Source: Rhodoferax sp. U2-2l
Lineage (GTDB): Bacteria > Pseudomonadota > Gammaproteobacteria > Burkholderiales > Burkholderiaceae_C
Reading direction: 5' to 3'
NCBI RefSeq assembly: GCF_020594515.1
Contig: NZ_JAJCTH010000011.1
Coordinates: 62,001 to 126,000, forward strand
DNA length: 64,000 nt
Part shown: positions 1-64,000 of the stretch, one piece after another
Layout: the number at the start of each line of letters is the position of its first letter
Position numbering within the stretch: the stretch's first letter is position 1
The notes under the pieces: generated by a model
Database searches by the model: none
The model's input: the letters and a program-made list of their open reading frames with translations, nothing else
Told to the model about the DNA's origin: nothing
Translations under genes and position numbers: made by a program

Positions 1-71
1 GAAAAAAGCCGTGAAATCAAGCACTTGACCCCTGCCCGCCTGCTTCGCCCCCCCAACAATAGGAATTGACC

Positions 72-488
72 ATGAACTATGTAGAACGTGACAGTTTTGG
101 CATGTACGCTGTTGCCGACAGCAACGGCCCCGGCCCCCGTCTGATGGGTGCCGACACCCTGATGGGCAACGATGTGTTCAATGACCAGGGCGAGGATCTG
201 GGCGACATCAAGGAGATCATGCTCGATGTGCGCGCTGGGCGCATCAGCTACGCGGTGCTGTCGTATGGCGGCGTTCTGGGCATTGGCGACAAGCTGTTTG
301 CCGTGCCGTGGGAAGCGCTGACCCTGGACACCGAGAACAAACGTTTCACCCTGGATGTGGCCAAAGAGCGTCTGGAAAATGCCCCCGGCTTTGACAAGGA
401 CAACTGGCCCAACATGTCGGACCAGACCTGGGCCAAGGATGTGCACGACTACTACGGCACCACCGCGCCAGCAACCCAGGCGCTGTGA
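72..488 (+). CDS. PRC-barrel domain protein
   Basis: A 138-residue protein. The ATG at 72 is preceded by AGGA at 61-64; an in-frame TTG at 66 lacks a spaced ribosome site. The middle (about residues 30-95) has the PRC-barrel pattern: a V-F-N-x-x-G-E-D-L-G-x-I motif, then I-S-Y-A-V-L-S-Y-G-G, then an F-A-V-P-W stretch. This small beta-barrel is known from photosynthetic reaction centre H subunits and RimM. Stand-alone versions in betaproteobacteria are usually soluble, stress-associated proteins of unknown role. The gene is followed by a hairpin and T-run and appears monocistronic. Confidence 0.85.
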   Translation: MNYVERDSFGMYAVADSNGPGPRLMGADTLMGNDVFNDQGEDLGDIKEIMLDVRAGRISYAVLSYGGVLGIGDKLFAVPWEALTLDTENKRFTLDVAKERLENAPGFDKDNWPNMSDQTWAKDVHDYYGTTAPATQAL

Positions 489-558
489 TCGGGTTGACCA
501 GGCTTTTGGGCGGCAAAACCTGCCCCGAGGCTTGGTGTGATGACCCGGTGCAGCCACC

Positions 559-597
559 AGCGATTCGCCTTTTTTTAAGCGCGGATCGCTTTTTTTT
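559..597 (+). terminator. Rho-independent-like terminator after the PRC-barrel gene
   Basis: AGCGAT at 559-564 pairs with ATCGCT at 585-590, with a short inner CGC/GCG stem, followed by seven T at 591-597. It lies between two convergent genes. The large loop makes it a modest terminator. Confidence 0.45.
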
Positions 598-1942
598 ACA
601 AGCCCGGCGCGCTGACCCGCCACACCACATTGCCCACATCGTCTGCCACCAGCAGCGCGCCCTGTTTGTCCAGCGCCACGCCCACGGGTCGGCCATACGC
701 TTTGCCGTCCTGGCTGAGAAAGCCAGTCAACACGTCGATGGGTCGGCCAGCAGGCTGACCGTTGGCAAAGGGCACAAACACCACGTTGTAGCCACTGTGC
801 GGCTGGCGGTTCCAGGAACCGTGTTGGCCGATGAACATGCCGTTGGCAAAAACCGGCCCGAGCGTGTTGCCCTTGGCAGAGGCCAGGCCGAGCGGCGCCA
901 CGTGGGCGCCCAGGCCGTAGTCCGGCATCAGCGCCTGCGCCACCAGATCGGGTCGCTGCGGTGTCACCCGCGTATCCACATGCTGGCCAAAGTAGCTGTA
1001 CGGCCAGCCGTAAAAACCACCGTCGCGCACCGACGTCAAATAATCAGGGACCAGGTCGTTGCCAAGTTCGTCACGCTCGTTCACCACCGTCCACAAGGCG
1101 CCGCTGGTGGGCTCCCAGGCCAGGCCGTTCGGGTTGCGCAGGCCGGTGGCAAAAAAGCGGTGTAGGCCGGTGGTGATGTCCACCTCCCAGATGGCGGCGC
1201 GCCCGGCTTCCACCGCCATGCCACGTTCAGCCACATTGCTGTTGGAGCCCACGGTGACATAGAGTTTGCTGCCGTCTGCGCTGGCGATCAGGTTTTTGGT
1301 CCAGTGGTGGTTGATCGGGCCGCCTGGCAAATCAATCACCTTGGTGCCCGCCGCCAGAATTTGGGTGGTGCCGTCCGTGTACGGAAAACCCAGCACCGCG
1401 TCGGTGTTGGCCACGTACAAGCTGCGCCCCACCAGCGCCATACCAAAGGGCGAGTTCAGCCCCGCCAGCAACACCGAGCGCACATCGGCCACACCGTCGC
1501 CATTGGTGTCGCGTAACAAGGTGATGCGGTTGGCGCTGGGCACGGTGGCACCAGCGCGCTTCATCACCAGGCCCATGACCCAGCTTTTGAAACCTTTGGC
1601 GCCTTCTGGCTTGGGCGGGGCGTTACTTTCAGCCACCAGCACGTCGCCATTGGGCAGCACATACAGCCAGCGCGGATGGTCCAGGCCACTGGCAAAAGCT
1701 GCCACTCGGGTGCCGGATGCAGATGTTGGTGCCATGCCAACGGGCCAGCCCGTGGCGGGCGCGATGTTCACGGTGGGAATCAGAGAGCGATCGGGGGCGG
1801 GCAATGGGGGCTGCGCGCCCACACCCACCTCAGCGCCGGGTAAGCGTGTCGGGCTGCAGCCAGCCAGCGCGGCCAGCAGCAGGCCGACTGACAGGTTCAA
1901 GCCGGGAGACCGTCGGCTTTGGCGAGCGGCAGGGCTGCGCAT
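596..1942 (-). CDS. Sorbosone dehydrogenase / PQQ-type beta-propeller lipoprotein
   Basis: A 448-residue protein if it starts at the ATG at 1942; a TTG at 1969 is also in frame. The N-terminus is a lipoprotein signal with a lipobox L-A-G-C ending at Cys29, so the mature protein is probably membrane-anchored and periplasmic. The rest matches the L-sorbosone/glucose dehydrogenase beta-propeller family: [10 protein letters not shown] near the start, N-G-D-V-L-V-A-E-S, a T-G-L-R-N-P-N-G motif, and [10 protein letters not shown] near the C-terminal third. The family oxidises aldoses or sorbosone, usually with PQQ. The substrate here is unknown. No PQQ synthesis genes are in the window. Confidence 0.8.
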
Positions 1943-1980
1943 GCCAGTTGCTCGCTGACGAGCACTCAAGGCTAATCAGG

Positions 1981-2265
1981 TCAGTTGGCTGGCGCGGATG
2001 CCGGTGGCGTCACGATCACCGTGGTGCCACTGCCTGTGTTGCCGGTAGCGCCTGTGGCGCCCTGATCACCTGTCGAGCCGGTGGCGCCTTGTCCACCTGT
2101 GGCACCTTGCCCGCCGGTTGCACCCTGATCGCCGGTCGCACCTGTGGGGCCGGCCGGGCCGGGCACCACAACGGTGGCCGGGGCGGGTGTGACCACCGTG
2201 GCACGCTCACAGGCGACCAGGCTCAGTGTGGCGATCACGGCGGAAATCAAGAGGGTGTATTTCAT
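1981..2265 (-). CDS. Small collagen-like lipoprotein
   Basis: A 94-residue protein with a good ribosome site (AAAGGA) before the ATG at 2265. It has a signal peptide with lipobox L-V-A-C (Cys19), a short Thr/Pro/Val linker, then 14 uninterrupted Gly-X-Y triplets (residues 36-77) rich in GAT, GDQ and GGQ. Gly-X-Thr repeats are known from bacterial collagen-like proteins. Function unknown. It is short for a stable triple helix, so it may be a spacer or surface stalk. It sits just downstream, on the same strand, of fumC. Confidence 0.75.
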   Translation of the reverse strand: MKYTLLISAVIATLSLVACERATVVTPAPATVVVPGPAGPTGATGDQGATGGQGATGGQGATGSTGDQGATGATGNTGSGTTVIVTPPASAPAN

Positions 2266-2347
2266 GGTGTGTCCTTTAAAAACTGCAGCTTAGGTGCTTG
2301 TGGCGGCGCTGTCGGTGGGCTGGCGAACACAGCGGGGTTGGTGTGGT

Positions 2348-3733
2348 TCAGGGGCCACGCATCAAGTCCGTCTGCGGGGTGCCCAGCATGTGACGCGCAT
2401 CCACCCAGGCATCAAATTGCTCGGCGGTCACCATGCCCAAGGCCAGCGCGGCCTGGCGCAGTGTGGTGTGGTGGGTTTGCGCATGTTGGGCAATGGCGGC
2501 CGCGCGGTCGTAGCCAATGTGCGGCGCCAGCGCCGTCACCAGCATCAGCGAGCTTTGCAGCAGCGCGTCGACACGCGCCTGGTTGACCACCATGCCGACC
2601 ACACAAAACCTGGCGAAACTGCGCATGGCATCGGCCAGCAAGCGCAGGCTGTCGAGCACGTTCAGGGCGATCAGCGGTTTGTAGACGTTGAGTTCAAACT
2701 GGCCCTGACTGGCGGCAAAACTGATCGCCACGTCATGCCCCAGCACCTGTGCGCAGACCATGGTCAGCGCCTCCACCTGCGTCGGGTTCACCTTGCCGGG
2801 CATGATGGAGCTGCCGGGTTCGTTTTGCGGCAGCGTGACCTCACCCAGCCCGGCGCGCGGGCCGCTGCCCATCAGGCGCAGATCGTTGCCGATCTTGGTG
2901 AGCGCCACCGCCAGCATCTTCAGGCTGGCGTGCAAGGCCACCAGCGCTTCATGCCCCGCCATGGCGGCAAACAGGTTGCTGGCCTGGCGCAGCGGCAAAC
3001 CCAGCTGATTTGCCAACATGGCACACACACGGGCGCCAAATTCCGGGTGGGTGTTGAGACCGGTGCCGACCGCCGTGCCGCCCAGGGCCAGCGTGTGAAC
3101 CGCGCCCAGCGCAAACACCAGGCTGTCGCGGCACAGCCTGAGTTGGGCGCCATACCCCCCCAACTCCTGGCCCAGCGTGACCGGGGTGGCGTCTTGCAAG
3201 TGGGTGCGGCCGATCTTGACCACAGACTCAAATGCCTGCGCCTGGGCAGCCAGCGCCGCACGCAACTCGTCCAGCGCGGGCAGCAGGGTCTGTTGCGTTG
3301 TCAGTGCCACCGCGATGTGCATGGCGCTGGGAAACACGTCGTTGGACGACTGGCCCAGGTTGACGTCGTCATTGGGATGCACCAGCGGGGGGCCGCTGCC
3401 GCCCTGCCCCAGCGCCCGACTGGCGAGTGTGGCAATGACTTCGTTGACATTCATGTGGCTCTGGGTGCCCGAGCCGGTTTGCCACACCGACAGCGGAAAT
3501 TCGCCATCCCATTCGCCGTGCGCCACCCGCTGGGCGGCGTCGGCAATGGCTTGCGCCTTGCGGGGGTCTTGCAACTGCAGGTCGCGGTTGACGCAGGCGC
3601 TGGCCCACTTGATCCAGGCCAGCGCGTGGATGATGTCGAGCGGCATGCGCTGCTCGCCAATGGCAAAAAAATGCAGGCTGCGGGCGGTTTGTGCGCCCCA
3701 CAACACCCCGGCGTGCAACGTGTCTGGATTCAT
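2348..3733 (-). CDS. fumC: Class II fumarate hydratase
   Basis: A 461-residue protein, the usual length for FumC. It catalyses fumarate to L-malate in the TCA cycle, in the cytoplasm, without an iron-sulfur cluster. Evidence: L-W-G-A-Q-T near the start; M-P-L-D-I-I-H-A-L; the S-G-T-Q-S-H-M-N-V-N-E-V substrate region; G-R-T-H-L-Q-D-A-T-P; and the superfamily signature G-S-S-I-M-P-G-K-V-N-P. The start at 3733 is chosen because family homology begins there and AAGGGA lies upstream; the frame stays open for another 58 codons upstream but shows no homology. Confidence 0.95.
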   Translation of the reverse strand: MNPDTLHAGVLWGAQTARSLHFFAIGEQRMPLDIIHALAWIKWASACVNRDLQLQDPRKAQAIADAAQRVAHGEWDGEFPLSVWQTGSGTQSHMNVNEVIATLASRALGQGGSGPPLVHPNDDVNLGQSSNDVFPSAMHIAVALTTQQTLLPALDELRAALAAQAQAFESVVKIGRTHLQDATPVTLGQELGGYGAQLRLCRDSLVFALGAVHTLALGGTAVGTGLNTHPEFGARVCAMLANQLGLPLRQASNLFAAMAGHEALVALHASLKMLAVALTKIGNDLRLMGSGPRAGLGEVTLPQNEPGSSIMPGKVNPTQVEALTMVCAQVLGHDVAISFAASQGQFELNVYKPLIALNVLDSLRLLADAMRSFARFCVVGMVVNQARVDALLQSSLMLVTALAPHIGYDRAAAIAQHAQTHHTTLRQAALALGMVTAEQFDAWVDARHMLGTPQTDLMRGP

Positions 3734-3927
3734 GGCGGCATCCCTTTCATCAACAAGGTGTGATCCCAAGAACCGTTTTGAAAAACCCTTGTGTGCCAAC
3801 ACGGTAACCACTTCAAGCCAGGCTGTTGATACCCGCGACGCTTTGATGGTCATCGGCCGGCCACCGTTCGCTGGCGCACAGTCACCTGCACAGTGCTGAC
3901 GCACCATCCTTTTTTTTGGAGAAAACC

Positions 3928-4479
3928 ATGGCCCCTATCCATATCGCCGTTTTTGTGGGCAGTCTTCGACAGGACTCGTTCAACAAAAAACTCGCCACCG
4001 CGTTGACCCGGCTGGCACCGACTGATTTCACCTTCCAGCAGATCCAGATCGGCGACCTGCCGCTGTACAACCAGGACGACGACGCGCAGCAGGCGGTGCC
4101 CGTGCTGCGGCTCAAATCGGAGATCCAGGCCGCCCAAGGCCTGCTGTTTGTCACGCCGGAGTACAACCGCTCGATGCCCGGTGTGCTGAAAAACGCGATC
4201 GACCATGCCTCGCGCCCCTATGGCGCCAGCGCCTGGGCAGGCAAGCCCGCCGGTGTGCTGGGCGTGTCGGTGGGTGCCATCGGGACCGCGCTGGCGCAGC
4301 AGCACCTGCGCAATGTGCTGGCCTATCTGGACGTGCCCACGCTGGGCCAGCCCGAGGCCTTCATCCAGGCCAAGGACGATTTATTTGACGTTGACGGCAA
4401 CATTGGGGCCGGCAGCAAAACGTTTTTGCAAGGCTGGATGGACCAGTATGTGGCCTGGGTCCGCAGGCACGCAGCATGA
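3928..4479 (+). CDS. NADPH-dependent FMN reductase family protein
   Basis: A 183-residue flavodoxin-like protein. G-S-L-R-Q-D-S-F-N-K-K-L at residues 10-21 is the FMN-phosphate loop of the NADPH-dependent FMN reductase / ChrR-type quinone reductase family, and T-P-E-Y-N-R-S-M-P-G-V-L-K-N-A-I-D is the second family hallmark. It is likely a soluble reductase of quinones, azo compounds or chromate. The ATG at 3928 follows GGAG at 3918-3921. Its stop overlaps the start of the DUF2789 gene by 4 bp, so the two are translationally coupled. Confidence 0.9.
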   Translation: MAPIHIAVFVGSLRQDSFNKKLATALTRLAPTDFTFQQIQIGDLPLYNQDDDAQQAVPVLRLKSEIQAAQGLLFVTPEYNRSMPGVLKNAIDHASRPYGASAWAGKPAGVLGVSVGAIGTALAQQHLRNVLAYLDVPTLGQPEAFIQAKDDLFDVDGNIGAGSKTFLQGWMDQYVAWVRRHAA

Positions 4480-4727
4480 ACACGACCCTCCCCCACTTCA
4501 GCGATCTGTTTGCGCAGCTGGGTCTGCCCAATGACGACCAGAGCATTGCCCGGTTTCTGGCCCGGCACGCCCCGCTACCGGCGGGCAATCGGCTGCCCGA
4601 TGCGACGTTCTGGACCCCCGCGCAGGCCGCCTTTCTGCGCGAATCCCTGAGCCAGGATTCAGACTGGTCCGGCGTGGTGGACCAGCTGGGCAAAGCGCTG
4701 CAAGGCGACATCGATCCAAAACCCTGA
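4476..4727 (+). CDS. DUF2789 family protein
   Basis: An 83-residue protein starting inside the ATGA overlap with the FMN reductase. The pattern S-D-L-F-A-Q-L-G-L-P near the N-terminus and F-W-T-P-A-Q-A-A-F-L-R-E-S in the middle matches DUF2789, a short helical family of unknown function common in beta- and gammaproteobacteria. The coupling suggests co-expression with the reductase. Confidence 0.8.
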   Translation: MNTTLPHFSDLFAQLGLPNDDQSIARFLARHAPLPAGNRLPDATFWTPAQAAFLRESLSQDSDWSGVVDQLGKALQGDIDPKP

Positions 4728-4760
4728 TCACGCGCGAGCGGGCGTCAGCACCATGACAAC

Positions 4761-4789
4761 GGGCAGCGCAACTGTGTGTTGCGCTGCCC
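4761..4789. terminator. Perfect hairpin between convergent genes
   Basis: GGGCAGCGCAAC at 4761-4772 and its exact complement at 4778-4789 enclose a 5-nt loop. The 12-bp GC-rich stem lies between the ends of the DUF2789 gene (+) and the OmpA gene (-). There is no T-run, so it may be a bidirectional attenuator or a processed 3' end rather than a classic terminator. Confidence 0.55.
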
Positions 4790-4854
4790 GAATTCGCCTC
4801 AGTGGCAGGTATGGACGGCCAGGCGACGGCTGTGCGCGTCGCCCCGGGTGGGCA

Positions 4855-5766
4855 TCAGCGGGCCCGGATCTGGCCGCTGTCGTCCGACAAAACGATCTCG
4901 ACCCGGCGGTTCAACTGGCGGTTTGGCGCCGTGTCGTTGGCGGCCACCGGGAAGGCCTCGCCATAACCTTGCATGGCAATACGGCCCGGTGCGATGCCAA
5001 ACTGCGTCAGCGCCGTTTGCACGGCGGTGGCGCGGCGCAAGGACAGCGCCTGGTTGTAGTCCGACGCACCGGTGCTGTCGGCAAACCCTTCGATCAGCAC
5101 ATTGCGCATGGGGTTGTTTTGCAGAACGGTGGCAAGCTTTTGGGCACTGGCCATGCCCGCGCTGGTGAGTTGCGACAGATCGGTGCCAAACAACACGTCA
5201 CCCAGGGTGATGACCAGGCCGCGCTCGGTCTTTTTGGCGGCCAGATCACTCAGCTGGGCTTCCAGTTGGGCGTTGCGCGCTTGCGCGGCGGCGGCTTCGT
5301 CCTGGGCCAGCAGGGTTTGCTGCTTGGCGTTGGCGGCATCGTTCTGGGCAATCACTGCGGCCTGATTGGCCGTGTTGGCCCGGATCTGGGCGGCGTTGGC
5401 TTCGTTGGTGCGCTGGTCCAGCACCAGCTGGTCACGCTGTTTGCCAGCGTTGGCCACCTCGGCCTCGGCGACCTTGCGTTTGGTGACTTCCTGCGTCAGG
5501 GCAATTTTTTGCCGCGCCAGGTAGGCCAGCCGGTCGATCTCGGCGTCGCTGTCACGCTCGGCGGCGCTGGCGTTGGCTTGGGTCATGGCGTCGGTGGCCA
5601 GTTTCATCTCCATAGGGGCGTAGGTGGCCACGGCCGGGCTGGCTTGCGCCATGCGGTATTCGGCGCGGGTCTGGTCGAGCAAGGAGGTGGCTTTGGGCGT
5701 GGAGCCGCAGGCTGCCAGCAAGGCGGCCACGGCCAGAACGATGGGGGTGAGGTAGTTGTGTTTCAT
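4855..5766 (-). CDS. OmpA-family lipoprotein with DUF4398 and coiled-coil regions
   Basis: A 303-residue protein with a lipoprotein signal (L-A-A-C, Cys20). The N-terminal part resembles the DUF4398 module also found in the upstream neighbour (Y-A-P-M-E-M-K-L-A). Residues about 60-180 are Ala/Gln/Glu-rich and probably coiled coil. The C-terminal 110 residues are an OmpA-type peptidoglycan-binding domain: V-L-F-G-T-D, I-E-G-F-A-D-S-T-G, N-Q-A-L-S-L-R-R-A, and N-R-R-V-E-I at the end. It probably links the outer membrane to the cell wall. It follows the 5805-6179 gene by 38 bp, likely in one operon. Confidence 0.88.
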   Translation of the reverse strand: MKHNYLTPIVLAVAALLAACGSTPKATSLLDQTRAEYRMAQASPAVATYAPMEMKLATDAMTQANASAAERDSDAEIDRLAYLARQKIALTQEVTKRKVAEAEVANAGKQRDQLVLDQRTNEANAAQIRANTANQAAVIAQNDAANAKQQTLLAQDEAAAAQARNAQLEAQLSDLAAKKTERGLVITLGDVLFGTDLSQLTSAGMASAQKLATVLQNNPMRNVLIEGFADSTGASDYNQALSLRRATAVQTALTQFGIAPGRIAMQGYGEAFPVAANDTAPNRQLNRRVEIVLSDDSGQIRAR

Positions 5767-5804
5767 AAGAAAGTCCAGTGGGTGTGGGTGGGGTGAACGG
5801 CGCT

Positions 5805-6179
5805 TCAGTTGTTGCGCTCAAGCTCGGTGCGCAGCACACGGATGTCGTCTTGCAGCGCATTGGCCGCGGCCTGTGCCTTGGCGGAATTGGCCTTGCTCTG
5901 GGCCAGCTTGGCATCGACCTCGGCCTGGGCGGCGAGTTCTCGCGCCAGCTTGTAGTCTTTGTCGGCCATGGCCTTGTTGGCCAGCGCCATCTTGTCGCGC
6001 GCAGCCATCATCTCGACCGGTGCGTATTGCACACCGCCGGCACCGGCGGCGTTGTCAACGGCGGCTTTTGAAACCGCCACATCGGCGGTGGCGGGGGTTT
6101 TCAGGCTGCTGCAGCCCACGGCCAACACGGCGGCCAAGCCCAACAAAGCTGCGAGCCAGCGGCTTGAGGTTATCGTCAT
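5805..6179 (-). CDS. DUF4398 domain lipoprotein
   Basis: A 124-residue protein with a hydrophobic signal ending in A-V-G-C (Cys23) and an Ala-rich helical body. Y-A-P-V-E-M-M-A-A-R-D-K is the DUF4398 hallmark and is closely echoed in the OmpA-family lipoprotein encoded next in the operon. Family function unknown; envelope location is inferred from the signal. The ATG at 6179 has an AGGAG-type site just upstream. Confidence 0.75.
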   Translation of the reverse strand: MTITSSRWLAALLGLAAVLAVGCSSLKTPATADVAVSKAAVDNAAGAGGVQYAPVEMMAARDKMALANKAMADKDYKLARELAAQAEVDAKLAQSKANSAKAQAAANALQDDIRVLRTELERNN

Positions 6180-6280
6180 CGTTCATCTCCTGTAAGTCCA
6201 TCAAGCGCAGGATCACTCTTGATACCGGGGGTTATAGGCGGATGGGGGCCGCCGGTCTGTTCGCTGGCACACTAGCGGCC

Positions 6281-6907
6281 ATGACCAACCCAACACCCTC
6301 CAGCACTGCCGATGACGCCTGCGCAGACCGTTCAGAAGAAACCAGTTTTGCGCTGAACCTGATCACCACGCGCCAAAACATCTCCCCCCGGCGGCTGGTG
6401 GCGCCCGGCCCGAGCGCAGATCAGGCCCATGACCTGTTTCTGGCGGCCGCTGCTGCGCCCGACCATGGCGAGATCAGGCCATGGCGCTTTGTGCTGGTGC
6501 CGCCAGACAAGCGCCCGTTACTGGCCGATGTGTTTGCCCAGGCCCTGGTGGACCGCGATGCCGAGGCCACCGAGCAACAAATCGCATCAGCGCGCGAAAA
6601 AGCCTTCCGGGCACCATTTCTGGCGCTGGCGATTGCCCGCCTCGGCCCGGCCGAGCCCGACATTGACCCGCTGGAGCGCATGGTGTCGCTGGGCGCCGCG
6701 ATTCAGAACATCCTGCTGTGTGCCCACAGCATGGGGTTTGGCAGTGGTCTGACCAGTGGCCAGGCGATGCGCGCCGAGCCGCTGCGCCAGCTGTTTGCGC
6801 TCAGCGAGGGCGAACAGGCGGTGTGTTGCATCAATGTGGGCACGGTGTCCAAACGCAAACCCGCGCGTGTGCGGCCTGCGCCGCCGGACTTTGTGGGCAG
6901 CTTGTAA
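6281..6907 (+). CDS. Nitroreductase family protein (YdjA-like)
   Basis: A 208-residue flavoprotein. R-Q-N-I-S-P-R-R-L and A-A-A-A-P-D-H-G-E-I-R-P-W-R-F match the start of the NfsA/FRP-fold nitroreductases, and L-G-A-A-I-Q-N-I-L-L-C-A-H-S-M-G-F-G-S is the second conserved block. It should reduce nitro or quinone compounds with NAD(P)H and FMN. The ATG at 6281 is chosen; an in-frame ATG at 6242 would add 13 residues without homology. Its stop is 16 bp from the convergent regulator gene. Confidence 0.85.
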   Translation: MTNPTPSSTADDACADRSEETSFALNLITTRQNISPRRLVAPGPSADQAHDLFLAAAAAPDHGEIRPWRFVLVPPDKRPLLADVFAQALVDRDAEATEQQIASAREKAFRAPFLALAIARLGPAEPDIDPLERMVSLGAAIQNILLCAHSMGFGSGLTSGQAMRAEPLRQLFALSEGEQAVCCINVGTVSKRKPARVRPAPPDFVGSL

Positions 6908-6923
6908 AGCGGCCAGGCGGGCG

Positions 6924-7664
6924 TTATCGCCAGCTTTGTGAAAACACCTTGATGACCCGCTCCAGGTGCGCGCGCATGGCAGCCCGTGCCGCGAACGGGT
7001 CGCGAGCGAGCAAGGCGTCAAAAATCAACTGGTGGTCGTGCTGCGAGGCCTCGCGCATGTCCGCCGAGTGAAAGTGCTGGTCCATCTTGTTCCAGACCGG
7101 GCTTTTGGTCTGGTTGCACATGGCGGTCACCATCTGCAGCAACACACTGTTGCCCGTGGCATCCGCAATACAGACATGGAAACGCCGGTCGGCCGCGATG
7201 TTGGCAGCCTTGTCGTCAATGTAGAGGCGCATGTCCGCCAGGGCCTCAAAAATCCGGTCCAGGTCGGAGTCCTTGCGGGTTTCAGCGGCCACAAAGGCCA
7301 CTTCGGATTCGATGAGGCAACGCGCCCTGAGCAACTCAAACGGACCCGGGCCTGACTCGGGCATGAAGGCGGTCGTGCCGTAAACCCGCACAGGTGGTTG
7401 GACCAGATACGCCCCGGAGCCACCACGCACCTCCACAATACCGTGGAGTTCCATGGCGATGATGGCCTCCCGCACCGAGGTTCGGCTGACCTCAAATTGG
7501 TCAGCCAGTGCGCGCTCGGAGGGCAACCGGTCGCCCGGTTTGAGACCGGATTTGGTCAACAACTCGCCAATCTGGTTGGCCAGTCGAAGATACGCGCGGT
7601 CAACATTGACGTCATCCACAAGCTCTGTGCCTTGCACGCCGGGTGTCATCAGTTCCATTGCCAT
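6924..7664 (-). CDS. FadR/UxuR-type GntR transcriptional regulator
   Basis: A 246-residue protein. Residues about 25-95 form the GntR winged helix (P-G-D-R-L-P-S-E-R-A-L-A-D-Q-F-E-V-S-R-T-S-V-R). The C-terminal part is an FCD ligand domain with its metal-binding histidines in F-H-V-C-I-A, H-D-H-Q-L-I and M-R-A-H-L. FCD proteins bind sugar acids or organic acids and mostly repress. It is divergent from the sugar-acid operon, and the shared spacer has a UxuR/ExuR-like palindrome. It probably controls that operon and itself, with an operon intermediate as inducer (inference). Confidence 0.9.
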   Translation of the reverse strand: MAMELMTPGVQGTELVDDVNVDRAYLRLANQIGELLTKSGLKPGDRLPSERALADQFEVSRTSVREAIIAMELHGIVEVRGGSGAYLVQPPVRVYGTTAFMPESGPGPFELLRARCLIESEVAFVAAETRKDSDLDRIFEALADMRLYIDDKAANIAADRRFHVCIADATGNSVLLQMVTAMCNQTKSPVWNKMDQHFHSADMREASQHDHQLIFDALLARDPFAARAAMRAHLERVIKVFSQSWR

Positions 7665-7822
7665 AGATATGCCTATCCCTGTAAATACCGCCCAGGCCGT
7701 GCCGTGGACGCCATCAAGATGCTAACAGGCCGCGCAAACCAAACACTGCCGACAAGGGCCGGGACGCTGGCTGCAACCACGGCCCACCCGCACCCGCCTC
7801 AAGGAGGCAGTCAACATCTTAA

Positions 7823-7834
7823 TTGGTATACCAA
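7823..7834. promoter_or_regulatory. Candidate operator TTGGTATACCAA (UxuR-like)
   Basis: A perfect 12-bp palindrome in the 309-bp spacer between the GntR regulator and the operon. It matches the core of the E. coli ExuR/UxuR consensus (AATTGGTATACCAATT), the binding site for the same regulator subfamily. The first flanking bases (AA upstream) also fit. This is the best candidate site for the adjacent regulator. Confidence 0.7.
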
Positions 7835-7846
7835 AAATCCATCTAA

Positions 7847-7856
7847 TGGTTTACCA
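7847..7856. promoter_or_regulatory. Second candidate operator half-palindrome
   Basis: TGGTTTACCA, an imperfect copy of the TGGTATACCA core. Its centre is 23 bp (about two helical turns) from the centre of the perfect site, a spacing that would suit cooperative binding of two dimers on the same face. Confidence 0.5.
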
Positions 7857-7906
7857 CTACAACAAATGTGGAAACCAGGACTAAACTCCCGCCGAAATAT
7901 ACGTTT

Positions 7907-7921
7907 GGTGGTCAGACCACC
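7907..7921. promoter_or_regulatory. 15-bp palindrome upstream of the sugar-acid operon
   Basis: GGTGGTC-A-GACCACC, a perfect 7+1+7 palindrome 52 bp upstream of the first structural gene. It keeps the GGT/ACC ends of the other two sites with a different centre, so it could be a third, weaker regulator site or the site of another protein. The rest of the 7665-7973 spacer shows no further clear feature. Confidence 0.4.
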
Positions 7922-7973
7922 GAGTTTCAAGTAACTTTTTGGAAACGTTGCTTAGCCGTAACGTCAACGCGCC

Positions 7974-9035
7974 ATGACCCTCCGTCCCGCGGTCTCAGTA
8001 CAAGAACTGACTCGGTTCTCGCAAGACTTGTTGTCAGCAGCCGGTATGGCAGACGACAAAGCCGCCACGGTGGCGCGACTGCTGACCTTGACCGACATGA
8101 TGCAGCGCCATACCCACGGCACGGCGCTGATTCCGCTCTATATCGACCAGCTCAACAACCAGCTGATGACAAAAGACGGCGAGCCTGAGGTGGTCAAGGA
8201 CACCGGCTCCACCCTCGTCTGGGACGGCCACTACCTGCCCGGGCTCTGGCTGGTGGACAAGGCCTTGAACATCGCGTTTGAGCGGGTCAAAGAACACGGC
8301 GTGGTCACCGCGGTCATGCGGCGCAGCCACCACATTGCCTGCCTGGCGGCACTGGTCAAACAGGCCACCGACAAGGGCTACGTGGCGATTCTGGCCACCT
8401 CCGACCCGAGCGGCAAATTTGTGGCCCCTTTTGGTGGCCGCGAGCCAGTGATGACGCCCAACCCGTTTGCCATCGGTTACCCCGGCACCAAGGGGCCGGT
8501 GCTGGTGGACATTTCTGCCTCGATCACCACCGTGTCGATGGCCCGGACCAAGGCCGCTGCCGGCGTGGATTTTGATCACCCCTGGCTGATCGACAACCAG
8601 GGTAACCCCACCACCGACCCACGGGTGCTGGAGCAGACCACACCGCGCGGCTCCTTGTTGCTGCTGGGCGGTGCCGAATACGGTCACAAAGGGTTTGGCC
8701 TGGCGCTGATGGTGGAGGCGTTGACCCAAGGTTTGTCGGGCCAAGGGCGGCTGGACGCGCCCAAACGCTGGGGTGGCAACGTCTTTCTGCAGCTGCTGGA
8801 CCCAGAGGCGTTTGCAGGTACTGAGAGCTTTGTGGCACAGATGGACTTCACCGGCGACGCCTGCCGCGCCAGCGCACCCGCCCAAGAAGGTGTTCCGGTC
8901 AGGCTGCCGGGTGATCAAGCGGATCGCAACATCTTGCGCGCCCAGACAGAAGGCATCCAGCTGAGCGAGGCCACACTGACCAAACTCGCCGCGTGTGCCG
9001 CCACACTTGGCGTGGCACCGCTGTCTGCCGCCTGA
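7974..9035 (+). CDS. Malate/L-lactate dehydrogenase (Ldh_2) family oxidoreductase
   Basis: A 353-residue NAD(P)-dependent 2-oxoacid reductase of the Ldh_2 fold (malate, ureidoglycolate and 2,3-diketogulonate dehydrogenases). Seen: Q-R-H-T-H-G-T-A-L-I-P near residue 45 (catalytic His region), R-R-S-H-H-I-A-C-L-A, T-P-N-P-F-A-I-G-Y-P and Y-G-H-K-G-F-G-L-A-L-M-V-E. It is the first gene of the sugar-acid operon. A distant paralogue (16501-17505) lies near its other end, so the two probably act on different steps. The exact substrate cannot be read from the sequence. Confidence 0.88.
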   Translation: MTLRPAVSVQELTRFSQDLLSAAGMADDKAATVARLLTLTDMMQRHTHGTALIPLYIDQLNNQLMTKDGEPEVVKDTGSTLVWDGHYLPGLWLVDKALNIAFERVKEHGVVTAVMRRSHHIACLAALVKQATDKGYVAILATSDPSGKFVAPFGGREPVMTPNPFAIGYPGTKGPVLVDISASITTVSMARTKAAAGVDFDHPWLIDNQGNPTTDPRVLEQTTPRGSLLLLGGAEYGHKGFGLALMVEALTQGLSGQGRLDAPKRWGGNVFLQLLDPEAFAGTESFVAQMDFTGDACRASAPAQEGVPVRLPGDQADRNILRAQTEGIQLSEATLTKLAACAATLGVAPLSAA

Positions 9036-9088
9036 GGGTGGCTCCCAACAGTTAGCGTTTTTTTCTTTTTTGTAGCGGGTGGTCCATC

Positions 9089-10096
9089 ATGGCGGTTACT
9101 GAACCTACATCCCCAGCAGCTGGTGTCAACCAGCCTGGCAACCAACACGCGGTGCTGATCGTGGATTGTGATCACGCCTCAGTGGACATCGAGCGAGCCG
9201 TGCTGGCCGACATTTGCCCGGATGTACCGTGGTTGCGCTGCAAGACCGAAGACGATGTCATTGCCCAATGCGCCGAGGCCGAGGGCTTGATCATCATGTA
9301 TGCGCCCATGACGCGGCGCGTGCTGGCGCAACTGCCCAAATGCAAAGTCATCGTGCGTTATGGCGTGGGGGTTGACACGGTCGACCTGAAGGCCGCTGCC
9401 GAGCTGGGCATTGTGGTGAGCAATGTGCCCGATTACGGCACCCACGAGGTGTCTGACCATGCGCTGGCGATGATGTTGTGCCTGACCCGCAAGATCGCTT
9501 TGGCCAACACGCTGGTGAAAAGCGGCCAGTGGGACTTCCGGCTGATGCGCCCGATCCACCGCCACCAGGTGCAGAGCATCGGCATTCTGGGCATTGGCCG
9601 CATCGGCAGCGCCATGGCGCACAAGGCGCATGCGCTGGGCATGAAGGTGTTGGCGCATGACCCCTTTGTGGACCCCGCCACCCGCCCCGACTACGTGGAG
9701 TTTGTCAGCCTGGACGACCTGCTGCGCCGATCAGACGTGGTGTCGGTGCACTGCCCGCTCAACGACAGCACACGCTATTTGCTCGACGCGGCCAAGCTGC
9801 GCCTGATGAAACCCAGCGCCTACCTGATCAACACGGCCCGCGGATCGATTGTGGATGAGACCGCCCTGAACACCCTGTTGGAAGACAAACTGCTTGCTGG
9901 CGCGGCACTCGATGTGCTCAGCACGGAGCCCGGCTCGCCCGCACATCCCTTGTTCCAACACGACAACTTTCTGGTGTCGCCTCACATGGCCTGGCATTCG
10001 CAAGAGTCGGCACAAGAACTCAAACGCAAGGCCGCGGAAGAAACCCGACGCGTTCTGCGTGGTGAAACCCCGATGTACCAAGTCAACCAATTCTGA
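9089..10096 (+). CDS. D-isomer-specific 2-hydroxyacid dehydrogenase
   Basis: A 335-residue NAD-dependent reductase. Seen: R-Y-G-V-G-V-D-T-V-D and P-D-Y-G-T-H-E-V-S-D-H-A-L from the substrate domain, the Rossmann motif G-I-L-G-I-G-R-I-G-S, and the catalytic Arg (N-T-A-R-G-S), Glu (S-T-E-P-G) and His (S-P-H-M-A-W-H-S). The Y-G-T-H-E-V motif resembles the C-terminal-binding-protein-like subgroup. In this operon a role as ketoaldonate reductase (for example 2-keto-gulonate to idonate) is likely but inferred. Its stop overlaps the ribosome site of the next gene. Confidence 0.9.
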   Translation: MAVTEPTSPAAGVNQPGNQHAVLIVDCDHASVDIERAVLADICPDVPWLRCKTEDDVIAQCAEAEGLIIMYAPMTRRVLAQLPKCKVIVRYGVGVDTVDLKAAAELGIVVSNVPDYGTHEVSDHALAMMLCLTRKIALANTLVKSGQWDFRLMRPIHRHQVQSIGILGIGRIGSAMAHKAHALGMKVLAHDPFVDPATRPDYVEFVSLDDLLRRSDVVSVHCPLNDSTRYLLDAAKLRLMKPSAYLINTARGSIVDETALNTLLEDKLLAGAALDVLSTEPGSPAHPLFQHDNFLVSPHMAWHSQESAQELKRKAAEETRRVLRGETPMYQVNQF

Positions 10097-10108
10097 GGAG
10101 ACATGTTC

Positions 10109-11125
10109 ATGAAAAGTATTCAATATAAGGCCACGCAGCACGTTGAAATGGCCGACAAAAGCGTGCCGGAACCAGGCGCGGGCGAAGTGCTGATCAAGGT
10201 CGCCTACGCCGGTGTTTGCGGCTCGGACATGATCATTTATCAGGGCGTACACCCCCGCGCCAAGGCGCCGCTGGTGATGGGCCACGAGTTTTCCGGCACC
10301 ATCGTCAAAGGGCACAGCACCTTGCCACCCGGCACGCCGGTCACGGTGTACCCGCTGGTGAGCTGCGGCACCTGTGCACCGTGCAAAAACGGCTACGCCC
10401 ATGTCTGCAATACCCTGCGGCTGATTGGTATCGACTTTGACGGCGGCATGGCTGAATTCGTCAAGGTGCCGGAAGACAAGGTGATGCCGATCCCGGTGGG
10501 CTTCTCGCTCAAACTCGGCGCTTTCATTGAACCCGTCGCGGTCGGTGTGCATGCGGTTGGCCGCTCGGGTTACCAACCCGGCGACAGCGCCGTGGTGTAT
10601 GGCGCGGGCCCGATTGGCCTGTGTGTGGCCGGTTGCCTGCAGTACTTTGGCGCGTCCAAAGTGATGGTGGTGGAAGCCAACCCAAACCGCCTCAAAGTGG
10701 CGCAGGAGCTTGGTTTCATCACCATCGATGCGGCCAAGGACGACATCAAGGCCAAGGTGCTTGAAGTGACCCAGGGCCGTAATGCCGACCTGACCTTTGA
10801 CTGCGCCGCCCACCCCAGCGTGCACACCAGTATTTTGGACGTGCTGCGGGTGCAAGGCACCAGCGTGGTGGTCGGCTCTTACAAAAAGCCGCCGGAAGTG
10901 GACCTACTCAAAGTTGAGTTCAAGGAACTCACCCTGGTGGGCACCCGCGTGTACGAGCGGCGCGACTTTGAGGTGGCGATTGCCATCCTGCAAAGTGGGC
11001 GGGTCAACTTTGAGCGGCTGCTCACCGTGGCCACGCCAGAAGAGGCGCCCGAGCAGTTCCGCAACCTGCTGACGGGCAACACCGACGCCATCAAGATGCT
11101 GTTTCAGCTTGAGGCGCAAGCCTGA
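10109..11125 (+). CDS. Zinc-dependent medium-chain alcohol dehydrogenase (RspB/gulonate dehydrogenase-like)
   Basis: A 338-residue zinc MDR enzyme. Catalytic zinc ligands are Cys37 (V-C-G-S-D) and His59-Glu60 (G-H-E-F); structural zinc ligands are Cys86, 89, 92 and 100. The Rossmann motif is V-Y-G-A-G-P-I-G-L. An ATG at 10103 is only 2 nt from AGGAG, so the ATG at 10109 (8-nt spacing) is chosen. The family oxidises polyols and aldonates such as L-gulonate or galactonate at C5. It is 12 bp after the 2-hydroxyacid dehydrogenase. Confidence 0.88.
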   Translation: MKSIQYKATQHVEMADKSVPEPGAGEVLIKVAYAGVCGSDMIIYQGVHPRAKAPLVMGHEFSGTIVKGHSTLPPGTPVTVYPLVSCGTCAPCKNGYAHVCNTLRLIGIDFDGGMAEFVKVPEDKVMPIPVGFSLKLGAFIEPVAVGVHAVGRSGYQPGDSAVVYGAGPIGLCVAGCLQYFGASKVMVVEANPNRLKVAQELGFITIDAAKDDIKAKVLEVTQGRNADLTFDCAAHPSVHTSILDVLRVQGTSVVVGSYKKPPEVDLLKVEFKELTLVGTRVYERRDFEVAIAILQSGRVNFERLLTVATPEEAPEQFRNLLTGNTDAIKMLFQLEAQA

Positions 11126-11162
11126 TCAGCAGCTGCTCACCTGAATACTTCAAGGAACTGAC

Positions 11163-11918
11163 ATGCTCGACATTTTTAACCTCCAGGGCAAGGTCGCCCT
11201 GTTCACTGGCGCCAGCCGCGGTCTCGGTAAATCCATGGCCGTGGGTCTGGCGCAGGCCGGTGCCGATGTGGCCGTGGTCGGCCGCCATCACGACCAGGAT
11301 GTGCTCGACCAGATCAGCGCCGCCGGGCAACGCGCCAAGTTCTACGAATTTGATCTGGCCAACATCGACGGCATTCCCGCTCTGGTGGCCCAGGTCAAGG
11401 CTGACTTTGGCCACATCGACATCCTGGTCAACAACGCCGGTGTGCAAAGCCGCCACAAGGCTGCCGAGTTTCCGCGTCAAGACTGGGACTTTGTGGTTGG
11501 CGTGAACATGAGCGCGGTCTTTTTCATGTGCCAGGAAGTGGGCAAACTCATGCTCGCGCAAGGCAAGGGCAAGATCATCAACATCGCCTCGCTGCTGTCG
11601 TTCCAGGGCGGTCTCACCGTGCCAGCCTATGCGGCCAGCAAGGGCGCCGTGGCGCAATTCACCAAGTCGCTGTCCAACGAATGGGCCAGCCAGGGCGTCA
11701 ACGTGAACGGCATTGCGCCGGGTTACATGGACACCGACATGAACACCGCGCTGCTGGCTGACGCCAACCGCAGCCGCCAGATTTTGGAACGCATTCCCGC
11801 TGCCCGCTGGGGCCGCCCCGAAGACATGGTGGGTGCCGCCGTGTACCTGGCCTCCAACGCGTCCGACTACGTCAACGGCACCATCCTCACCGTGGATGGT
11901 GGCTGGATGGGGCGCTAG
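11163..11918 (+). CDS. kduD: KduD-like SDR (2-dehydro-3-deoxy-D-gluconate 5-dehydrogenase)
   Basis: A 251-residue classical short-chain dehydrogenase. Cofactor motif T-G-A-S-R-G-L-G (15-22), N-N-A-G (90-93), and catalytic Ser143, Tyr156 and Lys160. It follows E. coli KduD closely from memory: F-N-L-Q-G-K-V-A-L-F-T-G, D-L-A-N-I-D-G-I-P-A-L, S-F-Q-G-G-L-T-V-P-A-Y, I-A-P-G-Y-M and the W-G-R-P-E-D end. KduD interconverts 2-keto-3-deoxygluconate and 2,5-diketo-3-deoxygluconate in pectin and uronate breakdown, but paralogues act on other ketogluconates. KduI is absent from this operon. Confidence 0.82.
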   Translation: MLDIFNLQGKVALFTGASRGLGKSMAVGLAQAGADVAVVGRHHDQDVLDQISAAGQRAKFYEFDLANIDGIPALVAQVKADFGHIDILVNNAGVQSRHKAAEFPRQDWDFVVGVNMSAVFFMCQEVGKLMLAQGKGKIINIASLLSFQGGLTVPAYAASKGAVAQFTKSLSNEWASQGVNVNGIAPGYMDTDMNTALLADANRSRQILERIPAARWGRPEDMVGAAVYLASNASDYVNGTILTVDGGWMGR

Positions 11919-12002
11919 ACAACCCGCCCACCCGCGCTGTCCCGAATGCAACAGAACGGTTTTTGATCGCCATTCATACACATAGTGAGGAGAGTTGGAA
12001 AC

Positions 12003-12491
12003 ATGTCTGAATTATCCAAAGCCAATCCAGCGGAGCGCCTGTTGCGATGGTTGATGGTGCTGATCATCGGCAGCATGACCACGCTGGTGTTCTTGAACGT
12101 CGTGCTGCGCTACGGCTTCAACTCGAACCTGAGCATTACCGAGGAAATCGGGCGTTATCTGTTTGTCTGGTTGACCTTCCTCGGGGGTATTTCCGCATTT
12201 GTCCGCAACCGGCATGTGCGTGTAGACACCTTTTTGCAACGCATGCCACCCAACATGCAGCGGATGGTCGGCATCCTCAGCGATCTGGCCATGCTGGCCT
12301 GTTGCATCCTGATCCTCATCGGCGGCTGGCAGCTGACCAAAGGCAACATGGCGAATTACCTGCCGATCAGCGATCTGCCGGTGGCCACGCTGTACTTTGC
12401 CAGCGTGCCGTTCAGCGTCATCGTCGGTGTTTTGCTGATGCTGCGTGTGTGGCGTCAGCTCTCTCAATCCGGTAAGGGAGCATCGCAATGA
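12003..12491 (+). CDS. TRAP transporter small permease (DctQ family)
   Basis: A 162-residue integral membrane protein with four predicted helices (about residues 17-37, 51-70, 90-112 and 130-152). S-I-T-E-E-I-G-R-Y-L-F-V-W-L-T-F-L-G is the DctQ hallmark. The start at 12003 has GAGGAG upstream. It pairs with the large permease, whose start overlaps its stop by 4 bp, and with the binding protein at 13871. The complex imports anionic substrates using a sodium gradient. Confidence 0.92.
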   Translation: MSELSKANPAERLLRWLMVLIIGSMTTLVFLNVVLRYGFNSNLSITEEIGRYLFVWLTFLGGISAFVRNRHVRVDTFLQRMPPNMQRMVGILSDLAMLACCILILIGGWQLTKGNMANYLPISDLPVATLYFASVPFSVIVGVLLMLRVWRQLSQSGKGASQ

Positions 12492-13765
12492 CGATCCTGA
12501 TCTTTTTGGGCACTTTGCTCGGCTGCATCTTTTTGGGCATTCCGGTTGCGTTCTCGCTGTTGTTGTGTGGCCTGGCGCTGATGTTCCAACTCGACATGGT
12601 CGACCTTCAGATCATGACGCAGTACCTGGTGACCGGTGCCGACAGCTTTCCGCTGCTGGCGATCCCGTTCTTTGTGCTGGCGGGTGAGCTGATGAACGCT
12701 GGTGGCATCTCCAAACGCATTGTGGACCTGCCTTTGAAAATGATCGGCCACAAAAAAGGTGGCCTGGGTTACGTGGCCATCATCGCCTCGGTGCTGATGG
12801 CCAGCCTGTCAGGCTCGGCTGCGGCTGACACAGCGGCACTGGGTATGGTTTTGCTGCCAATGATGAGGAAAGCCGGTTATGAGCCGGGCGACTCTGCCGG
12901 GCTGATCGCCACCGGCGGCATCATCGCCCCGATCATTCCGCCGTCCATTCCGTTCATCATCTTTGGTGTGGCCAGTGGGGTGTCGATCTCCAAGCTGTTC
13001 CTGGCGGGGATTGCGCCCGGCATCATGATGGGTGTGGCGCTCGCCCTGGTCTGGTGGTGGCGGTCAAGCAAGTCCAACATGGTGATGGCCGACAAAGCCT
13101 CCAAGCAGGAAATCTGGCAGTCGGTGAAAGAAGGCGCTTGGGCCTTGCTGTTGCCAGTGATCATCGTCGGTGGTTTCCGCAGCGGGGTTTTCACCCCAAC
13201 TGAAGCCGGTGCGGTGGCTGCGGTGTATTCCCTCTTTGTCGCGCTGTTCGTCTATCGAGAAATGAAGGTGCGTGATCTGTTCGAGGTGCTGTTTGCCGCG
13301 GCTGAAACCACCGCCATCGTGATGCTGCTGGTGGCGGCCTCGGCGGTGTCGGCCTTCCTGATCACCATTGCCGAAGTGCCGCTGATGGTGGTGGACCTGA
13401 TGCAACCGCTGGTGGATTCACCCACATTGCTGCTTTTGGCGATCATGCTGTTCATCATGATCGTTGGCATGGTGATGGACCTGACGCCTACCGTCCTGAT
13501 CCTGGTGCCGGTGCTGATGCCGCTGGTGCGCGAAGCCGGTATCGACCCGGTCTACTTCGGCGTGTTGTTCATCCTGAACTGCTCGATCGGGCTGATCACG
13601 CCGCCGGTGGGCAATGTGCTGAACGTGATCACCGGTGTGTCGAAATTGCCTTTTGAACAATGTGTCAAAGGCGTGTTGCCCTACCTGACGGCCATGCTCG
13701 GCTTGTTGCTGTTGTTCACCTTGTTCCCGGCCCTCATTCTTGCCCCGTTGAGATGGATCTCATGA
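12488..13765 (+). CDS. TRAP transporter large permease (DctM family)
   Basis: A 425-residue polytopic protein with about 12 hydrophobic segments. Family blocks seen: G-I-P-V-A-F-S-L-L-L near the start, S-G-S-A-A-A-D-T-A-A-L-G (110-121 region), I-I-P-P-S-I-P-F-I-I-F-G, F-T-P-T-E-A-G-A-V-A and the C-terminal G-L-I-T-P-P-V-G-N-V-L. It forms the elevator-type transport channel with the DctQ partner, translationally coupled by the ATGA overlap. Confidence 0.94.
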   Translation: MTILIFLGTLLGCIFLGIPVAFSLLLCGLALMFQLDMVDLQIMTQYLVTGADSFPLLAIPFFVLAGELMNAGGISKRIVDLPLKMIGHKKGGLGYVAIIASVLMASLSGSAAADTAALGMVLLPMMRKAGYEPGDSAGLIATGGIIAPIIPPSIPFIIFGVASGVSISKLFLAGIAPGIMMGVALALVWWWRSSKSNMVMADKASKQEIWQSVKEGAWALLLPVIIVGGFRSGVFTPTEAGAVAAVYSLFVALFVYREMKVRDLFEVLFAAAETTAIVMLLVAASAVSAFLITIAEVPLMVVDLMQPLVDSPTLLLLAIMLFIMIVGMVMDLTPTVLILVPVLMPLVREAGIDPVYFGVLFILNCSIGLITPPVGNVLNVITGVSKLPFEQCVKGVLPYLTAMLGLLLLFTLFPALILAPLRWIS

Positions 13766-13870
13766 GTCGGGCGGTCCTGAATCTTTTCCCAAGGCTTCGG
13801 CGGCAGCGCCGGGTGCCTCAGGAACGGATGTGTTTGCACCTTGTTGTTTCTTTAATCGAGGAGAAGTGAA

Positions 13871-14863
13871 ATGAAGTTGAAAAATGGTTTATTGGCGTCT
13901 TTCATGGCCATCGGCCTGGTCGCCGGTGCAGTGGGCACAGTCAGCGCCGAAACGCTGCGCTTTTCGTCGGAAGCGCCCCGCACCGATACCCAGTCAATTG
14001 CCGGCCAGCGCTTCAATGAGCTGCTCAAGGCCAAGACCAATGGCGCGCTCGACATCAAGATTTTTGCGGACAGCTCGCTCGGTGCGTTCCAGGCAGCCAT
14101 TGCCGGTGTGCGCGGTGGCACCATCGACATGGCTATTTCAGGCTCGGGCAACTACAGCGGTATGGTGCCGCTGCTCGGTATTTTTGACATCCCGTTCATG
14201 TTCAAAGACACCGCGCATGCCTACCGTGTACTGGATGGCAAAGTGGGGCAAGACATGCTCGACAAGTTGGGCGCCTTCGGCCTGAAGGGCCTGGCTTTCT
14301 GGGACAACGGCTGGCGCAACATGACCAACAACGTTCGCCCGATCACCAAACCCGAAGACCTCAAAGGCATGAAAATGCGCACCACCGGCAGCCCGGCGCA
14401 TATTGAGGCCTTCAAGCTGCTGGGCGCCAACCCGGTGCCGATGCCGCTGGCAGAGTTGTACACCGCGCTGGAAATGAAAACGGTGGACGCACAAGAGCAC
14501 CCGATTGGTGTTCTCTGGTCGGCCAAGCTGTACGAAGTGCAGAAACACCTGAGCCTGACCAACCACGCCTACAGCGCCTTGGTGCTGTCGATGAACAAGG
14601 CCAAATTTGACGCCTTGCCACCGGCCCATCAAAAGGCTTTGGTCGAAGCCGCGCGTGAAGCCGGTCAATACCAGCGCCAGCTCAACAACGACGGCACGGC
14701 CAAGATCGTTGGTGACCTGAAGAAAGCCGGCCTGCAAGTCGTGGAAAAAGTTGACGGTGGACCATTCCTGGAAGTCACCAAACCAGGCCGTGACACCTTC
14801 GTCGCCAAGTTCGGCGGTGCGGATGTCATCAAGGCCATTGATGCCCAGCGCGACACCAAGTAA
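13871..14863 (+). CDS. TRAP transporter substrate-binding protein (DctP family)
   Basis: A 330-residue periplasmic binding protein with a signal peptide (about residues 1-26, cleavage after V-S-A). Seen: T-L-R-F-S-S-E-A-P-R-T-D-T-Q, F-A-D-S-S-L-G, G-L-A-F-W-D-N-G-W-R-N-M-T-N, L-K-G-M-K-M-R, and A-L-E-M-K-T-V-D-A-Q-E-H-P. The conserved Arg in M-K-M-R binds the ligand carboxylate, so the substrate is an acid. Together with the enzymes around it, a hexonate, ketogluconate or uronate is expected. Ribosome site GAGGAG precedes the ATG. Confidence 0.92.
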   Translation: MKLKNGLLASFMAIGLVAGAVGTVSAETLRFSSEAPRTDTQSIAGQRFNELLKAKTNGALDIKIFADSSLGAFQAAIAGVRGGTIDMAISGSGNYSGMVPLLGIFDIPFMFKDTAHAYRVLDGKVGQDMLDKLGAFGLKGLAFWDNGWRNMTNNVRPITKPEDLKGMKMRTTGSPAHIEAFKLLGANPVPMPLAELYTALEMKTVDAQEHPIGVLWSAKLYEVQKHLSLTNHAYSALVLSMNKAKFDALPPAHQKALVEAAREAGQYQRQLNNDGTAKIVGDLKKAGLQVVEKVDGGPFLEVTKPGRDTFVAKFGGADVIKAIDAQRDTK

Positions 14864-14876
14864 TTTCTGCCGTTGA

Positions 14877-15461
<585 letters not shown>

Positions 15462-15469
15462 GGCAGACC

Positions 15470-16462
15470 ATGAAGACAATTCGATGGGGAATGATCGGCT
15501 GCGGCGCCGTCGCCGAAGTCAAGAGCGGGCCGGGCTTCTACAAGGCCAACCAAAGCGCCCTGCTGGCCGTGACCAGCAGCGACGGCGCGCAGGCGCAGTC
15601 GTTTGCGGCGCGTCATGGCGTTGCCAAGGTCTACCAGACCAATGAAGAATTGGTGGCCGACCCGGACATTGACGCGGTCTACATCGCCACACCGCCCTCA
15701 TCCCACAAGCCTTTGGCACTGTTGGTGGCCAAGGCGGGCAAACATGTTTATGTCGAAAAACCGATGGCCATGCGGTTTGAAGAATGCCGCGAGATCGTCG
15801 ACGCCTGTGAGCACAAAGGTGTGCGCCTGTTCGTCGCGTTTTACCGCCGCGCCATGCCACGCTTCCTGCAGGTCAAGGCATGGATCGACAGCGGTGCCAT
15901 TGGCAAAGTGCGCAATGTGCGCGCGGTGCAGCATCAGCCCCCAGCCCCTGAAGACCTGTCGCGCGCCACGCTGCCCTGGCGGCTGATGCCAGCCGTGGCG
16001 GGCGGTGGCAAGTTTCTGGACATGGGTATCCACGAACTGGATGTGTTCGACTTTTTGTTTGGTGCCATCGAAGAAGTGCATGGCATCGCCAGCAACCAAG
16101 GTGGCCTGTACGACGTGGAAGACACGGTGACTGCCACCTGGCGGCATGCCAGCGGCGTGCAGGGTTACGGCTCGTGGTGTTATGTGAGCGGGCACGGTGA
16201 GGATGCGATCGAGATCGTCGGCTCCCAAGGCACGATCAGTTTTGAATTTTTCTCAGACAAGCCGCTCAGGCTGGTCAATGCAGAAGGTGAACAGCTGGTT
16301 GACATCGCCAACCCGGCGCATGTGCAGCAACCGTTCATCCAGAGCATCGTGGACGACCTCAACGGTGTCGCCCCCTGCCCTGGCAGTGTCGAGAGCGCGG
16401 TGCGCTCCAGCTGGGTGGCCGATACCGTGCTGCAAAACTACCGCCAGCAACAGGGCTACTGA
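15470..16462 (+). CDS. Gfo/Idh/MocA family oxidoreductase
   Basis: A 330-residue NAD(P)-dependent sugar dehydrogenase. The Rossmann motif G-M-I-G-C-G-A-V-A-E lies near the N-terminus, the signature E-K-P-M-A-M-R near residue 95, and the catalytic region D-M-G-I-H-E-L-D-V-F-D near residue 185. Family members oxidise or isomerise cyclic sugars, inositols and uronate lactones. The start at 15470 has AGGCAGACC upstream. The substrate is not deducible, but the operon points to a sugar acid. Confidence 0.9.
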   Translation: MKTIRWGMIGCGAVAEVKSGPGFYKANQSALLAVTSSDGAQAQSFAARHGVAKVYQTNEELVADPDIDAVYIATPPSSHKPLALLVAKAGKHVYVEKPMAMRFEECREIVDACEHKGVRLFVAFYRRAMPRFLQVKAWIDSGAIGKVRNVRAVQHQPPAPEDLSRATLPWRLMPAVAGGGKFLDMGIHELDVFDFLFGAIEEVHGIASNQGGLYDVEDTVTATWRHASGVQGYGSWCYVSGHGEDAIEIVGSQGTISFEFFSDKPLRLVNAEGEQLVDIANPAHVQQPFIQSIVDDLNGVAPCPGSVESAVRSSWVADTVLQNYRQQQGY

Positions 16463-16500
16463 GCCCGTTTTATCGTAACCAACTCATTGGACTATCCAAC

Positions 16501-17505
16501 ATGCCACGCATTTCCTTTGAAGACCTGAAAGCCGAATTCAAACGCGTCCTGATCAAAAAGGGCTGCGACGACGCTGCCGCCGACCTGTCGGCGCAGCTGA
16601 TGACCGAAACCAGTTGCGACGGCGTGTATTCACACGGCGTGAACCGCTTTGCCCGTGTTGTCGAGTACATCGACAAAGGGTATATCGACGTCAAGGCCGC
16701 ACCCACCAAGGTGGACGGCATGGGCGCCTTTGAGCGCTGGAACGGCAACCTCGGCCTGGGCAATGTCAACGCCAAACTGGCCATGGACCGCGCCATTGAA
16801 CTGGCCCGCGAGAACGGCATTGGCTGCGTGGCCATGGCCAACACCAACCACTGGTTGCGCGGTGGCAGCTACGGCTGGCAGGCCGCAGAAGCCGGTTGTG
16901 TCGGCATCTGCTGGACCAACACCCAGCCCAACATGCCCGCCTGGGGCGCACGTGACCGGCGCATCGGCAACAACCCGTTCATCATGGCCGTGCCGCGCGA
17001 AGGCGGCCACGTGGTGGTGGACATCGCCATGGCGCAGTTCTCGTATGGCCAGATGGACAACAAGGCCTTGCGCGGTGAAATGCTGCCGGTGCCGGGCGGT
17101 TACGACGAACAGGGTCAGCTGTCCTGTGACCCGAAAGAAATCGCCAAAACCTGGCGTGTGCTGCCCATTGGTTACTGGAAAGGATCGGCCCTGTCCATCG
17201 TGCTGGACCTGGTGGCCACGGTGCTCTCTGGCGGTCGTTCGGTAGCCAATATCGGCAAGATGTCCAGCGACGAGTACAGCCTGTCGCAGATGTTCATCGC
17301 GCTGGATGCCAAGCGCATCGCCGGTGAAGGCCATCTGGCCGACACGGTCAATGAGGTGCTGGACAACCTGCACGGCTCGGTGCCTGTAGACCCCGCCCAA
17401 CCCGTGCGCTATCCCGGCGAAAGCTCTCTGGCGATCCGCAACGCCAACCTGGCCAACGGCATTCCCGTCGATGACGGGGTGTGGGCCAAGATCCAGTCAC
17501 TCTGA
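16501..17505 (+). CDS. yiaK: 2,3-diketo-L-gulonate reductase-like (YiaK/DlgD) dehydrogenase
   Basis: A 334-residue Ldh_2-fold enzyme, very close to E. coli YiaK (DlgD) as remembered: I-S-F-E-D-L-K-A-E-F-K-R-V-L-I, G-V-Y-S-H-G-V-N-R-F, N-T-N-H-W-L-R-G-G-S-Y-G-W-Q-A-A-E, G-I-C-W-T-N-T, L-P-I-G-Y-W-K-G-S-A-L-S-I-V-L-D, and V-W-A-K-I-Q at the end. YiaK reduces 2,3-diketo-L-gulonate to 3-keto-L-gulonate with NADH. In E. coli it neighbours yiaL and a TRAP transporter (YiaMNO), and the same three kinds of gene occur here. The lyx/sgb kinase and decarboxylase of that pathway are missing. Confidence 0.87.
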   Translation: MPRISFEDLKAEFKRVLIKKGCDDAAADLSAQLMTETSCDGVYSHGVNRFARVVEYIDKGYIDVKAAPTKVDGMGAFERWNGNLGLGNVNAKLAMDRAIELARENGIGCVAMANTNHWLRGGSYGWQAAEAGCVGICWTNTQPNMPAWGARDRRIGNNPFIMAVPREGGHVVVDIAMAQFSYGQMDNKALRGEMLPVPGGYDEQGQLSCDPKEIAKTWRVLPIGYWKGSALSIVLDLVATVLSGGRSVANIGKMSSDEYSLSQMFIALDAKRIAGEGHLADTVNEVLDNLHGSVPVDPAQPVRYPGESSLAIRNANLANGIPVDDGVWAKIQSL

Positions 17506-17520
17506 AACCAAGGAATCACC

Positions 17521-18567
17521 ATGCAAACACGCGCTTGTGTTCTTCACGCCCAGGAAGACGTCCGTATTGAAACTTGTGAAGTCGGTGAGATGGGCCCGCA
17601 GCAGGTGCTGGTGCGCATCGGCGCCGGCGGTATCTGCGGCTCTGACATCCACTATTACTGGGAAGGCGGCATCGGCACCATCCGCGTCACCGAGCCCATC
17701 ACCATGGGTCACGAAGTGGCCGGTGTTGTTGAAGCCGTCGGCGCCAACGTCACCAAAGTGCGCCCCGGTGACCGCATTGCGGTGTGCCCCAGCCGCCCCT
17801 GCGGCAAGTGCAAGTTCTGCCTGGACGGCGAACAACAGCATTGCCTTGAAATGCAATTTTTCGGCAGCGCCATGCGCAAGCCGCACACCCACGGCGGCTT
17901 CCGTGACCGGCTGATTGCCGAGGACTACCAGTGCGAGCCGATGGGCGACAAGGTGTCACTCGGCGAAGCGGCCTGCACCGAACCGTTGGCAGTCGGTGTG
18001 CACGCGGTCAATCAGGCGGGCAGCCTGGTCGGCAAACGGGTGCTGGTGACCGGCGCCGGACCGATTGGCGCTTTGCTGATTGGTGCGGTTCGCGTCGCCG
18101 GAGCGCGTGAAATTGTGGCCATGGACATCTCTGAGGCGCCTCTCAAGACCGCGCTGGCCATGGGCGCCCAGGTGGCCATCAATGCCGCGCTGGAGCCCGA
18201 TCGTCTGATAACTGACTATTCGGCGGACAAGGGTTATTTCGACGTGGTCTTTGAATGCACGGGCGTTGGCGCCGTCCTCAAACAAGCTTTTCCGGTGATC
18301 AAGCCACGCGGCACGATTGTTCAGGTGGGTGTGACCGGCAGTGCCGACATCCCGGTCAACGCACTGGTCGGCAAGGAGATCCGGTTGGTGGGAACCCACC
18401 GCTTCCACCACGAGTACGCCGTGGCCGCGAGCCTGATCCGTGACCAGCGCATCGACGTCAAGCCAGTCATCACCAAGACCCTGCCCATGGAACGGGTCGC
18501 TGAAGCTCTGACGATTGCCCGGGATCGATCGACGCAAATGAAGGTGCAGTTGAGCTTCGCCGACTGA
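17521..18567 (+). CDS. idnD: L-idonate 5-dehydrogenase-like zinc dehydrogenase
   Basis: A 348-residue zinc MDR enzyme. Catalytic zinc ligands are Cys39 and His64-Glu65, and structural ones Cys94, 97, 100 and 108. It resembles E. coli IdnD: G-G-I-C-G-S-D-I-H-Y-Y-W-E-G-G, S-R-P-C-G-K-C-K-F-C, F-F-G-S-A-M, and E-P-L-A-V-G-V-H-A-V-N-Q-A-G. IdnD oxidises L-idonate to 5-keto-D-gluconate. It is the last gene of the operon, 15 bp after the YiaK-like gene and 20 bp before a strong terminator. Sorbitol/xylitol dehydrogenase is the alternative reading. Confidence 0.82.
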   Translation: MQTRACVLHAQEDVRIETCEVGEMGPQQVLVRIGAGGICGSDIHYYWEGGIGTIRVTEPITMGHEVAGVVEAVGANVTKVRPGDRIAVCPSRPCGKCKFCLDGEQQHCLEMQFFGSAMRKPHTHGGFRDRLIAEDYQCEPMGDKVSLGEAACTEPLAVGVHAVNQAGSLVGKRVLVTGAGPIGALLIGAVRVAGAREIVAMDISEAPLKTALAMGAQVAINAALEPDRLITDYSADKGYFDVVFECTGVGAVLKQAFPVIKPRGTIVQVGVTGSADIPVNALVGKEIRLVGTHRFHHEYAVAASLIRDQRIDVKPVITKTLPMERVAEALTIARDRSTQMKVQLSFAD

Positions 18568-18587
18568 CCGCCCCTCTCACACTACCC

Positions 18588-18620
18588 GCCTGCCACGACC
18601 GACGTGGCAGGCTTTTTTTT
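18588..18620 (+). terminator. Strong intrinsic terminator of the sugar-acid operon
   Basis: GCCTGCCACG at 18588-18597 and its exact complement at 18603-18612, 5-nt loop, then eight T (18613-18620). A textbook Rho-independent terminator. Confidence 0.93.
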
Positions 18621-18686
18621 GCCTGGCGACGCCGTGCAACAGAGGTTGAAGTGAATCGGTACTTCCCGAACCTCGGAATCAAACAA

Positions 18687-18727
18687 TAAAAAAGGGCTTG
18701 CGACTATTTTCATAGTTGCAAGCCCTT
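18687..18727 (-). terminator. Intrinsic terminator of the tRNA operon
   Basis: On the minus strand AAGGGCTTGC (18727-18718) pairs with GCAAGCCCTT (18701-18692) with an additional inner stem, followed by a run of T (complement of the A-run at 18687-18693). It lies 6 bp beyond the tRNA-Asp 3' end. Confidence 0.9.
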
Positions 18728-18732
18728 AGTAC

Positions 18733-18809
18733 TGGCGGAGTGGACGGGACTCGAACCCGCGACCCCCGGCGTGACAGGCCGGTATTCTAACCAACTGAAC
18801 TACCACTCC
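18733..18809 (-). tRNA. tRNA-Asp (anticodon GTC)
   Basis: 77 nt with encoded CCA (complement of 18733-18735). The acceptor GGAGTGG, D-arm A-G-T-T-C-A-G-T-T-G-G, anticodon loop CCTGTCACG and T-arm GGTTCGAGTCC are all present and pair. Last of three tRNAs transcribed from the minus strand. Confidence 0.97.
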
Positions 18810-18898
18810 TGGTAGCTAACGTTTGCTCTTTCGAGCCAAGTCATTTGCTTGTGACAGCAAACCGTTACCGACTTGCGCCGTGCTATCCGAAGATAACT

Positions 18899-18974
18899 TG
18901 GCGACCCCACGGGGATTCGAACCCCGGTACTCACCGTGAAAGGGTGATGTCCTAGGCCTCTAGACGATGGGGTC
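18899..18974 (-). tRNA. tRNA-Glu (anticodon TTC)
   Basis: 76 nt with CCA. Starts GACCCCATCGTCTAGAGG, anticodon loop CCTTTCACG (TTC), T-loop GGTTCGAATCC and acceptor complement GGGGTC. It lies beside gltX, which charges it, with the promoter shared upstream of tRNA-Ala. Confidence 0.97.
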
Positions 18975-19014
18975 AAAACCTTTGGACTAACCAGTCAACA
19001 CTTTGGAAACTTTT

Positions 19015-19090
<76 letters not shown>

Positions 19091-19138
19091 TAAACCACTT
19101 GCTACTCTTTCAAGCTACTCGTCGTTTCCAAGCCTCAA

Positions 19139-19168
19139 ATTATAGAACGGAAATTAGGCTTTGCGCAA
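19139..19168 (-). promoter_or_regulatory. Promoter of the tRNA operon
   Basis: On the minus strand, a perfect TATAAT (19144-19139) with TTGCGC (19168-19163) 18 nt upstream, about 49 nt before the tRNA-Ala 5' end. The -35 element falls inside the 3' end of gltX. Confidence 0.6.
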
Positions 19169-20560
19169 GCTTTGAATAATTTTTTCTCTAGAAAAAAGCG
19201 CCAGCATCGCATCGACCGATGGTGTGTGGGCCGTACCGGCGACCAAAACGCGCACCGGCATGGCCAGTTGCGGCATCTTCAAGCTACAAGCCGCCAGCAC
19301 TTCCTTGATAGCGGCCGCGATACCCGCTTTGTCCCAGGTACAGCTGGCCAGTTTGTCTGCCAGCAGGCTCAGGGCGGGTTTGACGGCGTCGGTGACATGC
19401 TGCGCCAGTTCGGCTTCAGGTGGTGTCACATCAGCATAAAACACGGCGGCCCAGTCTGCTAGCGCCACGGTGGTGTCGCAACGGTCTTTGAACAGCGCAC
19501 AAATAGCGGTCAGACGCTCATCCACCGTGATGCCACGCTTTTGCAACTGCGCCTGCACCAGCGGTGCCAGCACGTCGTCGGGCGTGGCTTTGAGATGCTG
19601 GGCGTTGACCCAGCGCAGCTTGGCCTCGTCAAACTGAGCGGCACTTTTACCCAGGTGATCCAGGTTGAACCACTGCAAGAACTGCTCGCGGCTGAAAATT
19701 TCATCGTCGCCATGGCTCCAGCCCAGGCGCGCCAGGTAGTTCACCATCGCGTCGGGCAGATAACCTTCTTCACGGTATTGGGTGACCGGTTTGGCACCGT
19801 TGCGCTTGCTCATCTTTTCGCCCAACTCGTTGAGCACGGTCGGCAGATGGGCATACACCGGGTGATCTTTGCCCAAAGCTTTGAAGATGTTGATCTGGCG
19901 CGGTGTGTTGTTGACGTGGTCGTCACCCCGGATCACATGAGTGATGGCCATGTCCATGTCATCCACCACCACACAAAAGTTGTAGGTGGGCGTGCCGTCC
20001 GGACGGGCAATCACCAGATCGTCGAGTTCGTCGTTGCTGATCTCGATGCGGCCTTTGACCTTGTCCTCCCACACGACGGAACCACTCTGCGGGTTCTTGA
20101 AGCGCAGCACCGGCGCCACACCTTCGGGAACCGGTGGCAAGACCTTGCCCTCGGCCGGGCGCCAGGTACCGTCGTAACGCGGCTTTTCCTTGGCGGCGGT
20201 CTGGCGTTCGCGCAAGGCGTCGAGTTCTGCCATGCTCATGTAACAGGGATACACATGGCCTGCGGCCACCAACTCAGCCAGCACTTCCTTATAGCGGTCC
20301 ATGCGCTGCATCTGGTAGAACGGGCCTTCGTCGTGGTCCAGGCCCAGCCAGGCCATGCCCTCGATGATCACATCCACGGCGGCCTGGCTGGAGCGCTCCA
20401 GGTCGGTGTCTTCGATGCGCAAAATGAAATCACCGCCGGTAGCGCGGGCAAAAGCCCACGGGTACAGCGCCGAACGGATGTTGCCCAGGTGGATGAAGCC
20501 AGTGGGCGACGGGGCGAAACGGGTGCGGGTGTGTTGAGAAGAGGTCACGGTTGCGTTCAT
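19154..20560 (-). CDS. gltX: Glutamyl-tRNA synthetase
   Basis: A 468-residue class I synthetase that charges tRNA-Glu in the cytoplasm. The HIGH motif appears as [17 protein letters not shown] follows, and the KMSKS loop is G-E-K-M-S-K-R. Length fits the family. The ATG at 20560 begins one base after the metZ stop, so the two are probably coupled; nine codons further upstream are open but lack homology. Confidence 0.96.
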
Positions 20561-20561
20561 G

Positions 20562-21773
20562 TCAAAAAGAAGTGAGGCCACGATCAAGATCGGCCTGAAT
20601 GTCAGAAAGGTGGTCCAGACCCACGGCCACGCGAATCAACCCCTGGCTGACGCCAGCGAGTTGCCGCTGCGCCGGGGTCAGGCGCCCATGCGACGTGCTG
20701 GCCGGATGCGCCAGCAGGCTTTTGGTGTCACCCAGGTTGGTGCAGAGTGACAAGGTTTGCAGGCTGTCCAGCACGTGAAAGGCGCGCTGGCGGGCTTGGT
20801 CATCGTCCAGGGCTTTCACCTCAAACGACAACACCGCACCACCGCAGTTGGACTGCTGCGCCATGGCCAGCGCGTGCTGCGGGTGGCTGGCCAGGCCCGG
20901 ATAAAACACGCGCTTAACCGATGGGTGATCTTGCAGCCACTGCGCCAGTGCCAGCGCACGGGCCGACTGGGCCTCCATGCGGATGCCCAGCGTCTCCAGC
21001 CCCTTGAGCACCACCCAGGCATTGAATGGCGCCAGCGTCATACCGGCGCTTTTCAGCACCGGCAGAAATGTCTCGGTGACCAGCTTGTCGCTGGCGCACA
21101 GGGCACCCGCCATCACACGGCCCTGGCCGTCCAGGTATTTGGTGCCCGAATGCGTGACGATGTCGGCCCCCAGCGCCATGGGCCGTTGCAAAGCGGGTGT
21201 GGCAAAACAGTTGTCCACCGCCAGCAAAGCGCCAGCGTTGTGGGCGATGTCAGCCAGTGCGCGGATGTCACACACCTCGGTCAGCGGGTTGGTGGGGGTT
21301 TCGGCAAACAGCAGTTTGGTGGTGGGCTGCACGGCGGCTTGCCAGGCCGCTGCGTCGGTCTGCGGCACAAAGGTCGAGGTCACACCAAACTTGGCCAGGT
21401 CCGAGCCGATGAGCTTGATGGTGGAACCAAACATCGAGTGCGAGCAGATCACATGGTCACCGCTTTTGAGCAGCCCCATGCACATCATCAAAATGGCCGA
21501 CATGCCCGAGGCGGTGGAAATACAGGCCTGCGCACCCTCAAGCGCGGCCAGGCGCTGCTCAAAACTGGCCACGGTCGGGTTGCCGTAACGGCCATAAGTG
21601 AAGCCTTCTTCGTCGCCGGCAAAGCGGCGGGCACTGGCCTCGGCGCTGGGCTGCACGTAGCCGCTGGTGAGAAAAAGCGCCTCGGAGTTTTCACCGTATT
21701 GGCTGCGCTGCGAGGCAGCGCGAACCGCCAGGGTGTCGCGATGCAGGTGGTCGGGGCGTTGTGGCGCTGCCAT
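20562..21773 (-). CDS. metZ: O-succinylhomoserine sulfhydrylase
   Basis: A 403-residue PLP enzyme of the Cys/Met metabolism family. It makes homocysteine directly from O-succinylhomoserine and sulfide. Seen: T-S-G-Y-V (MetZ-like rather than T-S-S-Y), Y-G-R-Y-G-N-P-T, the PLP lysine in [12 protein letters not shown], and the C-terminal R-V-A-V-G-L-D-H. It follows purF after 2 bp, an order typical of betaproteobacteria. Confidence 0.93.
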
Positions 21774-21775
21774 GT

Positions 21776-23275
21776 TCAGTCCTCGAGGTTGGGCAAGGCC
21801 AGACGCGAGTTGTCGTCCTGGTTTTCGTCAGCACCCACGCGATGGGTGTTCAGGCGCTCGATGTCGGCGGCAGTGATGTCACCCGTGACGTAGACACCAT
21901 CAAAACACGAGGCATCAAACCCCTTGACGTCCCCATTGAGCGAGCCCACCGCTTTTTTCATGGCCTCGACGTCCTGGTAAATCAGCGCGTCACAACCAAT
22001 GATCTCGCGAATTTGATCCACCGTGCGGTTGTGCGCCACCAGCTCTTGCGAGGTCGGCATGTCGATGCCGTACACATTGGGGTAACGCACCGGCGGCGCG
22101 GCGCTGGCCATGTAGACCTTGCGCGCACCGGCGTCGCGCGCCATTTGCACAATTTCTTTGGAGGTGGTGCCGCGCACAATCGAGTCGTCCACCAGCAGCA
22201 CATTGCGGCCCTTGAACTCGCTGGCGATCACATTGAGCTTCTGGCGCACCGATTTTTTGCGCACCGACTGCCCCGGCATGATGAAGGTGCGCCCCACATA
22301 ACGGTTTTTCACAAAACCTTCGCGGTACGGCAGGCCCAGCAGTTGCGCCAGTTGGGCGGCGCTCGGGCGGCTGGACTCGGGGATCGGGATGACCACGTCA
22401 ATCTCATTGGGCGGCACAGTGGAGATCACCCGCTTGGCCAGGGTCTCGCCCAAGTTGAGGCGCGCCTGGTAGACCGAGATACCGTCCAGCACCGAATCCG
22501 GCCGGGCCAGGTACACAAACTCGAAAATGCACGGATTCAACACCGGCGCGTCGGCGCATTGCTGCGCGTGCATCTGCCCTTGCATGTCAATGAACACCGC
22601 CTCGCCGGGCGCCACATTGCGCTCGAACCTGTGCGAGGTGCCTTCCAACGCCACCGATTCGCTGGCGATCATCCAGGTGTCGTCCGTGCGGCCCAGGCAC
22701 AGCGGCCGGATGCCAAACGGGTCGCGAAACGCCAGCACGCCGTGGCCGGCAATCATGGCAATCACCGCGTAAGAGCCCTTGATGCGCCGGTGCACCTTGC
22801 GCACCGCTTCAAACACATCGCCCGGCGTGAGCGGCATGCCGCGGGTGGTGGCTTCAATCTCGTGCGCCAGCACGTTGAGCAGTACTTCGGAGTCGCTCTC
22901 GGTGTTGATATGGCGGTGGTCGGCATTGAACAGCTCAGCCTTGAGCGCATGGGCGTTGGTCAAGTTGCCGTTGTGCACCAGCACGATGCCAAACGGCGCG
23001 TTCACATAAAACGGCTGAGCCTCTTCTTCACTGAAAGCGTTGCCCGCCGTCGGGTAACGCACCTGCCCCAGGCCGCAGTTGCCCGGCAACGAGCGCATGT
23101 TGCGGGTGCGAAACACATCGCGCACCATGCCCTTGGCCTTGTGCATGAAAAACTTGCGCTCCTGCTGGGTGACGATTCCGGCCGCATCCTGACCCCGGTG
23201 CTGCAACAGCAGCAAGGCGTCATAAATCAGCTGGTTGACTGGTGATTGGCTGACAACACCGACGATTCCACACAT
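21776..23275 (-). CDS. purF: Amidophosphoribosyltransferase
   Basis: A 499-residue enzyme for the first committed step of purine synthesis (PRPP + glutamine to phosphoribosylamine). It begins M-C-G-I-V-G, giving an N-terminal catalytic Cys after Met removal and no propeptide. The PRPP-binding site is V-L-L-V-D-D-S-I-V-R-G-T-T. The length is close to that of E. coli PurF. It lies 22 bp after cvpA, the usual pairing. Confidence 0.97.
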   Translation of the reverse strand: MCGIVGVVSQSPVNQLIYDALLLLQHRGQDAAGIVTQQERKFFMHKAKGMVRDVFRTRNMRSLPGNCGLGQVRYPTAGNAFSEEEAQPFYVNAPFGIVLVHNGNLTNAHALKAELFNADHRHINTESDSEVLLNVLAHEIEATTRGMPLTPGDVFEAVRKVHRRIKGSYAVIAMIAGHGVLAFRDPFGIRPLCLGRTDDTWMIASESVALEGTSHRFERNVAPGEAVFIDMQGQMHAQQCADAPVLNPCIFEFVYLARPDSVLDGISVYQARLNLGETLAKRVISTVPPNEIDVVIPIPESSRPSAAQLAQLLGLPYREGFVKNRYVGRTFIMPGQSVRKKSVRQKLNVIASEFKGRNVLLVDDSIVRGTTSKEIVQMARDAGARKVYMASAAPPVRYPNVYGIDMPTSQELVAHNRTVDQIREIIGCDALIYQDVEAMKKAVGSLNGDVKGFDASCFDGVYVTGDITAADIERLNTHRVGADENQDDNSRLALPNLED

Positions 23276-23297
23276 GTTTAAATTTCCTGGTTACGCC

Positions 23298-23786
23298 TCA
23301 AGCGGGCAAAAACTTCTCTAGATCACGTGGCAAGGTGGGCTTGAGCCCTTTCAAGGTCACCTCCGCCAGCCTGGCGCCCACCGACGCCTGCCAGGTGGTA
23401 CTGTCTTTCATCGGCGTCAGGTGCACCACCAAGGTGGCCAGCAGTATCAAAAGCACACCGCGCGCCGCGCCAAAAACCGCACCCAGCGTGCGATCGATCG
23501 GGCTCAGACCCACCGCCGCGGTGAGCTTCTTGATCAGCACGGTCAGCAGGCCACCGGCCACCAGCACCAGCACAAACACCAGCAGAAACCCCGCCGCGTA
23601 ACGCATGGCGGCGCTGGCACCGCTCATCGGCAACAGGTCGGCGGCATCCAACGCCAACATCCGGGCCAGCACAAATGCCACCACCCAGTTGATCAGTGAC
23701 AGCACCTCGTACACCAAACCACGCCAGGCGCCCAGCACCATCGACAACAACAGCACCACCGCAAAAATCCAGTCCAACGCAGCCAT
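23298..23786 (-). CDS. cvpA: CvpA family inner-membrane protein
   Basis: A 162-residue protein with four hydrophobic segments; L-D-W-I-F-A-V and G-A-W-R-G-L-V-Y-E-V-L-S are CvpA hallmarks. CvpA is linked to colicin V export, and homologues to envelope stress; its molecular role is unclear. The ATG at 23786 is where homology begins; an ATG at 23798 would add four residues. It is always near purF in this group. Confidence 0.9.
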   Translation of the reverse strand: MAALDWIFAVVLLLSMVLGAWRGLVYEVLSLINWVVAFVLARMLALDAADLLPMSGASAAMRYAAGFLLVFVLVLVAGGLLTVLIKKLTAAVGLSPIDRTLGAVFGAARGVLLILLATLVVHLTPMKDSTTWQASVGARLAEVTLKGLKPTLPRDLEKFLPA

Positions 23787-23802
23787 GCTCAACCCCATCG
23801 CA

Positions 23803-24588
23803 CTAAAGCGTGAGCAAGGACGCGGGCAAGTTCAACTTCTTGACTTTGTCAACGGCCTTTTCGGCCTCGGCCCGGGTCGCAAAGGGGCCCAGACGCACAC
23901 GAATACGCCGCCCGTCCTTGGTGTCAGCCGTCTGGGCGTAGGTCTTCAAGCCAGCACGCTCCAGCTTCATGCGCACTTCCTGGGCACGGGCGTTGTCGGA
24001 AAAGGCGCCGACTTGCACCACAAACCGGCTCTCGGTGGCAGGCGTTTTGGTGGCAGCTTTGGCCTCGGCCTCCTTGCCGTCCAGCAGGGCCTGGGCCCGG
24101 TTGATTTCAGGCTTGGCCACATCAGGCTTGGGAGCCGCGGCACTGCTTGTCGGTTTGGGGGCTGGGGTGGTCGCTTTACCCGGCGCATCGGTCACCGCTG
24201 ACCCCTTATCGGCCTGGACTGGCGGCAGTTTTGGCGCGTCAGTCTTGTCAGGGTCCGCAGTGGGTGTCACCTTGGTCTGCAGTTCGGGCGCGGGGCCTGG
24301 CAACTTGTCGGGCGCAGCCACCACGACGGCAGGCGTTGAAGCGGGTGCGCCCGGAAAAGCCAGCGGCTGCGCCTTGTTTCGGTCAGGAATCGAGATAGGG
24401 GTATCCACCGCAATGGGGCGCGGCTGCTTGTCAAACAGCATCGGCAGGCCAATCACGCCCACCAGCACCAGCACCGTGGCGCCGGTCAGACGGTATTTGG
24501 CACGCTGGCGGATGGCTTCGATGCTTTGCGGTTGCGCGGGCGCTCTCGGAGATGCATCAGCGCCCTTGCGAAACTTGAAAAAAGCCAT
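23803..24588 (-). CDS. SPOR domain protein (DedD-like)
   Basis: A 261-residue bitopic membrane protein. A short cytoplasmic N-terminus is followed by one membrane helix (about residues 33-51, L-T-G-A-T-V-L-V-L-V-G-V-I-G-L-P-M), a long Pro/Ala/Lys-rich periplasmic linker, and a C-terminal SPOR domain (R-F-V-V-Q-V-G-A-F-S, then V-R-L-G-P-F-A-T-R-A-E-A). SPOR domains bind denuded septal peptidoglycan. The folC-dedD-cvpA-purF order is conserved in beta- and gammaproteobacteria. Confidence 0.9.
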   Translation of the reverse strand: MAFFKFRKGADASPRAPAQPQSIEAIRQRAKYRLTGATVLVLVGVIGLPMLFDKQPRPIAVDTPISIPDRNKAQPLAFPGAPASTPAVVVAAPDKLPGPAPELQTKVTPTADPDKTDAPKLPPVQADKGSAVTDAPGKATTPAPKPTSSAAAPKPDVAKPEINRAQALLDGKEAEAKAATKTPATESRFVVQVGAFSDNARAQEVRMKLERAGLKTYAQTADTKDGRRIRVRLGPFATRAEAEKAVDKVKKLNLPASLLTL

Positions 24589-24607
24589 GCTGGTGTGTGG
24601 TGGTGAC

Positions 24608-25924
24608 TCAAGGGGTGGGGAGATGCTTGGCCGCCAGCCGGGGCACACCGTCTTTCAAGACGCCGCCCACGGTGTAAAACGACCCGAAGACGACGATTCT
24701 ATCAGCGGGGTCCGCGCCAGCCAGGGCCGCCTGCAGGGCGGATTCTGGGTCGGCGTAGGTGCTGGCCGTGGCGTTTTTGCGCAGGTTTTGCGCCTGCCAC
24801 TGCGCCAGCAGGTCGCTTGCGGCCAACGCCCGCGCGGTGGGCAAATCGGTGAAATACCACTTGTCGATGATCGGTCCGATACGCGCCAGCATGGCGGACA
24901 GGTCTTTGTCCGCCATGGCACCAAACACCGCGTGGGTGGTCGGGAAAAACCCCATGGCGTCCAGATTAGCAGTGAGCGCGGCCACCGCGTGCGGGTTATG
25001 CGCCACATCCAGCACCAGCGTCGGCTGACCCGGCACGATCTGGAAGCGCCCCGGCAACTCGGCCGCCAGCAAGCCCGAGCGCACCGCCTGCGCCGTCACC
25101 GGCAACTGATCGCGCAGCGCTGACAGCGCCGCCAGCACACCGGCGGCATTCACCAGCTGGTTGGCACCACGCAGCGCCGGGTACGCCATGCCGGCGTAGC
25201 GCCGACCCCGCCCGGCCCAGCCCCATTGTTGTTTGTCACCCGACACATTGAAATCGACGCCCACCCGCCACAGGTCTGCACCCACCTCCAGCGCACGGTC
25301 CAGCACACTTTGCGGCGGCACCGGGTCGCTCACGATGACGGGTTTGCCCGTGCGCATGATGCCGGCTTTTTCGTAGCCGATGGCTTCGCGGTCCGGGCCC
25401 AGCAAAGCCATGTGGTCCAGGTCGATGCTGGTGATGATGGCGCAGTCGGGCTCGATGATGTTGACCGCATCCAGGCGCCCACCCAGGCCCACTTCGAGAA
25501 TCACCACATCCAGCGGGTGATGCCGCAACACGTCAAAAATAGCCAGCGTCGAGAATTCAAAATAGGTGAGCGAAATCACATCATTCTTCTGGCATCTGGC
25601 GCTTTCCACCGCTGCAAAGGCCGCGACCAATTCGGCAGCAGCCACCGGTTGACCATTGAGGCGCAGGCGCTCCTCAAAGTGCACCAGATGCGGCGAGGTG
25701 TAGACGCCAGTGCGGTAACCCGCCTGCTGCAAAATCGCCTCCAGCATCGCGCAGGTGGAGCCCTTGCCGTTGGTGCCAGCCACGGTGATCACCGGGCATT
25801 TAATGGTGATGGCCATGCGCTGCGCCACGGTGCGCACACGCTCCAGGGTCATGTCAATGGCGGTGGGGTGAAGCTGCTCGCAGTAGGCCAGCCACTCGTT
25901 GAGGGTTTGGAAAGAATGTGTCAT
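24608..25924 (-). CDS. folC: Bifunctional folylpolyglutamate / dihydrofolate synthase
   Basis: A 438-residue Mur-ligase-fold enzyme that adds glutamates to folates and makes dihydrofolate. The ATP loop is V-A-G-T-N-G-K-G-S-T-C; also seen are Y-T-S-P-H-L-V-H-F-E-E-R-L, L-E-V-G-L-G-G-R-L-D-A-V-N, and L-D-V-A-H-N-P-H-A near the C-terminal domain. The ATG at 25924 is chosen because homology (L-N-E-W-L) starts right after it; the frame is open upstream without homology. Confidence 0.94.
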   Translation of the reverse strand: MTHSFQTLNEWLAYCEQLHPTAIDMTLERVRTVAQRMAITIKCPVITVAGTNGKGSTCAMLEAILQQAGYRTGVYTSPHLVHFEERLRLNGQPVAAAELVAAFAAVESARCQKNDVISLTYFEFSTLAIFDVLRHHPLDVVILEVGLGGRLDAVNIIEPDCAIITSIDLDHMALLGPDREAIGYEKAGIMRTGKPVIVSDPVPPQSVLDRALEVGADLWRVGVDFNVSGDKQQWGWAGRGRRYAGMAYPALRGANQLVNAAGVLAALSALRDQLPVTAQAVRSGLLAAELPGRFQIVPGQPTLVLDVAHNPHAVAALTANLDAMGFFPTTHAVFGAMADKDLSAMLARIGPIIDKWYFTDLPTARALAASDLLAQWQAQNLRKNATASTYADPESALQAALAGADPADRIVVFGSFYTVGGVLKDGVPRLAAKHLPTP

Positions 25925-25985
25925 AGCGGGCTGAATTGTCGCGCAGGTGGCTACACCGGGCAGGGTTAACCCGATTAATGGCAAC

Positions 25986-26369
25986 ATGGCGGGCATGAAA
26001 AATCCTACCCACCTCCCCCAAAAAGTCACCGTTTTCGGTATTCCCAACTGCGACACCGTCAAAAAGGCACGCACCTGGCTGGCAGAACAGGCGCTGGAGG
26101 TGACGTTTCATGACTTCAAAAAGCAAGGCGTGCCCGCGGATCTGTTGCCGGGTTGGCTGGCGGCGGTGGGGTGGCCAACGTTGGTGAACCGCAAGGGCAC
26201 GACCTGGCGCAAACTCGATGAGCCGACCCGGCTGGCAGTGATGGACGACGCCTCGGCCACGGCGTTGATGCTGGCCCAGCCCAGTGTGATCAAACGGCCG
26301 GTGGTGGTGTGGGGTGATGGGACGGTGACTGTGGGGTTTGATGCCGAGGTTTTTGCCGGGCGGATTTGA
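25986..26369 (+). CDS. ArsC/Spx-like family protein (YffB type)
   Basis: A 127-residue thioredoxin-fold protein. V-F-G-I-P-N-C-D-T-V-K-K-A-R-T-W-L, F-H-D-F-K-K-Q-G and the R-K-G-T-T-W-R-K-L-D block, with the I-K-R-P core, fit E. coli YffB. It has the single Cys of C-D-T rather than the ArsC C-x5-R loop, so arsenate reduction is unlikely; a glutathione-dependent reductase role has been suggested for YffB. An in-frame ATG at 25995 is an equally possible start. Divergent from folC. Confidence 0.82.
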   Translation: MAGMKNPTHLPQKVTVFGIPNCDTVKKARTWLAEQALEVTFHDFKKQGVPADLLPGWLAAVGWPTLVNRKGTTWRKLDEPTRLAVMDDASATALMLAQPSVIKRPVVVWGDGTVTVGFDAEVFAGRI

Positions 26370-26421
26370 GTCGGGGCTCCCCTAAAATCAAAGGCTTTCA
26401 TCGCCCGGAACCAGACCCACC

Positions 26422-26739
26422 ATGACCACCACACAATTTGAAGGCGTGACCGTCGCCACCCAAGCCAGCGTTTACTTTGACGGCAAATGCATCAGCCACG
26501 GCATCACCTTGGCGGATGGCAGCAAAAAATCGGTCGGCGTGGTCTTGCCCGCCACCCTGACCTTCAACACCGGCGCACCGGAAATCATGGAATGTGTGGC
26601 TGGCCGCTGTGAGTACAAACCCAAGGGCAGCGAGGTGTGGCTGACCTCTGGCCCCGGTGAGAGCTTCAGCATCCCTGGCAACAGCAGCTTTGAGATCCGC
26701 GTCACCGAGCCCTACCACTACATTTGCCATTTCGGTTGA
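26422..26739 (+). CDS. ppnP: Pyrimidine/purine nucleoside phosphorylase (DUF1255)
   Basis: A 105-residue cupin protein, the normal length. A-S-V-Y-F-D-G-K-C-I-S-H-G-I, S-V-G-V-V-L-P, and the E-S-F-S-I-P-G-N-S-S-F-E-I-R block match PpnP (YaiE), which splits many nucleosides with phosphate. It is followed after 49 bp by argG; a short repeat lies between. Confidence 0.88.
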   Translation: MTTTQFEGVTVATQASVYFDGKCISHGITLADGSKKSVGVVLPATLTFNTGAPEIMECVAGRCEYKPKGSEVWLTSGPGESFSIPGNSSFEIRVTEPYHYICHFG

Positions 26740-26745
26740 TTTTTC

Positions 26746-28120
<1,375 letters not shown>

Positions 28121-28143
28121 GCGGCCTCAAGCTCTAACAAAAC

Positions 28144-28178
28144 AAAGCCCGCCAAGTGGAAGCTTGGAGGGCTTTTTT
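28144..28178 (+). terminator. argG terminator
   Basis: AAAGCCC-G-CCAAG (28144-28156) pairs with CTTGG-A-GGGCTTT (28163-28175), 6-nt loop, T-run to 28178. Confidence 0.9.
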
Positions 28179-28202
28179 GTGCTTCCTACATATCAAGCGG
28201 GC

Positions 28203-29822
28203 TCAGGACAGCGGCTTCAAACCCAGCTCTGCCAAAAAACCGTTGTGCTTTTGTTTGGCCGCCGCAATGTCTTTTTCAATCTGGACCAAGTCGGCGTGTG
28301 TCGCGGCCAGGTCAATCTCCGCCTCACCTACCGCCGTGCTGATGTAGCGCGAGATGTTCAGGTTGAACTCGTTCTTCTCAATCTCGGCCATTCCCACCCT
28401 GCGTGAGTAACGTGCCTCTTCCTCGCGGAACTGGTACGTCTTGATGATTTTGGCGATGTTCTCACCTGTCAGCTGGTTCTGGCGCTTGCCTTTGACGAAG
28501 TGCTCTGCCGCATTGATGAACAACACGTCATCCGGCTTTTTGCACTTCTTCAACACCAGGATGCACACCGGAATACCTGTGGAATAAAACAGATTGGACG
28601 GCAGCCCAATCACTGTGTCGATGTGGCCGTCCTTCAGCAGCTTGGTGCGGATGCGTTCTTCCGCCCCGCCACGGAACAGCACACCATGCGGCAAGATGAT
28701 GGCCATCACGCCTTCGTCTTTCAAGAAGTGAAAGCCGTGCAGCAAAAATGCAAAGTCCGCGGCCGACTTGGGCGCCAGGCCATGGTTTTTGAAGCGCACG
28801 TCGTCCGCCAACGCGTCGGTCGGCTCCCAGCGGTAGCTGAACGGCGGATTGGCCACAATGGCATCAAACGCAGGCTTTTTGGCCGGGTTCAGCTCCCGCA
28901 AGATGTCCCAATCGTTGGTCAGCGTGTCACCGTGGAAGATATCAAACTCGGTGTCTTTCACCCCGTGCAACAGCATGTTCATACGCGCCAAGTTGTAGGT
29001 GGTGATGTTCTTCTCTTGGCCGTAAATCTTGCCAATGCCATGCGGCCCCATGCGCTTGCGCACGTTCAGCAACAGCGAGCCAGACCCGCAGGCAAAGTCC
29101 ATCACACTCTCCAGTCGCTGCTTGGGGCCGGTTTTGGGCTCCTGGCTGTCCAGCGTCACGATGGCTGAGAGGATGTCCGAGATTTGCTGTGGCGTGTAAA
29201 ACTCACCCGCCTTCTTGCCCGAGCCCGCAGCAAACTGACCAATCAGGTACTCATACGCATCACCCAGCGCGTCCATTTCTTTGGAGAACTCGGCCAGTCC
29301 ATCGGCAATCTTCTGGATGATGGTGCAGAGCTTGGTATTGCGATCGGTGTACGTCTTACCCAGCTTGGACGAACCCAGGTCAATTTCAGAAAACAAGCCT
29401 TGAAACGTGCTCTCAAAAGACTCGTTCTCAATGTATTTGAAGCCCGCCTGCAGCGTGTTGAGCAGCTCATCACTTTGGGTGCGCGCCATATTGGCAATGC
29501 TGCTCCACAAGTGCTGCGGCTGGACCACGTAGTGCACCTTGCGGCGCATTTGTTTTTCAAACGCCGTGATATCCGCCGGGTTGTTGGCGTACCACAACGC
29601 CAGCGGCACGGGGCGCGCACTGTTGTCGTCTTTCTGTTCCACCGTGGGGTAGTCACTGCCCAACTCCTTCTTGGCCGCCGCCTCGTAGTTGTCAGACAGG
29701 TAGCGCAGGAACAGGAAGGACAGCATGTAGTCGCGGAAGTCATCCGCATCCATCGCGCCGCGTAATTGGTCGGCAATCGCCCACAGGGTGTTGCCCAGTT
29801 GTTTTTGGTTGTGTTCGGTCAT
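28203..29822 (-). CDS. hsdM: Type I restriction-modification methylase subunit HsdM
   Basis: A 539-residue N6-adenine methyltransferase subunit, close in size to type IC HsdM. L-W-A-I-A-D-Q-L-R-G and F-R-D-Y-M-L form the N-terminal HsdM domain; G-E-F-Y-T-P is at 206-211; the SAM loop D-F-A-C-G-S-G-S is at 242-249; the catalytic N-P-P-F is at 325-328. With HsdS it methylates the host site and with HsdR it restricts foreign DNA. Its start overlaps the 66-residue gene by 4 bp, so its expression is tied to the zeta-like pair. It is the last gene of the operon. Confidence 0.96.
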   Translation of the reverse strand: MTEHNQKQLGNTLWAIADQLRGAMDADDFRDYMLSFLFLRYLSDNYEAAAKKELGSDYPTVEQKDDNSARPVPLALWYANNPADITAFEKQMRRKVHYVVQPQHLWSSIANMARTQSDELLNTLQAGFKYIENESFESTFQGLFSEIDLGSSKLGKTYTDRNTKLCTIIQKIADGLAEFSKEMDALGDAYEYLIGQFAAGSGKKAGEFYTPQQISDILSAIVTLDSQEPKTGPKQRLESVMDFACGSGSLLLNVRKRMGPHGIGKIYGQEKNITTYNLARMNMLLHGVKDTEFDIFHGDTLTNDWDILRELNPAKKPAFDAIVANPPFSYRWEPTDALADDVRFKNHGLAPKSAADFAFLLHGFHFLKDEGVMAIILPHGVLFRGGAEERIRTKLLKDGHIDTVIGLPSNLFYSTGIPVCILVLKKCKKPDDVLFINAAEHFVKGKRQNQLTGENIAKIIKTYQFREEEARYSRRVGMAEIEKNEFNLNISRYISTAVGEAEIDLAATHADLVQIEKDIAAAKQKHNGFLAELGLKPLS

Positions 29823-30019
29823 TTAGGTCTGCTTTTTGCGGCTTCTTGCAGCACGAGGTCTGAGGCGGAAATGCGTTGCAAGCGCCCATCTTTCATGATG
29901 ACCAGATGGGTATTGGTTTGCATCGCCGTCTTGCGGGCCGATTGGGCCGCACGGCGCAGCGCACCCAGGGCAGCGCGCACATCCGGGTCTTTGGCTTTGG
30001 CCAAGTCGTTGGCATTCAT
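29819..30019 (-). CDS. Small protein, candidate antitoxin of the zeta-like kinase
   Basis: A 66-residue protein, no family recognised with certainty. The first 35 residues are Ala/Arg/Lys-rich and helical (D-V-R-A-A-L-G-A-L-R-R-A-A). The second part looks like a short beta hairpin (H-L-V-I-M-K-D-G-R-L-Q-R-I-S). It overlaps the zeta-like gene and hsdM by 4 bp each. Pairing of a short basic protein with a P-loop kinase suggests a toxin-antitoxin pair, but this is inference; it could also be an HsdM accessory. Confidence 0.6.
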   Translation of the reverse strand: MNANDLAKAKDPDVRAALGALRRAAQSARKTAMQTNTHLVIMKDGRLQRISASDLVLQEAAKSRPK

Positions 30020-30534
30020 TGGTTTTCACCCCATTGCAAAAGTGCTGGCTCTTCGCCAACGTTGTCAAATTCCGCCCATGCATCCACTGCGGACTTGTAG
30101 GCATTTTCAAAGTTGTGCAGACCTGCAACAAAACGACGACGAATCACATCCTCCGGAATATGGTGTCCGCCTTGCTGCACGCGCTCTGCCACGCGCGCAA
30201 TAGCCGTCTGTGCATCGGGCAGGCGCAGAAAAAACAGGCTGACGTGGTAGCCAAGTGCCCGCCATTGCCCAATACGCCCCACGTAGGCCAGCCCTGCCAG
30301 CGTGGTTTCAAACGCAAAGCTCTCGCCCTTGCGCACACATTCATCCATTTCCAAGAGCATCAAACGCCCCGCCTTGATAGCCGCTTGCTCGGGCGCAAAA
30401 GGGGACAAACCTGCGGCAATCAGATCGGCGTTGATAAAGCGCTGGCACTGTGCTTCTTGTGGCAGGAACGACCGGGCAAACGTGGTTTTGCCTGCCCCAT
30501 TTGGCCCGGCGATGATGATGATTTTTTTCGTCAT
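30016..30534 (-). CDS. Zeta-toxin-like P-loop kinase
   Basis: A 172-residue protein with a Walker A loop G-P-N-G-A-G-K-T-T (10-18), I-N-A-D-L-I-A-A-G-L-S-P-F (34-46), and F-A-F-E-T-T-L-A-G, all typical of the short zeta-toxin/AAA_33 group. Zeta toxins phosphorylate UDP-N-acetylglucosamine and block wall synthesis, but short family members may have other substrates. It lacks an epsilon-type antitoxin; the overlapping 66-residue protein takes that position. It is preceded by a 139-bp spacer with an inverted repeat, the only real gap in the hsd operon. Confidence 0.8.
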   Translation of the reverse strand: MTKKIIIIAGPNGAGKTTFARSFLPQEAQCQRFINADLIAAGLSPFAPEQAAIKAGRLMLLEMDECVRKGESFAFETTLAGLAYVGRIGQWRALGYHVSLFFLRLPDAQTAIARVAERVQQGGHHIPEDVIRRRFVAGLHNFENAYKSAVDAWAEFDNVGEEPALLQWGENQ

Positions 30535-30610
30535 TTTGCAAGCTCGCCTTTTCCGCAGGTCTGAACTGTCAAGAATTCCTTGCCAGTTGCCCAGCTACCT
30601 GTCGTAACTT

Positions 30611-30637
30611 CAGTTGTCAACCAATGCTTGACAACTG
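30611..30637. repeat. Inverted repeat upstream of the zeta-like gene
   Basis: CAGTTGTCAA (30611-30620) and its exact complement TTGACAACTG (30628-30637), 7-nt spacer. Read on the minus strand the arm contains TTGACA, a perfect -35 hexamer, though the -10 region (TAGCTG) is poor. It may be an operator for an internal promoter driving the zeta-like gene, the 66-residue gene and hsdM, or a prrC 3' hairpin. The rest of the 30535-30673 spacer shows nothing else clear. Confidence 0.5.
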
Positions 30638-30673
30638 ATATGCCACATTTCCAGTCGTAGAGGAGTACGTCAA

Positions 30674-31864
30674 TCATGCAGCAGCCCCTTCAGCTTTCTT
30701 CTTGGTTGGGGATTCAAAGACGTCGGGTAGCACAAATTCATAGCGACCCAAAAACGCATCAAGAATCTGTCTGAATAATTTCTTGTTGTCATCCACCATC
30801 TCCAAGGGCTGGTAGATATCGTACTTGCCGTGGCTTAGCAGGTTGAGTGCGCGAGAAAAAAGGTCCGCATCATCCAGCCCATGAATGCAGGCAGAAAAAT
30901 CGTCGCGACCGAAAAAGGTAGCGGTCTTCTCCAAAATGCTACGCAGCATGTTGAAGTGGTAGGTGTAAAGCGTGCCGCCCTGAGATGCCTTTTGAAGCTC
31001 TGCCAACATCGAGACATGGTGAAAAAACGGCGTATCGTCCGTGGCGCGCAGCGTGTAGATGGTGCCGCGCTCAGGCCGTTGCAGCAAGTACTTCTTGTGC
31101 GCATCCTTCTTTACCTCATTGCACACCACATTGAAGAACAAGGCGTGGTGGGATGACACCACGGCCTTGATGGGCGCAGGCACCATGCGTGGTGGGTTAT
31201 CAGCCTGCCCAGGCCCGTCGGCTACCACGGCTTCAGGTCGGGTTCTGCTCTTGGCCTTGCGCAGCAGCTTGGCCAAATCGCTGGCCACAGCTATGGCGTT
31301 GTTGTCGTCCAGCGAGGTGATGGGGTCGTCAATGTAAAGGTATTTAACCCATGCATAGGTTTCCAGCCCGTCAATGACACGCTCACAAATCGCCATGAAC
31401 AGGCACCAGATGAAGATGTTCTCTTCACCACGCGACACCTTGATGTGGCGCTCCTCTTCACTTTTGCGAAAGCTGATGGTCCATTTGTCGTAATCAATGT
31501 CGAACAGAAAGTCTGCATACCGTCCCAGGTAGTGGCCAATGCGCTCATCCAGGGCCAAGTCCTTCACGCCCTTGAAAAACTTGGAATCTGCATTGATGTG
31601 CAGCCGCCGCTCTTTGTCTTGATCCAGGTCGTTGTCCCAGTAGAACAGGTCTTCGGTAAAGGCGTTGAAATACAACGTGTCGGGCTGGCCCTTATTTTTG
31701 CGCTTGCCTGCATCCTTGAACTCCATGGAGAGCCGGGTTTTGCCCGTGCCGTTGTAGGCATAGAGCAGCACAAAGTCCTGGCTGCCACCATTCAAGTCAT
31801 CGCGCAGCCGGGCAGCGAGCCTGCGCAAGCTGGTGAAGCGGTGAATCTTGATCTTCTCGCTCAT
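30674..31864 (-). CDS. prrC: PrrC-type anticodon nuclease
   Basis: A 396-residue protein, the size of E. coli PrrC. The N-terminal ABC-like ATPase has Walker A at 37-46 (Y-N-G-T-G-K-T-R-L-S), the PrrC block Y-F-N-A-F-T-E-D-L-F-Y-W-D-N-D-L (65-80), a signature-like S-R-G-E-E-N (144-149), Walker B Y-I-D-D-P-I-T-S-L-D-D, and the H-loop S-S-H-H. The C-terminal nuclease keeps Arg308-x3-Glu312 and His345, matching the PrrC triad Arg320, Glu324, His356. PrrC stays silent bound to a type IC R-M complex and cuts tRNA-Lys when a phage inhibitor disarms restriction. It overlaps hsdS by 4 bp, exactly the expected partner. Confidence 0.9.
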   Translation of the reverse strand: MSEKIKIHRFTSLRRLAARLRDDLNGGSQDFVLLYAYNGTGKTRLSMEFKDAGKRKNKGQPDTLYFNAFTEDLFYWDNDLDQDKERRLHINADSKFFKGVKDLALDERIGHYLGRYADFLFDIDYDKWTISFRKSEEERHIKVSRGEENIFIWCLFMAICERVIDGLETYAWVKYLYIDDPITSLDDNNAIAVASDLAKLLRKAKSRTRPEAVVADGPGQADNPPRMVPAPIKAVVSSHHALFFNVVCNEVKKDAHKKYLLQRPERGTIYTLRATDDTPFFHHVSMLAELQKASQGGTLYTYHFNMLRSILEKTATFFGRDDFSACIHGLDDADLFSRALNLLSHGKYDIYQPLEMVDDNKKLFRQILDAFLGRYEFVLPDVFESPTKKKAEGAAA

Positions 31865-33111
31865 CCCTCAACTGCCTCCACCGAGGGGAAGAGCTGCTGC
31901 ATCAGCCCTTTTTTGTGGGTCTTGAGGGTGTCGAGCTCTTGGTTGGTGGTGGTGAGGAGGGCGTCGAGGGAGATTAGGCAGTCGGCGATTCGCTGTTGCT
32001 CACGCAAGGGCGGCACTGATATGCACAACTCTTTGAAAAAGGGAAGGCCGATGGTCTTGATCGTGCTACCCGTGGCTATCCGTTCAAAAATAGGCTTCAT
32101 TAGCTGAAGCAAGTAATACAAAAACCAATTTACTAGTTTTTGATCATCACAAACCCAGACAATGAAATGCTGGCTAACCGCCATGGGCACAGCCATGACA
32201 GCACTTTTGCCAACACCCGCATCACGACTAATTAGCACCGTACCTGCGGGATGCAGTACCGCTGACGAGTTCTCAATACCTTGTTTGGAAATTTCTATCT
32301 TGGTAGTCGAAATCAATCCTGCATCCAAATGCTTCGAATCGGCAAGAGAAACCCATTTGATGCCTCCGTCGTAATACTCTGAACTGCTTTTGCTGGGTGT
32401 ATGGCCAGAGCCTCTTTTGGCCAAGTCTTCAAGCTTCCTAAGCTCCCACTCCCCCGCACCCCGAAAATCAGGAAACCGCAGGCGCGGTTGGGTTTCACCT
32501 TCGCGGGGGAAAAGCTGCTGCATCAGCCCTTTTTTATGGGTCTTGAGCGCGTCCACTTTGCGGGCCTGCGCGGCGATCAGTTCGTCCAAGGAACTCAGAC
32601 AGTCGGCGATTTTTTTCTGTTCTTCTGGTGATGGGACGGGAATTCGTAATTCTGAAAACTGCTTGTAGCTGATCATCTTCCCGTCGCGAAGACCTTCCAG
32701 ATTTTTTGTGAGGATTTGAATGAATCTGTCAGTCTTCAGGTAATGCCTGAAATATGCATCGTTTCCTTGACCGCGCCGCCGAAGGATGACGTAAGCCGGA
32801 CTGCATATTCCCTTGTATTGCGAGTACTCAATGCCGCCCTGAAACGACCTGAGGCTGATGATGAAATCACCTACCTGAACTACCTTGTAACTTTCGATGC
32901 TTTTTTCAGACACCGATACGTGATAGTCAATCATGTGTCTGGGGATCGCGCCATATTCTTGGGTAATCGCCAATACGGGAAGACCGGGCTCGGGGTTCTT
33001 ATCGCTTATCTGCTTGAACAGGTTATCGCCAAATTGTTCGCTCCACCCATCCGCATCCCGAAACGCCGGAAACCGCAGCTTCGGCACCAAGTTGGTTTTT
33101 TCTCGTTTCAT
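31861..33111 (-). CDS. hsdS: Type I R-M specificity subunit HsdS
   Basis: A 416-residue protein with two target-recognition domains (about residues 10-170 and 210-380), each followed by a coiled-coil spacer. Near-identical ends of the two halves read L-K-T-H-K-K-G-L-M-Q-Q-L-F-P, and E-E-Q-K-K-I-A-D-C-L-S-S-L-D mirrors R-E-Q-Q-R-I-A-D-C-L-I-S-L-D. Each domain should read one half of a bipartite site; the site itself cannot be deduced. At the DNA level a 42-bp repeat marks the two spacers. It sits between a KilA-N gene and prrC, with 4-bp overlaps on both sides. Confidence 0.95.
   Translation of the reverse strand: MKREKTNLVPKLRFPAFRDADGWSEQFGDNLFKQISDKNPEPGLPVLAITQEYGAIPRHMIDYHVSVSEKSIESYKVVQVGDFIISLRSFQGGIEYSQYKGICSPAYVILRRRGQGNDAYFRHYLKTDRFIQILTKNLEGLRDGKMISYKQFSELRIPVPSPEEQKKIADCLSSLDELIAAQARKVDALKTHKKGLMQQLFPREGETQPRLRFPDFRGAGEWELRKLEDLAKRGSGHTPSKSSSEYYDGGIKWVSLADSKHLDAGLISTTKIEISKQGIENSSAVLHPAGTVLISRDAGVGKSAVMAVPMAVSQHFIVWVCDDQKLVNWFLYYLLQLMKPIFERIATGSTIKTIGLPFFKELCISVPPLREQQRIADCLISLDALLTTTNQELDTLKTHKKGLMQQLFPSVEAVEG
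31885..31926. repeat. 42-bp direct repeat in hsdS, copy 1
   Basis: The stretch from GGGGAAGAGC to GGGTCTTGAG matches 32506-32547 with two mismatches. It encodes the spacer end K-T-H-K-K-G-L-M-Q-Q-L-F-P of the second half. Confidence 0.85.
32506..32547. repeat. 42-bp direct repeat in hsdS, copy 2
   Basis: The stretch from GGGGAAAAGC to GGGTCTTGAG, same orientation as 31885-31926. It encodes the spacer after the first target-recognition domain, separating the two by 621 bp. Confidence 0.85.
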
Positions 33112-33938
33112 GATGCCAGTCTCTTCATATGGTGGTCAGCCAACAAACTACGCATTTGCGTGATGGCAATGTCGTTAAGCTTGAGTAGGCGCTCTGGTGC
33201 GGGCAACCCTTGGCGGATGAAGACGGCGTTGAGGCTTTCCAGATTGGTGAGCACCACCAATTGCTCCAGCGTGGCGTTGTCGCGCTGGTTACCTTGGGCG
33301 TCGGGATGGCTGTCTTGCCACTGTTTGGCGGTTTGCCCAAAGAGGGCCACATTCAGCAAGTCGGCCTCGCTGGCGTAGACATGGCTGGCCTGGATTTTGG
33401 TGATGGTGGGTGGAACCAAGGTTTCTTTGATGGCATCGGTGTGGATGCGGTAATTGATTTTGGACAGGGTGCGCTGCAAGTTCCAGCCGAGTTGGAGGCG
33501 GCTGCTTTCTTCTTCTTTGAGACGGCGGAACTCTTTGACCAGGTAAATCTTGAACTCGGGGCTGATCCACATGCCGAATTCAAAGGCAATATCGGGGTGC
33601 GCGTACGTGCCGCCATAGCGCCCTGCAGTCGCTTTAAGTCCAACCGCTCCCGTCTTTTCAACCCATTCTTTGACGCTGATTTTGTAGCTGTTGAGGCCTG
33701 CCTGACTTTTAATTGTGGCGAATTCGCCGTAATTAAAAGCAGGGTTGTAGATGGACTCCCAAATGCCCAAGAACTCGACCGTATTGCGGTTGCGCAGCCA
33801 ATCTGAGATGAAAAAGTCACCGTCTTTCGCGCGCAGCATGTCGGTGAGCGAGATGTAGTCGCCTTGAGGCGACGTGACTACCGCTACGCTGGTGCCCTGG
33901 ATGTCCAGGGTGCTGGTCTTGGTTGTTCTGCGGTTCAT
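33108..33938 (-). CDS. KilA-N domain protein
   Basis: A 276-residue protein. The N-terminal 120 residues match the KilA-N DNA-binding fold of phage and poxvirus proteins: Y-I-S-L-T-D-M-L, I-S-D-W-L-R-N-R-N-T-V-E-F-L, W-V-E-K-T-G-A-V-G-L-K-A-T-A-G-R-Y-G-G-T-Y, and A-F-E-F-G-M-W-I-S-P-E-F-K. The C-terminal half is helical and unique (D-L-L-N-V-A-L-F-G-Q-T-A). Such proteins often travel with type I R-M loci; the role is unknown. Its start and stop overlap the neighbouring genes by 4 bp. Confidence 0.85.
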   Translation of the reverse strand: MNRRTTKTSTLDIQGTSVAVVTSPQGDYISLTDMLRAKDGDFFISDWLRNRNTVEFLGIWESIYNPAFNYGEFATIKSQAGLNSYKISVKEWVEKTGAVGLKATAGRYGGTYAHPDIAFEFGMWISPEFKIYLVKEFRRLKEEESSRLQLGWNLQRTLSKINYRIHTDAIKETLVPPTITKIQASHVYASEADLLNVALFGQTAKQWQDSHPDAQGNQRDNATLEQLVVLTNLESLNAVFIRQGLPAPERLLKLNDIAITQMRSLLADHHMKRLAS

Positions 33939-34291
33939 GGCTCCCCCTCTGCTGTGTCGTTCTTGTCCTCACCATCCCACATCTCACGGTAGGCATGGAT
34001 GTAGCTGGCGGTCGCTTGCGGGTCCAGTTGCCAGTAATGGCGGCACAGGGCTTTGAAGAGAGCAAGTCCTTTGGGTGTGCAAGCGTGATTCAGAAGTTGA
34101 TCCAGCGTGTGCTCGATCCAGAGGGCATCGGGGCTGTCGCTGCGCAGGATGGCCTGGACGGTGGGTGCCAGTGCCTCGACGGCCTGTTGGTGAAGTGCCT
34201 GCAGTGGGGCCATGGCCGCAGAGAGCGTATCCAGCAACTCCAGGTAAGGGTCAGCGTTCGGCGCGGTGGCGTGCGGTGGGGGCAAAATCAT
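33935..34291 (-). CDS. Hypothetical 118-residue protein in the hsd operon
   Basis: No family recognised. Pro-rich start, then mostly helical (L-E-L-L-D-T-L-S-A-A-M-A-P-L), a middle with D-A-L-W-I-E-H-T-L-D-Q-L-L-N-H-A-C, and an acidic tail (D-G-E-D-K-N-D-T-A-E-G-E-P). No signal or membrane segment. Its real status is supported by 4-bp ATGA-type overlaps with both neighbours. Confidence 0.65.
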   Translation of the reverse strand: MILPPPHATAPNADPYLELLDTLSAAMAPLQALHQQAVEALAPTVQAILRSDSPDALWIEHTLDQLLNHACTPKGLALFKALCRHYWQLDPQATASYIHAYREMWDGEDKNDTAEGEP

Positions 34292-35034
34292 TTCAGCACC
34301 CCCCTGCCTTGTTCGGTCAGGCGGTATTTCTGCAAACGGCTGTTAGGTTTGTCGGGGATGGTGCGTTCAACCAAGCCTGCCTCTAGCGCAGGTGCCAGAT
34401 ACAGTTTTTCAAAATTGTCTCTGCCTTTGAGATTTAGCTTTTCCATCAGCTCTTTGCGGCTCCACGAACCTTCACCGACGGCCATGAGAAGCGCTGTGAC
34501 TTGCCCTGTGACTTGTTCGCCAGCGGCTTCCCCTTGCCCTTGAGGCCGCCGCACCAGGGCGGTGAATTGGTTACCGCTGACCTCACTGATCAGCTCAATT
34601 TGCGGCCATTCGCCCAGCGCCCGGGAGATGCCGCTGCCCATGCCTCGGTAGGGCAGCAGTCGGAAGGCGTGCTCGCTCAGCGTGGGATTGCGGCGGTTGC
34701 TTTTGCCGTGGCGGATGTCGTCAATGCTCAGGCTGTCGGGCAAGGGGCCGGGGCTGATGATCTCGATGCGGTCGCGAAACACCAGAATGCGGATGGAGGC
34801 GCTGGTGAAGTAGTCGCGGTGGACGAGCGCATTGACCAGCAGTTCTTGCAGGGCGATTTCAGGCACTTCCAGGATACCCGGCGAGTTGAAGCCCTGGTCA
34901 CCCTGCACGCGGCGCAGGTTGCGTTTGATGAAGGCCAGCGCCTCGGTGTATTGAGCATGCAAGGTGCTGCTGACGTCTGGGCCCTGAGGGGACTCCAGCG
35001 TTAACACCTCTTCAAGTAGCGCTCTACTGCTCAT
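34288..35034 (-). CDS. HATPase_c_4 / winged-helix protein lacking the AlbA_2 domain
   Basis: A 248-residue protein. E-L-L-V-N-A-L-V-H-R-D-Y-F is the N-box of the HATPase_c_4 domain found in AlbA_2-type regulators, with I-I-S-P-G-P-L-P and R-G-M-G-S-G-I following. The C-terminal 80 residues look like a winged helix (V-T-G-Q-V-T-A-L-L...S-R-K-E-L-M-E-K-L). Usual members have about 400 or more residues with an N-terminal AlbA_2 domain, which is missing: the gene starts inside the end of hsdR (11-bp overlap, ATG at 35034). Either a trimmed form or a 5' deletion fused to hsdR. Confidence 0.75.
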   Translation of the reverse strand: MSSRALLEEVLTLESPQGPDVSSTLHAQYTEALAFIKRNLRRVQGDQGFNSPGILEVPEIALQELLVNALVHRDYFTSASIRILVFRDRIEIISPGPLPDSLSIDDIRHGKSNRRNPTLSEHAFRLLPYRGMGSGISRALGEWPQIELISEVSGNQFTALVRRPQGQGEAAGEQVTGQVTALLMAVGEGSWSRKELMEKLNLKGRDNFEKLYLAPALEAGLVERTIPDKPNSRLQKYRLTEQGRGVLK

Positions 35035-38000
35035 ACGCACTCAACCCCGAAATGTCACGCCCTTGCGCACGTTTTTGCAGCAACGGCACCAACTCTTTCA
35101 TCAGCACCGTTTCTGCCTGGGCGCGTGCCTTCCAGCCCAAGTCCAGCGGGGCCATCAGGTCACTGAGCGCTTCACCGTCAAAAATCATGCGCTGCAAGAT
35201 GCCATCGACAAAGGTTTGCAGGTCGGCAGGAGCCAGTTGATGCCGGGTGGCTATTGAACTCAGCTCGGTGCTGTCTTTTTCCTTTTTGAACCGGGTGTAG
35301 CCCTCACGGATGGCGGTCTCGCTCAGGCCCTCGCCCGCCTTCAGGGTGTTGATGTAGGCGGCAATGTCGTCGCGCTCGTTCATGAACTTGGCGTCGGCCA
35401 AGATCAGGCCAATCAGCTCGTCCTTGGTCATCTTCTGTTTGCCGGTGCCCTGCGAATACCGGGACATCAGGCCCATGATGTAGTCGTAGTCAATGACCGC
35501 GCTGGCAAACAGCACAAACTCAAAGTCGAGCTGGTCTACAGCGGCGGCGTCGCTGCCTGCCGCGCCACCATGGTCTTGCTTGGCCTGTTGGGCTTTCAGG
35601 CGCTGAGCGGTTTCAAGGTACGCACCGCGAAAGGCTTGCAGGTCCACTGCGGGCAAGATGTGTTCGATGGCTACGGTGTTGTCTTCGGTCAAGTCGGTGT
35701 ACTGATCGAGCTGGGTTTTGAGGCGCTGCACTTCTTTGAAATTTTTGATGAAGGCGGCGCGGGCGTCGTCGCCCTTGAGGCTGTGCACGGCTTCGGGCGT
35801 GCAAGCCAAGCCCTGGCTTTGCATGAAATCAGCCAGTTTGGTGACGGCGGCGTCCAGCTTCTGGATAACCACCGGGGCCTTGTCCACCAGCCAGATTTCA
35901 CGGGCCTGTTCAGCAGTCTTTTCACCGGAGAACATAGCGATAGCGGCATCCACTGCGTCTTTTTGATAGCGGAAGTCGAGGATGTTGCCGTAGGGCTTGG
36001 TGCCGTTGAGCACGCGGTTGGTGCGCGAAAACGCCTGTATCAGGCCATGGTGCTTGAGGTTTTTGTCCACATACAGCGTGTTGAGGTATTTGCTGTCAAA
36101 GCCGGTGAGCAGCATGTCGACCACTATTGTGATGTCGATTTTTTTGGCTGCCGGGTAGTCGGCATTGGGCCACTGCTGGTCTTTGATCCGCTTTTGCACG
36201 TCCTGGTAATACAAGTCGAATTCGCTCAGCTGATGGTTGGTGCCGTAGCGGGTGTTGTATTGGCCCAAGATGGCTTTGAGGGCGGTCTTTTTGCCATCGG
36301 GGTCGACCTGGTTGTCTTGCTTTTCTTGCGGCAGGTCTTGCTGCAGTTGCTTCACATCGGCATTGCCCTCCGCCGGGGGCGAAAACACGCAGGCGATGTT
36401 CAGGGGCACAAAAGCGGGGTCTGCCGCTTGCTTGGCCTTTTGCAGGTCGGCAAACAGGCTGTGGTATTCGATGGCGTCATTGATGCTGGCGGTGGCCAGG
36501 ATGGCGTTGAAGCGGCGGCCTGCAGTGGCCGTGTCGTGTTTGGCCAGGATGGCTTCAATGACGGCCCTTTTGGCCAGGGCCTCACCGGCCTTGGGTGGGT
36601 TTTTCCCCTCTGGCTTGAAGTAGTCCACATGGAAACGCAGCACGTTGGCGTCTTCAATGGCGTGGGTGATGGTGTAGGCGTGTAGCTGCTTTTGGAAGAT
36701 GTCTTCGGTGGTGCGGTACTGGCCTTCCTCACCCTCGAACTGCTTGACCGTGGCGTTCTTTTCAAAGATGGGCGTGCCGGTAAAGCCAAAGAGCTGGGCT
36801 TTCGGGAAAAAGGTCTTGATGGCGTCATGGTTGTCGCCAAACTGCGAGCGGTGGCATTCGTCAAAGATGAAGACGATGCGTTTGTCGGCGAGCGGTGCCA
36901 GCTGCTCTTTGAAGGTGGCCTTGCCGTCTTTCTTTTGTTGTTTGTTGCGTTTGCTGTTTTCATCCAACGCCAAACCCAGCTTCTGGATGGTGGTGACGAT
37001 GACCTTGTCGGCATAGTCGTCAGACAGCAGGCGGCGCACCAGCGTGGCGGTGTTGGTGTTTTCCTCTACGCAGCCTTCTTGGAAGCGGTTGAATTCTTCG
37101 CGGGTTTGGCGGTCCAGGTCTTTGCGGTCCACCACAAAGAGGCATTTCTCGATGTCGGGGTTGTCCTTGAGCAGGGTGGAGGCTTTGAAGGAGGTGAGTG
37201 TTTTGCCGCTGCCGGTGGTGTGCCAGATGTAGCCGTTGCCGCAGTTCTGGTGGATGCAGTCCACGATTTGTTTGACCGCGTACACCTGGTATGGGCGCAT
37301 CATCAGCAGCTTTTGTTCACTGGCCACCAGCACCATGTAGCGGCTGATGGTCTGGCCCAGGGTGCACTTCACCAAAAACTTGTCGGCAAACTCGTCGAGC
37401 TGGGTGATCTTGTTGTTGGCTTCGTCCGCAAACTGGTAAATGGGCAAAAAGCGCTCGTCCGCATTAAACGCAAAGTGACGCGTGTTGTTGTTGGCGAAGT
37501 AATAGGTGTTGGTGCGGTTGCTGACGATGAAAAGCTGCAAAAAGCACAGCAGCGTCTTGGTGTAGCCGTTGCCGGGGTCGTTTTTGTAGTCAACGATCTG
37601 CTCCATGGCGCGGCGCGGGTTGATACCCAGCGTTTTGAGCTCAATCTGCACACAGGGCACGCCGTTGATCAGGATAAGCACGTCATACCGGTGGTGGCTG
37701 TAGTCGGTGTTGATGCGCAGCTGGTTGACCACCTCGAAGGTGTTTTTGCACCAGTCTTTGATGTTGACCAGGGTGTAGTTCAGCGGTGTGCCGTCTTCAC
37801 GCGTGAACGCGTTGATGCTGCGCAGGGTCTTGCCCGCCGTGAACACGTCGGGGGTGACGATGTCGTCGAGCAGACGGGCGAACTCGCCGTCTGAGAGCTT
37901 GACGCGGTTGAGCGCTTCAAACTTCTCGCGGAAGTTGCGCTCAAGCGCGGCACGGTCGCGAATGTCTTGGCGGTACTCGTACTTCAGCCCCTGCAGCTTG

Positions 38001-38089
38001 CCGATAAAGCCGTATTCGATCTGATCTTCTTTGACAACGTGACTCGGCTTGCTGGCAGGCTGGTCGTAGGTGAAGTGGGACGGGGGCAT
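35024..38089 (-). CDS. hsdR: Type I restriction endonuclease subunit HsdR
   Basis: A 1021-residue motor and nuclease subunit, close to EcoR124I HsdR (type IC). The nuclease motif is Asp136, Glu150 and Lys152, with the same spacing as EcoR124I (151, 165, 167). Helicase motifs are Walker A H-T-T-G-S-G-K-T (290-297), D-E-C-H (410-413), F-G-F-T-G-T-P, and Q-A-F-S-R-T-N-R. It translocates and cuts unmethylated DNA with HsdS and HsdM. It is the first gene of the operon. The ATG at 38089 starts the homology; 15 upstream codons are open. Confidence 0.96.
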   Translation of the reverse strand: MPPSHFTYDQPASKPSHVVKEDQIEYGFIGKLQGLKYEYRQDIRDRAALERNFREKFEALNRVKLSDGEFARLLDDIVTPDVFTAGKTLRSINAFTREDGTPLNYTLVNIKDWCKNTFEVVNQLRINTDYSHHRYDVLILINGVPCVQIELKTLGINPRRAMEQIVDYKNDPGNGYTKTLLCFLQLFIVSNRTNTYYFANNNTRHFAFNADERFLPIYQFADEANNKITQLDEFADKFLVKCTLGQTISRYMVLVASEQKLLMMRPYQVYAVKQIVDCIHQNCGNGYIWHTTGSGKTLTSFKASTLLKDNPDIEKCLFVVDRKDLDRQTREEFNRFQEGCVEENTNTATLVRRLLSDDYADKVIVTTIQKLGLALDENSKRNKQQKKDGKATFKEQLAPLADKRIVFIFDECHRSQFGDNHDAIKTFFPKAQLFGFTGTPIFEKNATVKQFEGEEGQYRTTEDIFQKQLHAYTITHAIEDANVLRFHVDYFKPEGKNPPKAGEALAKRAVIEAILAKHDTATAGRRFNAILATASINDAIEYHSLFADLQKAKQAADPAFVPLNIACVFSPPAEGNADVKQLQQDLPQEKQDNQVDPDGKKTALKAILGQYNTRYGTNHQLSEFDLYYQDVQKRIKDQQWPNADYPAAKKIDITIVVDMLLTGFDSKYLNTLYVDKNLKHHGLIQAFSRTNRVLNGTKPYGNILDFRYQKDAVDAAIAMFSGEKTAEQAREIWLVDKAPVVIQKLDAAVTKLADFMQSQGLACTPEAVHSLKGDDARAAFIKNFKEVQRLKTQLDQYTDLTEDNTVAIEHILPAVDLQAFRGAYLETAQRLKAQQAKQDHGGAAGSDAAAVDQLDFEFVLFASAVIDYDYIMGLMSRYSQGTGKQKMTKDELIGLILADAKFMNERDDIAAYINTLKAGEGLSETAIREGYTRFKKEKDSTELSSIATRHQLAPADLQTFVDGILQRMIFDGEALSDLMAPLDLGWKARAQAETVLMKELVPLLQKRAQGRDISGLSAYEQ

Positions 38090-38129
38090 GGTTGAAAGAT
38101 CGCGCTTTTCGGATGACCGGGGTGAAACC

Positions 38130-38147
38130 GGCAATCTTACGATTGCC
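38130..38147. promoter_or_regulatory. Short inverted repeat upstream of hsdR
   Basis: GGCAATC-TTAC-GATTGCC, 7-bp arms and a 4-nt loop, 41 bp before the hsdR start in the only plausible promoter region of the operon. Candidate operator or leader hairpin. No convincing -10/-35 pair was seen. Confidence 0.35.
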
Positions 38148-38203
38148 TATCCCTCTTTCCCCAGAAAACTCGCCCTCGTTTTTGCAATAGGACGACACGT
38201 ATG

Positions 38204-38234
38204 GCGCTCATGTCGTTTCTGACGACATGAGCGC
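38204..38234. terminator. 13-bp perfect inverted repeat between the NDUFA9-like gene and hsdR
   Basis: GCGCTCATGTCGT (38204-38216) and its exact complement (38222-38234), 5-nt loop. It starts 12 bp past the end of the NDUFA9-like gene, so it fits a transcription stop for it, but there is no T-run. It marks the right edge of the defence island and could instead be an operator. Confidence 0.5.
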
Positions 38235-38246
38235 GCCAGCTTGCCC

Positions 38247-39209
38247 CTACCTCCCCTGCAAATACCCCTGAGCAATCGGCTGCAAGGCCGAGGCGGTGAT
38301 GCCCAGGGAGTCCAGGCCCGGGAATTTGCCAGTGGCCACGTTGGGCACTTTCATCGAGTCGAGGTTGTCGGTGCTCATCACCGGCTCACCCGGTGCCAGG
38401 CCCATCAGTTTGGCTTGCAGGCGGGCGGCCCAGTCGGGCAGGCCAAACACGGGGCGGCCAAAACCACCACCCAGGCCCGCCAGCTGGCCGGACAGTTGCA
38501 CCAGCTGTTTCAGGGTGAACACCTCGGGGCCGACCACTTCGATGGTGCGTGGTGAGGCCGCTTGACTGGCGCCAGCCAGGCAACGCACCACGGCGCTGGC
38601 CACGTCTTGCACCCACACCGGCTGAAACTGCGCGTTGGCACCGGCCAGCGGCAGCACCGGGAAGATTTTTTGCAACTTGGCAAACACGTTGAGGAACTTG
38701 TCCTGGGCACCAAAAATCACGCTCGGGCGCAGGATGCTCAGGTCAAAGCCGCCGCGCTCGCTGCTGCCTGCCACCGCACCGGTGGCGGCCTGGATCAGCA
38801 CCGCCTCACCCTCGCCTTTGGAGCGCAAATACATCGACGGTAGGGTTTGTGGCTGCAGCGCATCGGTGCCCAGGGCGCTGACATGCACCAGCTGTTTCAC
38901 GCCGTGGGCCAGGCAAGCCTTGGCAATTTTTCGTGGCAGGGCCACATGGGTGCACTCAAACGCGTCTTGTGTGCCGTGCAGGATGGCCACCAGGTTGACC
39001 ACAGCGTCGTGTCCAGCCACGGCCTGGGCCAGGGCTGCTTCATTGTGCACATCGAGTTCCAGCACGGTTAGGCCGGGCAGCAGCTTGATGTGGTTCGCGT
39101 TGGCGCGCCGCCTTGTGGGCACGGTGACGGCCCAGCCGTCACGCACCAGTTTTTCACACACATGGGCACCTACAAAGCCGGTACCCCCAAGCACAAGGAT
39201 TTTTTTCAT
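38247..39209 (-). CDS. Complex I NDUFA9-like NAD(P)-binding protein
   Basis: A 320-residue atypical SDR. The start M-K-K-I-L-V-L-G-G-T-G-F-V-G-A-H-V carries the G-x-x-G-x-x-G nucleotide loop, and L-V-A-I-L-H-G, V-H-V-S-A-L-G-T-D and R-S-K-G-E-G-E follow the NDUFA9 / YwnB-like pattern. Catalytic Tyr is replaced in the usual Y-x-x-x-K (S-M-Y-L-R-S-K). In bacteria this group is a stand-alone protein, possibly a reductase linked to quinone or hopanoid metabolism; function uncertain. Confidence 0.85.
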   Translation of the reverse strand: MKKILVLGGTGFVGAHVCEKLVRDGWAVTVPTRRRANANHIKLLPGLTVLELDVHNEAALAQAVAGHDAVVNLVAILHGTQDAFECTHVALPRKIAKACLAHGVKQLVHVSALGTDALQPQTLPSMYLRSKGEGEAVLIQAATGAVAGSSERGGFDLSILRPSVIFGAQDKFLNVFAKLQKIFPVLPLAGANAQFQPVWVQDVASAVVRCLAGASQAASPRTIEVVGPEVFTLKQLVQLSGQLAGLGGGFGRPVFGLPDWAARLQAKLMGLAPGEPVMSTDNLDSMKVPNVATGKFPGLDSLGITASALQPIAQGYLQGR

Positions 39210-39326
39210 GGCTGCATCATGTCTCAAATGGGCGCTGAAATCCGCTTAAGCGCACAGATAGCCCGACGCTGCCACAGGGCACCCGCCGCAGTGGCCGATT
39301 GAAGCCATCAACACACTATGCTAACA

Positions 39327-39370
39327 ATAGCTAGATGCCCAATAAATCCGGGGCCAGAGGCCAAAAAAAA
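39327..39370. repeat. Dispersed ~45-bp element, copy 2
   Basis: ATAGCTAGATGCCC ... GGCCAGAGGCC followed by an A-run, in the 198-bp spacer between the NDUFA9-like gene and murB. It shares the skeleton of the copies at 26746, 42645 and 53637. The rest of the spacer (39210-39407) shows nothing else. Confidence 0.45.
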
Positions 39371-39407
39371 CACAAACTATCCGTTGCGGCCTGTTACCGA
39401 AAGCAGC

Positions 39408-40481
39408 TCACACCACCACCGGTTCGGGCTCGAGCCAAATACCAAATCGCTCGTAGACACTGGTCTGGATTGCTTTGGCCAGGGTCATGACCTCACCACC
39501 GGTGGCGCCATCGGGGCCGTCGACCGAGCCACGGTTCACCAGCACCAGCGCCTGTTTCTCGTAGACGCCCGCTTTGCCGACCGACTTGCCGCGCCAGCCG
39601 CAGGCGTCGATCAGCCAACCCGCCGCCAGCTTGAAGCTGCCGTCGGCCAGCGGGTAAAACACCACCTTGGGGTCGCGGCCAATGATGTCGGCGCACTGCT
39701 CGGGTGTCACCGTGGGGTTCTTGAAGAAACTGCCCGCGTTGCCAATCACCGCCGGATCGGGCAGTTTGGCGCGGCGGATCTCACACACCCAGTCAAACAG
39801 CTGCTGCGCGGTGGGCTGGTCCACACCGTGCTCGGCCATTTTTTTCTCGAGGTCCAGGTAACCCAGCACCGGTTTCCAGGGTTTGGGCAGGGCAAAACGC
39901 ACACGCAGGATCAGCGCCCGGTCTTTGAGGCCAATGGCCTGCTGGCCCGCATCTGGATTGGCTGCACTGCTATGTTTAAAAACAGAGTCACGGTAACCGA
40001 AGGCGCATTGGGCGGCGTTCAGGGTGAACACCTGACCAGTCACCAGGTCAATCGCGTCGAGCGAATCAAAGCGGTCCTGCAGCTCCACCCCATAAGCGCC
40101 GATGTTCTGCACCGGCGCGGCGCCCACGGTGCCCGGGATCAGCGCCATGTTCTCCAGGCCGGGCCAGCCCTGCGCCAGCGTCCAGGCCACAAAATCGTGC
40201 CAGTTTTCACCGGCACCGGCTTCAACGATGACCGCTTTGTCGGTCTCGGCCACCAGTTGGCGGCCCAAAATCTCGACCTTGAGCACCAGTGGTTTGACAT
40301 CACCGGTAAGGATCACATTGCTGCCGCCGCCCAGCACAAATTTGGGCAAATCGACCCACAGCGGGTCGGCCAGCAGGGTGCTGATGTCGGCTTGGGTGCT
40401 GATGTGGGCCAGCGCATTGGCTTTGGCCAGGATGTGAAAGCTGTTGTAGGCCTGTAGCGGCACATTGTTCTGAACTAACAT
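39408..40481 (-). CDS. murB: UDP-N-acetylenolpyruvoylglucosamine reductase
   Basis: A 357-residue type I MurB. It reduces UDP-GlcNAc-enolpyruvate to UDP-MurNAc with NADPH and FAD in peptidoglycan synthesis. Seen: Y-N-S-F-H-I near the start, L-G-G-G-S-N-V-I-L (FAD loop), [19 protein letters not shown], and [10 protein letters not shown] (catalytic Ser). An ATG at 40499 is an alternative start. Divergent from yajQ with 37 bp between starts. Confidence 0.95.
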
Positions 40482-40518
40482 GGCGGAATTGTCGAACATT
40501 TATTTAGCGAGAACTCTT

Positions 40519-41004
40519 ATGCCCTCTTTTGACACCGTTTGTGAAGCCAAGATGGTGGACGTGAAACACGCCGTGGAAAACACGTCCAAAGAAATTGCCA
40601 CCCGTTTTGACTTCAAAGGCACACCCGCCGCTGTCGAACTCAAAGACAAGGAAATCACCCTGATTGGGGACGCCGACTTCCAGCTCAGCCAGATCGAGGA
40701 CATCCTGCGCAACAAACTCACCAAACGCGAGGTGGATGTGCGTTTTCTAGACAAGGGTGACGTCCAGAAAATCGGCGGTGACAAGGTCAAGCAGGTCATC
40801 AAGATCCGCGACGGCATCGAGACCGAGTTGGCCAAAAAAATCCAGCGCCTGATCAAGGACAGCAAGATCAAGGTGCAGGCTGCCATCCAGGACGGAAAAT
40901 TGCGCGTCACCGGCAAAGACCGCGACGACCTGCAGGCCGCCCAAGCCCTGATGCGCAAGGAAATCACCGACATTCCCCTGAGTTTTGACAACTACCGCGA
41001 CTGA
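40519..41004 (+). CDS. yajQ: YajQ family nucleotide-binding protein
   Basis: A 161-residue protein, the normal length. M-P-S-F-D at the start, T-R-F-D-F-K-G-T, and the C-terminal S-F-D-N-Y-R-D are hallmarks. YajQ homologues bind nucleic acid or cyclic di-GMP and affect virulence and biofilm genes in some species. Its last base is the first base of the next ATG, so the protease gene is coupled. Confidence 0.94.
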
Positions 41005-41666
41005 TGCACCCGCTGCTGCGCACCCTGCCCGCCGTGGCCAGCGCGATGCTGCTGTGCACTGTGGCCTTGCCGAGCGCCGCCCAAAATGTGGCGCTGGCTG
41101 GCCTGCTGGGCAGCAAGGCGCTGCTGGTGATCGACGGCGGCCAGCCGCGCAGTCTGGCACCGGGAGAATCTCACGAAGGCGTCAAACTGCTCAGCCTGCA
41201 GGGTGATCAAGCCACGGTGGAAATGGCGGGCGAGCGCATGTTGTTGCGCCTGGGCGGCACACCGGTCAGCGTGGGTGGCTCTGGCGATGCCGCGGGTGGC
41301 AACAAGCTGGTGCTGAATGCTGACGCACGTGGCCATTTCATGACGCAGGGGCAGATCAACGGGCGCAGCGCGTCGATGATGGTCGACACGGGCGCCTCCA
41401 TGGTCAGCCTGTCGGCAGAGCAAGCCCGGCAATTGGGCCTCAATTACACACAGGGGCGGCCACAAGCCATGAGCACGGCCAATGGCGTCATTCCCGCCTG
41501 GCGCATCAAGCTCGACCAACTGCGCGTGGGCAGCGTCACGCTGTACAACATGGACGCGGTGGTGTCCGAAGGCGCCATGCCTTACGTGCTGCTGGGCAAC
41601 AACTTTCTGAGCCGCTTCCAGATGAACCGCAACAACGATCAGATGGTGCTGGACAAGCGTTTTTGA
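41004..41666 (+). CDS. Retropepsin-like aspartic protease (TIGR02281 clan)
   Basis: A 220-residue protein with a signal peptide (about residues 1-26, ending S-A-A-Q). The protease-like domain lies in the second half, with the active-site D-T-G-A-S in M-M-V-D-T-G-A-S-M-V-S-L and V-L-L-G-N-N-F-L-S-R-F near the end. One D-T-G per chain implies a homodimer, like retroviral proteases. Periplasmic; substrate unknown. Overlaps yajQ by one base. Confidence 0.88.
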   Translation: MHPLLRTLPAVASAMLLCTVALPSAAQNVALAGLLGSKALLVIDGGQPRSLAPGESHEGVKLLSLQGDQATVEMAGERMLLRLGGTPVSVGGSGDAAGGNKLVLNADARGHFMTQGQINGRSASMMVDTGASMVSLSAEQARQLGLNYTQGRPQAMSTANGVIPAWRIKLDQLRVGSVTLYNMDAVVSEGAMPYVLLGNNFLSRFQMNRNNDQMVLDKRF

Positions 41667-41668
41667 GC

Positions 41669-42634
41669 ATGGCGCTGATCGTTAAAACCGAAGACGAGTA
41701 CGAGGACTTGCTCGGCCAATGGTCTGACCTCGAGTCCGGGCTGGCGATGGTGTTGACGCATCCTGACAGCGTGCAGGAATTCAGCCAGCGCATTCACCAG
41801 TACGACCGCTGGCTGCAGGACTTGCTCAGACAAGACACCGACGTCAGCCTGTACCTGCTTTTTCAGCTCGCGACCAAGTCGCCAGTGGGTTACAGCGCCT
41901 CGCATGCCCTGGTGTGCGCCGTGTTGTGCGACCTGATCGCCACCGACTTTGCCCTGCCCCGCAGCCAGCGCGACAGCCTGGTGCGCGCCGCGCTCACCAT
42001 GAACGTGGCCATGACCGTGCTGCAGGACGAGATGGCCAGCCAGCGCAGCCGCCCCACGCGCGAACAGCAGGCCGCCATCAACGAGCACCCGATCAAAGGT
42101 GCCGAGATGCTGGCGGGCAAGGGCATCACCGACGCGCTGTGGCTGGATGTGGTGCGGCTGCACCATGTCGAAGACCGCTCGCCCGTGGCATTGATCATGC
42201 TGCCCGCGCCACGGCGACTGGCGCATATTCTGCTGGTGGTCGACCGCTACGCCGCCATGATCAGCCCGCGTGAGTCGCGCGAAGGGCAAAGTGCCGCCGA
42301 CTCGGCCCGCCACCTGATCCAGGGCCACACCGAACACGGCGGCGCCATCGGGCAGGCGCTGGTTCGCAGGGTGGGGTTTTGCCCGCCAGGCACCTTTGTG
42401 CAACTGGAAGACGGGCGCGTGGCCATCGTCACGCGGCGCACCCAACAGATCAACCAACCCGACGTGGTGGTGGTGATGGACGCGCAGGCCAAGCTGATCC
42501 GCCCACCGCTGTTACATGCCACCTCGGGTGCGGGCGCGGGCATTGCGTCGGCGCTGCTGGCCTCGGCCGTGCGTGAGCGGGTCAACCACCACCTGATTCT
42601 GCAAATTGGGGCTGCGAGTGCCGTCCCCGCCTGA
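41669..42634 (+). CDS. HD-domain (degenerate HD-GYP-like) protein
   Basis: A 321-residue protein resembling HD-GYP phosphodiesterases of cyclic di-GMP. The E-H-P-I-K-G-A-E-M-L and V-V-R-L-H-H-V-E-D motifs are clear. The first metal site reads S-A-S-H-A-L-V rather than H-D, and no G-Y-P is seen, so activity may be lost. The C-terminal 80 residues (F-V-Q-L-E-D-G-R-V-A-I-V-T-R-R) fit the beta domain seen after many HD-GYP modules. It starts 2 bp after the protease. Confidence 0.72.
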   Translation: MALIVKTEDEYEDLLGQWSDLESGLAMVLTHPDSVQEFSQRIHQYDRWLQDLLRQDTDVSLYLLFQLATKSPVGYSASHALVCAVLCDLIATDFALPRSQRDSLVRAALTMNVAMTVLQDEMASQRSRPTREQQAAINEHPIKGAEMLAGKGITDALWLDVVRLHHVEDRSPVALIMLPAPRRLAHILLVVDRYAAMISPRESREGQSAADSARHLIQGHTEHGGAIGQALVRRVGFCPPGTFVQLEDGRVAIVTRRTQQINQPDVVVVMDAQAKLIRPPLLHATSGAGAGIASALLASAVRERVNHHLILQIGAASAVPA

Positions 42635-42644
42635 ACCGTTAGGG

Positions 42645-42689
42645 ATAGCTGCCAGCCCATGATCCATAAGGACTGAAGGCCGTTTTGAT
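42645..42689. repeat. Dispersed ~45-bp element, copy 3
   Basis: ATAGCTGCCAGCCC, CCATAAGGACTGAAGGCC, TTTTGAT. It ends two bases before the start codon of the 42692 gene, the same arrangement as copy 1 at argG, and supplies that gene's only upstream leader. Confidence 0.5.
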
Positions 42690-42691
42690 CT

Positions 42692-43204
42692 ATGAACGCT
42701 GAAGAACCTGAAGGCACCCAGCCGCACGAAACCCGCCTGAACCGGGCCCTGCGCACCCTGCTCCACACCCAGCGCGTGGCCGCCCTGGGCACGCTCAATG
42801 GGCAGGGCAAGCCATTTGTGTCGATGGTGCCGTTTGCCATTGAGCCACACCGTGGCGCGCTGATCATCCATGTCAGCCAGTTGGCGCCGCACACGCGTTA
42901 CCTGATGTCTGACCCAACGGTGTCGATGCTGGTGATGCAGGCCGAGGTGCCGGGGGAGCCGGTGCACGCCCTGCCCCGCCTGTCGCTGGAGGGCACCGCT
43001 GCCCGCCTGATGCCTGACAGCGCAGACTGGCGGGCTGCCAAAAGCGCCTATCTCGCGCGCTTTCCTGACGCGGAAATGATGACCCACTTGGGTGATTTCA
43101 GCTTTTTTGCCATCACCGCCCTGGCCGCGCGACAGGTGGCGGGTTTCGGTGCAGCCCGATCGGTGGCGCCCGAGGATTTGGCCAGCGTGCTCAAGCCGCG
43201 CTGA
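42692..43204 (+). CDS. Pyridoxamine 5'-phosphate oxidase-fold protein (HugZ-like)
   Basis: A 170-residue split-barrel flavin or heme-binding protein. R-V-A-A-L-G-T-L-N-G-Q-G-K-P-F-V-S-M-V-P-F is the typical strand pair, H-T-R-Y-L-M-S-D-P-T-V-S-M-L and the end A-R-Q-V-A-G-F-G-A-A-R also fit. Related HugZ/HutZ proteins degrade or store heme, but its C-terminal heme motif is absent here. Most likely an FMN-binding oxidoreductase of unknown substrate. Confidence 0.8.
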   Translation: MNAEEPEGTQPHETRLNRALRTLLHTQRVAALGTLNGQGKPFVSMVPFAIEPHRGALIIHVSQLAPHTRYLMSDPTVSMLVMQAEVPGEPVHALPRLSLEGTAARLMPDSADWRAAKSAYLARFPDAEMMTHLGDFSFFAITALAARQVAGFGAARSVAPEDLASVLKPR

Positions 43205-43257
43205 TGCTGGCAGGTGTGGCGGACACGATCCGCCCGGCGGGCCTTGGCAACGTCAGG

Positions 43258-43968
43258 TCAGACCGGCGACGGTACACCCTCGATAAAGGCGACGATCATG
43301 CGCGCCACGACAGCGCCGTCATGCCCCTTGGCCAGGCTGTCGGTACACGCCAGATACTGCGCCTCGCCCAGCGCCACACGCCGTTTGTCGAGCAAAAACG
43401 CGCTGTAGGCTTCCACAAACTCCGGGTGCGGCTGCACACAAAACACCCGGTCATCCACCGCGAAGGCCGCCACCGGGCAAAAGTCGCTGGTGGCCAGCAG
43501 CGTGGCGCCTTCGGGCAAGTCAAACACCTGGTCCTGGTGGCTGGCCAGCAAGCCCAGGTCAGTGCGTCCTTGGGCCATGTCGGGCGCCAGCCATTGGTAG
43601 GCCATGCGCCCGGCACCCCAACCCTGCGGCGCCCGGCCGACCCGTGCGCCCAGACACAGCGCAATCAACTGGTGGCCAAAACAGATGCCAATCAATTTCT
43701 TTTTGGCCTGCAGCAGCTGCTCGACCTGCTGGCGCAACGCCAGCACCCAGGGCTCTTGCGAGAAAGCGTCGGCCCGGCTGCCGGTCAACAACACCGCGTC
43801 ATACGCATCAAATGACGCAGGATAGTGCCCCTGCATGGTGTTGAACAGGTCGATCTGGCCGGTGGCACCGGCATCGCGCAGCAGGCGCTCCGTCATGGCG
43901 CCATAACTTTGGTAGATCGGCGCTACCGCCGGGTCGAGGTAATCGTTGTCGAGGATGCAGAGTTTCAT
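43258..43968 (-). CDS. Class I glutamine amidotransferase
   Basis: A 236-residue GATase1 protein. Catalytic Cys in I-G-I-C-F-G-H-Q, His-x-Glu in V-Q-P-H-P-E-F. It is a stand-alone version without synthetase domain, similar to the GMP-synthase-like amidotransferases or gamma-glutamyl hydrolases of unknown substrate. Its start overlaps plsY by 4 bp. Confidence 0.88.
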   Translation of the reverse strand: MKLCILDNDYLDPAVAPIYQSYGAMTERLLRDAGATGQIDLFNTMQGHYPASFDAYDAVLLTGSRADAFSQEPWVLALRQQVEQLLQAKKKLIGICFGHQLIALCLGARVGRAPQGWGAGRMAYQWLAPDMAQGRTDLGLLASHQDQVFDLPEGATLLATSDFCPVAAFAVDDRVFCVQPHPEFVEAYSAFLLDKRRVALGEAQYLACTDSLAKGHDGAVVARMIVAFIEGVPSPV

Positions 43969-44708
43969 GAGCGACGTTTGCCTGAGTGGGGTGGCTTGTG
44001 TTCAGCCGGGTGGTCTGACTTGGCGGGCCGGTGATGCGGGTGGCCACGGTGCGCACCATGGTCCGGCAACGCCGCCGGTGGCACTGCTTTTTTGCCCAGC
44101 TTTGACTCGGTGCCCTTGATCAGCCGGTTGATGTTGTCAGCGTGGCGATAAAGCAGAAACAGCGCCATCACGGTGATGCCAAACGCCACCGGGGTGTTTT
44201 TGAGCCAAAACGTATCACCCGCCAGCAGGTACACCACCGGCGCCATCACCGCCGCAGTGATCGACGCCAGCGACGAGTAGCGGAACCCGGCTGCCATCAG
44301 CACCCAGATCAGCAGCGTGGCCAGACCCAGCCAACCGCTCACCCCCAGCAGCACACCCAGCGCGGTGGCCACGCCCTTGCCGCCTTCAAATTTGAAAAAC
44401 ACCGGGTACACATGCCCCAGAAAAGCCGCCAGCCCGACCATCGCCAGCGTGCCCTCGCCCAGACCATAGGGTGCGCCATACCAACTCACCAGCGCCACCG
44501 GCAGCCAGCCCTTGGCGGCGTCCAGCAGCAGCGTGATGATGGCAGCCGCCTTGGAGCCCGAGCGCAACACATTGGTGGCCCCAGGGTTTTTGCTGCCAAA
44601 GGTGCGCGGATCGTTCAGGCCCATGATGCGGCTGACGATCACCGCAAACGACAGCGACCCGACCAGATACGCGGCCAGCACGGCCAGAAAAGGCCCAAAA
44701 CTTTGCAT
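43965..44708 (-). CDS. plsY: Glycerol-3-phosphate acyltransferase PlsY with His-rich tail
   Basis: A 247-residue inner-membrane enzyme that moves acyl groups from acyl-phosphate to glycerol-3-phosphate. Y-L-V-G-S-L-S-F-A, S-K-N-P-G-A-T-N-V-L-R (active site), F-K-F-E-G-G-K-G-V-A-T and the L-F-L-L-Y-R-H-A-D-N-I-N-R-L end are family blocks. After R-L-I-K-G-T-E-S-K-L, where PlsY usually ends, about 40 extra residues follow with eight His and many Pro/Lys. The ATG at 44708 is used; 44717 would be TTG. Confidence 0.93.
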   Translation of the reverse strand: MQSFGPFLAVLAAYLVGSLSFAVIVSRIMGLNDPRTFGSKNPGATNVLRSGSKAAAIITLLLDAAKGWLPVALVSWYGAPYGLGEGTLAMVGLAAFLGHVYPVFFKFEGGKGVATALGVLLGVSGWLGLATLLIWVLMAAGFRYSSLASITAAVMAPVVYLLAGDTFWLKNTPVAFGITVMALFLLYRHADNINRLIKGTESKLGKKAVPPAALPDHGAHRGHPHHRPAKSDHPAEHKPPHSGKRRS

Positions 44709-44791
44709 GAATTCCAAACAACACTCCTGCTGCCCGACATGGCGGGCGTGAAACCGGTATTTTGCCAGCCTGCGTTGGCCGCGCCAAAACC

Positions 44792-45292
44792 TCAGCCCAG
44801 CCCCTCAGCCAGCGCGCAAGTCACCGGCTTTGCACCCAGCAGGTCCACACACACCTGCGGCGCCAGCCCCACCAGGTAACCCCGGCGTCCGCCGTTGATC
44901 AGGATTTTGGGCAGCGCCAAAATGGTGGCCTCAACAAACACCGGCATGGTTTTTCGGGTGCCAAACGGCGAGGTGCCGCCCACCAGATAACCGCTGTGCC
45001 GGTTGGCCACCTCCGGCGTGCACGGCTCCACCGACTTGGCGCCGATCTGGCGCGCCAGGTTTTTGGTCGACACCTTGCGGTTGCCATGCATCAGCACCAC
45101 CAACGGTTTGGCGTCTTGGTCCTGCATGATCAACGTCTTGACCACCGCGTACGGATCCCAGCCCAGCTCGGCCGCGCTGTGCAAAGCGCCACCGTGTTCC
45201 AGATAGTCGTAAGGGTGTTCAGAGAAAGCCACCCGGCTGGCTTTGAGCAGCTGAGTGGCAGGCGTCAGGCTGACGTGGTCTTTCTTGGCCAT
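44792..45292 (-). CDS. ybaK: YbaK/EbsC-type aminoacyl-tRNA deacylase
   Basis: A 166-residue editing enzyme that clears Cys from mischarged tRNA-Pro. Seen: T-P-A-T-Q-L-L-K at the start, V-V-K-T-L-I-M with the conserved Lys, S-G-Y-L-V-G-G-T-S-P-F-G, and I-L-I-N-G-G-R-R-G. The ATG at 45292 is chosen because homology starts there. It begins 7 bp after the BLUF gene ends, so the two may be co-transcribed. Confidence 0.92.
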   Translation of the reverse strand: MAKKDHVSLTPATQLLKASRVAFSEHPYDYLEHGGALHSAAELGWDPYAVVKTLIMQDQDAKPLVVLMHGNRKVSTKNLARQIGAKSVEPCTPEVANRHSGYLVGGTSPFGTRKTMPVFVEATILALPKILINGGRRGYLVGLAPQVCVDLLGAKPVTCALAEGLG

Positions 45293-45299
45293 GTGACCG

Positions 45300-45722
45300 T
45301 CAAAGCATGCCCCGGCTGAAGAGTTCCAGCATTTCGAGCGCCACCCCTGGCTTGCCACTGATCGCGGCGGCATCAAAACCAAACTCGAAAAACGGCGCGT
45401 AGTCAGGCACCTTGGCAGCCAAACCGGGCTCAAGTTGCCGGTAACCCATGCGCCAGTCGGCGAAATGCCGCTCGGTCACGGTTTCTTCGGTCAGCAGCAC
45501 CGTGTTCCGGTGGCGAACGTCCTGGCAAATGCGGTCGTAGGTGCGCTTGACCAATTCGCGCTCGCCTTCAAGCACCTGCAAAAAATTGCCCTGGGCGTAC
45601 AGCAGCATGCCGGTGATGCCGTCTTCCTCGTTGTGGCGCACCGACGAGGCCAGAATGGCCGGAATCTGCGTCTCGTCCTTATTGACCAAATCGCTCACGT
45701 AGATCAACTGCACCAAACTCAT
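45300..45722 (-). CDS. Stand-alone BLUF blue-light photoreceptor
   Basis: A 140-residue FAD-binding BLUF protein. The key residues are in place: Tyr8 (Q-L-I-Y-V-S), Asn31 (R-H-N-E-E-D-G-I-T-G), and Gln49 (G-N-F-L-Q-V-L-E-G-E), with spacing as in Slr1694. F-A-D-W-R-M-G-Y supplies the Trp/Met strand. There is no output domain, so it must signal by protein contact. Likely partner unknown; a diguanylate cyclase lies about 1.2 kb upstream on the same strand. Confidence 0.93.
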   Translation of the reverse strand: MSLVQLIYVSDLVNKDETQIPAILASSVRHNEEDGITGMLLYAQGNFLQVLEGERELVKRTYDRICQDVRHRNTVLLTEETVTERHFADWRMGYRQLEPGLAAKVPDYAPFFEFGFDAAAISGKPGVALEMLELFSRGML

Positions 45723-45753
45723 TTAACCCTCCAACAGCACGTCAGCCAAACAC

Positions 45754-46815
45754 TCACATGGCCGGGTCACGCAGCTCCCAGCGGATCACATCCACTTGCT
45801 GGAGCAGTTCAGGCGACAAGGACGTGCCCCAGATGTCGATATTTTCATCCAGCTGCGCCACCGAGGTCACACCGATGATGGTGCTGGCCACCCGCCACTG
45901 GTTGTAACAAAAGGCCAGCGCCAGTTGCGTCGGCGTGAGCCCGTGCGCGCGGGCCAATGCGCTGTAGCGTTTGGCTGCCACCAGCGCCTCGGGGCGGCCC
46001 CAGCGCTGTTTGCGGCTGGCCTCGAATTTGGTCAGGCGCGCTTGTGCGGGCGCACCGGGCCCGGTCAGGCCGGTGTCGTCGTATTTGCCACTCAGCAAGC
46101 CAAATGACAGCGGCGAATACGCCAGCAGCGACACGCTCAGGTGGTGCAGGGTTTCGTCCAGCGCGTTCTCCACACTGCGGTTGAGCAGGCTGTAGCCGTT
46201 TTGGACGGTGGCCACACGCGGCAAGCCGTGCTGCTCGGCCAGGCGCACAAATTCGTGCACGCCATACGGCGTTTCATTCGACAAACCCACCGCGCGCACC
46301 TTGCCGGCCTTGACCAGTTGGCCCAGCGCTTCCAACTGGGCGTGGATGGAGGCGCCTGTTTCCTCACGCGGTTGGAAATACAGGCTGCCAAACATCGGCA
46401 CACTGCGTACCGGCCAGTGGATCTGGTAGAGGTCAATCACATCGGTTTTCAGGCGCTGCAGGCTGGCGTCGCACGCGGCCAGGATGTCGTCTGGCGTCAA
46501 GTCGGTGCTGCCACCGCGAATCCACGGCATGCCACGGCTGGGGCCCGCCACCTTGGTGGCAAGAATGAGCTTTTGCCGCGCGCCCGGACGCTGCGCCAGC
46601 CAGTTGCCAAGGATGCGCTCGGTGGCGTTGAAGGTTTCGGCACGCGGCGGCACGGCGTACATCTCGGCCGTGTCGATGAAATTGATGCCGCGCTCCAGCG
46701 CGCGATCCAGAATGGCAAAGGCCAGGGCCTCATCGACTTGCTCGCCAAAGGTCATGGTGCCCAGGCAAATGGGGGTCACAAAGAGATCGCTGCTGCCAAG
46801 TTGAAGCGTATTCAT
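45754..46815 (-). CDS. Aldo/keto reductase (Tas-like)
   Basis: A 353-residue NADPH-dependent reductase. Catalytic Asp and Tyr in F-I-D-T-A-E-M-Y, catalytic Lys in A-T-K-V-A-G, His in L-Y-Q-I-H-W-P. P-R-A-E-T-F-N-A-T-E and N-G-Y-S-L-L-N-R fit E. coli Tas (no methionine-tRNA-linked function; tyrosine prototrophy suppressor). The ATG at 46815 starts M-N-T-L-Q-L-G-S-S-D-L, the family start. Confidence 0.92.
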   Translation of the reverse strand: MNTLQLGSSDLFVTPICLGTMTFGEQVDEALAFAILDRALERGINFIDTAEMYAVPPRAETFNATERILGNWLAQRPGARQKLILATKVAGPSRGMPWIRGGSTDLTPDDILAACDASLQRLKTDVIDLYQIHWPVRSVPMFGSLYFQPREETGASIHAQLEALGQLVKAGKVRAVGLSNETPYGVHEFVRLAEQHGLPRVATVQNGYSLLNRSVENALDETLHHLSVSLLAYSPLSFGLLSGKYDDTGLTGPGAPAQARLTKFEASRKQRWGRPEALVAAKRYSALARAHGLTPTQLALAFCYNQWRVASTIIGVTSVAQLDENIDIWGTSLSPELLQQVDVIRWELRDPAM

Positions 46816-46908
46816 GGGTGTCAAAAAAGTTGTCAAAACGTCGGTCGCACAAGTTTATGGCCCGCATCCAAGCCCGCAACGCCACGTTTGAACGCAGCCG
46901 GGACAGTG

Positions 46909-47922
46909 TCACGCACCTTGAGGTTGATCCACATGCTCTGAAAAAACAGGCGCTGTGCCGCAGACCTGGTTGCGCCCGGCATCCTTGGCGCGGTACAGCG
47001 CGATGTCTGCCAGGTTCAGCAGGCTCTCGGCAGTGAGTACCTGGTGGGGGGCGGACACCGCCACTCCCGCGCTTAGGGTCAACACCTGCGCACAATCGCT
47101 GCCCGCGTGCGCTATTTGCAGATCGCGCACGCGCCGCAACACCTCATGGGCCAGTTGCATGGCGCCGGCCTGGTCGGTTTCGGGCAGGATGACCACCAAT
47201 TCCTCGCCGCCAAAACGTGCTGCCACGTCGCGCGGGCGCCGGCAAATCTCGCGCAGCACGGCCCCCACGCTGCGCAGGACGTCGTCACCCTTGAGGTGAC
47301 CGTACAAATCATTGAATTGCTTGAAGTAGTCGATGTCGAACATGACTGCCGCCACGCTGGTGCCCAGGCGGTCAGCGGCACGCAGCTCCTGTGCGAGCTT
47401 GTCATCCAGCAGGCGACGGTTACCCAGTCCAGTCAGGGTGTCGAGGTTGGCCATGTCGTGCAGCTTGTCGGCCTGCGCCTTGAGCAGGCGCTCACGCATC
47501 ACCGAGTTGGTGACATCGCTGATCTGGATCATTGTGTAACGCTGGTCGGCCATGCGGGTCGCCTGAAAACCCATCGGAATGATGCGGATGGACTGGCGCA
47601 ACACCTTGTCCTGGCTGCGCTGTGCCGATGGCAGGTACAGCGGAAAAGGTGCCGGATGCAAGGTCTGCGACAGCAGCGCCGGGAAGCCGCTGGCCAGCGC
47701 CTGCGTCAGAAACAGCATGAAGTGGCTGCGCACCAGCTGTGGAAAGACCTCGTCGAGCTTTTTTTGCGCCATCTGGTCAAACGCCATCTCGGCATGGCGC
47801 AAAAACCACTTGTTGGCAAACACCACGCGGCTTTGGCCATCCAGCACGATCAGGCCCAGCTGCAGGTTGTCGAGCGCCCAGTCTGACCAGGGCGGGTTGG
47901 CGGCGATTTCGGGCGAATTCAT
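46909..47922 (-). CDS. PAS-GGDEF diguanylate cyclase
   Basis: A 337-residue protein. The N-terminal 140 residues are a PAS-like sensor (L-D-N-L-Q-L-G-L-I-V-L-D-G-Q-S-R-V-V-F-A-N). The GGDEF domain has active site R-F-G-G-E-E-L and an intact inhibitory site R-P-R-D just upstream, so product-inhibited cyclic di-GMP synthesis is expected. No membrane segment, hence a cytosolic sensor. Its start overlaps cheC by 4 bp, the third gene of a receiver-CheC-cyclase operon. Confidence 0.94.
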   Translation of the reverse strand: MNSPEIAANPPWSDWALDNLQLGLIVLDGQSRVVFANKWFLRHAEMAFDQMAQKKLDEVFPQLVRSHFMLFLTQALASGFPALLSQTLHPAPFPLYLPSAQRSQDKVLRQSIRIIPMGFQATRMADQRYTMIQISDVTNSVMRERLLKAQADKLHDMANLDTLTGLGNRRLLDDKLAQELRAADRLGTSVAAVMFDIDYFKQFNDLYGHLKGDDVLRSVGAVLREICRRPRDVAARFGGEELVVILPETDQAGAMQLAHEVLRRVRDLQIAHAGSDCAQVLTLSAGVAVSAPHQVLTAESLLNLADIALYRAKDAGRNQVCGTAPVFSEHVDQPQGA

Positions 47923-48527
47923 GTGTGCAAGGTCTGCAGGAAGGCTTGCACCGTGGCCTTGAGCGATGCGACAGACTCCACATCCAGCATGAACACCAGA
48001 TAACCCTGGACGGCCAAGGCATCCAGGGTGAAGTCAATCTGCAGACTCAGCACCTGTTCTTGCAGTTGCCCCTGGCCGCACAACACGTCGCGCACCGGGC
48101 CCATTTCAACCTGCGGCAGGGAACCTTCAAACCTGAGCCGCAGCACATCGGCAATGCCTGAAACCACCGAGTTGAGCAGGATGTTGCCAATCTCGGCCAT
48201 GGCTTCCTGCTCCATTTCGCCAAGCTGTTCCAGCGGCACGTCGCCGCCCACCATCATCTGCACCAGTTGCAGGCTTTGCTGCACCGGGAACATCAGCACG
48301 GCTTCGGTGTTGAGCACACCCCTGAAATCTTGGCGTACCGCGCAAATGCGCTCCGTGCCCTGGGCCATCAGGTCGTCGCTGATGTCTTGCTTGGACAGCA
48401 TGGCGACCAGCGGCACCTTCAGGCGCACCGGCGAGCCAGCCAGCTGGCTCAAGGCATCGGCGGCCTGACCGACGCCGACATTGAAAACCTCGGTCAGGGC
48501 ATCGAGTTCAATGTCGTTCAGGTTCAT
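47919..48527 (-). CDS. CheC-type CheY-P phosphatase
   Basis: A 202-residue CheC/CheX/FliY-family protein. Both active-site helices are present: D9-x3-E13-x2-N16 (D-A-L-T-E-V-F-N) and E108-x3-E112-x2-N115 (A-M-A-E-I-G-N). It should remove phosphate from the receiver encoded upstream. Overlaps both neighbours by 4 bp. Confidence 0.9.
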   Translation of the reverse strand: MNLNDIELDALTEVFNVGVGQAADALSQLAGSPVRLKVPLVAMLSKQDISDDLMAQGTERICAVRQDFRGVLNTEAVLMFPVQQSLQLVQMMVGGDVPLEQLGEMEQEAMAEIGNILLNSVVSGIADVLRLRFEGSLPQVEMGPVRDVLCGQGQLQEQVLSLQIDFTLDALAVQGYLVFMLDVESVASLKATVQAFLQTLHT

Positions 48528-48892
48528 GTTGCTGCAAGAAAATAGCCAATCGCCTCGCGAATGGCGGGCTCGGTGGCGGGCTTTTTGATGAAGGTGACTT
48601 GCAAGGCAGCGGCTTGGTCGCGACTGGCTTCCTGGATGTTGGCGGTCAGCATGGCGATGCGCGCGGTGGTGTTGAAGGTGCGGATCTGCTCAACAGCCTC
48701 GAAACCGTTGATACCCGGCATGTTGACATCCATGGTGATGAAGTCCGGCGCACTCACGCGCACCATGGCCACGGCTTCTTCCCCGCTGGCGGCCTCCAAC
48801 AGCGTCCAGGTGGGCTGCAGTTGCTGCACCTTGGCCTTGATCATCATGCGGGAAACCTTGCTGTCGTCGACCACTAAAAGCGTCTGCGTCAT
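48524..48892 (-). CDS. Single-domain response regulator (CheY-like)
   Basis: A 122-residue receiver. Acidic pocket D9-D10, phosphoacceptor D55 (I-T-M-D-V-N-M-P-G), Thr in M-L-T-A-N, and the Lys of F-I-K-K-P. No output domain. First gene of the operon with cheC and the cyclase; start ATG at 48892. Confidence 0.93.
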   Translation of the reverse strand: MTQTLLVVDDSKVSRMMIKAKVQQLQPTWTLLEAASGEEAVAMVRVSAPDFITMDVNMPGINGFEAVEQIRTFNTTARIAMLTANIQEASRDQAAALQVTFIKKPATEPAIREAIGYFLAAT

Positions 48893-48997
48893 TGCCAACT
48901 TTCGTTATTTTTTATCGGGTCATCAATTATGCAACGATGCCCATACGGCTTGACGATGTGCCCCAAGGGAACTGGCGGCGTCTTTATCATCGGCAGC

Positions 48998-49918
48998 ATG
49001 TACAGCGCTCAAAAAATCTCCCGCAGTGTCTTTGTTCCCGTGCGCGGCCTGCACTACCACGTCCGGGTCTGGGGCGAACCCCAGGCGGATCAGCCGCCGC
49101 TGGTGCTGTTACACGGCTGGATGGATGTGGCGGCCAGCTTCCAGTTTGTGGTGGACGCGCTGGAACAGGACCACTTCATCATCGCCCCCGACTGGCGCGG
49201 TTTTGGCCTGACCGCCTCAGGCGGCGCCGACAGCTTCTGGTACCCCGATTACCTGGCGGACCTGGACGCGCTGCTGGCCCACTACGCGCCCGATACGCCG
49301 GTGCATCTGGTCGGCCACAGCATGGGCGCCAACATCGCCATGTTGTACGCCGGTATTCGCCCACAGCGGGTGCGCAGCCTGGTCAATCTGGAAGGTTTTG
49401 GCCTGCCCGCCACCCAGCCCGAACAGGCGGTGGCGCGATTCACCCAGTGGCTGGACGAGCTGAAAGCGCCAAACGGCCAGACAACACAGCTCAAAGCCTA
49501 CCCGTCGCTGGACGCCGTGGCCGCCCGCCTCAAGAAAAACAACCCGCGCCTGGGTGCCGACAAGGCCAGCTGGCTGGCCAGCCACTGGGCGGTCGAGGCG
49601 GCTCCCGGCCAATGGCAAATTTTGGCCGAGGCGGCGCACAAGCTGGCCAACCCGCAGCTCTACCGCGTGGACGAAATCCTGGCCATCCACCGCCACATCA
49701 GCGCACCCGTGCTGATGGTGGAGGCCGAAGACGACAGCATTGCCCAGTGGTGGCACAGCAAGTTCACCCGCGCCGAACATCGCCAACGCCTGCAGGCGGT
49801 ACCCGATCTGCGCCTGGAGGTGCTGCCCGACTGCGGTCACATGCTGCACCATGACCAGCCGCAGGCGGTGGCGGCGTTGATGGAAGCCTTCATCACCGAG
49901 CCCGGCGTGAGAAAATAG
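48998..49918 (+). CDS. Alpha/beta hydrolase
   Basis: A 306-residue serine hydrolase. The oxyanion block V-L-L-H-G-W-M-D, nucleophile elbow G-H-S-M-G-A, and catalytic His in C-G-H-M-L-H-H are clear. Similar to epoxide hydrolase or lipase/esterase-type proteins; substrate unknown. The ATG at 48998 (M-Y-S-A-Q-K) is used; the frame is open for 23 more codons upstream without homology. Divergent from the CheY operon. Confidence 0.87.
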   Translation: MYSAQKISRSVFVPVRGLHYHVRVWGEPQADQPPLVLLHGWMDVAASFQFVVDALEQDHFIIAPDWRGFGLTASGGADSFWYPDYLADLDALLAHYAPDTPVHLVGHSMGANIAMLYAGIRPQRVRSLVNLEGFGLPATQPEQAVARFTQWLDELKAPNGQTTQLKAYPSLDAVAARLKKNNPRLGADKASWLASHWAVEAAPGQWQILAEAAHKLANPQLYRVDEILAIHRHISAPVLMVEAEDDSIAQWWHSKFTRAEHRQRLQAVPDLRLEVLPDCGHMLHHDQPQAVAALMEAFITEPGVRK

Positions 49919-49957
49919 CCTGTTATTTGTCAGACAGAACCACACAGGATATTCATC

Positions 49958-51062
49958 ATGGAAGCAGAACGCATCAACGCCATTGGCAACCTCCTCGCTG
50001 ATTTGAGCGCCCGGGCCCTTGATTTACGGGGGTATCTTTGACTTCGATGCCAAATTCGAACGTCTGAGAACCGTCAACGCCAGCCTGGAAGACCCCACGG
50101 TCTGGAATGACCCCAAACGCGCCCAGGAGCTGGGCAAAGAGAAAAAGCTGCTCGACGGCGTGGTGGTCACGCTCACCGACCTGCAGCGCGATTTGTCCGA
50201 CAACACCGAGCTGTTCGAGATGAGCCGCGACGACAACGACGAGGCCGGCCTGATCACCATCGAGGAAGACGCTGTCCGGCTCGAAGAGATTGTCAAGGGC
50301 CTGGAATTCCGCCGCATGTTCAACAACCCGGCCGACCCGCTGAACTGTTTTGTCGACATCCAGGCCGGCGCCGGGGGTACCGAGGCCTGCGACTGGGCCA
50401 GCATGCTGCTGCGCCAGTACCTGCGTTACTGCGAGCGCAAGGGATTCAAGACCGAGGTGGAAGACGAAACGGCCGGTGACACGGCGGGCATCAAGGGCGC
50501 GTCGTTCAGGGTGGAAGGTGAATACGCCTTTGGCCTGCTGCGCACCGAAACTGGCGTGCACCGGCTGGTGCGCAAGAGCCCGTTTGACTCATCAGGCGGC
50601 CGCCACACCAGCTTTGCCAGCGTGTTTGTTTACCCCGAGATTGATGACTCGATCGAGATCAACATCAACCCGTCAGATGTGCGCACTGACACCTTCCGCG
50701 CCAGCGGCGCCGGTGGCCAGCACATCAACAAGACCGACTCGGCCGTGCGGCTGACGCACATCCCCACGGGCATCGTGGTGCAGTGCCAGGACGGCCGCAG
50801 CCAACACGGCAACCGCGACATCGCCTGGCAGCGCTTGCGCTCCAAGCTGTACGACTTTGAACTGCGCAAGCAAAAAGAAGAGCAGCAAAAACTCGAAGAT
50901 GGCAAAACGGACGTGGGCTGGGGGCACCAGATTCGCAGCTATGTGCTGGACAACAGCCGCATCAAGGACCTGCGCACCAACTATGAAACGTCCGCCACAC
51001 AAAAGGTGCTGGACGGGGATCTGGACCCGTTCATTGAAGCTTCTTTGAAGCAAGGCGTATGA
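49958..51062 (+). CDS. prfB: Peptide chain release factor 2 with programmed +1 frameshift
   Basis: A 367-residue RF2 made from two frames. ATG 49958 opens 27 codons ending C-T-T followed by T-G-A at 50039-50041. Skipping T50039 puts the ribosome into the frame that runs to 51062. The slip site CTTTGAC and the Shine-Dalgarno-like CGGGGG just before it match the E. coli prfB site (AGGGGGTATCTTTGAC). RF2 marks are K-S-P-F (stop-codon reading) and G-A-G-G-Q-H (peptide release). The UGA codon is the RF2 target, giving autoregulation. Confidence 0.96.
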
Positions 51063-51832
51063 GTACCAACCAGTCGTCGGTTACCAACGTCTTGAGCGCC
51101 GCCGGGCCGCCCCAAGGCGCGAGGGCCCCCTTGGGGGGCAGTGCAGTACGCGAAGCCACAAACGTGGGGGCGTTTATTTTCGACATGGACGGCACCATGA
51201 TCGACTCGATGGCCAGCCATGCCAAGAGCTGGGTGGCGTTTGTGCAGCAGCACGGCATCGAGATCGACATCCCTGACCTGATGCGCCGCACCACCGGGCG
51301 CACCGGCGCCGAATGCATGCGCGAGCTGTTCCAGCGTGACATGACCGATGCCGAGGCCTGGGGCTACATTGCCATCAAGGAACAGCTCTACCGCGACCTG
51401 TTCGCACCGATCTTTGCCGAGGTGGTTGGCTTCAAACAGTTTGCCGCGCAAGCCCTGCAGCGCGGCCTGAAACTCGGTGTAGGCACGGCGGGCGACCGCC
51501 ACAACATCGCATTTGCCATGCAGCGCCTGTGCTTGCCCCAGGCACCGCATGCGGTGGTCGGCGGTGATGAAGGCCTGCCCGGCAAACCCCAGCCCGCTAT
51601 ATTTTTAGAAGCCGCCAGGCGAATGGGAATCAGGCCTGAAGACTGTATTGTTTTTGAAGACGCACCACTGGGCATCGAGGCCGCGCGGCGTGCCGGTATG
51701 CGGGCGGTAGCCATCTGCACCAGTCACCGCGCCGAGGAGCTGGCCGGGCCGCACGTGATCGCGGCTGCAGGCAATTACCTCGAACTCATCGAATCAAAAT
51801 TTCTGGAGACACTACATGTTGCAACTGCGTGA
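51059..51832 (+). CDS. HAD-family phosphatase (beta-phosphoglucomutase-like)
   Basis: A 257-residue HAD hydrolase. Nucleophile motif F-D-M-D-G-T (Asp42, Asp44), V-G-T-A-G-D, K-P-Q-P-A-I-F, and [11 protein letters not shown]. It should hydrolyse a sugar phosphate, substrate unknown. The first 36 residues have no homology and are partly coded by a GC-rich hairpin element (51095-51142). A later stretch (51597-51660) is unusually AT-rich. Its start overlaps the prfB stop by 4 bp and its end overlaps pepN by 17 bp. Confidence 0.85.
51098..51141. repeat. GC-rich hairpin element in the 5' part of the HAD gene
   Basis: GCCGCCCCAAGG at about 51106-51117 faces CCTTGGGGGGC at 51129-51139, giving an imperfect long hairpin, with a nested GCCCCC/GGGGGC palindrome. 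The pattern is a REP-like sequence. It is read in frame as a [12 protein letters not shown] stretch. Confidence 0.45.
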
Positions 51833-54539
51833 TGCATCGGGGGCCACCGTGGTGCGCCGCGCCGACTACTCGACCCCGGCGTTCTGGATCGACACCGTGG
51901 CGCTGACCTTCGATTTGGACCCGGCCAAGACCCGCGTCCTCAACAAGATGACGTTGCGCCGCAATCCTGACGTGCCCGCACAAGCCTTGCGCCTGGACGG
52001 TGACGAGCTGAACCTGGCGCGGGTGCTGGTCAACGGCGCCGGTTGTTCGTTCAAGATGGACGGCAGCCAGCTGGTGCTGGAAAACCTGCCCGCTGAAGGC
52101 AGCTTTGAGCTGGAGATCTTCACCACCTGCGCCCCCATCAAAAACACCAAACTGATGGGCCTGTACGTCAGCAACGACTCGTTCTTCACGCAGTGTGAGG
52201 CTGAGGGGTTCCGGCGCATCACCTACTTCATGGACCGCCCGGACGTGATGGCCAGCTACAGCGTGACGCTGCGCGCTGACAAGCTGCGCTACCCGGTGCT
52301 GCTGTCCAACGGCAACCTGGTCGAGCAAGGTGATCTGGAAGACGGCCGCCATTTCGCGCGCTGGGTCGACCCGTTTAAGAAACCCTGCTACCTGTTCGCC
52401 CTGGTGGCGGGCAAGCTGGTGGCGCGTGAACAGCGCATCGTGGCGCGCAACGGTAAAGAGCATTTGCTGCAGGTCTATGTGCGCCCCGGCGACATGGACA
52501 AGACCGAACACGCGATGCAGTCACTGATCAACTCGGTGATCTGGGACGAAGCCCGCTTTGGCCTGCCGCTGGACCTGGAGCGTTTCATGATCGTCGCCAC
52601 CAGCGACTTCAACATGGGCGCCATGGAGAACAAGGGCCTCAACATCTTCAACACCAAGTACGTGCTGGCGAACCAGGCAACCGCCACCGATGTCGACTTT
52701 GCCAACATCGAGTCGGTCGTTGGCCACGAGTACTTCCACAACTGGACCGGCAACCGCATCACCTGCCGCGACTGGTTCCAGCTCAGCCTGAAAGAAGGCC
52801 TGACCGTGTTCCGCGACCAGGAATTCAGCATGGACCTGTGCGCCGAGCCGTCTGCCCGCGCCGTCAAACGCATCGAAGACGTGCGGGTGTTGCGCACCGC
52901 CCAGTTCCCCGAAGACGCCGGCCCGATGGCGCACCCGGTGCGGCCTGACAGCTACATCGAGATCAACAACTTCTACACCGTCACCATCTACGAAAAAGGT
53001 GCCGAGGTGGTGCGCATGATGCAAACATTGGCTACCGAAGGGCCCTCCGATCCCTCGGGCCGCAGCGGTTTTGCCAAAGGCATGGCGCTGTACTTCGAGC
53101 GGTTTGACGGTCAGGCCGTCACCTGCGACGACTTTGCCCAGGCGATTGCCGATGCCAACCCGGACTCCGCGCTGGCCAAACTGCTGCCGCAATTCAAACG
53201 CTGGTACAGCCAGGCCGGTACACCGCGTGTCAAAGCGGTTGGCGAGTTCAACGCCGCCGAGCGCACCTACAAGCTCACCTTCACCCAAAGCTGCCCCGCC
53301 ACCCCTGGCCAGGACAGCAAAGAGCCGTTTGTGATCCCGGTCCAACTCGGCCTGGTGGGTGCCAGCGGCGCCGCCCTGCCCCTGCACATCCAGAACGATC
53401 TGGGCAGTGTGGGCGACAGCCACCTGCTGGTGCTGCCCCAGGCCAGCGAGTCGATCACCTTTGAGAACGTGAACGAAGAGCCGGTGCCCTCGATCCTGCG
53501 CGGCTTCAGCGCGCCAGTGATCCTGGACTTTGACTACACCGACGCCCAGTTGCTGACCCTGCTGGCCCACGACCACGACCCCTTCAACCGCTGGGAAGCC
53601 GGGCAACGTCTGGCCCTGCGCAGCGCTATTCAATCCATAGTGGACAGCCCAGACGGTATAAGGGCCAAGGGTCTGAATCATGCCTATGTCGAGGCCATGC
53701 GCGCCGTGCTGCGCCACCCGACGCTGGATGCCGCGTTCAAGGAACTGGTGCTGACCCTGCCAAGTGAGACCTACATCGCCGAACAGCTCGACGTGGTGGA
53801 CCCGCAACGTGTGCACGCGGTGCGTGAAGCCATGCGTGAACAGCTCGCGCGTGAACTGCTGGACGACTGGGTCTGGGCGTTTGAAACCCACAAGGCCAAC
53901 GGCAGCTACCGCCCCGACACCCTGTCGAGCGGTCGCCGCGCCCTGGCTGGCCTGGCGCTCAACTACCTGTGCCTGGCCGCCCGCAGCTCTGAAGACACGG
54001 TCTGGCCCGGCAAGGCCTACCAGCGCTTCAAGGACGCTGACAACATGACCGACCGGCTCAACGCCCTGTCGGCCCTGGTGCACAGCGGCCACGAGCTGGC
54101 CAAACCCGCGCTGGCACGCTTCCACAGCCTGTTCAAGGGTGAGGAGCTGGTGCTGGACAAATGGTTTGCGCTGCAAGCCGGTTGCTGTGACCGCGGTGGC
54201 CAGGTGCTGCCTGCGGTGCGCGCGCTCATGAAACACGCCGACTTCAACCTCAAGAACCCCAACCGCGCCCGCAGCGTGATCTTCAGCTATTGCAGTGCCA
54301 ACCCCGGCGCGTTCCACCGCAGTGATGCGGCGGGTTACGTGTTCTGGAGTGAACAGGTGCTGGAGTTGGACGCCATCAACCCGCAAGTCGCCGCCCGCCT
54401 GGCGCGTGCGCTGGACCGCTGGAAAAAACTGGCCGAGCCCTACCAGAACGCAGCCCGCGAAGCCCTGAAACGCGTCGCCGCCAAGGCCGACCTGAGCAAT
54501 GATGTGCGCGAGGTGGTCACCCGCGCGCTGGCCGATTGA
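51816..54539 (+). CDS. pepN: Aminopeptidase N
   Basis: A 907-residue M1 zinc aminopeptidase, of normal length for the E. coli-type enzyme. G-A-M-E-N (substrate N-terminus binding), zinc motif H-E-Y-F-H plus the downstream Glu in N-W-T-G-N-R... L-K-E-G-L, and the C-terminal helical domain. A cytoplasmic peptide scavenger. Codons at 53637-53678 coincide with a copy of the dispersed repeat and code for an extra-looking loop ([12 protein letters not shown]). The start overlaps the HAD stop; CTGGAG precedes it. Confidence 0.95.
53637..53678. repeat. Dispersed ~45-bp element, copy 4, inside pepN
   Basis: ATAGTGGACAGCCC, GGTATAAGGGCC, AAGGGTCTGAAT; aligns with the copies at 26746, 39327 and 42645. 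It lies in frame in the variable region before the C-terminal domain. Confidence 0.4.
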
Positions 54540-54558
54540 TTCACTCCGGGAGCTATTG

Positions 54559-55563
54559 ATGCCGAAAAAAACCTACCTCACCCGTTATCTGGTGGAGAAA
54601 CAACGCCTGAACGGACACATTTCGCCCGAGCTGCGACTGATGCTCGAAGTGGTGGCGCGTGCTTGCAAACGCATCAGCCAAGCCGTCAACAAAGGCGCGC
54701 TGGGTGAGGTGATGGGCAGCGCCGACAGCGAGAACATCCAGGGTGAAATGCAAAAGAAACTCGACATCATCGCCAACGAGGTGCTGATCGAAGCCAACGA
54801 ATGGGGCGGCCACCTGGCGGCCATGGCCAGCGAGGAAATGGAAGGCATCCACGTGGTGCCCAACCGTTACCCACAGGGCGAATACCTGCTGTTGTTTGAC
54901 CCGCTGGACGGCTCCAGCAACATCGATGTGAACGTGAGCATCGGCACCATCTTCAGCGTGCTCAAAAAGCCCGAAGGCGCCGGCGTGTCAGAGCAGGATT
55001 TTTTGCAGGTTGGCACCAAGCAGGTGGCGGCTGGCTACTGCGTCTACGGCCCTCAAACTACCCTGGTGCTCACCGTGGGCGACGGCGTGGCGGTGTTCAC
55101 CCTGGACCGCGAACAGGGCTCGTTCCTGCTGACGCAGGAAGACTTGCAGATTCCGGAAGACACCAAGGAATTCGCCATCAACATGAGCAACCAACGGCAC
55201 TGGGCGGCACCGGTCACCCGCTACATTGACGAATGTCTGCAAGGCCGGGATGGCCCGCGTGGCAAGGACTTCAACATGCGCTGGGTCGGCTCCATGGTGG
55301 CCGACGTGCACCGCATCCTGACCCGCGGCGGCGTGTTCCTCTACCCCTGGGACAAACGTGAACCCGAGAAGCCCGGCAAGCTGCGCCTGATGTACGAGGC
55401 CAACCCGATGAGCTGGCTGGTCGAGCAGGCTGGCGGTGTAGCCAGCGACGGCCAACAGCGGATTCTCGACATCCCGGTCACAGCACTGCACCAGCGTGTG
55501 GCGGTGTTCATGGGCTCCAAAAACGAGGTCGACCGCGTCATCAGCTACCACGCCGAGGCCTGA
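54559..55563 (+). CDS. fbp: Class I fructose-1,6-bisphosphatase
   Basis: A 334-residue gluconeogenic enzyme. G-E-M-Q-K-K-L-D near residue 75, D-P-L-D-G-S-S-N (metal site), S-M-V-A-D-V-H-R, and [14 protein letters not shown] at 54559 with GGGAG upstream; it follows pepN by 19 bp. Confidence 0.96.
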
Positions 55564-55572
55564 TCGGCTGGT

Positions 55573-55578
55573 TATAAT
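55573..55578 (+). promoter_or_regulatory. -10 box of the tRNA-Thr promoter
   Basis: TATAAT 15 bp before the tRNA-Thr 5' end, right after the fbp stop. No good -35 was seen. Confidence 0.55.
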
Positions 55579-55592
55579 GACGGGCTTACCAA

Positions 55593-55668
55593 GCCGGTGT
55601 AGCTCAGTCGGTAGAGCAGCTCATTCGTAATGAGAAGGTCGGGTGTTCGATTCATCTCTCCGGCACCA
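55593..55668 (+). tRNA. tRNA-Thr (anticodon CGT)
   Basis: 76 nt with encoded CCA. D-arm AGCTCAGTCGG, anticodon stem-loop CTCATTCGTAATGAG, T-loop TTCGATT. The acceptor stem has a T-T mismatch at the sixth pair and the T-stem has two G-T pairs, but cloverleaf and CCA are intact. Confidence 0.95.
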
Positions 55669-55676
55669 GAATGAAT

Positions 55677-55715
55677 AAGGGTTCATTGCTGTCCATCAGC
55701 AGTGAACCCTTTTTT
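55677..55715 (+). terminator. Intrinsic terminator after tRNA-Thr
   Basis: AAGGGTTCATTGCTG (55677-55691) pairs with CAGCAGTGAACCCTT (55697-55711) with one mismatch, 5-nt loop, T-run to 55715. Confidence 0.94.
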
Positions 55716-55740
55716 ATGTCAGACCCGTCACACCGGAACG

Positions 55741-55875
55741 TCAGCTCATTTTCAGTTGCGCCAAAAGAAAATAGGTGACAGTCAGGGTACCAAAAATCAA
55801 AGTTAGCGCAATGATGCCACCGGCGTAAATTTTGAAGAGTTTATTTTTAGCTTGGAGCGCTCGGTTTTCAGACAT
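55741..55875 (-). CDS. 44-residue small membrane protein
   Basis: ATG at 55875, stop at 55741-55743. An N-terminal polar stretch (M-S-E-N-R-A-L-Q-A-K-N-K-L) leads into one long hydrophobic helix (about residues 16-38, G-G-I-I-A-L-T-L-I-F-G-T-L-T-V-T-Y-F-L-L) and a short tail. No family recognised. It lies 192 bp after mmdB on the same strand and may be the last member of that operon or independent. Reality is supported by membrane-protein composition in the one frame that is open. Confidence 0.55.
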   Translation of the reverse strand: MSENRALQAKNKLFKIYAGGIIALTLIFGTLTVTYFLLAQLKMS

Positions 55876-56067
55876 CGGAACATTTCTTAAAAGGTTTTGG
55901 CCATGCAGGAGTATGGGACAGAGGTGTGGAGCTGAAGATCGTCAGCCACCCCGGCGATTATGGTCGAGACACCACGTCGTCATGGTTCCCCGGCCACAAC
56001 CATGCAGCTACAGCACCCAAGGTTTCCTGGACCGTGCTGATCACACAGTGCAAGACATGTTGAGCCG

Positions 56068-57273
56068 TTAGCGCAACACGCTGACAAACGTCGCGGCAAT
56101 GATGGCGCTGGTGATGACGCCGCTGATATTGGCACCCAGCGCCTGCGGCAGGATGATGGCAGAGGGGTTGGCAGTTGAAGCAATTTTCTGGACCACCTTG
56201 GCTGTGGTCGGCACACAACTCACCCCTGCTATCCCGATGATGGGGTTGAATTTTTTGCCGGTGGCAAAGTACAGGATGTAACCCCCCAGCAAACCGCCCA
56301 GCGCCGAGATCAACAGCGCCAACATGCCCAGCAACAAGAGTTTGAGCACCACCGGGTCCAGCAAGGTGCTGGCTTCACACAACACACCCAAGGTCAAGCC
56401 CAGGAAGAACGTGGCGCCGTAGAGAAACGTTTCACCCAACAATTTGGAGAACGACTCCAGCCCGCTTTCGCGCACCGCCACGCCCACAAACAGCGAGAAA
56501 AACAGCGGGGCCGCCACCGGGAACAGCAGGCACAGCAGCGTGCAGGCTACCACGGCGAAAACCATCTTTTGTGCGCGGCTGATTTTTGGCCCCAGATCCG
56601 TGGACATGTTGATGCCACGAATGTGCTCAGGCACCAGCCACTTGATCAGATAAGGGTAAAGGCCGTAGGTGAGGCCAAGATACAAATAACCCACCACCGT
56701 GATCGGCACAAACAGGTCTTTGGCCAGAATCAGCGACGTGAACAACACCATCGGGCCATCGGCGCCACCAATGGTGGCCACCGACGCCGCCTGGCCCGGC
56801 GCCATGCCCAGGGCGATGGCAATCGGGAACACCGCAAACGTGCCCAACTCGGCAAACAGCGCGATGAACATGCTCTGGAAGGGCCGTGCCATCACGTACC
56901 CCACATCCAGCAGCACACCGATGCCCATGAAGACAAAGCAGGCGATCAGGCCATTGCTGAAGGTGAAGGTGTAGATGGGTTGCAGCCAGTTGATCTGCAG
57001 GATGTTGACCAGATCGGTCGGGTTCGACATCAGCGGGTCAATGAACAAGGTACCGGCCTTGTCACTGTCGAGGAACATCACGCCGGCGTTGATGGCAGAC
57101 ATGCCCAGACCCATCGGGATCATCAACAGCGGCTCCAGGACCTCGCGAGATCCCAGATAAATCAGCAAAAATCCCAGCAGCATCAAAAAGATGCGCCCAT
57201 ACATGATGGACGGGTCCGCTGCGACCAGGGTGGCAATGCCCTGGAACAGATCGAGAAAACTTAAGTGTTCCAT
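56068..57273 (-). CDS. mmdB: Sodium-pumping decarboxylase beta subunit (MmdB/OadB)
   Basis: A 401-residue polytopic protein with about nine membrane segments. Family blocks: G-I-A-T-L near the start, L-F-I-D-P-L-M, A-S-V-A-T-I-G-G-A-D-G-P-M (catalytic Asp, sodium site), and G-I-A-G-V-S-C-V-P-T-T-A-K-V-V-Q. It decarboxylates carboxybiotin and drives Na+ export. Last of the four-subunit operon (-A-D-C-B). It cannot be told by sequence alone whether the acid is methylmalonyl-CoA, oxaloacetate or malonate. Confidence 0.93.
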   Translation of the reverse strand: MEHLSFLDLFQGIATLVAADPSIMYGRIFLMLLGFLLIYLGSREVLEPLLMIPMGLGMSAINAGVMFLDSDKAGTLFIDPLMSNPTDLVNILQINWLQPIYTFTFSNGLIACFVFMGIGVLLDVGYVMARPFQSMFIALFAELGTFAVFPIAIALGMAPGQAASVATIGGADGPMVLFTSLILAKDLFVPITVVGYLYLGLTYGLYPYLIKWLVPEHIRGINMSTDLGPKISRAQKMVFAVVACTLLCLLFPVAAPLFFSLFVGVAVRESGLESFSKLLGETFLYGATFFLGLTLGVLCEASTLLDPVVLKLLLLGMLALLISALGGLLGGYILYFATGKKFNPIIGIAGVSCVPTTAKVVQKIASTANPSAIILPQALGANISGVITSAIIAATFVSVLR

Positions 57274-57299
57274 CGCGCGTGGCTCGAACTGGGGCGAGC

Positions 57300-57695
57300 T
57301 TACTGAATGGTCATCACGGGCTGACCACCTTCAACCGCGTCCCCCGCGGCCACCATCACCCGCGTCACCGTCCCGGCGCGGCTGGCCAGCAAGTGGTTTT
57401 TCATTTTCATCGCTTCGAGCACCAGCAAACTGTCACCCTTGGCCACGATTTGACCGACCTTGACCTCGACTTGGACGACCACCCCACCCATCTGCGCGAC
57501 CTCGTCACCCGCGCCAGCTGCCGTGGCGGGTGCTGGCACAGGCGTCCGGACCGGTGGCGGCGCGCTGAACACGGATGCCTCACTGGCAGGCATGGGCATC
57601 ACCGGCGCCGACGCAGCTGTCGAGCCCGGAGTCACTTCCAGAACAGCCACGTCATATTCACGGCCATTGACAGTTACTTTGAATAATCGGGTCAT
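57300..57695 (-). CDS. mmdC: Biotin carboxyl-carrier subunit (MmdC)
   Basis: A 131-residue protein. C-terminal biotinyl domain with the acceptor lysine in L-E-A-M-K-M-K; a Pro/Ala-rich flexible linker (about residues 30-65) joins it to a short beta N-terminus (L-F-K-V-T-V-N-G-R-E-Y-D-V). It carries CO2 as carboxybiotin from the carboxyltransferase to MmdB. Confidence 0.94.
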   Translation of the reverse strand: MTRLFKVTVNGREYDVAVLEVTPGSTAASAPVMPMPASEASVFSAPPPVRTPVPAPATAAGAGDEVAQMGGVVVQVEVKVGQIVAKGDSLLVLEAMKMKNHLLASRAGTVTRVMVAAGDAVEGGQPVMTIQ

Positions 57696-57713
57696 GGTGG
57701 GTTCCTGTTTGAA

Positions 57714-58040
57714 TCAATGTTGAGGCCGCTGCAGCACGGCATGCGAAGTGTGTTGCGCCGCACGCCCATGGCTGGACCAGGAGCGGTTGGTGGGCGAAAT
57801 GTGCAAGATGCGGTGCGGCCCGATGGCCGCAAAAACAGCCGCAGTCAAAGCCGCCACATCCTCGTCCGGGATGCCAAAGGCCACCGGACACACCTCGCCT
57901 TGTGGCACCGCCTTGGCAGCCGCGCCACGCTCAAGCCGCCCGGTGACCAGCACCATGAGCTTGATCAGAACAGCCACCAGCATGGCGATAACGATGGCGA
58001 TGCCGTAAACCTGCAGCGAGAAAAGAACGGGCTGGTTCAT
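57714..58040 (-). CDS. mmdD: OadG/MmdD-like small membrane subunit
   Basis: A 108-residue protein with one N-terminal membrane helix (about residues 8-32) followed by a polar tail. The size, the helix, the position between carboxyltransferase and carrier, and A-A-V-F-A-A-I-G-P-H-R-I match OadG/MmdD, which hold the complex together. The last 30 residues (His/Ser-rich) are variable in the family. Confidence 0.8.
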   Translation of the reverse strand: MNQPVLFSLQVYGIAIVIAMLVAVLIKLMVLVTGRLERGAAAKAVPQGEVCPVAFGIPDEDVAALTAAVFAAIGPHRILHISPTNRSWSSHGRAAQHTSHAVLQRPQH

Positions 58041-58063
58041 GGTGAAAATGTTCCTGGTGAACG

Positions 58064-59617
58064 TCAGAGCGGCATGTTGCCGTGTTTCTTGCCGGGCCGC
58101 AGTTCGCGTTTGCCCAATGTTTTACGCAGTGCCAGTGCCAGAGTCCAGCGGGTGTCGGCCGGGTCAATCACATCGGTGATGTAGAAGTTGGAGGCCGCTG
58201 CGTAGGGCGAGGCAAATTCGTCGCGGTATTGCTGGGTCAGCTCAGCCGCCTTGGCCTTGGGGTCGGTGGCTTCCTTGAGCTCTTTGCGGTACAGGATTTT
58301 GACGGCGGCTTCAGCGCCCATCACGGCGATTTCGGCGGATGGCCAGGCATAGACCATGTCGGCACGCATCTCCTGGCTGCACATGGCCAGATAGGAGCCG
58401 CCGTACGACTTGCGCAGAATCACGGTGAGCTTGGGCACCGTGGCAGAGGCAAAAGCGTGCAACATCTTGGCGCCATGGCGAATGATGCCGCCACGCTCTT
58501 CTTCGACACCCGGAAGGAAACCCGGCACATCGACCAGCGTGACCAATGGCACGTTGAAGACATTGCAGGTGCGCACAAAGCGGGCGATTTTGTCGGCGGC
58601 GTCCAGATCGAGTGCACCCGCCATCACCATCGGGTTATTGGCCACCACCCCCACCACCACGCCTGAAATGCGGGCAAAGCCGACGATCACGTTGCGGGCA
58701 AAGCTGGCATGCACTTCCAGCAACTCACCCCGGTCCATCAGACGCCGAATGACCGCGTGCATGTCCAGCGGTTCGGATGAATCGGAGGGAATCAGGTCCT
58801 TCATGCCCTCGTCAACCACCTCGTCGATCGGGATCGACAGGTCATGCGGTGGTTCTTCGGTGTTGTTGGAGGGCAGGAACGACAGCAGGCTTTTCACCAG
58901 GGCGATGGCATGCTGGTCGTCCTCGGCGATGAAGTGCACGTTGCCACTGACTGAGGCATGCATCTCGGCGCTACCCACTTCGTCCATGGTGGTGGTGCGC
59001 CCGGTCACGGCCTTGATCACCTCCGGGCCGGTCAGGAACATGTAGGCGTTGTGCCGCGCCATGATGACAAAGTCCATCAAGGCTGGTGAATAGGCCGCAC
59101 CGCCGGCACATGGGCCCAGCACCACGGCAATCTGCGGCACCACACCAGAAAGCGCCACGTTGTAATAAAAAACGTCGCCATAACCGGACAAGGCATCCAC
59201 ACCCTCTTGAATCCGAGCGCCGCCCGAGTCCTTGAAAGCCACCATCGGCACGCCCACCCGCAAGGCATGGCGCATCAGGCGAACGATCTTGCGCGCCTGC
59301 ATCTTGCCCATGGTGCCAGCCAGCACCTGGAAGTCCTGGCTGAAAGCTGCCACCTGCATGTTGCCCACGTACCCGGTGCCAGTGATCACGCCATCGGTTG
59401 GCAACTCGCGCCCCGCCATGCCAAACGACACCGCGTTGTGGTGGGCATGCATGCCCATTTCCTGAAAACTGCCGTCAAGAAAGAGGGCATTCACCCGTTC
59501 GCGGGCCGACAACATGCCTTTGGCGTGCAGTGCGGCGAGCTTCTCCGGGCTGACATTGTTGATCACTTTCTCGCGCCGTTGGCGCAAGGTGTTCATGGCT
59601 TCGATGGGTAGGGTCAT
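58064..59617 (-). CDS. mmdA: Carboxyltransferase subunit (methylmalonyl-CoA decarboxylase alpha)
   Basis: A 517-residue acyl-CoA carboxyltransferase. A-L-H-A-K-G-M-L-S-A-R-E-R near the start, K-D-S-G-G-A-R-I-Q-E-G-V, L-G-P-C-A-G-G-A-A-Y-S-P-A, F-L-T-G-P-E-V-I-K, F-L-P-G-V-E-E-E-R-G-G-I-I-R-H-G-A-K, and I-L-R-K-S-Y-G-G-S-Y are family blocks. It belongs to the MmdA/PccB group, so methylmalonyl-CoA or propionyl-CoA is the natural substrate. Start ATG 59617. It leads the operon mmdA-D-C-B. Confidence 0.93.
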   Translation of the reverse strand: MTLPIEAMNTLRQRREKVINNVSPEKLAALHAKGMLSARERVNALFLDGSFQEMGMHAHHNAVSFGMAGRELPTDGVITGTGYVGNMQVAAFSQDFQVLAGTMGKMQARKIVRLMRHALRVGVPMVAFKDSGGARIQEGVDALSGYGDVFYYNVALSGVVPQIAVVLGPCAGGAAYSPALMDFVIMARHNAYMFLTGPEVIKAVTGRTTTMDEVGSAEMHASVSGNVHFIAEDDQHAIALVKSLLSFLPSNNTEEPPHDLSIPIDEVVDEGMKDLIPSDSSEPLDMHAVIRRLMDRGELLEVHASFARNVIVGFARISGVVVGVVANNPMVMAGALDLDAADKIARFVRTCNVFNVPLVTLVDVPGFLPGVEEERGGIIRHGAKMLHAFASATVPKLTVILRKSYGGSYLAMCSQEMRADMVYAWPSAEIAVMGAEAAVKILYRKELKEATDPKAKAAELTQQYRDEFASPYAAASNFYITDVIDPADTRWTLALALRKTLGKRELRPGKKHGNMPL

Positions 59618-59620
59618 CAC

Positions 59621-59816
59621 GGGTCCCGCTGGATTGTTTTGTCTGACAAGCCTTCAATGCACTGGCAAACCGAACTCCAATGACTCGGGTCGCGTGCTTT
59701 GCTGCGCCGCAGTATAGCCCCGCCCTCTAATTATGAATTGATTATTACAAGTTCTTTGACATGGATCAGCCACCTACGAATGGGGCTCCATTTTGACGAT
59801 TGCTTAAACTGGCCCC
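59621..59816. promoter_or_regulatory. Divergent spacer between mmdA and the YdcF-like gene
   Basis: 196 bp with an AT-rich core (about 59725-59765, TAATTATGAATTGATTATTAC) unlike the flanks. It must hold the promoters of both genes. No clear operator or full -10/-35 pair was recognised. Confidence 0.4.
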
Positions 59817-60587
59817 ATGTTTCTGGCCTCCAAATTCATGTCCTTTTTGACCCAACCCCTGGCTTGGGTGGCTTGCCTGATGACCCTGGGCATTTTGCTG
59901 GCTAGGCGCCGCCCCGCGGTGGCTCGCAGACTGAACGTGGCGGCGCTGGGACTCTTGCTGGTTCTGGGCTGGGAGCCCTTGCCCAATGCCGCGCTGCGTT
60001 ACCTTGAAAACCAGTACCCGGCCACCACGCCCAATGACAGCCAGACACACGCTGTTGGCGTGATTGTGCTGGGCGGGGCGCTGGAGTCGGCTTATCTCTG
60101 GAACCATCCCGGTCAAAGCGCGCTCAACGAGGCCGCTGAGCGGATGACGGAAGTGGCGCCGTTGCTGCGCCAACAGCCCCACTTGAAGGTGCTCTTTACC
60201 GGCGGTGAGGGCGAACTGTTTGGCACCGGGCCGTCAGAGGCAGAACGCGCGCGGCAGTTTTTCGAAGCCCAGGGTTTGGCCGCCGAGCAGCTGATTCTGG
60301 AATCTGCGTCCCGCACCACGTATGAAAACGCGGTCCTGAGCCAACAGATACCGGGTGTTGAAGCGGCCAAGCCGTGGCTGTTGCTGACATCGGCCTACCA
60401 CATGCCGCGGGCCATGGCGGCGTTTCGGCGGGCGGGCTGGAACGTGATCGCCTACCCGGTGGACTTTCGCAGTGGCAGCGCCACGCCATGGACGCAGTAT
60501 TCGATGGATCAGGGGGTGAAACGATGGCGGCTGGCCTTGCATGAAGTGCTGGGCTTGCTGGCCTACCGCCTGGCCGGGCGCGCATAA
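59817..60587 (+). CDS. YdcF/ElyC family envelope protein (DUF218)
   Basis: A 256-residue protein with two N-terminal hydrophobic segments (about 1-30 and 38-55) and a DUF218 domain: V-I-V-L-G-G-A-L, V-L-F-T-G-G-E-G, E-S-A-S-R-T-T-Y-E-N-A, L-L-L-T-S-A-Y-H-M-P-R-A. ElyC and SanA relatives act in peptidoglycan or enterobacterial common antigen metabolism; the function here is uncertain. Convergent with the corC-like gene, 15 bp apart. Confidence 0.85.
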   Translation: MFLASKFMSFLTQPLAWVACLMTLGILLARRRPAVARRLNVAALGLLLVLGWEPLPNAALRYLENQYPATTPNDSQTHAVGVIVLGGALESAYLWNHPGQSALNEAAERMTEVAPLLRQQPHLKVLFTGGEGELFGTGPSEAERARQFFEAQGLAAEQLILESASRTTYENAVLSQQIPGVEAAKPWLLLTSAYHMPRAMAAFRRAGWNVIAYPVDFRSGSATPWTQYSMDQGVKRWRLALHEVLGLLAYRLAGRA

Positions 60588-60602
60588 AGCAACCGCCGTG
60601 GG

Positions 60603-61904
60603 TCACAACTCGGCTGGCGGCACCAGACTGGCCAGCACCTTGTCAATGCGTTTGCCGTCCAGGTCAACCACCTCGAACAGCCAGTTCTCACACACGATTT
60701 GTTCACCCGTCACCGGCAAGTGGCCGCTCACCGCCATCAACAGACCGGCCAAGGTGTTGTAGCGCCCCCGTTCTTCGGCCGGCAACTCATCAATGTCCAG
60801 CCGTGCCTTGAGTTCGTTGATGGGCATCAAACCATCCAGCAGCCAGCTGCCGTCGTCGCGCTGTGTTGCCCAGGCATCGGTCTGCAAGCCCGGCTGCAGT
60901 TCACCGGTGATAGCTTCCAGCAGGTCGTAGGGCGTCAGCAGCCCCTGGACCACACCATATTCGTCCACCACCAACACCAGGCGCCCCACCTTGGCCCGAA
61001 ACTGCTCCAGCAACTCCATGCCGCTGAGCGTCTCGGGCACAAACACGGCCACCGTGACGTAGTCCGCCAAGGTGCCGGGGCTGTATGCGCCCAGCTCCAG
61101 CAATCGCGCCACGCTGATCTTGCCAATCACATCGTCCAGCGACCCCCGGCACACCGGGTACCAGGAGTGCGACTTTTGCGCCCCATCGGCACCCACCTTT
61201 TGCAAACTCTCGGCCACCGTCATGCTGGCGTCCAGCCAGTCGATCTCGGCGCTGGGCACCATCAGCGAGGTGAGCGGACGATCATCCAGGCTGAACACGT
61301 TTTGCACCATCTGGTGCTCATGCTCCTCAATCACGCCAGCGTCCACCCCCTCTTCCAGGCTGGCGGTGATTTCCTCTTCGGTCATGGGCCGCGAGGCGGT
61401 GGTGTCGATGCGCAGCAGTTGCAAAACAGCCGCAGTGGTACCGGAGAGCAGTTTGACAAACGGGCCGGCGGCGCGTGCCAGCCACAACATGGGCCGAGCC
61501 ACCCAGCGCGACACCGGCTCGGGGTAAAGCTGGCCAATGCGTTTGGGCACCAGTTCACCAAAAATGATGGTGGTGAAGGTGATGATGGTGACCACCAGAG
61601 CGGTGGCTGACAACGCTGCGGCTTTCTCTGCGACACCCATGGCCTGCAGCCAACTGGCCAATCCATCGCTGAAAGCCGCCTCACCCACAATGCCATTGAG
61701 CACCCCGATGGAGGTGATGCCGACTTGAACCGTTGACAAAAATTGGTTGGGGTTGTCGAGCAGTTTGAGTGAGGCTTGCGCGCCCTTGTCACCGTCTTCG
61801 GCCATGGCCGTCAGCCGGGACTTGCGGCTGGCCGCCAGCGCCAACTCAGACATGGCGAAGACGCCATTGAGCAGCGTCAAAAAAACAATCAGCAAAAATT
61901 CCAT
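60603..61904 (-). CDS. Hemolysin/CorC-type membrane protein (CNNM-CBS)
   Basis: A 433-residue protein. The N-terminal CNNM (DUF21) membrane domain begins M-E-F-L-L-I-V-F-L-T-L-L-N-G-V-F-A-M-S-E-L-A, then two CBS domains (L-D-D-R-P-L-T-S-L-M-V-P and the repeat before V-D-E-Y-G-V-V-Q-G-L-L-T-P), and a C-terminal CorC_HlyC domain. Such proteins support magnesium or cobalt export. The ATG at 61904 is only 24 bp from the divergent apaH start. Confidence 0.92.
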   Translation of the reverse strand: MEFLLIVFLTLLNGVFAMSELALAASRKSRLTAMAEDGDKGAQASLKLLDNPNQFLSTVQVGITSIGVLNGIVGEAAFSDGLASWLQAMGVAEKAAALSATALVVTIITFTTIIFGELVPKRIGQLYPEPVSRWVARPMLWLARAAGPFVKLLSGTTAAVLQLLRIDTTASRPMTEEEITASLEEGVDAGVIEEHEHQMVQNVFSLDDRPLTSLMVPSAEIDWLDASMTVAESLQKVGADGAQKSHSWYPVCRGSLDDVIGKISVARLLELGAYSPGTLADYVTVAVFVPETLSGMELLEQFRAKVGRLVLVVDEYGVVQGLLTPYDLLEAITGELQPGLQTDAWATQRDDGSWLLDGLMPINELKARLDIDELPAEERGRYNTLAGLLMAVSGHLPVTGEQIVCENWLFEVVDLDGKRIDKVLASLVPPAEL

Positions 61905-61928
61905 GCAGGGCACGCGACAATCAACATC

Positions 61929-62780
61929 ATGGCACTTTACCTGATTGGCGATGTGCAGGGCTGCAACGCTTGCCTGCAACACCTGCTGGACAAAATATCC
62001 TTTTCCCCCAGCCGTGACACCTTGTATCTATTGGGTGACCTGGTGAACCGTGGGCCGGACTCGGCCGGCGTGCTGCGCCGCCTGATGGCTTATGGCCATG
62101 CGGCGCAATGCCTGTTGGGCAACCACGATCTGCACCTGCTGGCTGCGGCCCACGGCGCACGCCAACCCAGCCGCAAAGACACGTTGCACGATGTGCTGAA
62201 CGCCCCCGACCGACCGGCGATGCTGGACTGGTTGCGCCAGCAACACCTGGCGATCCTGCTGCCCCATCAAACCACGACGTACTTGTTGGTCCATGCCGGT
62301 GTCCTGCCAGGTTGGAGTGCGGCCAAAACCATGGCGCTGGCCCAGGAGGTTGAAACCGTTTTGCGCGGCCCGGATCTGCCCGCGTTTTTACATCAGATGT
62401 ATGGCAACGCGCCCGCTGGCTGGCACGACAGCCTGACCGGTGTCGACCGTCTGCGCGTCATCGTCAACGCCCTGACACGGCTGCGGTTTTGCACACCTGA
62501 GGGCGAGATGGAGTTCTCGGTCACGGGCGCAGCAGATGCCGCGCCGCCGGGCTATATGCCGTGGTTTGACGTACCGGGGCGCCACAGTGCGGATGTGTGT
62601 GTGGCCTTCGGCCACTGGTCCACCTTGGGCTGGCTGGACCGATCCGATGTACTGGCGCTGGACACAGGCTGCGTGTGGGGCGGCTCGCTGACTGCGCTCA
62701 AATTGGGCCAAGAAACTGGCCCAAACACCCACGAATTGATCCAGGTGCGCTGCCCTCAGGCGCAAAAGCCGGGCAGTTGA
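61929..62780 (+). CDS. apaH: Bis(5'-nucleosyl)-tetraphosphatase, symmetrical
   Basis: A 283-residue metallophosphatase. M-A-L-Y-L-I-G-D-V-Q-G, L-G-D-L-V-N-R-G-P-D-S, L-G-N-H-D-L-H-L-L, and H-A-G-V are its motifs. It splits Ap4A to two ADP and acts on capped RNA. Open frame extends far upstream without homology; the ATG at 61929 starts the family. Confidence 0.94.
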   Translation: MALYLIGDVQGCNACLQHLLDKISFSPSRDTLYLLGDLVNRGPDSAGVLRRLMAYGHAAQCLLGNHDLHLLAAAHGARQPSRKDTLHDVLNAPDRPAMLDWLRQQHLAILLPHQTTTYLLVHAGVLPGWSAAKTMALAQEVETVLRGPDLPAFLHQMYGNAPAGWHDSLTGVDRLRVIVNALTRLRFCTPEGEMEFSVTGAADAAPPGYMPWFDVPGRHSADVCVAFGHWSTLGWLDRSDVLALDTGCVWGGSLTALKLGQETGPNTHELIQVRCPQAQKPGS

Positions 62781-62786
62781 GGGCGC

Positions 62787-64000
62787 TTAAACGGGCGTGA
62801 ACAGCGCCGCCACCTTGCGCTTGGGCCGGATGTTGCCCGAAATAGCGCGCACGCCAGGCCTGGCAGCAGCCGCTTCCCAGGAAGGTGCCGCCTCGGGTGG
62901 CAACGAGGGCTCGTACGGTTTGTCAAAAAACGGGTCAGCGGGCGCCGATCTGACGCGCGGCTTGTAGTCGCTGCGCGCCTCGCGCGGTGGCCGTGGGGAA
63001 CCCGCTTCGCGTCCACGCTCGGCCTCTTGCTGGTACATGCGCCGGCCATCGTTGATGTGGCCTTGTTTGCGGATATCGGGCAGGTCTTCCTCAAACTCGA
63101 TGGGTTCCAGATCCAGCTTGGTCTTCAGGAGCTTCTCAATCTCGGCCACCAGGCGACCGTCGCTCTTGGAAACAAACGTCACTGCCAGGCCAGACTGCCC
63201 GGCACGACCGGTGCGGCCAATGCGGTGCACGTAGTCTTCGGCGTGGAACGGAATGTCGAAGTTGAACACCGCCGGCACGTCCTTGATGTCCAGCCCGCGG
63301 GCGGCAACGTCGGTGCACACCAGCAAATCCACCTCGCCGCTCTTGAACGACTCCAGCGCTTTGAGGCGCTCGTCCTGGCTCTTGTCACCATGCAACGCGG
63401 TGGTTTTGAGGCCTTCGCGCTCGAGCGAGCGCGCCAGGCGGGCGCAGCCGAGTTTGCTGTTGACAAACACAAAGGCCTGTTTGAGCCCGCGCTGCTTGAG
63501 GATCTGGTGCAGGGCGTGGCGCTTGTCATCATCACCCACACTGTAAAAATGTTGCTCCACGGTGGAGGCGGTGGCGTTGGAGCGCGCCACTTCAATGGTC
63601 ACCGGGTCTTGCAGGTAGCTGTTGGCCAGGCGCTTGATCTCTGGCGAGAACGTGGCGGAGAACAGCAAGGTGGTGCGCTGCTTAGGCAGGTAGCTCAGGA
63701 TGCGCTGCAGGTCGGGTAAAAAGCCGATATCGAGCATGCGGTCTGCTTCGTCCAGCACCACGTACTCCACCTGGTTGAGCACGCAGTTTTTGGCTTCGAT
63801 GTGGTCCAGCAGCCGCCCGGGCGTGGCCACCAGCACTTCCACGCCTTTTTTCAGCTCCAGGGTTTGCGGCTTCATGTCGATGCCGCCAAACACCACCGTG
63901 CTGCGCAGGTTGGTGTATTTGCCATACAGCCGGACCTGTTCTGCCACCTGGTCCGCCAGTTCGCGCGTGGGCAGCAGCACCAGCGCACGCACCGGGTGGC
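62787..64000 (-). CDS. rhlE: DEAD-box RNA helicase, RhlE type (5' end outside window)
   Basis: At least 404 residues, open at the right edge of the window; the visible start lacks the Q motif and Walker A. P-T-R-E-L-A-D-Q-V (Ia), T-P-G-R-L (Ib), D-E-A-D-R-M-L (II), F-S-A-T-F (III), H-R-I-G-R-T-G-R-A-G (VI) are all present. The C-terminus is basic and Pro/Arg-rich, typical for RhlE. RNA unwinding in ribosome assembly and cold growth. Confidence 0.95.
   Translation of the reverse strand, partial: HPVRALVLLPTRELADQVAEQVRLYGKYTNLRSTVVFGGIDMKPQTLELKKGVEVLVATPGRLLDHIEAKNCVLNQVEYVVLDEADRMLDIGFLPDLQRILSYLPKQRTTLLFSATFSPEIKRLANSYLQDPVTIEVARSNATASTVEQHFYSVGDDDKRHALHQILKQRGLKQAFVFVNSKLGCARLARSLEREGLKTTALHGDKSQDERLKALESFKSGEVDLLVCTDVAARGLDIKDVPAVFNFDIPFHAEDYVHRIGRTGRAGQSGLAVTFVSKSDGRLVAEIEKLLKTKLDLEPIEFEEDLPDIRKQGHINDGRRMYQQEAERGREAGSPRPPREARSDYKPRVRSAPADPFFDKPYEPSLPPEAAPSWEAAAARPGVRAISGNIRPKRKVAALFTPV

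Follow-up and report, generated by a model that had tools for sequence, protein, structure and literature searches.

Four poorly understood defence-associated protein families, KilA-N, RhuM, DinD and DUF1016, carry a palindrome inside their own coding sequence (CDS), and in three of them the palindrome co-varies with candidate DNA-recognition residues of the encoded protein. The starting point is a KilA-N gene within a type IC-like restriction-modification (R-M) operon, located on a stretch of 64,000 nucleotides (hereafter the window). Taken alone, the operon is of a known and ordinary type; the in-gene palindrome of its cargo families is the unexpected part, and no description of it was found in the open-access PMC literature. 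We lean, with modest conviction, towards the view that KilA-N (PADLOC PDC-S22), RhuM, DinD and perhaps YhcG/DUF1016 form one mobile class that recognises a hypervariable palindrome within its own CDS, so that gene, target and specificity co-evolve. R-M operons would serve these genes as landing slots, in which they would control themselves, and possibly the downstream R-M genes, without a promoter.

Gene identities were assigned from Pfam, NCBIfam and PADLOC profile searches, and the features of the operon are the following.

35024–38089, minus strand: hsdR, type IC-like restriction subunit (Pfam EcoR124_C, T1R_D3-like and HSDR_N; PDB EcoR124 HsdR, 1.3e-106)
34288–35040, minus strand: HATPase_c_4 + Fic-like_C protein of 250 aa (Pfam; alignment to longer relatives)
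33935–34291, minus strand: 118-aa protein, no family matched (profile searches, only a sub-threshold BROMI match)
33108–33938, minus strand: KilA-N protein, PADLOC PDC-S22 (PADLOC 1.8e-127, and Pfam)
33707–33738, minus strand: imperfect palindrome of 32 bp in the KilA-N CDS, candidate self-site (24-bp core 33711–33734, 10/12 pairs)
31861–33111, minus strand: hsdS, specificity subunit (two Methylase_S stretches)
30674–31864, minus strand: prrC, anticodon nuclease relative with R308-E312-H345 (PADLOC PrrC 1.2e-133; alignment)
30531–30677, minus strand: 48-codon ORF within the prrC/zeta "spacer", overlapping each neighbour by 4 bp
30613–30635, minus strand: RhuM-type palindrome of 23 bp, GTTGTCAAGCATTGGTTGACAAC, differing by one base from the palindrome of locus L010
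30016–30534, minus strand: zeta-like kinase, candidate toxin (Pfam Zeta_toxin 3.6e-8, AAA_33)
29819–30019, minus strand: 66-aa protein, candidate antitoxin (adjoins zeta in 7/15 fetched zeta regions)
28203–29822, minus strand: hsdM, type IC-like methylase subunit (TIGR00497 4.2e-117; PDB EcoR124 M subunit 3.6e-88)

The nine ORFs of the original prediction, in the order hsdR-HATPase-118aa-KilA-N-hsdS-prrC-zeta-like-66aa-hsdM, were all found on the minus strand at the positions given there, and the 4-bp junction overlaps are as it had described. Counted from the ATG at 35034, the hsdR/HATPase overlap is 11 bp long; if the GTG at 35040 is taken instead, it is 17 bp. The 139-bp spacer claimed between prrC and zeta is not empty, as it contains the 48-codon ORF (30677–30531); because this ORF overlaps both neighbours by 4 bp, all cistrons from HATPase to hsdM abut by 4-bp overlaps. 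A promoter scan of the block returned 2 sigma-70 promoters versus 3.5 expected.

The assignment to a type IC-like R-M system with PrrC was borne out by the PrrC profile and by matches of HsdR and HsdM to the EcoR124 group. HsdR has five PDB matches, each to a 1038-aa HsdR chain, of EcoR124 where named, and Pfam EcoR124_C was matched at 4e-64. HsdM matched EcoR124 far better than EcoKI (1.3e-11), its top match being 3lkd (7.7e-107). PrrC, KilA-N and RhuM gave no PDB sequence match below E 0.4. Homology and gene order together show hsdR, hsdS, prrC and hsdM to be the core of an EcoprrI-like type IC R-M + PrrC locus. E. coli PrrC cuts tRNA-Lys once a phage disables the R-M complex, and by analogy the PrrC of this locus is expected to do the same. 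As predicted, its catalytic triad is retained (R308 and E312 in 91/91 aligned PrrC sequences, H345 in 90/91), and so are the ABC-type ATPase motifs NGTGKTR and DDP.(T/S)SLD, which are conserved in the alignment. With 396 aa it falls within the short form of PrrC, for which PMC2610378 gives 341–416 aa.

The gene order, with hsdR first and hsdM last, had been taken as unusual. Within the sample of the 80 best prrC loci it is in fact the commonest one, hsdR-hsdS-prrC-hsdM being present in 62; in a second, class-wide sample, 4/9 loci have the classic hsdM-hsdS-prrC-hsdR order. In the 62 loci, where hsdR and hsdS precede prrC and hsdM follows it, the hsdR|hsdS slot is filled in 12, prrC|hsdM in 13 and hsdS|prrC in 3. 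Two slots, hsdR|hsdS and prrC|hsdM, hold the five extra genes of this locus as exchangeable cargo. RhuM and DinD are likewise found in these slots (our list of 15 RhuM slot genes omits two on the opposite strand of their loci). The individual cargo genes differ in their attachment to hsd genes. Three of four further copies of the 118-aa gene lie directly before hsdS (L006, L038, L202), and it alone among the extras looks hsd-bound by position. KilA-N lies near hsdS in 2/12 genome places, some interrupted by contig ends, and no annotated hsd gene was seen near it in the 11 plasmid places examined (of 26 plasmid records). Zeta is near hsdS in 1/15 places, several of which have zeta+66aa but no hsd genes. 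The 66aa-type gene also accompanies zeta on Synechocystis pSYSG; this recurrence shows zeta+66aa to be a portable pair, probably a toxin and its antitoxin as candidate roles, the kinase domain scoring 33.5 bits with Pfam Zeta_toxin (cut-off 22.3). The HATPase protein lacks the N-terminal AlbA_2 and some 240 residues of its 488–495 aa relatives (L002, L005, L038), AlbA_2 being detected in that of L038.

The KilA-N protein has a predicted fold with a mean pLDDT of 88.8, whose best PDB match is DdrC, at a low TM-score. A palindrome with 9–12 of 12 pairs lies at a fixed CDS place in 66/68 KilA-N relatives and is absent from two genes (L192, L269), which were excluded from the residue tests and retained in the palindrome count, the codon null and the covariation. 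In the window the palindrome has 10/12 pairs with 2 mismatches. Three further places scored equally when the block was scanned, and only the comparison with relatives sets this one apart. In these, its sequence is hypervariable while the arms co-vary: cells changed on both sides numbered 153 versus 43 in shuffled data, and 0/500 shuffles reached as high. The symmetry also exceeds what the amino acids impose, with 10.91 pairs observed versus 7.11 under a codon null and p<0.05 in 66/68 genes. Four of the protein columns that best track the palindrome sequence are 41, 42, 45 and 46, the putative recognition residues; column 103, not in the putative recognition segment, also ranked high. In the host genome, one occurrence was found within 3 mismatches, inside the KilA-N gene itself.

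Similar analyses of RhuM gave a similar picture. The 122 genes have on average 9.75 of 11 pairs, only 6–7 being present in four of them, versus 7.31 under the codon null (p<0.05 in 91/122). Cells changed on both sides numbered 212 versus 62 in shuffled data (0/500 shuffles as high; input 60 of 108 distinct sites). In both families structures slid along the gene scored far lower. Five covariation measures were compared; pair types went beyond the shuffles in neither family, and double-change pairs were only slightly above. After exclusion of 5 gapped rows from the RhuM alignment, the columns that track the palindrome best (top 7 of 277) are 38–42, 44 and 45, within the helix-turn-helix, and in both KilA-N and RhuM the tracking persisted when pairs of similar identity were contrasted. 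Individual matches can be read from the RhuM set: QN-SL goes with AAGGA in 13/16 genes, RT-SE with CGGAA in 6/6 and PA-SK with TCCA in 8/8.

The palindrome is less regularly present in DinD (40/55 genes), where the sequence tracks candidate recognition residues in part, and in DUF1016/YhcG (23/33 genes), a family with a PDDEXK nuclease domain. The E. coli K-12 dinD and yhcG genes contain such palindromes. Because each family's site was first seen by eye or picked as the commonest, a single pipeline was run over all sets as a baseline; a shared site was returned in 57/70 KilA-N and 64/70 RhuM genes versus 2–18 in the prrC, hsdM, hsdR, hsdS, zeta and hatp sets, the common site of hsdM occurring in 18/70 genes. 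The covariation shows, at the level of the compared sequences, that the protein is tied to the palindrome; it does not show what the palindrome does.

The strongest palindrome of the block scan (11/12 pairs) lies inside the 48-codon spacer ORF. A conserved operator in the prrC-zeta spacer was considered and dropped, this palindrome being of the kind generally seen inside RhuM coding sequence. The ORF is probably a RhuM remnant, on weak similarity: BLAST aligned 11 residues with the RhuM of L086 at E 0.16 and matched a short ORF of L085 at E 0.13. RhuM-type palindromes are kept in short ORFs after prrC (window, L010, L038) and after hsdS (L085). A small ORF overlaps the genes on either side in the window, L006, L007 and L010, but not in L038, L009 and L055; these few loci are at most suggestive of an in-frame deletion that was retained because it couples translation units to hsdM.

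The explanation that we favour as a whole, and consider reasonably probable, joins the core, the two-slot cargo, self-site binding and a transcriptional roadblock. The hsd-prrC core would provide restriction and, upon phage inactivation of the R-M complex, tRNA-Lys cleavage, and zeta+66aa would ride along as a portable pair. The palindrome of KilA-N, co-varying in its arms and following the putative recognition residues as in RhuM and DinD, would be the target of the protein; the covariation makes it likely that each protein binds, as a dimer, the palindrome of its own gene. Whether the bound protein then acts as a promoter-independent roadblock and autoregulator is about an even matter. Such a block would limit transcription of the cargo gene itself and of the genes behind it, here hsdS-prrC-zeta-66aa-hsdM, and a cargo gene without its own promoter could thus sit in any operon without being over-expressed. 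A KilA-N transcription block would also lower the ratio of hsdM to hsdR, a change of no obvious benefit.

A possible, though rather unlikely, alternative is that binding to the in-gene palindrome serves to detect and shut down newly arriving copies of the same element, as in superinfection or plasmid exclusion, the hypervariable sequences representing immunity groups. The mobile setting fits: relatives occur on viral contigs (130 KilA-N and 124 RhuM confirmed, 80 kept each) and on plasmids (KilA-N in the 26 records), RhuM palindromes fall into at least six classes, and there is one site per genome in both genomes tested. Against it, the KilA-N protein has no known effector, and where a genome carries two or more RhuM genes, their classes differ in 7/9 versus 83% expected, no more than chance. 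The related idea of insulation between RhuM copies in one genome is likewise unsupported by this chance-level difference.

It is improbable that the palindrome is instead a mobility site, at which the cargo gene or those next to it undergo recombination or cleavage. Slot turnover would then be explained, as would the palindromes left in the short ORFs of the window, L010, L038 and L085, and both a recombinase gene close to KilA-N in L194, L197 and L201 and the nuclease domain of DUF1016 are compatible with it. However, the set of RhuM scars is biased, as scars were recognised by the palindrome motif, the palindrome is internal to the gene and not at its ends, and profile searches found no nuclease or recombinase domain in KilA-N or RhuM.

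We regard as very unlikely the reading of the original prediction, in which every extra gene is a fixed part of one multi-layer defence unit. The cistrons do overlap on one strand throughout, and PADLOC lists KilA-N, RhuM (PDC-S05), DUF1016 (PDC-S02) and DinD (PDC-S13), by their family representatives, as phage-defence candidates. Yet the whole set was found in 0/80 best prrC loci, some interrupted by contig ends, and KilA-N and zeta+66aa were found at places that lack hsd genes and next to type III R-M genes; these extras thus occur independently of the hsd genes, the very finding that was to speak against the unit. Moreover, the HATPase gene is shortened here, KilA-N is reduced to a 74-aa remnant in L005 and zeta is broken in L016. 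A reading of the palindromes as RNA hairpins, or as a coincidence of coding, is likewise very unlikely, an RNA hairpin being disfavoured. In its favour, amino acids alone give part of the symmetry (7.1–7.3 pairs), conservation is lowest at the two innermost RhuM pairs (83/122 and 81/122), compatible with a hairpin loop, and G-T makes up 38/153 RhuM and 15/74 KilA-N core mismatches, slightly above the 17% of equal chances. Against it, more pairs are observed than under the codon null, double changes also change the encoded amino acids, the best-kept RhuM pairs 5–9 have G-T in 4/610 cells, below expectation for a selected RNA stem, and the palindrome follows residues of a helix-turn-helix, a DNA-binding fold.

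If self-site binding holds, the KilA-N, RhuM, DinD and DUF1016 families would gain a concrete molecular target and a partial recognition code, the role of several unexplained defence-linked genes would become testable, and promoterless cargo living inside other operons would be accounted for.

Like E. coli EcoprrI/PrrC, the locus has type IC-like hsd genes and an operon-embedded PrrC that adjoins hsdS and keeps the catalytic triad; unlike it, the operon begins with hsdR and ends with hsdM, the arrangement of most loci in the near sample, and cargo fills two slots. The E. coli IncC plasmid LC744502 (55% PrrC identity) shares the core order hsdR-hsdS-prrC-hsdM and has cargo between hsdR and hsdS, where its "transcriptional regulator" matches the HATPase profile; it differs in its second cargo gene, an 879-aa hypothetical protein, and in an empty prrC|hsdM slot. 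The type I island of Synechocystis pSYSG (L190), described as a defence island in PMC4963859, also has toxin-antitoxin genes between hsd genes, including zeta and a 66aa-like gene, whereas its order is hsdM-hsdS-hsdR, other toxin pairs are present and prrC was not found in the stretch examined. In Campylobacter type I loci, unrelated genes inserted into hsd operons are known as rlo genes (restriction-linked ORFs), according to PMC2610378. These belong to families other than the cargo of the window. PADLOC PDC-S22, S05, S02 and S13 are single-gene candidates that match KilA-N, RhuM, DUF1016 and DinD, with profile tables that are silent on the in-gene palindrome. ParB has a parS site in its own gene (spo0J), and parS is conserved and present at several places. 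The cargo families would resemble ParB in that the site of the presumed binder lies within its own gene; they differ from it in having hypervariable palindromes, which occur once per genome in the two genomes tested.

All nine open reading frames of the predicted operon were confirmed in place on a single strand.

28203-38089, minus strand: nine-gene operon in the order hsdR, HATPase, 118-aa gene, KilA-N, hsdS, prrC, zeta, 66-aa gene, hsdM
34288-35040, minus strand: HATPase gene
33108-33938, minus strand: KilA-N gene (PADLOC PDC-S22)
33711-33734: core of the palindrome within the KilA-N gene

Profile searches name HsdR, HATPase_c_4 with Fic-like_C, KilA-N, HsdS, PrrC, a zeta-like kinase and HsdM; the 118-aa protein gave a sub-threshold profile match only and the 66-aa protein none. 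The five PDB matches of HsdR were all 1038-aa HsdR chains, from EcoR124 where named, and HsdM matched EcoR124 far better than EcoKI, which indicates that the system is type IC-like. The presence of PrrC within type IC operons is established, according to PMC3874165, PMC2610378 and PMC12707154. The PrrC of the window shares 55% identity (198/360) with the anticodon nuclease encoded on an E. coli IncC plasmid, and its triad is kept as predicted (R308 and E312 in 91/91 and H345 in 90/91 aligned sequences). The 139-bp spacer of the original prediction houses a 48-codon ORF that overlaps by 4 bp at each side. The HATPase gene retains its start and end and lacks about 240 residues including AlbA_2, resembling the product of an in-frame deletion within the gene.

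The original prediction regarded the gene order as inverted. Among the best 80 of 265 prrC relatives from a species-genome scan, several of whose loci end at contig ends, hsdM lies downstream of prrC in 76 and hsdR upstream in 70, and hsdR and hsdS precede prrC with hsdM after it in 62. The order of the window is thus the prevailing one among these near loci. On the question of the original prediction whether prrC always adjoins hsdS, hsdS was upstream in 73/80 loci and at most 50 bp away in 69/80. Class-wide, the PrrC profile matched in 28/274 genomes, many matches being weak; four of the nine strong short loci read for order (comparison loci L082-L089 and L091, the window's own excluded) have the classic hsdM-hsdS-prrC-hsdR arrangement.

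Counting a junction of at least 250 bp as filled, 22 of the 62 hsdR/hsdS-prrC-hsdM loci carry an insert: 12 between hsdR and hsdS, 13 between prrC and hsdM and three between hsdS and prrC, with both main slots filled in four (L002, L016, L020 and L055). The window has three genes in its hsdR-hsdS slot and two, together with the small ORF, in its prrC-hsdM slot. This cargo load is at the high end of these loci, and the window's whole gene set was found in none of the 80 prrC loci, several of which are cut by contig ends. Slot ORFs of L002-L091 cluster into RhuM (17), DUF1016 (9, two of them fragments), HATPase (4, from three loci) and DinD (4), names verified by Pfam on representatives; PIN-type and Fic-like genes were spotted there by eye.

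The prrC-zeta spacer contains the palindrome GTTGTCAAGCATTGGTTGACAAC, and similar perfect palindromes lie downstream of prrC in L002, L008, L010 and L086. Palindromes of this kind are present within the RhuM coding sequence. In a first set of 49 RhuM genes, codons 61-68 formed 8-11 of 11 pairs in every gene, the sequences themselves differing widely. In a larger non-redundant set (127 from genomes and viral contigs, 122 scored) the genes averaged 9.75 of 11 pairs, with just 6-7 in four of them; Watson-Crick pairing held in 117-121 of 122 at pairs 1, 2 and 5-9, and all four pair types occurred at pair 7 (46, 27, 31 and 15). A loop-less palindrome, typically TTTTAA-N6-CGAATTCG-N6-TTAAAA, was found in 66/68 KilA-N genes, the other two (L192 6004-6855 and L269) having 3 of 12 pairs. 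At least 9 of 10 pairs were present at a common site in 40/55 DinD and 23/33 DUF1016 genes. When a single pipeline counted, for every family, the largest number of genes sharing one palindrome site with 9 or more of 10 pairs, KilA-N reached 57/70 and RhuM 64/70, against prrC 10/70, hsdM 18/70, hsdR 5/63, hsdS 4/70, zeta 2/29 and HATPase 2/8. E. coli K-12 yhcG (L550 5828-6955) has three palindromes 39 bp apart, at codons 105, 118 and 131 (9, 9 and 10 of 10 pairs), and dinD (L549 5761-6585) has 9 of 10 at codon 63, the usual DinD place. The best value in 18 neighbouring CDSs was also 9, attained by three, so that K-12 dinD is distinctive by place only. Searches of the open-access literature yielded no account of such hypervariable palindromes inside KilA-N, RhuM, DinD or DUF1016 genes.

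The two arms change together. Among 57 KilA-N sequences, 153 double changes were counted versus 43 in shuffles, and among 60 of the 108 distinct RhuM sites, 212 versus 62; 0/500 shuffles were as high in either case, the shuffles ignoring relatedness of the sequences. Slid structures gave 23-53 and 18-41, and codon choice alone would give 7.1 and 7.3 pairs, respectively. Pairs with any double change were slightly above shuffles (9/500 and 73/500 as high), and further pair types were no more numerous than in shuffles in both families.

Outside the palindrome itself, seven of the 277 RhuM columns predict its bases best, namely 45, 41, 42, 39, 38, 44 and 40. In the predicted fold (mean pLDDT 75.9), these seven map to the beginning of helix 40-52, which is followed in this winged helix by strand 62-68, the stretch that the palindrome encodes. 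In KilA-N, columns 42, 45, 41 and 46 rank highest of 195, followed by 86 and 43; in DinD, columns 40, 42 and 43 of 217 do. As a control for relatedness, pairs at 50-85% identity were compared within and between palindrome classes. Residues at RhuM columns 45, 42 and 41 were unlike in 0.89, 0.74 and 0.86 of the between-class pairs and in 0.25, 0.15 and 0.38 of the within-class pairs (z 7.3, 6.8 and 5.5). For KilA-N, columns 40, 45 and 41 were in front (z 4.3, 3.7 and 3.2), the third being equalled by column 103, which lies outside the segment of these columns. For both the RhuM and the KilA-N model, the first Foldseek match was DdrC, a Deinococcus DNA-binding dimer, at low TM-scores (E 6.7e-4 and 2.0e-4); this shared best PDB match hints at a possible common origin of the two families.

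At up to 3 mismatches, the own genome contains the KilA-N site a single time, within the KilA-N gene, and the RhuM site tested is likewise single in its genome. Of 15 listed RhuM slot genes, nine share a 4-bp overlap with the core gene before them, and the window KilA-N gene overlaps its neighbours in the same way, which leaves little space for a promoter directly upstream. The KilA-N protein probably binds the site inside its own gene. There is about an even chance that the bound protein would be a roadblock, limiting its own expression and that of hsdS, prrC and hsdM behind it; the main rival is that palindrome binding serves to exclude incoming copies. That the palindromes are RNA hairpins is disfavoured: G-T makes up 38/153 RhuM and 15/74 KilA-N core mismatches, a little more than the 17% due if all mismatch types were equally likely, and conservation is lowest at the two innermost RhuM pairs, as a hairpin loop would allow, but G-T is scarce in RhuM pairs 5-9 (4/610 cells) and the palindrome sequence is linked to the helix-turn-helix. 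These last two observations speak for DNA sites.

The block is most simply read as a local gain in this lineage. tblastn detected no hsd gene in 15 argG regions (13 of the same genus, two of the same order). The epimerase gene lies within 0.8 kb of argG in seven of them, is separated from it by another large ORF in two and is off the stretch in six (contig end or other neighbours). The large ORFs in this interval in L214 and L218, both of the same genus, encode 792 and 921 aa.

The original prediction assigned the extra genes to the same defence unit as hsd. KilA-N and the zeta/66-aa pair do occur without hsd genes; the 118-aa gene overlaps hsdS in three of four further copies (L006, L038 and L202), the fourth (L203) being a weak match with no hsd gene nearby. 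This gene was present in 3/300 genomes of the order and 1/398 of the phylum, own genome counted in each, and was not found on plasmids. L202 is a type I locus without prrC, ordered hsdM, DUF1016, 118-aa gene, hsdS, HATPase, hsdR. PDC-S22 was found in 12/185 genomes, own genome included; hsdS was near in 2/12 places (wider flanks, some short), and type III-like genes adjoined in three: a methylase gene in L162, a ResIII gene in L166, and N6_N4_Mtase and ResIII genes on either side of a KilA-N gene split over two frames in L164. Plasmids gave 26 matching records; around KilA-N at 11 places from these, the gene tables, which are incomplete, annotate no hsd gene, and at one place a DNA cytosine methyltransferase lies 6 kb off. 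Zeta relatives occurred in 34/150 genomes of the order, own genome counted; in 15 regions fetched, the 66-aa gene adjoined in seven and hsdS was near in one. In L175 (1-4516) the pair lies between ResIII and N6_N4_Mtase genes, inside a type III-like R-M operon. Cargo also decays: L005 retains a KilA-N remnant of just 74 aa, the HATPase of the window has lost its AlbA_2 part, and in L016 (10965-11564) zeta is broken beside an intact 66-aa gene. A broken toxin with an intact partner is often seen in toxin-antitoxin decay.

A type I row on Synechocystis plasmid pSYSG (L190) reads hsdM, DUF433/PIN, hsdS, nucleotidyltransferase, zeta, 66-aa-like gene, DUF4433, macro domain, hsdR, with several toxin-antitoxin-like pairs between the hsd genes. 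Toxin-like genes inside R-M loci are reviewed in PMC3506569, according to which immunity loci seemingly lack genes for typical antitoxins. The zeta/66-aa pairs of the window and of pSYSG may be exceptions to that statement.
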